Shown here in pieces: positions 1 to 34,404 of a stretch of 34,404 nucleotides of DNA (positions within the stretch are counted from its first letter, which is position 1; each line of letters starts with the position of its first letter). The notes beneath the pieces are model-generated. The model worked only from the letters and a program-made list of their open reading frames with translations. It had not been told where the DNA came from and searched no databases. A program made the position numbers and the translations under genes. The stretch is from an uncultured Acidobacteriia bacterium (lineage in GTDB: Bacteria > Acidobacteriota > Terriglobia > Bryobacterales > Bryobacteraceae), in the NCBI GenBank assembly GCA_903925015.1, contig CAIYDY010000229.1, forward strand, positions 1 through 34,404, in the 5' to 3' direction.

Positions 1-1130
1 CGGTAACTATTGCCCCAGAACAGCTCCCGCATGATCAGGTACTGCGGCAGGAACGTCCAAAAACTTCCCTGTGGGCCATTGCTCCAATAACCGTATTGAT
101 TGGATTGTCCTGGGGGGGCAATGTACGCGTATCCTGCAGGCTGCGGAACGGTCTGGGCCTCCGAATCGAATAGGCCCGCATCCTTGTGCGCAATCGCCAT
201 GCCGAGGTTGTCCTCGGCAGCCCGGTACACGGCTGGCGACACATCGACCCACTTCACGTCGGTGGTGGTTTCAGTCTTTTTCGTGGGAACGTCGAGGAAC
301 TTGGTCCGTACGGTCTTAACCTTTTCGCGGTAGGTCCGGTCCCCGTCGGAAACCTCCAAATCCTCCAGGATCTTGTCCCACGATTCGTACAGCTGTCCGC
401 TCAGGTTGCGGAGTTCCTCGCCGTTGCGGTCCAATCCGGCGGAGGCGTCGGCCAAGGCGATGTCGACCGTGATCAATGCGGCGATATCACGCCCCCCAGC
501 CTTTCCAGACGCGGCCGCCACGCGGGCAGCCTCGGTTGCCTGCCATTGCACCTCGGCGCGGTCCGGGGCCGACCGCAAGGCGTTCAGACGGCTGTCCAGA
601 TCGGGGCGCTTGGCTGGCCAATCCCGCTGGGCGCGCTCCACAACTTGTGCCAAATTCCCAAGATCGGCCGACTGGAGCCGGGCATGGGCCTGGTCCATCT
701 GGGTCAGGTGCTGGGGTAGGTTCTTTTGGAAGTCGGTCCACCGTGTTGCCTCCCCCTCCACTGCGGCGACTTCGTCCGACGCGGACTGGCGCAGCCGGTG
801 GGTTTCCTCAAGGAGCCGCTCGGCCCGCCGGGCGGTATCCCGATCTCCCGAATGCAATTTCTCCAACTGCGTGCGCGCGTCCTGCGCCCTGTCCAGCTTC
901 AGCGATGCCGCCTGCAACCGGGCCGGCCATTCGGTGGCGACCGGGGTGCCGTTGAAGAGATCGGGAGACTTCGCCAACGTTGCCGTGATGGCCGTCTGGG
1001 CGCTCTTCAGCTTGGCCCGGGCTTGATCCAGCTTGCCGATTTCGCTGGCTATGTCGTCCCGCAATGCACGCGGCAGACTGGAGCAAGCCGCAAGCGAAAC
1101 CGCCACAACCGATAGAATCAACCGTTTCAT
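1..1130 (-). CDS. Coiled-coil lipoprotein of a PspA operon, 3' end outside window
   Basis: The frame is open from the ATG at 1128-1130 to the window edge (376 codons and no stop), so the gene is partial at its C-terminus. The first residues MKRLILSVVAVSLAAC form a lipoprotein signal peptide with lipobox LAAC, placing Cys16 as the lipidated residue. Residues about 20-270 are rich in Ala, Leu, Glu, Arg and Gln with regular heptads and look helical/coiled coil. The visible C-terminal part turns aromatic and Gly/Asn/Gln rich (YGYWSN, SFWTFLPQYL, ELFWGNSY). A GGAG precedes the start, and the start lies one base after the stop of the DUF4178-like gene, so it is almost certainly cotranscribed with pspA. 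I do not recognise a named family. From context it may be an envelope sensor or effector of the PspA module. Confidence 0.85.
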   Translation of the reverse strand, partial: MKRLILSVVAVSLAACSSLPRALRDDIASEIGKLDQARAKLKSAQTAITATLAKSPDLFNGTPVATEWPARLQAASLKLDRAQDARTQLEKLHSGDRDTARRAERLLEETHRLRQSASDEVAAVEGEATRWTDFQKNLPQHLTQMDQAHARLQSADLGNLAQVVERAQRDWPAKRPDLDSRLNALRSAPDRAEVQWQATEAARVAAASGKAGGRDIAALITVDIALADASAGLDRNGEELRNLSGQLYESWDKILEDLEVSDGDRTYREKVKTVRTKFLDVPTKKTETTTDVKWVDVSPAVYRAAEDNLGMAIAHKDAGLFDSEAQTVPQPAGYAYIAPPGQSNQYGYWSNGPQGSFWTFLPQYLIMRELFWGNSY

Positions 1131-1131
1131 C

Positions 1132-1698
1132 TCAAGCTCCCCGGAATACAGTGATGTCGGCTGGCTCGACGCGCGTCCAGATGGCCGCCACGAAGGGCTC
1201 GCCCTCGTACTTGTTGAAAATCAGGAACCTACTGCCGCCTTGCTCGTGGAACTGCCAGCGGTAGAGACCTTGCCCGGTATCGCGGCCCTCGGCGAAGCGG
1301 CCGACCTCGCGGCTCGATGAATACAACCAGAACTTGTCCTCGAAGTCAAGGAAGTCGTTCGGGTTCTGCCGCTCGTCCAAGGCACCCATGTCGTCCTCGG
1401 TGAGGCCGAAGTCGTCCAGAGTGAGGCGGCGGCCCTCGAAGTTGCCGAGGACCTCCACCACGTCGTCGTTGTGCACTTCCAAGTAGGCCCGGCGGCCGCG
1501 CCAAGTGCCGCTGACCTCGAACCACTGGCTGCTGCCGGCCTCGAAAAATTCGCGCCGATCCACCGTAAAGTCGATATCGGTGAAATCGGCGGCCGCCCCG
1601 TTCACCGATATCGAGTCGCCGGCCTGCGCGTCTTGGATCTTGAGCTTCGCCAGATCAATCTGGGGAGCAGGAGGGTTGGTTTTCTTGTTCCAAAACAT
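1132..1698 (-). CDS. DUF4178-like protein of PspA operon
   Basis: A 188-residue soluble protein without signal peptide or membrane segment. It opens with a short basic, Pro-rich tail, followed by a beta-rich domain from about residue 22 with spaced aromatic residues (DFTDIDFTVDRREFF, QWFEVSGTWRGRRAYLEV), the look of the DUF4178 family that accompanies PspA in many bacteria. An acidic middle (DFGLTEDDMGALDE) precedes a second aromatic block with WLYSSS and YRWQFHEQGG. It sits two bases behind pspA and one base before the lipoprotein gene, so it belongs to the same transcript. In E. coli the corresponding place behind the PspA paralogue YjfJ is taken by YjfK (DUF2491), which is the alternative assignment. 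The biochemical role is unknown. Confidence 0.7.
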   Translation of the reverse strand: MFWNKKTNPPAPQIDLAKLKIQDAQAGDSISVNGAAADFTDIDFTVDRREFFEAGSSQWFEVSGTWRGRRAYLEVHNDDVVEVLGNFEGRRLTLDDFGLTEDDMGALDERQNPNDFLDFEDKFWLYSSSREVGRFAEGRDTGQGLYRWQFHEQGGSRFLIFNKYEGEPFVAAIWTRVEPADITVFRGA

Positions 1699-1700
1699 GG

Positions 1701-2432
1701 CTATTTGGAGCTCGCGGGCGGTAGTTCCTTCTGGATCTCGACCGAAATGCGGCGCTCCCGCTTCAAGGCCTCCAGCTCGTCATCGACGGTATGTCCCTGC
1801 AGCTTTGCGAATTCGGCTTCGAGGTTGTCATCCTTCCCGGCAGCTGCCAGTTCGCCGAAGGCCTTGGCGGTGGCTTCCTCCTTGGCGACCGACTTTTCGA
1901 AATTCGCGAGCGTTGCGAAGGCGTTATCGGCCTTTCCGACTCCAGCCAATGCCTCGGAAACTTTCCTCTGTGCCGAAGCCGCGTTCTTGCGTGCCACCAA
2001 TGTTGTGGCAGTCCGCTCGCCCTCGTCGATCTTGTGCTTCAAATCGGCGACTTGGGACTTCAGGGTGTCGGCGGCGCTGCGCGCGTTCTCGACAGCGGAT
2101 TGGAGCGATGCTACTTGACGGTCCGCCTCGCCCTTCTTCGCCAGCGCCTTGCGGGCCAAATCCTCGTTGCCGGCGTCTAGGGCCTGCTGTGCGCGCGCCT
2201 TCCAATCGGTCGACTGCTTCACATATTTCTGGTACTCGGCGTCGAGTTGGTTGTAGTTGCTCATTGCCATCGCCGAGGAGCGGACGACGTTGTTCAACTC
2301 GTTTTTCATATCGGCGACAGTCTGCTGGACCGTTGCCTCGAAGGTCGCGTCCTCAAGGGCGCCGACCGCCTGGTTGGCTTGGCCGCGCGCAACGCGGCCC
2401 GTGCGGTTGAAAAGATCTGAAAAGAATCCCAT
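1701..2432 (-). CDS. pspA: PspA/IM30 (Vipp1) family membrane-stress protein
   Basis: A 243-residue, almost entirely helical protein of the PspA/IM30 family, members of the ESCRT-III superfamily that polymerise on the cytoplasmic face of the inner membrane and stabilise it. The N-terminus MGFFSDLFNRTGRVARGQAN fits the amphipathic membrane-binding helix. Long charged coiled-coil helices follow (AEYQKYVKQSTDWKARAQQA, AKKGEADRQVASLQSAVENA), then an acidic region and a C-terminal helix (VDDELEALKRERR). Length agrees with the family (about 220-260). The start has GGAGA at good distance. It lies second in an operon after the DUF2170 gene (49-base gap) and directly before the DUF4178-like gene, so it corresponds best to the YjfJ-type PspA rather than the pspABC type. 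No pspB, pspC or pspF is visible. Confidence 0.92.
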   Translation of the reverse strand: MGFFSDLFNRTGRVARGQANQAVGALEDATFEATVQQTVADMKNELNNVVRSSAMAMSNYNQLDAEYQKYVKQSTDWKARAQQALDAGNEDLARKALAKKGEADRQVASLQSAVENARSAADTLKSQVADLKHKIDEGERTATTLVARKNAASAQRKVSEALAGVGKADNAFATLANFEKSVAKEEATAKAFGELAAAGKDDNLEAEFAKLQGHTVDDELEALKRERRISVEIQKELPPASSK

Positions 2433-2481
2433 GTTCGGTCTCCGGATTTGTTGGACTGTGGGGTGCGCTTACAAGTTGCGC

Positions 2482-2892
2482 TTACAGGATGTCGGCAGCC
2501 AGAAGGGTTCTGGCATGGATTGCATCCGCGAGAAGGTAACCGACGCACGACAGGATGTCGTCTTCGTCGTCCGGCCCCATCTCTTGGAGTTTGCAGAAAT
2601 TGTTCAAAGTGATGGTGACTTCGCCCGGGCCAGCCACCTGCACCTGGAAGTGCGATGTGGAGATCCCGTTCCCGGCGTCCAGCATTTTTGCCATGGCAAC
2701 CGGCGTAACGTCGCTTTCGGGCACGGTGGCGCAGGCAAGCGAAAAGAATAGAATTTCGCCTTCCAGTTGCGCATAGACGGTCAGTCCGCTTTCGACGTCC
2801 TTGATGCTGAGGCCGGTCTCACCGGTGTCCGAGACGGAATACCGCCTGGACGCGAGAAGCGCGTGAATTTGCGAGAGTGCATTTTGGCTCAT
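2482..2892 (-). CDS. yjfI: DUF2170 protein, YjfI-like
   Basis: A 136-residue acidic cytoplasmic protein matching the DUF2170 family (E. coli YjfI is of similar size). Recognisable segments are the N-terminal helix followed by YSVSDTGETGLSIKD, the central EGEILFFSLACA strand with VAMAKMLDAGN, and a C-terminal DEDDILSCVGYLLADA helix. Such proteins are encoded beside YjfJ-type PspA proteins and are thought to act with them; their mechanism is not established. It is the first gene of the four-gene minus-strand operon. A TATACT hexamer lies 14 bases before the start, and only a weak GGGA stands in for a ribosome binding site. Confidence 0.82.
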   Translation of the reverse strand: MSQNALSQIHALLASRRYSVSDTGETGLSIKDVESGLTVYAQLEGEILFFSLACATVPESDVTPVAMAKMLDAGNGISTSHFQVQVAGPGEVTITLNNFCKLQEMGPDDEDDILSCVGYLLADAIHARTLLAADIL

Positions 2893-2906
2893 GGTTTGTC
2901 GTTCCC

Positions 2907-2936
2907 AGTATAGCTACGAATCGGGAAGCGATTTCG
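2907..2936 (-). promoter_or_regulatory. Putative promoter and inverted repeat of the psp-like operon
   Basis: Reading on the minus strand, TATACT (2907-2912) lies 14 bases before the yjfI-like start and would make a -10 element. Just upstream, an imperfect inverted repeat (2917-2936; arms CGAA/TTCG plus TCG/CGA with a one-base bulge) overlaps the spacer and could be an operator. No good -35 box and no sigma-54 -24/-12 element is visible, so the operon does not look PspF-dependent. The rest of the 124-base gap to the Wzt-like gene holds only a short GGGAA/TTCCC hairpin. Confidence 0.35.
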
Positions 2937-3016
2937 TTCACGGACCGGGAAATCCTTCCCAAGCATGGATTCCCTGCGCTCGGCAGGAAGTTCGTTTGGC
3001 TGTAGTCGTACAGCAA

Positions 3017-3841
3017 TCAGACCCTCGAAAGTTCCGCGTAGACCTTGGCGCGCAGGTTGGCGACGCCAGCCGTGTAGCGGTGGTCGGACACGGCGAATGC
3101 CACGGCATCCTCCATCCAATCGTGCCAGACGCCATCGGGATCGTGGGATGCGGCCGTAAGCGTGTAGTCTCCGGGACAGAGGTTGCAGGGAAACCGGAAT
3201 GTGACGCGGACCAGATCTCCGGTTGCCACGGGGCCGACCAGGACATGTTCCAACTCCGTGTTGGTTCCGTAAACATTCAAGCCAATCCGGGTTCGGAGCA
3301 TGATTCCCACCACCGGATCGTCAATTTCGGCCTGAAACCGGACAGCAACCCTGACAGCGATCTCTTCGCCCGAACGAAACACGGTGGATGGCTCTCCGTT
3401 TTCTCCCAGTAGTTCGATGGCTTCCAGTGTGGCGCGACCGTCGCCGTCGCGCAATGTGGGCGAAAGAGCTGATTCGAGTCCGAGTCCGGCGAGCCTCAAC
3501 TGCTTGGCGCAGTGGCGACGGTAGATCGGCAGGATTTCCGCCGGGTCGCCCCGAGCAACCAAATTGCCTCCGCGCAACCACCAGACTTCGTCGGCGCACT
3601 GCTCCATCAGCACCTCGTCATGGGTTACCAGTACGAAAGTTGCTCCTGCGCGCCTCCGTCCCACCATTGCGGAAACCGCGCGGGCTTTTCCCACTGCATC
3701 AGCGTCCGTGAACGGATGCAGAAGAAGCTGCGCATCGGGGCCCATTCTGGGGGTACGGGACAGCGATGGGCCGCCCTCCTCGATCACGGCGATGATACTT
3801 CCGTCCGGGGCCGTCAAGACCGGCGAGTTGAATTCAATCAT
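3017..3841 (-). CDS. Wzt-like protein with vestigial ABC ATPase domain and C-terminal Wzt domain
   Basis: A 274-residue protein. The C-terminal part (about 120-262) matches the Wzt_C beta-sandwich that in O-antigen ABC transporters binds the polysaccharide end; segments such as GLNVYGTNTELEHV and FPCNLCPGDYTLTAASHD are typical. The N-terminal 110 residues look like the remnant of an ABC ATPase. The first strand and the position of the P-loop are present (GSIIAVIEEGGPSLSR) but the Gly-Lys-Ser/Thr of Walker A is gone. The Q-loop, LSGGQ signature and Walker B are deleted. The H-loop strand VLVTHDEVLMEQCADEVWWL and the domain end GDPAEILPIYRR survive. It cannot hydrolyse ATP in the usual way. No Wzm permease is adjacent. 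The start follows the TonB receptor stop by 24 bases, with TAATAT 11 bases before the ATG and no Shine-Dalgarno. Confidence 0.75.
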   Translation of the reverse strand: MIEFNSPVLTAPDGSIIAVIEEGGPSLSRTPRMGPDAQLLLHPFTDADAVGKARAVSAMVGRRRAGATFVLVTHDEVLMEQCADEVWWLRGGNLVARGDPAEILPIYRRHCAKQLRLAGLGLESALSPTLRDGDGRATLEAIELLGENGEPSTVFRSGEEIAVRVAVRFQAEIDDPVVGIMLRTRIGLNVYGTNTELEHVLVGPVATGDLVRVTFRFPCNLCPGDYTLTAASHDPDGVWHDWMEDAVAFAVSDHRYTAGVANLRAKVYAELSRV

Positions 3842-3865
3842 GCGACTTGGTCATATTAGCAAGCG

Positions 3866-6800
3866 CTAGAACCTGAATCGCAGTCCCAGTTGCATTCGGC
3901 GCGCCTCGAAGGCCGACGTGAAGCCAAGCGGATCGGTCGGCTTCCGGTCATCCCGACCGGTCACGTTGAACGGACCTGCGAGGGCTCCCACGGTATTGTT
4001 CACGCTCTGGTAGTTGAGTTTGTTGAACAAATTGAATGCTTCGAACATCAAGTCGAGGTGCCGCTTCTCACCCACCCGGATGCTGCGTTGGAAACGGCTG
4101 TCGAAGGTCCAGAAATTTGGCCCCATACCTGTGTTGCGCCCGGCGTATGCAGGACGATCGGTCGTGTTGTGCCGGTCGCTGTTCAAGTCCGTGCCGCCAA
4201 TCAGGAGGTTGAAGGGCTGGCCGCTGTGCGCCTGGAAGATTGGCGAAACCAACCAATCCCGCAGGAGGACGTTCGTTGTCGACGGGGTCTGCAGCATGGC
4301 GTAGGCCACGAACTTGTGGCGCTCGTCGAAAGAGGAAGCGGCCCGGTCGCAGCGGCGGCAGAACTGGTTGTTGGGTTCGAAGTCGCTGTTGTAGTCGGTT
4401 GTTTCATCAGTGGCGTGGCTCCAGGTGTAGTTGGCGTGGAGCTGCACGCTGCGGCCGATGCGCTTGCTGCCTTCCAACATCAGACCTCCATAGAACGAGT
4501 TCGAGTTGGATTCGTAGACATTGCTCTGGTAGATCAGCGGGTTGACGAAATAGCCTGCGGGATGGGTAGCGTCAGCCGCGTAGTTTTGGGTGCCGATGTT
4601 TTTGTCGAACGGGGCGCTGGAGAGCAGGTTATTGTCGTAGGCGTCCGTCAAATGGGCTCCGCGCACGAAGACGCCGTTGGCGGAAGCGGTGAAGCCGCTG
4701 CCGAATTCGCGTTGGATGCCCAGGCTCGCTTGCTGCGTTTGAGGATTCCGGTAGTTCGGAGAGGCGCTGAAGACGACCGAAAGTGGCGGCAGCGGGCCGG
4801 TTTGGCTGATGTTGATGCCGAACTGGGTGAGGTCCGCGGGGGTGATCGGACGCTGCGGCGTGGGTACGCCGATCACGCCCTTCGCCCGCAGCGTGGTGAA
4901 GATATTGGCAGCGCTCTGCGCTCCAGCCGTCTGGATGGTGGTGAGCACCTGTGCAATCGGGCGCGAACCGTCCGACCGGATGCCGAGGGCATAGACGCTG
5001 TAGTCGATCTGGAAGTCAATCGTGGCGTGGTAGATGCCGTACCCGCCGCGGATGACAGTTTTGGCATCCGGGCTCCAGGCAAAGCCGAAGCGCGGTGCGA
5101 TCTCCTTGTGGTCGGTCGGCAGGGGGGCTCTTCGATTGTCCACCTCGTACCGCAGGCCCGCGTTCAGCGTCAAGGTCTTGGTCGCGCGCCACTCATCTTG
5201 AACATAACCGGCGAACAAGGGGTAGGTGGCGGTCACGATTCCGTTCCCGAACCCCTGCTGGTAACTTTGGGCCAGTCCGAGGTTGAAAGCCTGGAGGGCA
5301 TTGATTGTTGTCGATGCCAACGCCGCGTTGACAAGGCCGCCCGGAAGGGCTCCAAACGTAAACCGACCGCTGAAAAACGTGGCCGAATCACTGTGTTCGG
5401 ACCGGATCAACGCGTAGCCGCCCGTCTTGATCGAATGCCGGCCGAGGTTGAAGCTGATGTTGTCGGAAAACTCGGTCCGGCGCGCGATGCTTTCGCTGGG
5501 GAGGAAGCGGTCGCGGTTGAAATTGCCGAATCCGGCGATCTCGAGCGCTGGGCCGAACTTGTCGTTTGTTCCGGTGAGTTGGTCGTAGTAGTCGAACTGT
5601 GCGTGCGCCTCGTTGATGACGCGCGGCGAGAACGAGTGGATCCAGGACAGCGACAATGCGCTGTCGAACGTGTCTTGGATGAAGCCCCGCGAGATTCCGG
5701 TCAGGGCGCTGACGTTGGGGTTCGTGTCATAGAACTTGCTCGTATTGGACCGCATCGAAAATTGGTCGTTGGCGCTGAACTGGTGGTCGAGACGCACAAG
5801 GCCCTGGTGCTGGTCGGTCTGGAACGGGAAGATGCCGCTATTGGCCTGGAACATTTGCTGCACCGAGGCGGGTGTCGACAGCACTGCGGTCAATTGCGCG
5901 GATGCGGCGGCGGGCAACTGGGCCAGAATGGCCTTCTGGGCAGAAGTGGGTCCGAAAACGGAAAGATCGGTCAGGATCGGAACGGCTGTAGACTCGCGCC
6001 GCCGTAGCTGCTCGTAGTCCAGGAAAAAGAATGTCTTGTCCTTGGCTATGGGGCCGCCAATGGTGGCTCCGAACTGCTGGCGCGATGAATCCGGTTTCAC
6101 GCGTGTCACTTTGTTGTCGGCGCTCAGAACGATGTTGAACGGATTGGTTGCGTCCAGACCCTGATTGCGGAAGAATCCGAATGCGCTGCCGTGGAGTTCG
6201 TTGGTGCCGCTCTTGGTGACAATATTCACAACGCCGCCCCGCGAGCCGCCGTACTCGGCGCTGTAGTTGGACCGGTTCACCTGGAATTCGCGAACAGCCT
6301 CCTGTCCAACGGTTGCGCGGACGCCGCCGCCGCCATCATTGGATTCGCCGCCGTCCACGTTGATCGTATTCCCGCGGCCGTTGCTGCCGTAGAACGAGAG
6401 GCCGGAATCGGGCGTCTGTTTAACGCGGTAAGTGTTGGAGTCGGCATGGGCCTTGGAGTCGGATACGCCCGGTGCAAGAAGGGCGAAGCTCAGGTAGTCG
6501 CGGCGGTCGATCGGCAGTTCGGCAATCGCCTTTTGCTCGATCACGTTGGATTGCTGGGTGCGGGTTGTCTCTATCGGGGGAGCGTCGGACACAATTTCGA
6601 CGGTCGAATTTCCGGCGGCCACCTGGAGCTTGAAATCGACACTGGCTGCTGCGCCTACCGTCAGTTCCACGCCGCGCTGGACCATGGCGTTGAAGCCGAC
6701 ATGTTCGGCACGGATGTCATAAGTGCCAGGCGGGAGCAGGTCCAACCGGTAGGCACCGTCCGGTCCCGTGGTTGCCTTGCGGGAAAGCCCGGTTGCCGGA

Positions 6801-6934
6801 TTGGTCGCCGTGACGGGGGCTGATCCCACCACCGCGTCAGTCTGGTCCGTGACCGTGCCGGAAAGTGTGGCGGTGCTGGTGGATTGGCCGTGGGCGAACG
6901 ATGCCGCGACGAGGACGAGCAGTGTCAGTTTCAT
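3866..6934 (-). CDS. TonB-dependent receptor, Oar-like, with carboxypeptidase-regulatory domain
   Basis: A 1022-residue outer-membrane receptor. The chosen start (6932-6934) gives a clean signal peptide, MKLTLLVLVAASFAHGQ, and has CGGGAA upstream; the frame extends further upstream, but that extension lacks coding character. Residues about 20-105 form a carboxypeptidase-regulatory-like beta-sandwich (SGTVTDQTDAVVGSAPVTAT, PPGTYDIRAEHVGF). The plug follows (IETTRTQQSNVIEQKAIAEL, VVNIVTKSGTNELHGSAF), then a large beta-barrel ending in the classic terminal aromatic strand RRMQLGLRFRF. Such receptors are expanded in Acidobacteriota and are assumed to import oligosaccharides or other large ligands using TonB energy. 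The ligand cannot be deduced. The gene reads away from the ATP synthase operon and toward the Wzt-like gene. Confidence 0.93.
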   Translation of the reverse strand: MKLTLLVLVAASFAHGQSTSTATLSGTVTDQTDAVVGSAPVTATNPATGLSRKATTGPDGAYRLDLLPPGTYDIRAEHVGFNAMVQRGVELTVGAAASVDFKLQVAAGNSTVEIVSDAPPIETTRTQQSNVIEQKAIAELPIDRRDYLSFALLAPGVSDSKAHADSNTYRVKQTPDSGLSFYGSNGRGNTINVDGGESNDGGGGVRATVGQEAVREFQVNRSNYSAEYGGSRGGVVNIVTKSGTNELHGSAFGFFRNQGLDATNPFNIVLSADNKVTRVKPDSSRQQFGATIGGPIAKDKTFFFLDYEQLRRRESTAVPILTDLSVFGPTSAQKAILAQLPAAASAQLTAVLSTPASVQQMFQANSGIFPFQTDQHQGLVRLDHQFSANDQFSMRSNTSKFYDTNPNVSALTGISRGFIQDTFDSALSLSWIHSFSPRVINEAHAQFDYYDQLTGTNDKFGPALEIAGFGNFNRDRFLPSESIARRTEFSDNISFNLGRHSIKTGGYALIRSEHSDSATFFSGRFTFGALPGGLVNAALASTTINALQAFNLGLAQSYQQGFGNGIVTATYPLFAGYVQDEWRATKTLTLNAGLRYEVDNRRAPLPTDHKEIAPRFGFAWSPDAKTVIRGGYGIYHATIDFQIDYSVYALGIRSDGSRPIAQVLTTIQTAGAQSAANIFTTLRAKGVIGVPTPQRPITPADLTQFGINISQTGPLPPLSVVFSASPNYRNPQTQQASLGIQREFGSGFTASANGVFVRGAHLTDAYDNNLLSSAPFDKNIGTQNYAADATHPAGYFVNPLIYQSNVYESNSNSFYGGLMLEGSKRIGRSVQLHANYTWSHATDETTDYNSDFEPNNQFCRRCDRAASSFDERHKFVAYAMLQTPSTTNVLLRDWLVSPIFQAHSGQPFNLLIGGTDLNSDRHNTTDRPAYAGRNTGMGPNFWTFDSRFQRSIRVGEKRHLDLMFEAFNLFNKLNYQSVNNTVGALAGPFNVTGRDDRKPTDPLGFTSAFEARRMQLGLRFRF

Positions 6935-7040
6935 GAAATTCCCGTTAAATTGCCGGTTCCTAGTTTCTGCCGAGGAGGGTAGCAATGTCAACCGTGTTGG
7001 CCCGGCTGGGTGTCCAGTCCGGTACAGGGTAGAATTGACC

Positions 7041-7334
7041 TTGGCTTTCAAACGCAGTTCCGGAGCCCGTGATTCCGAGGCCCAGGCCACGAGTGCTTTT
7101 GGAAAGTACATGTCCTACTCAATGTTGCTGCCAGTGGCAACATGCGTGGGCTACGCCATGGGGTACGGGCTCGACAAGTTGTTGGGAACGGGGTGGATCC
7201 GATTCGTTTTCCTCGGACTTGGCGCGACCGGGGGGTTCATGTCCCTGGTGAGGGGCTTGGCACCACGGGTTGCCAGGGTGCCTCCGGTGTGTGTTAAATC
7301 CTTGGATCCAAAGACTGTGGAGCATCCGCTATGA
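7041..7334 (+). CDS. atpZ: AtpZ/AtpI-type small membrane protein of the F0 operon
   Basis: A 97-residue protein if translation starts at the TTG at 7041. The in-frame ATG at 7110 would delete the conserved FGKYMSYSM entry into the first membrane helix. Two hydrophobic helices (SMLLPVATCVGYAMGYGLD and WIRFVFLGLGATGGFMSLV) separated by the DKLLGTG turn are typical of AtpZ, a probable Mg2+/Ca2+-related accessory protein of ATP synthase. It overlaps the next gene by four bases (ATGA) and heads the atp operon. TAGAAT lies five bases before the TTG and no Shine-Dalgarno is visible, so the messenger may be leaderless. Start choice is uncertain; family assignment is fairly safe. Confidence 0.75.
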   Translation: MAFKRSSGARDSEAQATSAFGKYMSYSMLLPVATCVGYAMGYGLDKLLGTGWIRFVFLGLGATGGFMSLVRGLAPRVARVPPVCVKSLDPKTVEHPL

Positions 7335-7741
7335 CGCCCTTCGCGCAGATTGAAGCCCGACTGCGGAAGTTGGTTTTGGCATTGGGAGTTGTTGGCACGT
7401 TGGCGGCCACGGCAATGTACGGGATCGCGTTCGGTGCGGCTTTTCTGGTGGGCGCTGGCGGCGCTTGGTTGAATCTGCGGATCATCGAGGGTGTTGCCAA
7501 TCGTCTTTCGAGCTTGGCCGCTCCCCGCACCGACGGGGCAGGGGAGAGTGGGGCAAGGCCGAGGGTTCCGAACGGCCTCGGACTCTTTATCCAGTTCAGC
7601 GCATTGGTCTTAGGTGCATTTGGTATACTTTACTTTTCGGGCTTCAGCGGCAAAGCTGCGCTTTGGGGCTTCTTCGTTTTTCCCGCAGCTGTCTTCCTTG
7701 AAATCCTCTACGAACTGACGACCTTCAAACACGGCAAATGA
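7331..7741 (+). CDS. atpI: ATP synthase subunit I (AtpI-like) assembly protein
   Basis: A 136-residue membrane protein with four predicted helices: LVLALGVVGTLAATAMYGI, FGAAFLVGAGGAWLNLRIIE, a third around GLFIQFSALVLGAFGILYF, and the last around LWGFFVFPAAVFLEILYEL. Size, topology and position before atpB agree with the AtpI family, which assists assembly of the c-ring. The start overlaps the atpZ stop and has GGAG upstream; the stop overlaps the atpB start in the same ATGA manner, indicating translational coupling through the three genes. An Ala/Gly-rich polar loop lies between helices 2 and 3. Confidence 0.8.
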   Translation: MTPFAQIEARLRKLVLALGVVGTLAATAMYGIAFGAAFLVGAGGAWLNLRIIEGVANRLSSLAAPRTDGAGESGARPRVPNGLGLFIQFSALVLGAFGILYFSGFSGKAALWGFFVFPAAVFLEILYELTTFKHGK

Positions 7742-8472
7742 GTACACACGAAACTTGGCTGGCGCAGTTGTTCAACACCTACTTGGCGGGCCTCGGCAAT
7801 GCCATTCTGGCCCTCTTCCACATGAAAGCCGCGGATGCCAACGAACCTTGGGCCGACCACATTGTGATGCAGATTCTGGTGGCGGTGATCATGGTGTCGT
7901 TGTTTGCGCTGCTGCGCAGCAGCCTCTCCGTGGACAAGCCGGGCAAGCTGCAACACATGTTCGAACTGGTGCACGGCTTCATCTCGGGCCAGGCGGAAGA
8001 CCAGATCGGCCACGACGCCCACTACCATATCTTCCTTTTCGAGACATTCTTTATCTTCATTTTGCTCTCGAATTTGATCGGAGTTGGTCCCGGATTCATG
8101 AGTCCGACGCAGGCGATTTACGTGCCCGCAGGATTGGCGACGGTGTCGTTCCTCTACTACAACGTGGTGGGAATCCGGAAGAGCGCAAAGAACTACGCCA
8201 AGCACTTGGTGGGGCCGATCTGGTGGATGGCGCCGCTGATGTTGCCGATCGAGATCATCAGCCACTTCGCGCGGCCGCTCTCGCTGACCATCCGCTTGTT
8301 CGCCAACATGTACGCGGGCGAGCAGCTCACCCTCGTATTTCTAAGTCTCACTTATTTAATTGGCCCGGCGGTTTTCATGGGCTTGCACGTTTTCGTGTCA
8401 CTCCTCCAGTCGTATATCTTCGTATTATTGTCGATGATTTACGTTGGTGGGGCCATCGCGGAAGAGCACTAA
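7738..8472 (+). CDS. atpB: ATP synthase F0 subunit a
   Basis: A 244-residue polytopic membrane protein, subunit a of F-type ATP synthase, which forms the two half-channels for the coupling ion. The essential arginine is R186 in LTIRLFANMYAGE. E195, H217 and Q224 stand at the same spacings from it or from each other as E219, H245 and Q252 of E. coli, so the channel looks functional. The N-terminal region carries FELVHGFISGQAEDQIG, common in non-proteobacterial a subunits. The gene overlaps atpI by four bases and is followed by a 101-base gap to atpE. Confidence 0.95.
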   Translation: MSTHETWLAQLFNTYLAGLGNAILALFHMKAADANEPWADHIVMQILVAVIMVSLFALLRSSLSVDKPGKLQHMFELVHGFISGQAEDQIGHDAHYHIFLFETFFIFILLSNLIGVGPGFMSPTQAIYVPAGLATVSFLYYNVVGIRKSAKNYAKHLVGPIWWMAPLMLPIEIISHFARPLSLTIRLFANMYAGEQLTLVFLSLTYLIGPAVFMGLHVFVSLLQSYIFVLLSMIYVGGAIAEEH

Positions 8473-8573
8473 TACAACCGGCATAATGCCACTGGCCGCG
8501 TGAGGCCTCCCGCCCCCAGGCGCGGAACGCAACCACCTCCGGCCGGTGATTTTCAAACAGGAGAAAGCACCAA
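8473..8573 (+). promoter_or_regulatory. atpE leader with strong ribosome binding site
   Basis: The only gap inside the otherwise overlapping operon. It contains a small CGCC-CCCA-GGCG hairpin, two CCTCC stretches that could pair with a Shine-Dalgarno, and the strong ribosome binding site AGGAGAA eleven bases or so before the atpE ATG. Subunit c is needed in many copies per complex, so a leader that raises translation would be expected; that is inference. CATAAT near 8482 could also be a weak internal -10 element. Confidence 0.4.
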
Positions 8574-8885
8574 ATGAATACCAAGAAGATGATGTTCCTC
8601 ATGATCGCGATGTTGATCCTCGCGGTCCCGATGTTCGCCCAGGGTGGCAGCACCGCCGCCGCCGGACCGAATCCGTGGGTTCCCGTGACCGCCGGCTTCG
8701 CCATGGCGATCGCTTCCGGCCTCTGCGCCCTCAGCCAAGGCCGCGCCATCGCCGCCGCCGCTGAAGGCATGGCCCGCAACCCCGCCGCCTCCGACGCAAT
8801 CCGTGGGGCGCTGATCCTCGGCCTCGCGCTGATCGAATCGCTCGCACTGTTCACCTTCGCGATGATCTTCGCCAAGGTTCAGTAG
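8574..8885 (+). CDS. atpE: ATP synthase F0 subunit c with N-terminal signal-like extension
   Basis: A 103-residue proteolipid, longer than the usual 75-90. The first 23 residues (MNTKKMMFLMIAMLILAVPM, then FAQ) resemble a cleavable signal peptide, followed by a Gly/Ser/Ala linker. The hairpin then follows: helix 1 (WVPVTAGFAMAIASGLCALS), the polar loop EGMARNP with R68, and helix 2 with the ion-binding carboxylate E88 (LALIESLALFTF). Q55 and S89 sit where sodium-binding c subunits have Q32 and S66 (Ilyobacter numbering), while the supporting tyrosine is F93. The GxGxG packing motif of helix 1 is altered to AxSxG (A52, S54, G56). The gene ends the F0 operon. Confidence 0.93.
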   Translation: MNTKKMMFLMIAMLILAVPMFAQGGSTAAAGPNPWVPVTAGFAMAIASGLCALSQGRAIAAAAEGMARNPAASDAIRGALILGLALIESLALFTFAMIFAKVQ

Positions 8886-8913
8886 TTTTCGTTTCTTCCG
8901 TAATTGTCCGAGG

Positions 8914-8949
8914 CGGGCGGGATGTTACTCATCCCGCCCGTTTTCTTTT
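8914..8949 (+). terminator. Rho-independent terminator of the F0 operon
   Basis: A perfect 10-bp stem, CGGGCGGGAT (8914-8923) with ATCCCGCCCG (8931-8940), closes a 7-base loop and is followed directly by TTTTCTTTT. It lies 28 bases behind the atpE stop, so the operon ends here and no F1 gene follows. Confidence 0.93.
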
Positions 8950-9020
8950 GACTGTCAGTACTGGTACGTATGGTGGTTTTCCTGGTTGCATCGTTGGGCC
9001 AATAGGATTAGAGTAGTTAC

Positions 9021-9356
9021 TTGGAACAGCGTAGAGCCCAGAGATACAAGCTTCAGTTGCCGTTGCAGATCGTGCAAGTTGGCGATCGGCGGGTCAACCG
9101 CGACGAAAAGACACGGGACATCAGTTCTGGTGGCGTTTCGTTCGTATCTCCCGACGAAGTCGAAGTGGGTGGTCGGATCGAATACGTGATCACGCTTTCC
9201 GGCAGCACACCTCCCGTGCGCATCCGCTGCTTGGGCAAAGTACTGCGCAGTCGCAAGCCCGAATCGGCAGTGACCTACGAAGTTGCAATGACAATGGAGC
9301 GGTATCAATTTGTCAAGTCCGACGAGGTTGAACCTCTTTTGGCCGCCACGGCGTAG
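9021..9356 (+). CDS. PilZ domain protein
   Basis: A 111-residue single-domain protein. The c-di-GMP binding signature of PilZ domains is visible: an RxxxR stretch at R4-R8 (RRAQRYKL) and a DxSxxG motif at D33-G38 (DISSGGVSF), followed by the beta-barrel strands EYVITL and RIRCLGKVL. It most likely binds c-di-GMP in the cytoplasm and relays the signal to an unidentified partner. The start is TTG at 9021, just before the first motif; no in-frame ATG exists before the motif. It lies behind the atp terminator and nine bases before the amidase gene, with which it may be cotranscribed. Confidence 0.85.
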   Translation: MEQRRAQRYKLQLPLQIVQVGDRRVNRDEKTRDISSGGVSFVSPDEVEVGGRIEYVITLSGSTPPVRIRCLGKVLRSRKPESAVTYEVAMTMERYQFVKSDEVEPLLAATA

Positions 9357-9365
9357 TTTCCGTCC

Positions 9366-10775
9366 ATGCCTTTCCGGAAGAGTCTCCGCGAGCAGGTTCG
9401 GCTTGTTCGCGAAAGGCATCTCTCCCCGTCCGAGTTGCTGGAAGCCCATCTTCGGCGCATCGAGTTTGTAAATCCCTCAACCAACGCTTTTAGCAGTGTT
9501 TTTGTGCACGAGGCGCGCATTGCGGCACGCACGTCCGAAATGTCCGGTGCCGCCGTCGGGCCACTGCACGGCGTACCCGTCACCATAAAGGATAGTTTCG
9601 ACATAGTGGGCCACCCGACCCTTTCCGGCAGCAGGTTGCGACTGGGCCACCAAGCCACCCGCGACGCCTTTGCCGTCCAAAGCCTCCGCAATGCGGGTGC
9701 GATCATCCTGGGCAAGACCAACACCCCCGAGCTGCTGAGAAGCTATGAGACGGACAACCACATCACTGGACGCACCAACAATCCTTGGGATGCTAGCCGG
9801 ACTCCGGGCGGATCGTCCGGCGGGGAAGCTGCCGCCATTGCGTCGTGCTGTTCGCCCGGCGGCATCGGCAGCGACGGCGGCGGTTCCATCCGTGTTCCGG
9901 CACATTTTTGCGGTATCGCGGGCCTCAAGCCGACTCCAGGCCGGATTTCCGTCTCGGGCCACTTTCCCGCGATCTCCCATCCGGGCGGATTTGCCAGCGT
10001 TGTTGGTCCAATGGCACGGACGGTTGACGACCTCAAACTTCTTTTTCAAGTGCTCGCCGAGTACAATCCGGAAGACCCCTATTCGACGCCCGTAGTGCCC
10101 GCAGTTCGCAGTTCGGCATCAATGCCGATTGGCTTCTGGCCTTCCTTCTACAAGGTTCCGGTTTCCATTCCCGTTGCAGCTGCATTGGAAAAGGCGGCCA
10201 GCCTCCTTTCCGCCATGGGACACCCGGTGGAATTATTCCAGCCCAAGGGCTCCGAAATGGCTCCAAACGTGTGGCGCTTTGTGTTTTCCGACCTTCCGGC
10301 GGAGTTTCTAAGCCACTATTTCCGGGGAAGGGAGGAGGAGACCCATTGGAGCGCCACCGAGTTTGGAACGACGCCACGCGATCCTGCAGTGTCCGGCGTG
10401 GATGTGTTGAAGCAATTCGCGGCGCGGGACCGTATGCGGGCGGGGTGTATCCAACAAATGCTGGAACGGGACCGCACTGTGCTGCTGATGCCAGTTTGCG
10501 GAACGACGGCATTTCCCCACCGGCAGCGGAGTTTTGAGACAGCCGACAAGGCGATCGGCCTCTTCGAGGCCATGATGCCGTCGCTTGTCTGGAATCTGTA
10601 TGGATTTCCTGCTCTTACCGTTCCGATGGACATTTCGACTGACGGACTTCCAGTCGGGATCCAGCTTGTTGGCCTTCCCTGGACCGATGAAATCCTCCTC
10701 GACATAGGCCATCGGCTGGAGTTGGCGAGGGGGCCAATGCCAGCTCCCCCGGCATTGTCGCAACTGACGCGATAG
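9366..10775 (+). CDS. Amidase signature family amidohydrolase
   Basis: A 469-residue enzyme of the amidase signature family (fatty-acid amide hydrolase/GatA fold). The Ser-cisSer-Lys triad is complete: K75 in PVTIKDSFD, the cis serine S150 in TPGGSSGGEAAA and the nucleophile S174 in GSDGGGSIR, with the standard 24-residue spacing. The family hydrolyses carboxamides; the C-terminal substrate region (PNVWRFVFSDLPAEFLSHYF) does not reveal the substrate. GatA is unlikely because no gatB or gatC is near and several GatA-specific features are absent. It has no signal peptide, so it is cytoplasmic. The TAG stop is part of a TAGAAT hexamer that may serve as -10 for the following lemA. Confidence 0.9.
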   Translation: MPFRKSLREQVRLVRERHLSPSELLEAHLRRIEFVNPSTNAFSSVFVHEARIAARTSEMSGAAVGPLHGVPVTIKDSFDIVGHPTLSGSRLRLGHQATRDAFAVQSLRNAGAIILGKTNTPELLRSYETDNHITGRTNNPWDASRTPGGSSGGEAAAIASCCSPGGIGSDGGGSIRVPAHFCGIAGLKPTPGRISVSGHFPAISHPGGFASVVGPMARTVDDLKLLFQVLAEYNPEDPYSTPVVPAVRSSASMPIGFWPSFYKVPVSIPVAAALEKAASLLSAMGHPVELFQPKGSEMAPNVWRFVFSDLPAEFLSHYFRGREEETHWSATEFGTTPRDPAVSGVDVLKQFAARDRMRAGCIQQMLERDRTVLLMPVCGTTAFPHRQRSFETADKAIGLFEAMMPSLVWNLYGFPALTVPMDISTDGLPVGIQLVGLPWTDEILLDIGHRLELARGPMPAPPALSQLTR

Positions 10776-10804
10776 AATCGTAACCGGGCGATATTGACCA
10801 ATCG

Positions 10805-11380
10805 ATGAAGACGTTGCTCACCCTCGGACTTTCCGTTGCCCTCGCCCTCGTACTGGGTGGGTTGGAGTTTGCGCACGAACGGGCGCGGCTTGGTACCGAG
10901 CAAGCCGCCATCGCATCGGAGTGGAAGCGGGTCGACTTGGCTCTGGTCAAGCGTGCGGAGTTGGTTCCGGCCTTGGTTGGTAGCCTGCAGTCTTCGCTGC
11001 CGGACCAAGCTCAAGTTTTCGAGGAACTGGGCCGTGCCACCGAAGCGCTCGGCAAGTCGGCCTTTCCGGTTGAGCGGATCGATTCGCATAACAGGATCAG
11101 TACGGCGATTGGCCGCCTCTACGTGGTGCTTGAGACACATCCGGAACTCAAATCGTCCGACGGATTCCGCAAAGTCCAGCTCTCCCTTGAGTCCGCCGAG
11201 AACCAAGTTCTCAAGGCCCGGAGCCGCTACAACAGTGTACTGAAAAGATACAACACGGATCTTGCGCTATTTCCGACCAACTTGGTTGCCCGCATCGCGG
11301 ACTTCCAGCGCGAAGATGCCTATTTCGTGACGGAGCCGGCCAAGCCGGCAACACAAAACTCCCCCAACCTAATCAAATGA
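10805..11380 (+). CDS. lemA: LemA family protein
   Basis: A 191-residue membrane-anchored protein. The N-terminal segment LLTLGLSVALALVLGGLEF is a signal anchor. The helical LemA domain follows: SEWKRVDLALVKRAELVPAL near residue 39-57, AIGRLYVVLETHPELKS in the middle, and RSRYNSVLKRYNTDLALFPT near the end, all hallmark LemA segments. The function of LemA proteins is not firmly known; they project helical bundles outside the membrane, often beside TPM or HtpX proteins, which are not found here. Its stop overlaps the dehydrogenase start by four bases. No Shine-Dalgarno precedes the ATG, while TAGAAT lies 26 bases upstream. Confidence 0.87.
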   Translation: MKTLLTLGLSVALALVLGGLEFAHERARLGTEQAAIASEWKRVDLALVKRAELVPALVGSLQSSLPDQAQVFEELGRATEALGKSAFPVERIDSHNRISTAIGRLYVVLETHPELKSSDGFRKVQLSLESAENQVLKARSRYNSVLKRYNTDLALFPTNLVARIADFQREDAYFVTEPAKPATQNSPNLIK

Positions 11381-12828
11381 GTTCCACACCGCAATTCGAC
11401 AACTACATCAACGGCGAATGGGTTTCCAGTTCGCAAACGTTTGAGAACCGCAATCCGGCCAACACCGATGAGGTCGTCGGCCTGTTCGCGAAGGCGTCCG
11501 CCGCCGACATGCTGGCCGCCACAAATGCCGCCGCTGCGGCGTTCCCCGGGTGGGCCAATATGCCTGCCCCGGCCCGTGGCAACATCCTGTATAAGACCGC
11601 CGATATTCTGGAGAAGAAGTTCGACCAGCTCGGCGCAGAAATGACGCGCGAGGAAGGAAAGACCCTTCCGGAAGCCAAGGGCGAGGTTCGGCGCGCCATC
11701 AACATCTTCCGTTATTTTGCCGGCGAGGGTTCGCGCATGGACGGCGTGATGGTGCCATCCGAGCGTGAACGGGTCCACGTTTTTGCGATCCGCAAGCCTG
11801 TCGGCGTCGTAGGCTTGGTGACCCCGTGGAACTTCCCGATTGCGATTCCCGCATGGAAGATGGCACCGGCCTTGATCTGTGGCAACACGATCATCGTGAA
11901 GCCGGCATCGTCATCGCCGCTGTGCGCTTGGAGGATCGTGGAAGCCCTGCATGAAGCGGGTGTCCCCAAGGGCGTGGTCAATTTTGTGGCCGGTTCGGGT
12001 GCCGAACTGGGCGGTGCCATGGTCAACTCCCCGGCCGTCAAGGCGATCTCCTTCACTGGTTCGAACGATGTCGGGCACTGGCTGCACGCCGAGGCCAGCA
12101 AGCGCCGCATCCGTATCCAGCTCGAAATGGGCGGCAAGAACCCGACAATCGTTCTCGCCGACGCGGACCTCAAGTCAGCGGTCGAGAATGTCTGCAACGC
12201 AGCGTTCTTCTCGACCGGCCAGAAGTGCACCGCCACCAGCCGGGCCATCGTTGAAGATGCGATTTACGATGAATTCCTGGCCGCCTTGGTGGAGCGCACG
12301 CGCAAGCTCAAGGTCGGGGACGGCATGCATCCGGGAATCGACATCGGGCCGTGCGTTGATAAGGGCGCACTGGAAACAACCCTCCGCTACATCGAAATCG
12401 GTCGGAAGGAATGCGGCGAGCCCATCCTTGGTGGAAACCGGCTCACTGGTGGCGACTATGACAAGGGCTACTTCGTGGAACCCACTATTTTCGCCGGTGT
12501 GATCCCCTCGAACACGCTTGCCTGCGAAGAAGTCTTCGGGCCGGTGCTTGCCGTGATGCGTGCGAAGGACTACGAGGATGCGATGCGGATTGCCAACGAC
12601 ATTCCATATGGCCTGTCGTCGTCGATCCAGACTTCCAGCCTGTCGCGCGCCATGGATTTTGTCTACCGCGCGGAAGCAGGGTTGCTGACGATCAACCTGC
12701 CCAGCGCAGGTGTCGAGTACCAGCTTCCATTCGGCGGCACCAAGGATTCCAGCTTCGGTCCGAAGGAACAGGGTCCGGCGGCGATGGACTTCTACAGCGA
12801 CTTCAAGACCGTGTACATGAAGTACTAG
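11377..12828 (+). CDS. Alpha-ketoglutarate semialdehyde dehydrogenase (aldehyde dehydrogenase family)
   Basis: A 483-residue aldehyde dehydrogenase that most resembles 2,5-dioxopentanoate (alpha-ketoglutarate semialdehyde) dehydrogenases, which oxidise the semialdehyde to 2-oxoglutarate with NAD(P)+. The catalytic residues are visible: C284 in STGQKCTATSR, E250 in QLEMGGKNP, N152 in TPWNFP and K175 in IIVKPASSSP. The terminal MDFYSDFKTVYMKY is typical of this subgroup. The assignment is strengthened by the FAH-family dehydratase 15 bases downstream, which makes the semialdehyde in Weimberg-type pathways. The start overlaps the lemA stop (ATGA) and has no Shine-Dalgarno, so translation is probably coupled to lemA. 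A broader succinate-semialdehyde-like specificity cannot be excluded. Confidence 0.87.
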   Translation: MSSTPQFDNYINGEWVSSSQTFENRNPANTDEVVGLFAKASAADMLAATNAAAAAFPGWANMPAPARGNILYKTADILEKKFDQLGAEMTREEGKTLPEAKGEVRRAINIFRYFAGEGSRMDGVMVPSERERVHVFAIRKPVGVVGLVTPWNFPIAIPAWKMAPALICGNTIIVKPASSSPLCAWRIVEALHEAGVPKGVVNFVAGSGAELGGAMVNSPAVKAISFTGSNDVGHWLHAEASKRRIRIQLEMGGKNPTIVLADADLKSAVENVCNAAFFSTGQKCTATSRAIVEDAIYDEFLAALVERTRKLKVGDGMHPGIDIGPCVDKGALETTLRYIEIGRKECGEPILGGNRLTGGDYDKGYFVEPTIFAGVIPSNTLACEEVFGPVLAVMRAKDYEDAMRIANDIPYGLSSSIQTSSLSRAMDFVYRAEAGLLTINLPSAGVEYQLPFGGTKDSSFGPKEQGPAAMDFYSDFKTVYMKY

Positions 12829-12843
12829 AAAAGACTCAACGAA

Positions 12844-13701
12844 ATGAAATTGGGACAAGTCCGTCAAAACGGGGCCGTGATTGCGGCCATTTTCGAAGGG
12901 GGGACGGCCCGGCCGATCCCCGCACACACGCTGATCGACCTGATCAACCGGTCGGAGGTGGAATCCACGCCACTGCCCGAACTCGCCTCCAAGCTCGCCA
13001 GCCGCCACCCGGTGGAAGCAACGCCGTTGATCCCGATCCATCCAGTGGAAGTTTGGGCCTCGGGTTGCACCTATGAGACCAGCGCCGTGTTCCGCGACGG
13101 TGAAACCGTGGAGCTGGACAAGGGCACTCGCGAGGGTATGTACGCCTATGTGTACCGCGAGCCGCGTCCGGAAATCTTCTTCAAGGGCACCTGCCGCGTT
13201 TGCGTGGGTCCGGGACAGAACATTGGCATCCGCGCCGACTCGAAGTTCACGGCACCGGAACCGGAGTTGGCTGTTGTCCTCGGCAAGAAGGGCGCAATTG
13301 TGGGGTATACGCTGGCGAACGACGTCTCGGCTTGGGATATCGAGCGTGAAAACGCCCTGTACCTGCCGCAGTCGAAGGTCTACACCGCTTGCTGTTCCCT
13401 TGGTCCGGTGATGGTGACTGCGGATGAGATCAAGGACCCGTACAACCTGCACATGACCTGCGAAATCCTGCGGGACGGTGTGACGCGGTTCCTGGGTTCC
13501 ACTTCCACGGGTAAGCTGCACCGGAAGATCGAGACGATTGTCGAGTACTTGGTGCGCTCGAATCCGGTTCCCGCCGGCAGCGTGCTTTGCACCGGTACCG
13601 GGATCATCGTGACGGAGGAAGTTGCACTCGCTCCGGGTGATGTTGTTCGCATCCACGTCGAGGAAATCGGCGAGTTGATCAACACCTGCGCGATCGTTTA
13701 G
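12844..13701 (+). CDS. FAH-family 2-keto-3-deoxy sugar acid dehydratase
   Basis: A 285-residue member of the fumarylacetoacetate hydrolase superfamily. The metal-binding acidic residues are E139 and E141 (APEPELAVVLG) and D160 (YTLANDVSAWDIE). The stretch SAWDIERENALYLPQSKVY is characteristic of 2-dehydro-3-deoxy-D-arabinonate/xylonate dehydratases (KdaD type), which convert 2-keto-3-deoxypentonate to alpha-ketoglutarate semialdehyde. The gene lies immediately behind the dehydrogenase that would use that product, so the pair supplies the last two steps of nonphosphorylative pentose or uronic acid breakdown. A true FAH or acylpyruvase role is less likely. The upstream pentonate dehydratase and sugar dehydrogenase are not in this window. 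Confidence 0.83.
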   Translation: MKLGQVRQNGAVIAAIFEGGTARPIPAHTLIDLINRSEVESTPLPELASKLASRHPVEATPLIPIHPVEVWASGCTYETSAVFRDGETVELDKGTREGMYAYVYREPRPEIFFKGTCRVCVGPGQNIGIRADSKFTAPEPELAVVLGKKGAIVGYTLANDVSAWDIERENALYLPQSKVYTACCSLGPVMVTADEIKDPYNLHMTCEILRDGVTRFLGSTSTGKLHRKIETIVEYLVRSNPVPAGSVLCTGTGIIVTEEVALAPGDVVRIHVEEIGELINTCAIV

Positions 13702-13713
13702 TGCTCCACTGTC

Positions 13714-13739
13714 GGGCCCGTTTCGAAAGGGACGGGCCC
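13714..13739 (+). terminator. GAAA-tetraloop hairpin behind the sugar-acid operon
   Basis: GGGCCCGTTTC pairs with GGGACGGGCCC around a GAAA tetraloop: an 11-bp stem including two G-U pairs. No uridine tract follows, so it is either a weak intrinsic terminator or a 3'-end stabilising hairpin. The remaining 159 bases up to htpG contain no recognisable gene; a TAAAAT hexamer near 13797 could be a promoter element. Confidence 0.65.
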
Positions 13740-13898
13740 AAGGTTTCAGGACGAATCTATCTCCCCACGCCCCTAGTCCTCCGTCACGCTCTCCGCTAAA
13801 ATGAAAGCAGTGGTGCGCTGCCTGCATTGCCCTACGCATTGCTCGCCGGTGGCCACTGAAAATTCTACAAATCCTAATTCTCAAAAGTGAGGTTTGCC

Positions 13899-15827
13899 AT
13901 GTCTGCAGAAACACAGACTTGCCAATTCGAGGCTGAAACTGCGCGGCTTCTCGATTTGGTCATCCATTCTCTGTACACCGAGAAGGAAATCTTTCTTCGG
14001 GAGTTGATCTCGAACGCATCCGACGCACTGGACCGGTTGAGGTTCGAGTCGCTGACGGACTCGGCGCTGGTTCCGGCTGGACAGGAATACGAAATCCGCC
14101 TCGAAACCGGCAAATCGCCGCGTACCCTGTCGATCATAGACACCGGTATCGGCATGAGTCGCGAGGATGCCGTGAAGAACCTCGGCACCATCGCCCGTTC
14201 CGGCACCCGCGAGGCTCGCGAAAAGCTCCAGGCGGCAAAGTCTGCCGAGGACGCAGCCAGCTTGATCGGCATGTTCGGCGTCGGCTTATATTCGTCGTTC
14301 ATGGTGGCCGACCGCGTCGTCGTGGTCACGCGCAAGGCCGGGGAGGCCGCAGCCACCCGTTGGGAATCCCGCGGCGACGGCAGTTACACGATCTCAGAGA
14401 CCGAGCGCGACACCTGCGGCACCACAGTGACGCTCTACCTGCGCGACGCCGACTCTGACGCTGGAATCGAGGACTTCACCGAATCCTGGCAATTGACTAG
14501 CATCGTCAAGCGGCATTCCGATTTCATCAGCTACCCCATCGTCCTGGTTGATCCGGCCAAGGAAGAAGGCGGAACGCCCGAGCGCCGCATCCTCAACTCG
14601 ATGAAGCCGATCTGGACCCGCCCCCGCAGCGAGGTCACCGAAGAGGAATACAACGAGTTCTACAAGCACGTGACCCACGACTGGAACGATGCCCTGATCC
14701 ACTATGCCTACAAGGCCGAGGGCGTCCACGAATACCAAGCGCTGGTGTTTGTTCCCTCCAAGGCGTCTCCGGATCTCTACTACAGCTCCCCGGACACCGG
14801 GATCCGCCTGTATGCCCGTCGCGTACTGGTGATTGAAAAGTGCCAGGACCTTCTGCCCTCGTACCTGCGATTTGTCCGGGGCGTGGTGGATGCCAGCGAC
14901 CTTCCGCTGAACATCTCCCGCCAGCGCCTCCAGCACGACCGCCACATCACGCAAATCCGCAAGTGGTTGACCCGCAAGGTTCTTGATTCCCTCGAAAGCC
15001 TGCGCACCGGCGAATCCACCAAGTACATGCAGATGTGGAGGGAATTCGGTCGGGCCATCAAGGAGGGCGTCGGCACCGATTTCGACCACAAGGACCGGTT
15101 GAGTTCGTTGCTGATGTTCGAATCGACCAACAGCCCGTCCGACCTGACATCGCTGAAGGACTACGTTTCCCGCATGCCGGAAGGCCAGACGGAGATCATC
15201 TATCTGACCGGCGGTTCCCGTTCGGCGGTTGAAAACTCTCCGCATCTGGAAGCCATCCGGGAGAAGGGCTACGAAGTGTTGTTCATGCTCGATCCTGTGG
15301 ACGAGTACATGCTCCAGTTCATGCCGGAGTTCGATGGCAAGCATCTGAAGTCCGCCGCCAAGGGTGCGCTGGATTTGGACAAAAAGGATGTGGACGGCAA
15401 GAAGGAGGATCCCGCCAAGGAAACCGAGGAGCAGGAGGAGCGCGAACATTTTTCGTCGCTGCTTTCAGCTGTTCAGGGGCGCTTGTCGGATGAGGTCAAG
15501 GAAGTCCGCCTTTCGCACCGCTTGGTGAAATCGCCGGCGTGTCTGGTGGTGGACGACTACGAAATGTCGCCCTACATGGAGAAGTTGTTGAGCCAGGCGA
15601 AGGGCGATGTCCCCAAGCGCAAGCGCGTGATGGAGTTGAATCCCAAGCACCCAATCGTGGTGGGAATGCGGCGGCGGTACGAGGCCAATGCCATCGACCC
15701 GATTGTCGACGATTCCGCAACGGTCTTGTTCGGAATGGCCCAGTTGGCCGAAGGGTCCGAGTTGCTGGATCCGGTGAAGTTCAACGAGGCCATGGTGCGC
15801 ATGACCGAACGCTCTTTGGGCGAATAG
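13899..15827 (+). CDS. htpG: Molecular chaperone HtpG (Hsp90)
   Basis: A 642-residue Hsp90 homologue, close to the 624 of E. coli. The N-terminal ATPase domain shows E35 and N39 (RELISNASDALDRL), DTGIGM at 81-86, ARSGT near 99-103 and the lid GMFGVGLYSSFMVAD. The middle domain has EEEYNEFYKH and the catalytic-arginine loop LPLNISRQRLQ. A charged stretch (LDKKDVDGKKEDPAKETEEQ) precedes the C-terminal dimerisation domain. The GTGAGG at 13887 supplies the Shine-Dalgarno, so the ATG at 13899 is preferred over a GTG start inside it. Hsp90 binds and remodels client proteins in the cytoplasm using ATP. The gene stands alone; no CIRCE element or heat-shock promoter was found upstream. Confidence 0.97.
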   Translation: MSAETQTCQFEAETARLLDLVIHSLYTEKEIFLRELISNASDALDRLRFESLTDSALVPAGQEYEIRLETGKSPRTLSIIDTGIGMSREDAVKNLGTIARSGTREAREKLQAAKSAEDAASLIGMFGVGLYSSFMVADRVVVVTRKAGEAAATRWESRGDGSYTISETERDTCGTTVTLYLRDADSDAGIEDFTESWQLTSIVKRHSDFISYPIVLVDPAKEEGGTPERRILNSMKPIWTRPRSEVTEEEYNEFYKHVTHDWNDALIHYAYKAEGVHEYQALVFVPSKASPDLYYSSPDTGIRLYARRVLVIEKCQDLLPSYLRFVRGVVDASDLPLNISRQRLQHDRHITQIRKWLTRKVLDSLESLRTGESTKYMQMWREFGRAIKEGVGTDFDHKDRLSSLLMFESTNSPSDLTSLKDYVSRMPEGQTEIIYLTGGSRSAVENSPHLEAIREKGYEVLFMLDPVDEYMLQFMPEFDGKHLKSAAKGALDLDKKDVDGKKEDPAKETEEQEEREHFSSLLSAVQGRLSDEVKEVRLSHRLVKSPACLVVDDYEMSPYMEKLLSQAKGDVPKRKRVMELNPKHPIVVGMRRRYEANAIDPIVDDSATVLFGMAQLAEGSELLDPVKFNEAMVRMTERSLGE

Positions 15828-15836
15828 GGGTTTTCG

Positions 15837-15863
15837 GGGGCGTACGGCTTGGCTGTGCGCCCC
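15837..15863 (+). terminator. Hairpin behind htpG
   Basis: GGGGCGTAC (15837-15845) can pair with GTGCGCCCC (15855-15863), a 9-bp stem with one G-U pair and a 9-base loop. No uridine run follows, so it is at best a weak terminator. The next gene has its own leader with GAGG before the ATG. Confidence 0.45.
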
Positions 15864-15948
15864 TCGCAACAATAATTTGGATACCGACTGGACTTTTCGG
15901 GTGAAAACGGTTATCGTTTACTGAAACCGCCCGTTTCCAGAGGTCCAC

Positions 15949-18900
15949 ATGAAAAGCCTTCGTCTCGTCTTTTGCGCCTTGATTGCGCTCGCCTCCGCCC
16001 ACGCCCAACAGTTGAACGGAAAGATCGTTGGCACGGTCACTGACCGTAGTGGCAGCGCCATCTCCGGTGCGGCCGTCCATCTGGTATCCGAATCCACGGG
16101 GGCTGTCCGTGACACCGCTGTTTCCGCAAGTGGTGACTTTGAAATCAATGCCGTCCGGGCGGGGAATTACCGCATCGAGATTAGCCACACGGGTTTCAAG
16201 AAGTGGCAGCAGAAGGCGATTGAACTCACTGCAAACGATAGTCTTTCGTTAGGCCAGATCAAATTGGACTTGGGCGACGTTTCGACCACGGTCACGGTTG
16301 TCGGTGACCAAGCACCGCAAGTGCAGACCGTGAGCGGCGAGCGCTCCGGCATCATCAGCTCCAGCGAAATCCAGAATCTTTCGGTGATCAACCGCGATTT
16401 TTCGACGCTTGTCGCACTCTTGCCCGGCGTAGTCGACAACCCGGGCACGGCCGAGGTGCAGGGCTTCTCCGGTGGCGCATCATTCAATGTGAATGGCAGC
16501 CGGTCGAACGGAAATAACATCACGATTGATGGCAGCTCGACCGACAATACCAACGGCGGCAACGGAAACAATTTCGTCTCGCTCGATTCGATCCAGGCGG
16601 TCCGCATTGTTACGTCGAACTATCAGGCGGAGTTCGGACGCAAGCCCGCCGCCGCAATCATGGCGATCACGAAGGGCGGCAGCCAGACCTACCACGGTTC
16701 CACCTACTGGTACTACCGCCATGAATGGATGAACGCCAACCAGTTCTTCAACAACCGGCAGGGCGTGCCGCAGACGCCCCGCCGCGTCCAAACTCCAGGG
16801 CTGACCATCGGCGGACCGGTCTACATCCCCGGCGTCTTCAACAAATCCAAGACCAAGCTGTTCTTCTTCAGCTCGCTCGAATTCATCCGCGAGCGCCGCC
16901 CCCAGAACATCGTGAATCTGACGACCGTGAACGAGGCCGAGCGTCTGGGCGACTTTTCCAACTCCCGCAACGGGCTCACCACGAAGTTCTACATCCGTGA
17001 TCCGACCATGGTCGGTTCCTGCAACGGAACCACCCAAGCTGCCTGTTTCGTGGGGAATGTCATCCCGAAGAGCCGGATCGACCCCAATGGCCAGGCTCTG
17101 CTCAACCTGCTTCCGGTTCCCAACGCCCTGAATACCGCCGTGACGCTGGGCGCTTATAACTTCTCCACCCAGGAGAGCCTGAATATCCCGAAGACTTCCA
17201 CCAACCACCGCATCGACTACATCATCAATGCCAACACCACAATGTGGGTGAAGTACAACAATTGGTTGGAGGATCAGCAGGGTTGGGCGGTGTCGGCTGG
17301 CAATTCGAACTGGGGCTGGATGCCCAGCCACTACAAGAACGGCACCCATGCGCCGGTTGTGTCGTTGACTCGCATTTTGAGCCCGAGCACGGTTCTGGAG
17401 GCCACGATCCGCATGGTGCGCTGGACTGAGGACGGGTCCGCCATCAGCCAGTCGCAAATGGACAAGCTCAACAAGAAGAACGCCGGGTTCAATATTCCGC
17501 AGTTGTACTCTGGCGGCAATCCCTCAAACTTGGTACCGAACATGACCTTCGGTACTGTGCCGAGCGCGATCAGCACGAGCCTGAATGCCCGCTTCCCGTT
17601 GCGCGGTTCGGAAAATACTTACTTCTCCGACACGACGCTCACGAAGACCCACGGACCGCACACGGCGAAGTTTGGGTACTATTTCGAATATTGGCGCGCG
17701 GTCAAGGGTGAATCGGGAAAATGGAACGGCACGTACGACTTCACGGTCGACAGCAACAACCCCAACGATTCGCAGAATCCCTTCTCCAATGCCCTCCTCG
17801 GTGTCTTTAAGAGCTATACCGAATCCAACACCCGTCCTCCGCTGTATGAGAACCAGATGTCGCACGAGTGGTATGCGCAGGACAACTGGAAGGTCAGCAA
17901 GCGCTTGACGATTGATCTCGGGCTGCGGTTCGGCTGGTCCACGCCTTTCTATAGCCCGCGTCGGCAGGAAGCCGGTTTTGTCCCGTCGATGTGGAATCCA
18001 GCGCAAGCCGTCCGATTCATCAGCCCGGTGAAGGTGGGAAGCTTACGGCAGGGACAGGATCCGGTTACCGGAAAGATTTATCCTGCGATTCTGATCGGCG
18101 CCATCGCGCCCGGCAGCGGCGATCCGTTTGACGGCAGCGTCAACCTTCTAACCAATGCCACCTACCCCCACGGGTTGCGCCAAAACAGCAGTATTAAGGT
18201 TGGACCCCGATTTGGCTTCGCCTATGATCCGTTCGGGGATGGAAAGACCGCGATTCGTGGAGGCTTTGGGCTATTCTTCGACACCCACGAGAAGGATCTG
18301 TGGGGATACGCGCTGCACTTGGATCCGCCGAACCAGATTTCGCCGACGATCAACTACGGTACCTTTGCGAGTTTGGCCGCATCCCAGGGCTTTCTGTTTC
18401 CGTCCGCGACCTCGGGCTTGGACGTGACGCGCCCCTTGGGACGCACCATGAGCTACAGTTTCGGTATCCAACGCCAGCTCCCGAAAGGATTGTTCTTGGA
18501 CGTGGCTTATGTCGCGACGTTGGGGCGTCACCTGTTGGAGCGCAAGGATCTGAACTCGATCCCCGCCGGGACCACGTTGAATCCCGCGAACTTGGATTCC
18601 ACGAACAACAACGCGGCGTTGCCCAACCAGTTTCTGTATAAGTACCCAGGCTACACCAACATCTATTACTACAACTACGACGCCAACTCCAGCTACCACT
18701 CGCTGCAAACAACCATCAATCGTCGGTTCACCAAGGGAATTTCCGGAGGCCTGTCGTGGACTTGGTCGAAGGCCATGGACTACGACGACATCGACACGAC
18801 CAGCCTGAGCAATCTGGTGAGTCCAAAAATTCGCGACTACAGCGTGGCTGGCTTCGACCGGACCCACATCCTGAAGGGGAATTGGATTTACACGGTTCCG

Positions 18901-19509
18901 GGTGCGAGCAAGTACCTTGGGGCCCGGAATTGGGTCGCCAAACGGTTGACTGAAGGTGTGCTGGATGGCTGGCAGATGTCCGGAATCATGACTTTGATGA
19001 GTGGTGCGCCTCTGGGGGTAGCACTCGGGACGCAGTCGGGGAGCAATACGAATTGGTCCGGATCGCCGTCGGATGGGGCTCGGCCCGACTTGGTGGGCAA
19101 CCCGGTGCTGCCCAAGGACCAGCGGACGTTCTATCTCAATGTGAACCCGGCGGCGTTCGCGCTTCCGGCGCAAGGGACTCTTGGCAATTCCGCGAGAACC
19201 GTTTTCCGCGGACCAGGCCGGAACAACTTCGACATCTCGATGTTCAAGAACTTCAAGGTGACCGAAGGCGGGCGTGTGAAGGCGCAATTCCGAGCCGAGG
19301 CTTACAACATCTTCAACCACACGCAGTTTTCGTCCGAAGATACAACGATCAAATTCAACAACACGGCGAATCCGGTCAACGTTGCGGCAACGGCTACGAC
19401 TGCGGCTGCGGTTGTTGCTCCGGGGGGCCAGATTCCCACGACCTTCGGGCAGTTCACGGCGGCCCAGTTGGCCCGGCGTATGCAGCTGGCTTTGCGGTTC
19501 GATTTCTAA
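15949..19509 (+). CDS. TonB-dependent receptor, Oar-like, with carboxypeptidase-regulatory domain
   Basis: A 1186-residue outer-membrane receptor. The signal peptide MKSLRLVFCALIALASAHAQ is followed by a carboxypeptidase-regulatory-like domain (about 24-110; VGTVTDRSGSAISGAAVHLV, AGNYRIEISHTGFKKW). The plug (IISSSEIQNLSVINRDFSTL, FNVNGSRSNGNNITIDG) and a long beta-barrel end in RRMQLALRFDF, almost the same closing strand as the other receptor at 3866-6934. It is 160 residues longer than that receptor and Asn/Thr rich. AGAGG lies before the ATG. Downstream on the same strand come a ThuA-like secreted protein and a sugar-acid dehydratase homologue, which suggests a carbohydrate ligand; this is contextual only. 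Confidence 0.93.
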   Translation: MKSLRLVFCALIALASAHAQQLNGKIVGTVTDRSGSAISGAAVHLVSESTGAVRDTAVSASGDFEINAVRAGNYRIEISHTGFKKWQQKAIELTANDSLSLGQIKLDLGDVSTTVTVVGDQAPQVQTVSGERSGIISSSEIQNLSVINRDFSTLVALLPGVVDNPGTAEVQGFSGGASFNVNGSRSNGNNITIDGSSTDNTNGGNGNNFVSLDSIQAVRIVTSNYQAEFGRKPAAAIMAITKGGSQTYHGSTYWYYRHEWMNANQFFNNRQGVPQTPRRVQTPGLTIGGPVYIPGVFNKSKTKLFFFSSLEFIRERRPQNIVNLTTVNEAERLGDFSNSRNGLTTKFYIRDPTMVGSCNGTTQAACFVGNVIPKSRIDPNGQALLNLLPVPNALNTAVTLGAYNFSTQESLNIPKTSTNHRIDYIINANTTMWVKYNNWLEDQQGWAVSAGNSNWGWMPSHYKNGTHAPVVSLTRILSPSTVLEATIRMVRWTEDGSAISQSQMDKLNKKNAGFNIPQLYSGGNPSNLVPNMTFGTVPSAISTSLNARFPLRGSENTYFSDTTLTKTHGPHTAKFGYYFEYWRAVKGESGKWNGTYDFTVDSNNPNDSQNPFSNALLGVFKSYTESNTRPPLYENQMSHEWYAQDNWKVSKRLTIDLGLRFGWSTPFYSPRRQEAGFVPSMWNPAQAVRFISPVKVGSLRQGQDPVTGKIYPAILIGAIAPGSGDPFDGSVNLLTNATYPHGLRQNSSIKVGPRFGFAYDPFGDGKTAIRGGFGLFFDTHEKDLWGYALHLDPPNQISPTINYGTFASLAASQGFLFPSATSGLDVTRPLGRTMSYSFGIQRQLPKGLFLDVAYVATLGRHLLERKDLNSIPAGTTLNPANLDSTNNNAALPNQFLYKYPGYTNIYYYNYDANSSYHSLQTTINRRFTKGISGGLSWTWSKAMDYDDIDTTSLSNLVSPKIRDYSVAGFDRTHILKGNWIYTVPGASKYLGARNWVAKRLTEGVLDGWQMSGIMTLMSGAPLGVALGTQSGSNTNWSGSPSDGARPDLVGNPVLPKDQRTFYLNVNPAAFALPAQGTLGNSARTVFRGPGRNNFDISMFKNFKVTEGGRVKAQFRAEAYNIFNHTQFSSEDTTIKFNNTANPVNVAATATTAAAVVAPGGQIPTTFGQFTAAQLARRMQLALRFDF

Positions 19510-19532
19510 CGACCTGACATAATCCAATTGTG

Positions 19533-20186
19533 ATGCGACGAATCTTCTCCCTTGTGCTCGCCTGCGCTGGCTTGGCGTGTGCGGCCGACAACCTGATTGT
19601 GTGCGACGAGATTCCTGCGATGCAGAGTCTTGCCAAGCAGGTGGAAACGCGGCTCCACCAGACCAGCGAGATCACCAACCAGGACAAGCTTCCGGTGAGC
19701 TTGTCCGTTTACCGGAATGTGACGGTTTACATCCACGGCGACCTGCATGAACCGGCGGAGAACGCCTTCATCGCGTACGCCAAGGGCGGCGGGAATTTGG
19801 TGCTACTCCACCACACCATCAGCTCGGGCAAGCGCAAGAACAAGGCTTGGTTGCCGTTTTTGGGCGTCACCCTGCCGACGTCGTATAAATACATCGACGA
19901 TATGACGTGGGAGATCGCGCCTACCGCAGCGGCTGGAGGTGGTGCGATCACAATGCACGAGACCGAAATCTATCTGAATCATGTGAATGACTCCGACCGC
20001 ACGGTCTTGTATGGATTGCGATTTACGGACCCGAAGACCGCTGAACATTTCGAGCAGCCGATTGCCGCATGGACCCGGAAGGCGGAGCGGGGAACGGTGT
20101 GGTACTTCATGCCAGGCCACAAGGCTTCGGATTTTGAGTACGAGCCGTATGTTGCGGTACTGATGAAGGCCTACGCGCTCAAATAG
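19533..20186 (+). CDS. Secreted ThuA-like protein
   Basis: A 217-residue protein with signal peptide MRRIFSLVLACAGLACA. The mature part has the flavodoxin/GATase-like layout of ThuA proteins: an alternating N-terminal half, then YAKGGGNLVLLHHTISSGK with the conserved His pair, the acid stretch TMHETEIYLNH, and PIAAWTRKAERGTVWYFMPGHKASDF, which resembles the terminal ThuA block. ThuA-type proteins are linked to keto-sugar or trehalose metabolism, but their reaction is not well defined. The start is ATG 19533, with GTG directly before it as an alternative. CATAAT in an extended -10 context (TGACATAAT) ends nine bases before the ATG, and there is no Shine-Dalgarno. Confidence 0.75.
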   Translation: MRRIFSLVLACAGLACAADNLIVCDEIPAMQSLAKQVETRLHQTSEITNQDKLPVSLSVYRNVTVYIHGDLHEPAENAFIAYAKGGGNLVLLHHTISSGKRKNKAWLPFLGVTLPTSYKYIDDMTWEIAPTAAAGGGAITMHETEIYLNHVNDSDRTVLYGLRFTDPKTAEHFEQPIAAWTRKAERGTVWYFMPGHKASDFEYEPYVAVLMKAYALK

Positions 20187-20225
20187 CCTTCCCTCGGCAA
20201 CGATTGTGCAGTAAACTGTTGACCG

Positions 20226-21425
20226 ATGCCCCTTCCCCAAATGGACCGCCGTTCGTGGTTCAAGACCATGTTGACCGCAGCCGCCCCGTTTGCGGCGCTG
20301 CGGACCGATGCTGCGGCTGTCGGCCCCAAGGACAAGATCAAGGTCACGAGAATTGAATCCTTCGTGCTCAAGAATACTTGGGTGTTCGTGAAAATCTCCA
20401 CCGATGGCGGGGTCACGGGCTGGGGTGAGATGCTCAAAGACGACGCCAAGGCGTGCGCCGCCGGAGCACTCGAAGTTGCGGACTACCTTGTGGGCCAGGA
20501 CCCCACGCGGGTCGCGTTCCACTGGCAGGCGATCCAGCGTGGGGCGTTCTACCGTGGAGGTCCGGTCAAGACCGCCATTCAGAGCGGCATCGACCAAGCG
20601 CTGTGGGATATCACAGGCAAGGTCTTCGGCGTTCCCGTCCATCGTCTCTTGGGCGGCCCAACTCGCGACCGCGTCCGCGTCTACGGTACGCTCGACGAGA
20701 AAAAGGGCATCAACGCCATGAAGGTGCGGCTCAACGGCAAGACGCGCCTGCCTTTCAAGTACAACGAGGGTGCGCAATTTGTCGACGAGGTTGTGGAGCG
20801 CTTCAAGGCCTTGCGCGAACGCGTGGGGAAGGGAATTGACATCGGTGTCGAGTTCCACGGTGCAGTCCAACCTCCGACGGCAATGTCGCTGATGAAGGCC
20901 CTCGAACCCTACCAACCGTGGTTTTACGAGGAGATCGCGCAGGCGCTCAACGTGGACGTGATGGCGGAGATGGCCAAGAAGACGCATATCCCGATTGCGA
21001 CCGGAGAACGGATCTTCACCAAGTGGGGTTTCCGGGAAATTCTGGAGAAGCGGGCCGCCTCGATTTTACAGCCGGATGTCTGCTACGCCGGCGGCATCAC
21101 GGAACTGCGTTTGATCGCCGGAATGGCTGAAGCGTACTATTCCCCGCTGGCTCCGCACAATCCGCAAGGACCGTGCTCGCTCGCGGCCAGTCTGCAGGTG
21201 GCGGCGTCGATCCCGAACTTCCTGATTCAGGAGCGCGGGGACAACGAATACAGCGACTTGCTGGCCAAGCCGCTGCCGCCGATTGTCAATGGGCATCGTC
21301 CACTGCTTACGGAGCCCGGACTCGGCATCACCATTGATGAAAACAAGCTGATGGCGCAGGTGGGCGAGCCCAAACCGTACAAGGCGCAGTTCGATCCCGA
21401 AGACGGGTCTGTTATCGACTGGTAG
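20226..21425 (+). CDS. Tat-exported galactonate-dehydratase-like enolase-superfamily protein
   Basis: A 399-residue member of the mandelate racemase/muconate lactonising branch of the enolase superfamily, closest to galactonate dehydratase (DgoD). After five residues the sequence [20 protein letters not shown] is a twin-arginine signal, so the protein is probably exported. The DgoD active site maps as: first metal ligand D183 replaced by E209 (GVEFHGA), H185 as H211, E209 as E235, E235 as E261 (IATGERI), and the second catalytic H285 as H311 (APHNPQGP). The framework [13 protein letters not shown] and [14 protein letters not shown] is standard. The D to E exchange may change metal binding or specificity. 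TAAACT lies eight bases before the ATG; an in-frame ATG at 20241 is an alternative start. Its 3' end overlaps the convergent transporter gene by 14 bases. Confidence 0.85.
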
Positions 21426-22683
21426 GTTTCCAATTGGCGGCGCGGCCCGACAGCAGCGCCGCCGTCAACCCGATTGCTGCTGCGACCGAGAGCCACGCAC
21501 CCGGAATCGCTTTGTCGCCTGTGGATTCAATCAAATAGGTGCAGATGGCTGGAGTGAACCCGCCGAAGATGGCGGTTGCAAGGCTGTAGGCGAGGGAGAA
21601 GCCGGATGCCCGGACCTGCGCTGGCATGATCTCCGTCAGGTACACGACCATCGCCCCGTTGTAGCTCCCGTAAACAAAGGAAAGCCATAGCTCTACGCCT
21701 AGCAGTCTTCCAAACGACGGGTCGCCGGTGAGCCAGCGCATCAGGGGGTAGGCGGTCACAAGTGCCAACGCCGTAAACGCGACAAGCAGTGGCCTACGCC
21801 CCACGCGGTCCGAAACGGCACCCATCACCGGCAACCAGATGAAGTTGGAGACGCCGACGCACAAAGTTACGATCAGCGCATCCCGGTCCTTCAGATGTAG
21901 GACAGATTTCCCGAAGGTGGGCGTGTAGGCCGTAATCATGTAGAACGAGACGGTCGTCATGGTGACAAGCATGGTCCCGATCCCAACCAACCGCCAGTTT
22001 GCCACTAACGTTCTGCCGATTTCGCCAACCGAGGGGTGTTGTTTCCGGGTCAGGAACTCGTCCGTCTCCGTCAGCGACCGCCGTAGCCAGTAAAGAAACG
22101 GGACGATCAAACACCCGACCAGCAATGGAATCCGCCATCCCCACGAGTTCATTTGGGCCGGGGAGAGCCAGCTGTTCAAAATGACGCCGAGTACAGCTGC
22201 GAACACAACCGCGCATTGCTGGCTGGCCGATTGCCATGCTACGTAGAATCCCTTGTGACCCGGCGTGGCGATCTCCGAGAGATAAACCGATACGCCGCCC
22301 AATTCCACACCTGCCGAAAATCCCTGCACGAGTCTCCCAGCAACCACCAGGATTGGTGCCAGCGGTCCGATCACGTTGTACCCGGGCACGCACGCAATGG
22401 ACATCGTGCCGATCGACATCAATCCGAGCGTGACAATCAGGCCTTGCCGCCGTCCATGCCGATCAATGTAGGCGCCGAGGACGATTGCGCCGAGCGGACG
22501 CATGAGGAAGCCGACGCCGAACGTCGCCAATGACAAAAGCAGCGAGGCAAGCTCGCTGCTTTTGGGAAAGAAGGCTCGACCTATGGCAGCGGCATAGTAG
22601 CCGAACACCATGAAGTCGTACATTTCGAGGAAGTTTCCCGCCGCAACGCGTACGACGGGTCCGAATTTTGATGAGCTGGCCAA
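21412..22683 (-). CDS. MFS transporter, metabolite:H+ symporter (citrate/dicarboxylate-like)
   Basis: A 423-residue transporter with about twelve membrane helices. The N-terminal block [20 protein letters not shown] and the first repeat loop [11 protein letters not shown], repeated as [11 protein letters not shown] in the second half, are typical of the metabolite:proton symporter (MHS) family, which imports citrate, tricarballylate, alpha-ketoglutarate or betaines. [20 protein letters not shown] marks the helix 4-5 region. The start appears to be TTG at 22683, since the next ATG would cut into the conserved first helix. It lies 12 bases behind the rpoD stop on the same strand, with TACACT six bases before the TTG. 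Substrate is not determinable. Confidence 0.88.
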
Positions 22684-22695
22684 GTGGCCAGTGTA

Positions 22696-24222
22696 CTACC
22701 GGGCTGCCAGAAGTGCCCGCAGCCTACGGGCCCGCTCAGGTGCCCGCAATTGGCGCAAGGCCTTGGCTTCAATCTGACGGATGCGTTCGCGTGTTACGTC
22801 GAACTCCTGGCCGATTTCCTCCAAGGTATGCTCGCGTTCGCAGCCGATCCCGAATCGGAGCCGAATCACCTTCTCCTCTTTCGGCGAAAGCGTCTTCAGA
22901 ATACCCGCAGTCTCGTCGCGCACATTGGACTCGATGACGGCATCGACCGGCGAACCCACCCAGCGGTCCTCGATCAAGTCGCCCAGAGCCGATTCGCCGT
23001 CCCGGCCAACCGGGGTTTCAAGGGAAACCGGATCGCGCGAAATCGTTTTCAACTTCTGGACCTTTTCCACCGGGATGTCCATCCGGCGGCTGATTTCCTC
23101 GTTGGTCGGCGTCCGGCCCAGTTCCTTTTCCAACTCGCGCGAGGCGCGGAGGAACTTGTTCATGCTCTCGTTCATGTGAACGGGGATGCGGATGGTGCGG
23201 GACTGGTCGGCAATGGCGCGCGTAATGGCCTGACGGATCCACCAGGTAGCGTAGGTCGAAAATTTGTAGCCACGGCGGTATTCGAACTTGTCGGCGGCGC
23301 GCATCAGGCCGATGTTGCCTTCCTGGATCAGGTCCAGCAGGTGCAAGCCACGGTTGACGTACTTCTTGGCAACCGAAACCACAAGACGGAGGTTTGCCTC
23401 GACCAGATCTTTCTTGGCGCGCTCGGCCTCGTGCTCCCCATGGCGGATGACCGCGACAGTGTGCTTGAGTTCCTCGAGCGTGGCACCGGCGGTGGTCTCG
23501 CGCTTCTTGATTTCGCGCTTTAGTTCCCGGATACGGGGCAGAGTCGTCGGGACGTTCTTCGCCTCCAGCCTGGACAGTTCGCGCTCCAGATGGTTGAGTT
23601 CGTCCACTGCGCGTTCGATTTCGCGTGTGAAGTCGCGCCACCGGAGGTTTACCCACGGTACGGCCCGGATCGCGAGCGAAGTCTCCACATGCGCCCGGTA
23701 GAACTTCATCAGGGTCTTTTTGCGGGACTTCTTGTTCCCCGCAGGGACGCCATCGAGCTTTTCCTGAAACGAAACGGTCTTCTTGTGGGCCGCCTCGATC
23801 TTGTCGAAGAGAACAACAACCTCTTCGCGCTTCTTGGTGTCGACTTGGATGCCGTCTTCCATTTCCACGCCGATATCGACATGGTTGTCGAGGTCGACCG
23901 GATTCTTCTTCAGCGTCTCAGCCAGTTCGACAACCGCGATCTGCACCAATGCGGACCGGCTGATCGCCTTGTGCATGCGGACCTTGCCACGCTCCATGCG
24001 GCGCGCAAGATCGACTTCGCCTTCGCGTGTCAGCAGCGGAACAGCACCCATTTCGCGCAGATATACGCGGACCGGATCGTCGGTGTAAATCGACTCTTCT
24101 ACCTGCTGTTGGGGGTGGAGGAAATCGCCGTCAGCCTCGGGATCGAAAAACTTTGACGCTTCCTCGTCAAAGTTGATCCCTAGCGGAGTGTCATTTAAAA
24201 ACTGATCGTCATCGTGGTCCAT
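22696..24222 (-). CDS. rpoD: RNA polymerase primary sigma factor
   Basis: A 508-residue group 1 sigma-70 factor directing transcription from housekeeping promoters. Region 1.2 begins near residue 47 ([20 protein letters not shown]). Before it lie only about 45 acidic residues, so a full region 1.1 appears to be missing. Residues 100-265 form the non-conserved region. Region 2 is textbook: [60 protein letters not shown]. Region 3 follows, and region 4 has the helix-turn-helix [20 protein letters not shown] with KALRQLR. The ribosome binding site GGGGAGG is strong. The usual partner dnaG is not upstream; instead the gene is divergent from yifB. Confidence 0.97.
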
Positions 24223-24228
24223 AGCGGA

Positions 24229-24300
24229 TTACCTCCCCGGTCGTCCGACACTGTCGTCATGTCGGCGCATACAATAGCAAGCGCGTTCTTGGCTGTTCAT
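24229..24300 (-). CDS. Possible 23-codon leader ORF ahead of rpoD
   Basis: On the minus strand an ATG at 24298-24300 opens 23 codons, including Cys-Tyr-Cys, and ends in TAA at 24229-24231. Its last codons CCG GGG AGG contain the rpoD Shine-Dalgarno, and its stop lies six bases before the rpoD ATG, an arrangement that would allow translational coupling. It has no ribosome binding site of its own and no recognisable homology, so it may be chance. Confidence 0.25.
   Translation of the reverse strand: MNSQERACYCMRRHDDSVGRPGR
24245..24265. repeat. Inverted repeat CCGACA-N9-TGTCGG in the rpoD leader
   Basis: Two perfect 6-base arms around a 9-base centre, 23 bases before the rpoD start. It may be an operator for an unidentified regulator or a small hairpin in the rpoD messenger. 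The centre ctgtcgtca adds a second partial TGTCG copy. Confidence 0.35.
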
Positions 24301-24375
24301 GGCCAAAAATATTTTGGTTGAAAATGAGGAGGAAGATCGCCTCGAACCGCAAGAGCGGGGAGTGGGTCGACGGGC

Positions 24376-24406
24376 CGTATAGGCGCACAAGATCCCACAG
24401 AGTCAA
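24376..24406 (-). promoter_or_regulatory. Putative rpoD promoter
   Basis: Reading on the minus strand, TTGACT (24401-24406) and TATACG (24376-24381) are separated by 19 bases. Both match the sigma-70 hexamers well, but the spacer is two bases longer than optimal. It would give a leader of about 145 bases for rpoD containing the small frame and the inverted repeat. Confidence 0.35.
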
Positions 24407-24588
24407 TAGTAACACAACTGTTGTTCAAGACGATCTTCCCAAGAGCTGGTAAACTTCCCAAGCACTACATGGGATGCGCGGAAACAGTATGTGGGTTCCT
24501 TGTTGGTACTGGGCGCTCGAACAGGGTCCAAATTTCCTTGAGAAAATTCCCGGCAATTGGCCACTAGATCCATTGGGGGGATCGCCGG

Positions 24589-26139
24589 ATGCCGCTGTTC
24601 AAGACGCGTAGCGCTGCTGTTTACGGGATTGACGCGCAGCCTGTGGATGTCGAGGTCGATCTCTACCGCTCCGGCATGGCCAAGGACTTCACGCTCGTCG
24701 GCATGCCGGATACCGCCGTGCGCGAGAGCCGCGAGCGCATCAAATCTGCCCTCATGAATTCGGGTTTTGGCTATCCGAATCAAGCGGTTACGGTCAATCT
24801 TGCCCCGGCTCACGTCCGCAAGGAGGGGGCCGGCTTCGATCTCCCGATGGCGCTGGCGATCCTTGGGGCCATGGGTACCTTCCGGGGGCTCGACCAGCAC
24901 TTGGCTGTGGGTGAACTATCGCTTGATGGCGCGATCCGGCCCGTTCGGGGTGCCTTGTCCGTGGCCGTGTGCGCCCGGGACCAGAAAATCCAGAATCTCA
25001 TTCTGCCGGCAGAGAATGCCTCCGAGGCCTCGGTGGTGGAGGGAGTCAAGGTCTACGGGGTCCGGCACCTGGCGGAAGTCGTGGCGCTTCTGACCAAGCC
25101 CGAAACGTTTCTGCCCGGGGCCTTCGACCCAGTGAAAGCCGATCCGGCCAGTCAAATTGCAGCGAGTGGTTCCGGCATCCCCGTCGAAACCTACGATTTC
25201 CGGGATGTCCGCGGGCAAACTACCGCCAAGCGTGCATTGCTCGTTGCGGCAGCAGGTGCGCACAATGTCCTGATGATCGGGCCGCCCGGTTCCGGCAAAA
25301 CGATGCTGGCCAAGCGGTTGGCCGGAATTCTTCCTTATCTGAGCTTCGACGAGGCGATTGAAACCACCAAGGTCCACAGCATCGCCGGTTTGCTGCCACC
25401 CGGCGGGGGCTTGCTGCGTACCCGCCCTTTCCGTGCCCCGCACCACTCCATCTCGGACGCCGGCCTGATCGGGGGCGGCAGTGGAGCGCCCAGACCGGGA
25501 GAAGTCAGCCTCGCCCACAACGGTGTCCTGTTCCTCGACGAGTTCCCCGAGTTTCCCCGCAACGTCCTCGAGATCCTGCGCCAGCCACTGGAGGACTCCT
25601 CGGTTACCATCGCACGCTCGGCCATGACGCTCTGTTTTCCGGCGAATTTCATGCTGGTCGCTGCCATGAACCCATGTCCGTGCGGGTACTATGGCGACCC
25701 CACGCGCGAATGCCGCTGCACGCCCGCAATCATCCAGCGCTATCTGGCCAAGATCAGCGGGCCACTGCTGGACCGGATCGACATCCAGACCGAGGTCCCG
25801 GCGGTACCTTATAAGGAACTCAGGGCTGGGGAAGTTGCCGAAACCTCCGCCGACATGCTGGAGCGGGTGGACCGTGCCCGCCAAGTGCAGACGGCGCGCG
25901 GCTATACGAACTCACGCCTGCCCAGCAGGGAGGTCCGGAAGCTCTGCGCTCTCGACGATTCCGGCGAGCGCACCCTCGAAATGGCGATGCGGCGCATGAG
26001 CCTCTCGGCGCGGGCCCATGACCGCATCCTGAAGGTTGCAAGAACCGTTGCCGATCTGGACCGGTCGGATTCGGTGACAGCCAAGCATATTGCGGAGGCG
26101 GTCCAATACCGGAGCCTCGACCGAAACTACTGGAACTGA
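24589..26139 (+). CDS. comM: YifB/ComM family Mg-chelatase-like AAA ATPase
   Basis: A 516-residue cytoplasmic ATPase of the YifB/ComM family. The N-terminal Lon-protease-like ChlI domain (about 20-165) shows VDVEVDLYRSGMAKDFTLVG and LAPAHVRKEGAGFDLPMALA. The Mg-chelatase AAA module has Walker A GPPGSGKT (231-238), Walker B GVLFLDEFPEF (312-322) and the Cys cluster NPCPCGYYGDPTRECRC (C363, C365, C375, C377), which may bind zinc. The C-terminal Mg_chelatase_C domain ends with SVTAKHIAEAVQYRSLDR. ComM is a hexameric helicase that promotes branch migration during natural transformation; other homologues have no known role. Length matches the family. A GGGGGGA ribosome binding site supports the start. 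Confidence 0.94.
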   Translation: MPLFKTRSAAVYGIDAQPVDVEVDLYRSGMAKDFTLVGMPDTAVRESRERIKSALMNSGFGYPNQAVTVNLAPAHVRKEGAGFDLPMALAILGAMGTFRGLDQHLAVGELSLDGAIRPVRGALSVAVCARDQKIQNLILPAENASEASVVEGVKVYGVRHLAEVVALLTKPETFLPGAFDPVKADPASQIAASGSGIPVETYDFRDVRGQTTAKRALLVAAAGAHNVLMIGPPGSGKTMLAKRLAGILPYLSFDEAIETTKVHSIAGLLPPGGGLLRTRPFRAPHHSISDAGLIGGGSGAPRPGEVSLAHNGVLFLDEFPEFPRNVLEILRQPLEDSSVTIARSAMTLCFPANFMLVAAMNPCPCGYYGDPTRECRCTPAIIQRYLAKISGPLLDRIDIQTEVPAVPYKELRAGEVAETSADMLERVDRARQVQTARGYTNSRLPSREVRKLCALDDSGERTLEMAMRRMSLSARAHDRILKVARTVADLDRSDSVTAKHIAEAVQYRSLDRNYWN

Positions 26140-26166
26140 AAAATCTTTGAAGGGCCTAAAACTTCC

Positions 26167-26182
26167 GTGAGAGATCTTTCAC
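26167..26182. repeat. Operator-like palindrome upstream of the DUF1800 gene
   Basis: GTGAGAGATCTTTCAC is a 16-bp inverted repeat whose only imperfect pair is G/T; the core AGATCT is perfect. It sits 86 bases before the DUF1800 start. The GTGA and TCAC ends recall CRP-family sites, but the spacing between them is 8 instead of 6, so no regulator is named. Confidence 0.35.
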
Positions 26183-26197
26183 TCTGTTTACGTTCTA

Positions 26198-26238
26198 CCT
26201 GTCGAAAGCCGTAGTCCGCCCTGAACCGGCGGCAGGAC
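26198..26238 (+). promoter_or_regulatory. Candidate structured leader of the DUF1800 gene
   Basis: CCTGTC (26198-26203) can pair with GGCAGG (26231-26236) and GCCG (26208-26211) with CGGC (26227-26230). This leaves GAAA as a 5' bulge and a 15-base loop in which GTCC could instead pair with GGAC at 26235-26238. The two foldings are mutually exclusive in part. It ends just before the ribosome binding site GGAGGAG. It matches no riboswitch class I can name. Confidence 0.25.
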
Positions 26239-26267
26239 GGAATCGATTTCGGAGGAGTACCAACAGA

Positions 26268-28847
26268 ATGCAGAGAACGTTGCAGAAGATACCTGTGGCC
26301 ACGGCGCTGATCGCGCTTGCCGCAGGCACGATGCTGGCGCAAAGCTTGACGATCAGTCCCGCCAGCGAGAGCGTTGGCTTGGGTGGCACCAAGCAGTTCA
26401 CCGCCTCCACAATGGGGATTCAGCCGGAGGGCGTCACTTGGTCGGTCGTCAGCAGCGGTGGAGGCACGATCAGCGCCACCGGGCTCTATTCCGCCCCTGC
26501 CAGCATTCCGGCGCAGAACCCGGTGACCATCCGGGCAACCAGCATGGGAACCCCCACCACCAGCAACATTGCGTATGTCAATCTCCTGGGTGGCGGACCG
26601 GTGATTACCTCGGCCACGCCCAACCCGGTGCCATCCGGGACCTACACCGTCACCATCTTCGGCAGCCCCATCGTTTCCGGCGCGGTGATCAACTGCAACG
26701 GCGTCCAACTAACCACAACGAACTCGACATCCGCCAGCGTGACCGGAACCGGCTATGTCGCGGGCACCACCACCAGCTTGGGATGCATCGTCCGCAACCC
26801 CGGAACCGCTGCCAGCAACCAATTGAACATTCCGGTCAAAGGGACCTCCACCAGTGGTGGCGGAAGTGGTTCGGGGGGATCCTCGACACCTGCTCCGTCC
26901 GTGTCGCCGGCGACCGCCCAAGTGGTGCTTGGTGCCACACAGCAATTTACGGCGAGCAAGGTGACAACTTGGGCGGCGACCTACGGCACCGTGACGTCGG
27001 CCGGACTCTACATGGCACCGGCGCAAATGCCCGCCAGCGGCACCGACACCGTGACCGCGACCGGTCCCGGCGGCATTGGCACCGGAAAAGTCACGCTGAT
27101 CAGCAATGTGGCCCCGGCGATTTCATCAGTCAGTGTGAATTCGCTGCCTTTGGGCGCATTCAACATCAGCATGACTGGCACGGGCTTCAGCTCCCTCTCG
27201 AAAGTCACCCTGGGTTCCACCCAAACGGCAACCACTTACGTCAGCCCTACCAGCCTTTCCGTTGCCGGATTCGCCGGTGTGGGCGGCATGCAGAACTTCA
27301 CCGTGGCCAATGGTCCGGTCGTTTCGGCCCCTTTCGCGATACAGGTTGGTCCCGTGAATCCTCAGGTGAGTGCCGGAGCCGCCCGCAGGTTCCTCGAACA
27401 GGCCGCGTTCGGTCCCACACCGGCCGACGCACTCCACGTCCAGCAGGTCGGCTTCCAAGGCTGGCTGAACGAGCAGTTCGCGATGGCCCCCGTGTCCAAT
27501 TTCAACGGGCTCGGCAACCAGAGCGGCATCTCCACCTACTTCCTGACGAATGCGGTGATGAATCCCGACCAGCTGCGCCAAAAAGTGGCCTTCGCCCTGA
27601 GCCAGATTTTCGTAACCTCAATCAACAAGCTGATCTGGAACGGCATCATGGTCAACTACCAGCAAATGCTGATGGCGGACGCCTTCGGCAACTACCGGCA
27701 GCTTCTGTCCGATGTCACCTTGAGCCCCGCCATGGGCCAGTATCTCGACATGGCCAACAACGGCAAGGCGAATCCCGTCACGGGGACGGTTGCCAACGAG
27801 AACTACGCCCGTGAAGTGCTGCAGTTGTTCAGCATCGGCACCAAGACCCTGAATCAGGATGGTTCCGTACAAGTGGACGGCAATGGTTTCCCCGTTCCAA
27901 CGTATTCTCAATTCACCATCACGGAATTTGCCCGCTCGTTCACCGGTTGGACGTATGCCGCATACAACGGAAATCCGGTAATCTGGGGCGCCTACGTGAA
28001 CGCCAACGGGCCCATGGTTCCCTATCCCTCGCACCATGATTCGACGTCGAAAACCCTGCTGAACGGAGCGGTGATTCCCGCCGGTCTCTCGACCCAGGCC
28101 GATCTGAGCGCGGCCCTCGACAACATCTTCAACCACCCCAACGTGGGTCCGTTCATCGGCAAGATCCTGATCCAGCATTTGGTCAAGAGCAACCCGAGCC
28201 CGGCGTATATTCAGCGTGTCGCGGCGGTGTTCGCGAACAACGGCCAAGGTGTGCGCGGCGATCTGAAAGCCGTGGTTTCGGCGATCCTGCTGGATCCGGA
28301 AGCCCGGGCCAACGACCAGGGAGGCATGGATGTCGCCTCCGACGGCCATCTCCAGGAGCCGGCACTGCTGATCGCCGGCGTGGTCCGTGCCTTTGGCGGC
28401 ATCATGACCAACCAGAACTACCTCGGCTACAGCTCGCAGGGGTTGGGGCAGGATGTCTACAACCCCGCCAGCGTTTTCAATTATTACTCCTCCGGTTTCC
28501 ACGCCCCCGCCTCGCCCCTGCTTGGACCGGAGTTCCAAATCCACACCCCAAGTAACGCCATCGGACGCAGCAATCTCCTGATGGGCCTCTTCAATGCCTA
28601 CAACAACCCGATCCAAACAAACGGACCGGGCACCACGATCGACCTGACGGGCTACGTTCCGCTCGGCTCGAATCCGGCGGCATTGGTGGACGCGTTGGAC
28701 TTCACGCTGACCCACGGCACGATGCCGGCGGCGATGAAGCAGATCCTCGTATCGGCTGTCACTGCCGATGCGGCGGGCAATATCTCCCGAGTCGAAACCG
28801 GCGTATCGCTGATCGTCGCTTCCTCCTTCTACAACGTCTGGCACTAG
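26268..28847 (+). CDS. Secreted DUF1800 protein with tandem Ig-like/IPT domains
   Basis: An 859-residue exported protein. A signal peptide (MQRTLQKIPVATALIALAAG, cleavage near AQS) precedes two similar modules. Each starts with a Big_2-like bacterial Ig domain (about 27-105 and 209-278; both contain an xxGxTKQFTAS-like or xxGATQQFTAS segment and GLYxAP) and continues with an IPT/TIG-like domain (about 110-190 and 282-360). A Gly/Ser linker separates them. The DUF1800 domain runs from about 368 to the end (RRFLEQAAFGPTPADA, REVLQLFSIGTKTLNQDG, VFNYYSSGFHAPASPLLGPE). DUF1800 proteins are nearly always encoded before a DUF1501 protein, as here (50-base gap). Their biochemical role is unknown; exported polysaccharide-related roles have been proposed. 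The ribosome binding site GGAGGAG is strong. Confidence 0.93.
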   Translation: MQRTLQKIPVATALIALAAGTMLAQSLTISPASESVGLGGTKQFTASTMGIQPEGVTWSVVSSGGGTISATGLYSAPASIPAQNPVTIRATSMGTPTTSNIAYVNLLGGGPVITSATPNPVPSGTYTVTIFGSPIVSGAVINCNGVQLTTTNSTSASVTGTGYVAGTTTSLGCIVRNPGTAASNQLNIPVKGTSTSGGGSGSGGSSTPAPSVSPATAQVVLGATQQFTASKVTTWAATYGTVTSAGLYMAPAQMPASGTDTVTATGPGGIGTGKVTLISNVAPAISSVSVNSLPLGAFNISMTGTGFSSLSKVTLGSTQTATTYVSPTSLSVAGFAGVGGMQNFTVANGPVVSAPFAIQVGPVNPQVSAGAARRFLEQAAFGPTPADALHVQQVGFQGWLNEQFAMAPVSNFNGLGNQSGISTYFLTNAVMNPDQLRQKVAFALSQIFVTSINKLIWNGIMVNYQQMLMADAFGNYRQLLSDVTLSPAMGQYLDMANNGKANPVTGTVANENYAREVLQLFSIGTKTLNQDGSVQVDGNGFPVPTYSQFTITEFARSFTGWTYAAYNGNPVIWGAYVNANGPMVPYPSHHDSTSKTLLNGAVIPAGLSTQADLSAALDNIFNHPNVGPFIGKILIQHLVKSNPSPAYIQRVAAVFANNGQGVRGDLKAVVSAILLDPEARANDQGGMDVASDGHLQEPALLIAGVVRAFGGIMTNQNYLGYSSQGLGQDVYNPASVFNYYSSGFHAPASPLLGPEFQIHTPSNAIGRSNLLMGLFNAYNNPIQTNGPGTTIDLTGYVPLGSNPAALVDALDFTLTHGTMPAAMKQILVSAVTADAAGNISRVETGVSLIVASSFYNVWH

Positions 28848-28897
28848 GCCCGGCACCGACCATCCAAGACAACAAGAGAAACAGGAGAAAACAGACC

Positions 28898-30241
28898 ATG
28901 TTGATTCGTTCCAGACGTGAATTCCTGCGGGAGACGATCCGCACAGTGTCGGCGGCGGGCGCACTCGGCGCCATGGGCAAGTTCGGGGAAATGAATGCGA
29001 TGGCGGCCGGTGCCAACTACCAGGCGCTGGTGTGCATCTACCTCGGCGGAGGCAACGACGGCCACAATACCGTGGTTCCGATCACCACGGCCCAGCAACC
29101 GTATAGCCTGTATGCAAAAGGGCGCGGTCCGCTGGCGCTACCCCAAGCCAGCCTGTTGCCGGTGAACAACGGCAACGATGTGTATGGTTTGCACCCGAAG
29201 CTGGTGGAAGTCAGAAACCTGTACCAGCAGGGCAAGGCGGCCGTGGTTGCCAACCTCGGCATGCTGGTGAAGCCGATCGACCGCAACATCTACAACACCA
29301 ACAACACGGCGATCATCCCGAACGCCCTGTTCTCGCACTCGGACCAGTCCAGCCAGTGGCAGACTGCCAATCCAACGGGCCTCGGCAGTACCGGCTGGGG
29401 CGGTCGCGTTACAGACCTCCTGCAACCGATGAACAGCGGTGCCACTTTTCCGGCGATGAGCTCGCTGAACGGGTCCAGCCTCTTCCTCACTGGGCAGCAG
29501 ACGTTCGCCGCCACCGTCAGCCCTGGTTCCGTGTCCTTGTTGCAGGCGGGCAACCAGGCGCGGGCCGTCGGCTTGCAGCAATTGCTCCAGTTCGACAACG
29601 GATTGCAGTTGGTGCAGGCGGCCAATTCCGTCACGTCGCGCGGCGTCAGCTACTCCAATGCGCTCAGTTCGGCGCTTTCAGGCGTTACGCTGGCCACGAC
29701 GTTCCCGGCTGGCAGCTCACTGGGGGCACAGCTGCAGACGGTCGCGAAGATCATCAAGGCCCGGGGGGCGTTGGGCATTTCCCGTCAGATTTTCTTCTGC
29801 GGCTTGGGCGGGTTTGACACCCACGGAAGCCAACTCACGCTGCAGGACCAGTTGCTGCAGGAACTGAGCCAGTGCGTGGGTGCGTTCTATGCAGCCACAC
29901 AGGAGGTGGGCGTGGAAAACCAGGTCACCACGTTTACCGCTTCCGAATTCGGCCGCACGCTCTCTCCCAACAGCAACGGAGGCACCGACCACGCATGGGG
30001 CAGCCACCATTTTGTGATTGGCGGCGGCGTCCAGGGTGGCCAGTTCTTCGGCCAATTCCCAACATTGGCGCTCGGCAGCCTGCTGGACGCAAATTCTCGG
30101 GGGACGCTGATTCCGACGACGTCCGTGGACCAGTACGGGGCGACTCTGGCTCAGTGGTTCGGCGTCGGAGCGGGCAGCGTGGCATCGATTTTCCCGAACG
30201 TGGGGAATTTCGGCACGTCGAACCTTGGCTTCCTCGGGTAG
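28898..30241 (+). CDS. Tat-exported DUF1501 protein
   Basis: A 447-residue protein with a twin-arginine signal (SRREFLRETIRTVSAAGALG). The mature part is a DUF1501 domain, distantly related to the alkaline phosphatase/sulfatase fold. Typical blocks are YLGGGNDGHNTVVPI near the N-terminus, GLHPKLVEVRNLYQQGKAAV, FFCGLGGFDTHGSQLTLQDQ, TASEFGRTLSPNSNGGTDHA and WGSHHFVIGGGVQGG. The conserved Asp and His residues in these blocks fit a metal site, as in the phosphatase clan. AGGAGAA lies before the ATG. It forms an operon with the DUF1800 gene and is followed by a strong terminator, so the pair is a complete unit. Confidence 0.93.
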   Translation: MLIRSRREFLRETIRTVSAAGALGAMGKFGEMNAMAAGANYQALVCIYLGGGNDGHNTVVPITTAQQPYSLYAKGRGPLALPQASLLPVNNGNDVYGLHPKLVEVRNLYQQGKAAVVANLGMLVKPIDRNIYNTNNTAIIPNALFSHSDQSSQWQTANPTGLGSTGWGGRVTDLLQPMNSGATFPAMSSLNGSSLFLTGQQTFAATVSPGSVSLLQAGNQARAVGLQQLLQFDNGLQLVQAANSVTSRGVSYSNALSSALSGVTLATTFPAGSSLGAQLQTVAKIIKARGALGISRQIFFCGLGGFDTHGSQLTLQDQLLQELSQCVGAFYAATQEVGVENQVTTFTASEFGRTLSPNSNGGTDHAWGSHHFVIGGGVQGGQFFGQFPTLALGSLLDANSRGTLIPTTSVDQYGATLAQWFGVGAGSVASIFPNVGNFGTSNLGFLG

Positions 30242-30266
30242 CGCACGGGAAACGATTCGTGGACGC

Positions 30267-30297
30267 GGCCGGTCGGATTCTCGACCGGCCATTTTTG
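30267..30297 (+). terminator. Rho-independent terminator of the DUF1800-DUF1501 operon
   Basis: A perfect 9-bp stem GGCCGGTCG (30267-30275) with CGACCGGCC (30282-30290), loop gattct, followed by ATTTTTGTT. It lies 25 bases behind the DUF1501 stop. Confidence 0.92.
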
Positions 30298-30330
30298 TTC
30301 CGGGTCTACAATGGTGTCCGGACGCGCCCG

Positions 30331-31284
30331 ATGAATTTCCAACCCCGTTTTTCCGATGTCGCCCACTTGGGGCATGTCGAATTGTTGACCCCCCATTTGG
30401 ACGACAGTGTCGCGTTTTTCACGGGTTTGGTGGGTCTGTCCGAGGTCGGGCGCGCCGGGGATTCCGTGTTCCTGCGCGCGTGGGGTGACTACCAGCTTTT
30501 CTCGCTTCAATTGACGCAGTCGGCGAAGCCTGGCTTGGGGCACCTGGCCTTCCGGACCCGCAACGCGGCCACTTTGGCCTTGTTGGCTGAAAACCTGCTG
30601 TCCAACGGCCATACGGGCGAATGGCGGAGCGATGATTTCGGCCATGGTCCCGCTTGGCGCACGCAGTCCCCCGACGGCCACCACGTCGAACTGTACTTCG
30701 AAACCGAGAAGTATTCGGCACCGCCGGAATTTGCCACCGGATTCAAGAACCAGCCCCGCCGCCGCGAGATCCACGGCATAGGCCCGCGCCGCCTCGACCA
30801 TCTCAACCTGCTCTCGGGAAGCATTCCGGCAGACAGGGTCTTCTACAACGAGCTTCTCGGTCTCCGTCTCACCGAGCAGATCGTGTTCGACGATGGCAGT
30901 GAAATGGGTGCGTGGTTTGCCGCCACGAACAAATCCTACGACTTGGCACTCAGCCGGGACAACGCCGGTGGGCACGGGCGTCTGCACCACGTCACCTACT
31001 ATCTCGATAGCCGCGAGGAAGTGCTGCGTGCCGCCGATATCCTTGTTGAGGCCGGAATCCAGATTGAGACCGGTCCGCACAAGCACAACATCGGCCAGAC
31101 CTTTTTTCTCTATTTCTTCGAGCCTGGCGGGAACCGGTTTGAGATCGGCTCCGGCGGTTACCTCATCCTCGATCCGGATTGGAAGCCCGTTCGCTGGAAC
31201 CAGGCCGACCGCGCCAAGGGGCAGGCCTGGGGCTTGAAAACCATCGAATCATTCCACACCTACGGAACGCCGCCGATGGAATAG
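30331..31284 (+). CDS. Extradiol ring-cleavage dioxygenase homologue (catechol 2,3-dioxygenase family)
   Basis: A 317-residue type I extradiol dioxygenase with two VOC (glyoxalase-like) domains, about 10-125 and 152-275. Compared with XylE of Pseudomonas, the iron ligands are H157 (RRLDHLNL), H220 (GRLHHVTYY) and E271 (GNRFEI). Active-site H246 and Y255 correspond to H252 and Y261. The XylE acid-base residue H199 (KAHDVAF) is replaced by Y203 (KSYDLAL). It probably cleaves a catechol-type ring or a related substrate with O2, although the exchange leaves activity open. The start is the ATG at 30331; the upstream in-frame extension lies in the terminator and is not coding. TACAAT is 18 bases before the ATG and no Shine-Dalgarno is seen. 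It ends one base before the convergent sulfatase gene. Confidence 0.87.
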   Translation: MNFQPRFSDVAHLGHVELLTPHLDDSVAFFTGLVGLSEVGRAGDSVFLRAWGDYQLFSLQLTQSAKPGLGHLAFRTRNAATLALLAENLLSNGHTGEWRSDDFGHGPAWRTQSPDGHHVELYFETEKYSAPPEFATGFKNQPRRREIHGIGPRRLDHLNLLSGSIPADRVFYNELLGLRLTEQIVFDDGSEMGAWFAATNKSYDLALSRDNAGGHGRLHHVTYYLDSREEVLRAADILVEAGIQIETGPHKHNIGQTFFLYFFEPGGNRFEIGSGGYLILDPDWKPVRWNQADRAKGQAWGLKTIESFHTYGTPPME

Positions 31285-31285
31285 C

Positions 31286-32794
31286 CTATTTCTGGGCGGT
31301 TAGCGTCGAATCCCAATCCCCCCATGGGCTTGGATGGTGGCCAATGGGAACATTCACCTCGCCGTAATGGCCCAGCCCGGCGCGCTCGACATACCGGGCG
31401 GCGGGCAGGAAATCATCCTTCCGACGTTTCAGCTCGGCATCCAACTGGCGGTCGAATTGTGACTGTAGCGCCTTGGCCTCGGTTTTGCCGTTCAGGTTAT
31501 GCATCTGGTACGGGTCTACTTGGTTGTCGTATAGCAGCCATGGTCCTTGGATTGACCGCACATACGTGTGCCGCGCGGTCCTCAGGCCCCGGTACTCCGC
31601 GATTCCATGGCGGCGAGCCTCGGTGATCGGTACGGCGAGATTGAGCAGGGTTCCGGTGTCGCCGGGCGCATCTGGTTGTCCGGTCATCAAGCCTGAAAGA
31701 TTCTGCCCTTCGATATGACCCGGAACTGGCAAACCGGCGAGTCCGAGCAGAGTCGGCAGAATGTCCGGAGAATTCAGCGGTGTCTGAATGTGCTGCGCCT
31801 TCGACCCCATCTTCCGCGGATAGCGCACCAGGAAAGGCACCCGGATCGATTCATCCCACGGGTAGAGTTTCGTCGTCAGCCCTTGCGACAGCATCATGTC
31901 GCCGTGGTCGGACGTGAAGACCAGAATCGTGTCCTCGGCGATCCCCGCCTTGTCCAAAGTCTTCAGAATCCGGTCAAAGCAAGTATCGAGGGCCGCCATG
32001 TGGGCGTAGTAGCCCCTGTGCATTTGGGCCGATTCCACGCGCTTGTCTGCCGGAACGTTGTCGCGCAGGGCGATCTCCCGGTTCTTGTACAGGTCCCGGA
32101 ACTCCACTGGCGCGGTCGGCAGCGGGAAATGGGGCGGACCCAGCGAGAGCACCATGCAGAACGGGTCCGAGGTCTTGGCCTGCCGCTCCATGAACGCGCA
32201 TGCGTCGTCCGTCTGGGCAAAGGCGTCGTAGCCCGGCCAATACTTGGGTGTTTGGTCGTTGCCTTCGTAATACAGGGACTTGTTGTATTCATGCGTGCAC
32301 TCGCACGCCTTCCAGTAGTCGAAGCCGAACCGTTTTTCCGGCGGGATGTACGACAGCCTGCGTCCGTATTTTCCGTCCGGACTGCCGTAGATATGCCATT
32401 TGCCGATGAAGCCGGTCTTGTAGCCCGCCGTGGAGAACAGCTCCCCCATGGTGGCCGCCGTGGGTTTCAGTTCGACGTCGTTGATGAAAACGCCGTTGGT
32501 GAGCGGATACTGGCCTGTCATCAAGCTTGCGCGGAACGGGCAGCACACCGGACACCCGGAAACGGCGGTGTCGAAACTGGCGCTTTGGGCTGCCAGACGG
32601 TCCAGCACCGGAGTGCGCACATTGGCGTCGCCGTTGTATTTGGTGGCCTGGGCCCGCCATTCGTCGGCAATGATCAGCAGGACATTCGGCCTGCGTGTGG
32701 CTTTTCCAAGAGGTGCCTGTCCAAGAAGTGCCGGGGCTGCGGCCAAACCGGCGGCGGCTCCCAGGAATTGACGTCGGTTGGTTGCGTTGTCCAC
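31286..32794 (-). CDS. Tat-exported sulfatase (formylglycine type)
   Basis: A 502-residue sulfatase. The N-terminus NRRQFLGAAAGLAAAPALLG is a twin-arginine signal. The catalytic domain begins with RRPNVLLIIADEWRAQ (metal-binding D44), and the formylglycine motif CxPxR is CCPFR with C84 as the residue to be oxidised, followed by ASLMTGQYPLTNGVF. FIGKWHIYG, VFTSDHGDMM (metal ligands D and H) and a Lys in LTTKLYPWDESIRVPF complete the active site. It probably removes sulfate esters from a polysaccharide or aryl substrate outside the cytoplasm. The start is GTG, nine bases behind the RidA gene. An anaerobic or aerobic maturase is not encoded nearby. Confidence 0.93.
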   Translation of the reverse strand: MDNATNRRQFLGAAAGLAAAPALLGQAPLGKATRRPNVLLIIADEWRAQATKYNGDANVRTPVLDRLAAQSASFDTAVSGCPVCCPFRASLMTGQYPLTNGVFINDVELKPTAATMGELFSTAGYKTGFIGKWHIYGSPDGKYGRRLSYIPPEKRFGFDYWKACECTHEYNKSLYYEGNDQTPKYWPGYDAFAQTDDACAFMERQAKTSDPFCMVLSLGPPHFPLPTAPVEFRDLYKNREIALRDNVPADKRVESAQMHRGYYAHMAALDTCFDRILKTLDKAGIAEDTILVFTSDHGDMMLSQGLTTKLYPWDESIRVPFLVRYPRKMGSKAQHIQTPLNSPDILPTLLGLAGLPVPGHIEGQNLSGLMTGQPDAPGDTGTLLNLAVPITEARRHGIAEYRGLRTARHTYVRSIQGPWLLYDNQVDPYQMHNLNGKTEAKALQSQFDRQLDAELKRRKDDFLPAARYVERAGLGHYGEVNVPIGHHPSPWGDWDSTLTAQK

Positions 32795-32803
32795 CGACCG
32801 ATC

Positions 32804-33241
32804 TTACTTGATTTCGAACACCGCTTCAACCTCCACTGCAACACCGGTCGGTAGGGACGCGAATCCCAGCGCCGAACGTGCGTGGAATCCATCGCCCGGC
32901 TTGCCGAAGATCTCGTGCAGCAGGTCGGAGGCCCCGTTGATCACGAGGTGGTGTTCAATGAACTCGGGCGCGGAATTGACGCAGCCCAGCAGTTTCACCA
33001 CCCGTAGCCCGTCCAGCGTCCCATGGGTGTTCCACACCGAGTTCAGGATTTTGGCGGCGCAATCCCGCGCGGCACCGTAGCCCTCCTCCGTGCTCAATCC
33101 GGCTCCAAGCTTGCCTTTCAGGGTGCTCACGTGGCCGGAAGTGATCAGTTGGTTGCCCGAACGGATGCACAGGTTCAGGTATCCGGGGGTTTGTTTTTCA
33201 AATTGGATGCCGAGTGATTCGGCTTTTTGCTGGGGAGTCAT
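32804..33241 (-). CDS. RidA/YjgF family protein
   Basis: A 145-residue Rid-family protein, slightly longer than RidA (128) owing to an N-terminal helix. The active-site arginine is R122 (HARSALGFASLP) and E137 corresponds to E120 of RidA, so imine/enamine deaminase activity, which protects pyridoxal enzymes from 2-aminoacrylate, is plausible. It belongs to the YjgF-like subgroup with the SGHVSTLKGKLG segment. The ribosome binding site AAGGAGGA is near perfect. It is the first gene of a two-gene unit with the sulfatase and divergent from the glycosyltransferase gene. Confidence 0.9.
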   Translation of the reverse strand: MTPQQKAESLGIQFEKQTPGYLNLCIRSGNQLITSGHVSTLKGKLGAGLSTEEGYGAARDCAAKILNSVWNTHGTLDGLRVVKLLGCVNSAPEFIEHHLVINGASDLLHEIFGKPGDGFHARSALGFASLPTGVAVEVEAVFEIK

Positions 33242-33296
33242 CTGCTCTTGGTCCTCCTTATAGGAAAGCAGACAGGTTTGAACGGGCGCTGCCGGA

Positions 33297-33310
33297 ACCG
33301 GCGCGCCGGT
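33297..33310. repeat. 14-bp perfect palindrome between divergent genes
   Basis: ACCGGCGCGCCGGT is a perfect palindrome in the 106-base region between the RidA and glycosyltransferase genes. It overlaps a second one, GCCGG-AA-CCGGC (33291-33302). It ends ten bases before TACACT (33320-33325, preceded by TGG as an extended -10), so it covers the -35 position of the glycosyltransferase promoter. A candidate operator. Confidence 0.4.
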
Positions 33311-33347
33311 AAAACTTGGTACACTCGGAACAAAGCCCGATTACCGC

Positions 33348-34404
33348 ATGCCGTCGCAAGGTTGCCAAAAACCCAAACTTCTCGTCTTCATCGTGGCCTA
33401 CCATGCTGAAAAAACGATCACGAAGGTGATTTCGCGCATTCCGGCGAGCCTGCTGGACACCTACGAGACGGATGTCCTGATCATCGACGACGCTTCCGGC
33501 GACCAGACCTTCGCCCACAGCCACCGGGCCAGCCGAGATTCCGAATCGCCCTTCCGCATCACCGCGCTCTTCAACCCGGTCAACCAGGGTTACGGCGGCA
33601 ACCAAAAGCTCGGCTACCGCTACGCCATTGAAAACGGTTATGATTTCGTCGCCCTGATCCACGGCGATGGCCAGTACGCGCCGGAGTGCCTGCCCGACCT
33701 TCTGGAGCCGCTCCGCAACGGCACCGCCGACGCCGTTTTCGGCTCGCGCATGATCCACCCCCAGGATGCGCTCAAGGGTGGAATGCCGATGTACAAGTTT
33801 GTCGGCAACCGGATCCTCACCTGGGTGGAGAACAAGCTCCTCAAGACCAACCTCAGCGAATTCCATTCCGGCTACCGCATCTATTCGACGAGGGCGCTCC
33901 GGTCCATCCCCTTCGAGCGCAACTCGAACGACTTCCACTTCGACACCGAGATCATCATCCAGTTCCTGATTGCCAAACTCCGCATCCGGGAACTTCCCAT
34001 TCCGACCTATTACGGCGATGAGATCTGCTACGTGAACGGCGTCAAGTATGCCCGCAACGTGGTCAAGGCCGCGCTAACCGCCCGGATGCAGAGCTTGGGC
34101 TTGTTCCACGATCCCAAATTCGATTGCGCCCCCGAATCGCAATACACCCCCAAATTCGACTACCAGAGCCCGCACACGATGGCCTTCGAACGGGTCCGCC
34201 CCGGTAGCCGTATTCTCGATATCGGCTGTGCCGGCGGATATCTGGGAGCCCATCTGGCCCGTCTCAAGGATTGCCATGTCGATGGTATCGACGCATTTCC
34301 CATCACCGACCCCACCATGGAGCTTGCCCTTGGTGAATTCCACCTCCACGACCTAAACACGGGTTTGCCCGCGATCAACTACGAGCGCTACGACCACTTC
34401 CTGA
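33348..34404 (+). CDS. Glycosyltransferase family 2 fused to class I SAM methyltransferase, 3' end outside window
   Basis: An open frame of 352 codons running off the window. Residues 10-240 form a GT-A glycosyltransferase of the polyprenol-phosphate mannosyltransferase type: LLVFIVAYHAEKTITKVI, nucleotide/metal motif DDASGD (47-52), LIHGDGQY (104-110), FGSRM, the acceptor-loop FHSGYRIYS (172-180), FDTEIIIQFL, and the GDEICYVNGVKYA ending common in these bacterial proteins. From about 270 a Rossmann methyltransferase starts with motif I LDIGCAGGYLG (290-300) and the acidic residue in HVDGIDAF. Such fused enzymes occur in cell-surface polysaccharide loci. The start is the ATG at 33348, with no Shine-Dalgarno and TACACT 22 bases upstream. 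Confidence 0.9.
   Translation, partial: MPSQGCQKPKLLVFIVAYHAEKTITKVISRIPASLLDTYETDVLIIDDASGDQTFAHSHRASRDSESPFRITALFNPVNQGYGGNQKLGYRYAIENGYDFVALIHGDGQYAPECLPDLLEPLRNGTADAVFGSRMIHPQDALKGGMPMYKFVGNRILTWVENKLLKTNLSEFHSGYRIYSTRALRSIPFERNSNDFHFDTEIIIQFLIAKLRIRELPIPTYYGDEICYVNGVKYARNVVKAALTARMQSLGLFHDPKFDCAPESQYTPKFDYQSPHTMAFERVRPGSRILDIGCAGGYLGAHLARLKDCHVDGIDAFPITDPTMELALGEFHLHDLNTGLPAINYERYDHFL

Follow-up and report, generated by a model that had tools for sequence, protein, structure and literature searches.

In the ABC transporter-dependent pathway of O-antigen synthesis, as set out in PMC11231755, a terminator caps the chain, and the carbohydrate-binding domain (CBD) of the transporter admits only capped chains. 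In the O9a system of Escherichia coli and the O3 system of Klebsiella pneumoniae, a capping methyltransferase (WbdD) is paired with a cap-reading CBD carried by the transporter ATPase, and the terminators contain a coiled-coil ruler (PMC3482155; PMC11231755). The WzmWzt O-antigen exporter of Aquifex aeolicus is represented by the structures 8dku and 7k2t and, for the CBD of Wzt, by 8dky. According to PMC9445017, the Wzt CBDs are dimers docking on only one nucleotide-binding domain (NBD). The CBD dimer and a single NBD enclose the O antigen, and the NBD helices at this interface are the hinge helix (residues 226–240), the H-loop helix (201–207), and helix 174–189. The same paper names Asn313, His350, and the carbonyl of Ile299 as holding the 3-O-methyl-mannose cap, the methyl group of which contacts Leu300, Thr346, Ala348, and Trp362.

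The gene analyzed here is located in the window, i.e., the whole stretch of 34,404 nucleotides that constitutes contig CAIYDY010000229.1 (C229) of an uncultured Bryobacteraceae genome (GCA_903925015.1, G000). Its product resembles A. aeolicus Wzt in the NBD-then-CBD order, the predicted fold of the CBD, the Asn/Thr/Ala/His/Trp set of cap residues, and the H-loop and hinge helices. Unlike that protein, which is a full ATPase coupled to Wzm, the window protein has lost the P-loop and Q-loop, the helical subdomain, the signature, and the catalytic Glu, and its contig carries no Wzm; in contrast to the O9a and O3 systems, the CBD is attached here to a motorless protein.

Architecture of the motorless Wzt-like protein

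The following features were assigned to the gene and its product:

3017–3841, minus strand: motorless Wzt-like ('mini-Wzt') gene, 274 aa plus stop, intact ORF
3500–3841, minus strand: NBD remnant, residues 1–114; predicted ABC core fold without the ATP site and helical subdomain (AlphaFold, VIA-align)
3737–3796, minus strand: former place of the P-loop, residues 16–35; GxxxxGK[ST] absent
3707–3730, minus strand: degenerate Walker B QLLLHPFT, residues 38–45; catalytic Glu missing
3620–3622, minus strand: H-loop His74 in VTHD context
3596–3616, minus strand: H-loop helix, residues 76–82, equivalent to A. aeolicus Wzt 201–207, the helix on which the CBD dimer docks
3578–3592, minus strand: DEVWW motif, residues 84–88, specific to the short form
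3485–3544, minus strand: hinge helix, residues 100–119, equivalent to A. aeolicus Wzt 226–240, which contacts the O antigen and CBD
3056–3454, minus strand: Wzt_C carbohydrate-binding domain, residues 130–262 (Pfam PF14524; structural match to 8dky)
3299–3304, minus strand: I180-M181, equivalent to cap-site I299-L300 by alignment to Aquifex Wzt; variable in the family
3260–3262, minus strand: N194, equivalent to Asn313 (cap ring oxygen) by alignment to Aquifex Wzt
3143–3157, minus strand: T229, A231, and H233, equivalent to Thr346, Ala348, and His350 (methyl pocket and C2 hydroxyl) by alignment
3116–3118, minus strand: W242, equivalent to Trp362 (stacking on the methyl group) by alignment to Aquifex Wzt

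In the Pfam scan, Wzt_C (PF14524) was identified at residues 130–262 with 121.4 bits against a cut-off of 30.4, while ABC_tran gave no match to the window protein at E ≤ 10. In NCBIfam, the window protein matched only generic ABC families, with scores far short of the cut-offs, and no dedicated family. The remnant is composed of the first core strands (residues 2–22), a short link, the degenerate Walker B, VTHD, DEVWW, and the final helix; in the AlphaFold model, strand 16–22 joins the Walker B strand 37–41 without an intervening helix. The place of the P-loop is occupied by IEEGGPSLSR, the Walker B reads LLLHPF, without any D or E, and the segment containing the Q-loop, helical subdomain, and signature is missing. 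Inspection of the sequence thus gave the same list of losses (Walker A Lys, Q-loop, signature, and Walker B) as the initial annotation, which had also correctly described an intact frame retaining the H-loop and the whole Wzt domain (a 274-aa ORF with H74 in VTHD and PF14524 at residues 130–262). Its estimate of an ATPase half of about 110 residues was close as well: the remnant has about 114 residues, which VIA-align superposed on complete ABC NBDs about 240 residues long.

The lost half of an ABC ATPase comprises the ATP-binding and permease-coupling elements; the helical subdomain and the Q-loop, through which the ATPase is usually coupled to Wzm, are both absent from the window protein. 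Since the P-loop, signature, and catalytic Glu have been lost, the protein should not hydrolyze ATP in the usual ABC manner.

Structure prediction, proposed in the initial annotation, yielded a confident fold, with a mean AlphaFold pLDDT of 94.2 over the whole model (64 alignment rows); for L051, a short form retaining the P-loop, it was 92.5 (44 rows). Alignment A1 contained 64 of the 65 rows then listed, L085 being omitted. Among the 50 matches listed, residues 1–114 aligned by VIA-align with ABC NBDs at Z-scores of 11.8–13.2 and rmsd of 2.0–2.9 over 108–117 residues, and the model appears to have the ABC NBD core fold across the whole N-terminal part. The CBD matched the Aquifex Wzt CBD with bound 3-O-methyl-mannose (8dky) with a Z-score of 17.6 and rmsd of 1.6 over 126 aligned residues (VIA-align). 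It also shared its fold with the O-12 Wzt CBD (5hno; Z 16.2, rmsd 2.0), which differs in recognizing a Kdo-capped chain and has 18% identity. The orientation of the domains in the model was unlike that in Aquifex Wzt, the whole-chain rmsd in VIA-align being 9–15.

Distribution and conservation of the short form

A search for homologues, as proposed in the initial annotation, found the same internal deletion throughout the lineage and not in one genome alone. Within the window's genus, the short form was present over most of its length in 17 of 19 genomes, the exceptions being G009 (an 83% complete genome) and G012 (a piece at a contig edge). In a profile search of the order, 148 of the 257 genomes scored higher than 290 bits; they were listed by hand, not individually inspected, and include neither G039 (283.7 bits, full-length Wzt) nor the G012 and G024 fragments. 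By hand count, 121 of the 148 genomes match the profile from position 16 or earlier, which leaves no space for a helical domain. Even shorter open frames, of 249 aa, were observed in genus g70 (G180:C59, G181:C141, and G182:C21); their match starts at profile position 97–98, so that little of the N-terminal part may be left. Scanning of public genomes yielded 75 loci, mostly from Bryobacterales or unclassified Acidobacteria; among them, L101–L104, L107, and L108 have longer Wzt-like frames, and L100 is truncated at its contig end.

A total of 72 distinct short forms of 271–338 aa were aligned. This set comprises the window protein and 71 distinct sequences from 91 loci after the removal of identical copies, and is without L029, L065, and L096 (cut by contig ends), L094 and L095 (broken frame), and L002–L004, L033, L100–L104, L107, and L108 (full-length or outside the clade). 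L094 and L095 are copies of the short gene with an interrupted frame, for which assembly error and real decay are both possible. In a tree built by a quick method, a branch with an SH-aLRT of 98 separated all 72 short forms from 37 full-length Wzts, which were chosen by P-loop, SSGM, and length and come mostly from the same genus or family. A recent deletion or assembly error, which the initial annotation had named as fatal to its proposal, was rejected: the closest relatives share the same short form (G017, 96% identity; G018, 80%), and the family constitutes a single clade.

The catalytic Glu was present in 37 of 37 full-length sequences vs. none of the 72 short forms, and no signature of the LSGG/SSGM type was detected in any of the 72. 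The median number of residues before the G66 column was 104 in the short forms vs. 192 in the full-length rows; the switch His was present in 60/72 and 37/37, respectively. A full GxxxxGK[ST] was retained by 12 short forms and a GK without Ser/Thr by 10, while 50 had no GK; at least five changes of this trait are required on the tree. The distribution is compatible with one ancient loss of the helical half, while P-loop decay seems to have come later and to have occurred repeatedly, with the window's genus as an extreme case. The retained P-loops suggest that nucleotides may be bound in one subclade. E85 was found in all 72 short forms, and W87 and W88 in 68 each; the full-length Wzts have Arg at the E85 column (37 of 37) and mostly Ile, Phe, or Leu at the columns of W87 and W88.

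In the alignment, N194, H233, I180, M181, T229, A231, and W242 of the window protein occupy the positions of Asn313, His350, Ile299, Leu300, Thr346, Ala348, and Trp362 of Aquifex Wzt. The N/T/A/H/W set was identical in 72 of 72 short forms and, after the addition of a second set of 30 loci (28 of them repeats), in 74 of 74 distinct sequences; the short forms had been located by the motif GTNT[EQ]L, which includes N194, no candidate lacking the motif. The Ile299 position is I, M, or L and the Leu300 position M or L among the short forms. Only one of the 37 full-length Wzts has the N/T/A/H/W set, 27 have it with Q for H, and 28 have Gln at the cap-site His position; one row is gapped at four of the five columns. 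The full-length Wzt encoded on C231 of the window genome (L117:13529-14764) likewise belongs to the same CBD family, with 31% identity over residues 32–267, and differs from the short form in its complete ATPase and the Gln at the His position. Judged from sequence, the short protein probably keeps a methyl-cap-like pocket of the Aquifex type. The non-transport, glycan-binding role suggested in the initial annotation is compatible with the invariance of the five cap-site residues in the short forms checked; the role itself is predicted.

The three interface helices of A. aeolicus Wzt (PMC9445017) have equivalents at residues 100–119, 76–82, and 49–64 of the window protein, all three being present in the model; the Aquifex chain numbering in the alignment is that of the paper plus 1. 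The best-conserved part of the remnant is residues 64–107 (H-loop helix, DEVWW, and start of the hinge helix), with a mean majority fraction of 0.66 against 0.52–0.54 elsewhere: 0.54 in segment 36–63, which contains helix 49–64, 0.52 in segment 108–129, which contains the end of the hinge helix, and 0.52–0.53 in the ATP-site part. Conservation therefore backs a kept interface in part, since residues 64–107 stand out, while helix 49–64 and the end of the hinge helix do not. If the NBD half formed the other wall of the sugar pocket, this would explain why the CBD-facing half, and not the ATP-binding one, has been retained. The sugar contact of the NBD, Tyr233, was not retained, the position being Arg in 51/72 short forms and Gln in 10/72.

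Selection for the remnant, supposed in the initial annotation from its lack of stops, was supported by the single clade of all 72 aligned sequences and by dN/dS values below 1 in both halves, the measure proposed there for the remnant. Values were calculated for the 25 most alike pairs and for the window vs. L035; the pairs are non-independent. For the window vs. L035, dN/dS was 0.13 in the remnant (dS 1.7, near saturation) and 0.05 in the CBD. For the window vs. L034, it was 0.41 in the remnant, from only 11 differences, and 0.07 in the CBD. The other 24 pairs listed gave 0.04–0.32 and 0.04–0.19, respectively. The weaker constraint on the remnant in the pair with L034 and the broken copies L094 and L095 are what a decaying pseudogene or a recent in-frame deletion could account for. 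Such an origin is nevertheless very hard to reconcile with one clade holding every aligned sequence, matches above 290 bits in more than half of the genomes of the order, an invariant cap-site set, dN/dS well below 1 in the other pairs, and a confidently predicted fold.

Genomic partners and context

Among 69 loci, a class I SAM methyltransferase was encoded near the short gene in 31, a right-handed beta-helix protein in 37, both in 29, and at least one of them in 39; in each case the neighboring methyltransferase and beta-helix genes were on the strand opposite to the short gene. Neighbor genes were predicted with a simple GC-frame gene caller and annotated by Pfam scans of single members; alignment A3 contained 17 of the 31 neighbor methyltransferases and alignment A4 contained 19 of the 37 neighbor beta-helix proteins.

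Across the 257 genomes, the methyltransferase was found in 141 of 148 with the short gene vs. 17 of 109 without it, and the beta-helix protein in 131 of 148 vs. 12 of 109. All three genes were present in 126 genomes and none in 89; the short form occurred without the methyltransferase in 7 genomes and without the beta-helix protein in 17. Because the methyltransferase family was picked as a neighbor of the gene, its co-occurrence does not amount to an unbiased screen, and physical linkage together with missing contigs inflates the association. At the genus level, 55 genera had the short gene with the methyltransferase, none the short gene alone, 4 the methyltransferase alone, and 25 neither. 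A genus-stratified Mantel–Haenszel test, which ignores the species tree, incomplete genomes, and physical linkage, gave p values of 6.5e-6 for the methyltransferase and 1.0e-7 for the beta-helix protein. G049 has all three genes and its congeners G048 and G050 none; in genera g25, g38, and g79, the genes were present or absent together, the genomes without them being 91–99% complete and G095 (g38) lacking only the beta-helix gene. In the window's genus, the short gene and the methyltransferase gene were on different contigs in all 15 genomes with both.

The methyltransferase L071:3405-4715 has a SAM methyltransferase domain (Methyltransf_11, E 1e-20). In the Pfam scan of this one member, no kinase family was detected at E ≤ 0.1, unlike in WbdD, which also has a kinase. 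The C-terminal region of one member scored just over the cut-off of the TIGR03437 Solibacter domain. The nearest solved relatives of the methyltransferase are phosphoethanolamine and other small-molecule methyltransferases, a weak similarity (best E 1.8e-8) that leaves a sugar substrate putative. The beta-helix protein was assigned to PF13229 in one member, and its profile gave no match to PDB sequences at E ≤ 0.001. By hydropathy and by eye, most members have an N-terminal hydrophobic segment, and some a lipobox-like one.

In seven genomes of the window's genus, the methyltransferase and a shorter beta-helix stretch were encoded in long open frames of 795–876 aa, while in others, such as G002, G004, G011, and G014, they were encoded by adjoining frames. 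In the one long frame that was read (L121:7510-9915 of G006:C25, 801 aa), a hydrophobic stretch lies between the methyltransferase and the beta-helix, and the frame has an internal Met. This frame may be either a fusion or two in-frame adjoining genes; if it codes for one protein, its order would fit an enzyme in the cytosol, a segment in the membrane, and a beta-helix that is exported.

As the initial annotation had noted, no Wzm permease is encoded near the short gene: PF01061 had no match on C229, i.e., in the whole window, and seven matches on other contigs of the genome. The contigs encoding the three other Wzt_C proteins of this genome (C231, C76, and C213) also have none, which makes this a weak test here. 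The Wzt_C proteins of C76 and C213, and the 100% identical G017 copy of that of C231, are among the full-length rows with P-loop and SSGM. No conserved Wzm or glycosyltransferase was found among the neighbor families examined.

The window neighbors (PspA/IM30, a 136-aa protein, and a TonB/Oar-type receptor) are found also in the closest relative, L034, and do not represent a conserved context; hence, they were not used in assigning a function. The receptor gene (3866–7111, minus strand) ends 24 bases upstream of the start codon of the short gene, on the same strand, and the two could be co-transcribed; TonB/Oar-type receptors were encoded near 14 of the 69 loci. A CP-ATPgrasp neighbor (Pfam of one member) was found at 22 of the 69. 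Scanning for promoters and terminators yielded no signal exceeding that of shuffled sequences. Several single observations were also made. In L127:8181-10170 (G047:C1), a gene resembling, by eye, that of a daunorubicin-type ABC ATPase lies 4 bases after the short gene on the same strand. The full-length Wzt gene of the genus directly follows a phage-like cluster in L117 (G000:C231:1-15860) and L123 (G006:C8:102500-122000). The cluster in L117 encodes terminase, portal, major head, tail, and central tail fibre J proteins (PHROGs), and the genes and order in L123 are similar by eye, as in a gene-transfer agent or domesticated prophage. In L146:3833-5230 (G000:C82), an ABC2_membrane (Wzm-like) match lies inside a longer frame with glycosyltransferase/LPS-like genes beside it, possibly a second export locus.

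Possible functions of the short form

Three points thus go beyond the initial annotation: the short form is a lineage-wide family, the CBD-facing helices are retained, and the gene has methyltransferase and beta-helix genes as genomic partners. The invariant cap site, together with the co-occurrence and adjacency of the methyltransferase gene, leads us to favor, with the chances about evenly balanced, the reading that the short protein is a soluble, ATPase-dead paralogue of Wzt serving as a cytosolic reader of the methylated non-reducing end of a glycan and acting with the methyltransferase before export; we infer the binding, the partners, and the glycan. The substrate of the partner SAM methyltransferase would be a lipid-linked surface glycan, methylated at its growing end. 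This cap would be bound by the short protein's CBD through site residues assigned from the alignment and model, the H-loop and hinge helices of the retained NBD half possibly forming the other wall of the pocket. The reader would then hold the capped chain or pass it to a Wzm/Wzt exporter encoded elsewhere; alternatively, it might act as a checkpoint by returning the chain to the termination complex. Once exported, the glycan would be modified or bound by the beta-helix protein. In its fullest form, for which we see somewhat less than even chances, this would be an undescribed three-part, envelope-spanning capping module of Bryobacterales, in which the cytosolic methyltransferase writes the methyl cap, the motorless Wzt reads it, and the glycan, after its export, is acted on by a beta-helix protein that is itself exported; the ABC half would then persist solely to wall the substrate pocket.

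The short protein might instead supply its CBD in trans, pairing through it with a full Wzt or serving a Wzt without a CBD, and so widen the cargo to a methyl-capped glycan. A full-Wzt match was found in 61 of 61 relatives, some of the matches covering the NBD only (open frames of about 250 aa, the length of an NBD). The docking of Wzt CBD dimers on one NBD only (PMC9445017) is in keeping with such pairing, and a cap site unlike that of most full-length Wzts (Q for H) would suit a second cargo. However, Wzt occurs with or without the short gene, and its ubiquity means that co-occurrence speaks neither for nor against a partnership, including the one that the initial annotation had offered as an alternative, a regulatory partner of a full Wzt elsewhere; moreover, the neighbor families examined show no linkage to Wzm or Wzt, and the short protein is devoid of the parts normally coupling to Wzm. 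We consider supply in trans possible but unlikely. More doubtful is a role outside transport, in which the protein would be a targeting or regulatory subunit of the methyltransferase, presenting the glycan end to it or sensing its product. The methyltransferase is the strongest genomic partner (141 of 148 genomes), and no transporter gene was found among the conserved neighbors examined; against a subunit speak the separate location of the two genes in the window's genus and in three f3 genomes and the fact that no fusion with the short protein was noticed, an incidental observation made without a dedicated search.

The association of the genes could also be a matter of shared descent only, the short gene being a core gene of the lineage and its product binding an unrelated ligand. 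Presence does largely follow clades, and Fisher tests ignore phylogeny, but the joint presence and absence within genera g25, g38, and g79 and the repeated adjacency of the partners make this improbable.

In literature searches, mostly outside subscription journals, we failed to find an earlier description of such a motorless Wzt. On this basis, and as it has no NCBIfam family of its own, the family is apparently undescribed; annotation pipelines may label its members ABC transporter ATP-binding proteins. If the proposed role is true, evolution has separated two functions of Wzt, recognition and motor, that are united in the compared systems, and the split would reveal the part of the NBD used for recognizing cargo. 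It would also provide a testable handle on the capping of surface glycans in Acidobacteria, an abundant phylum of soil.
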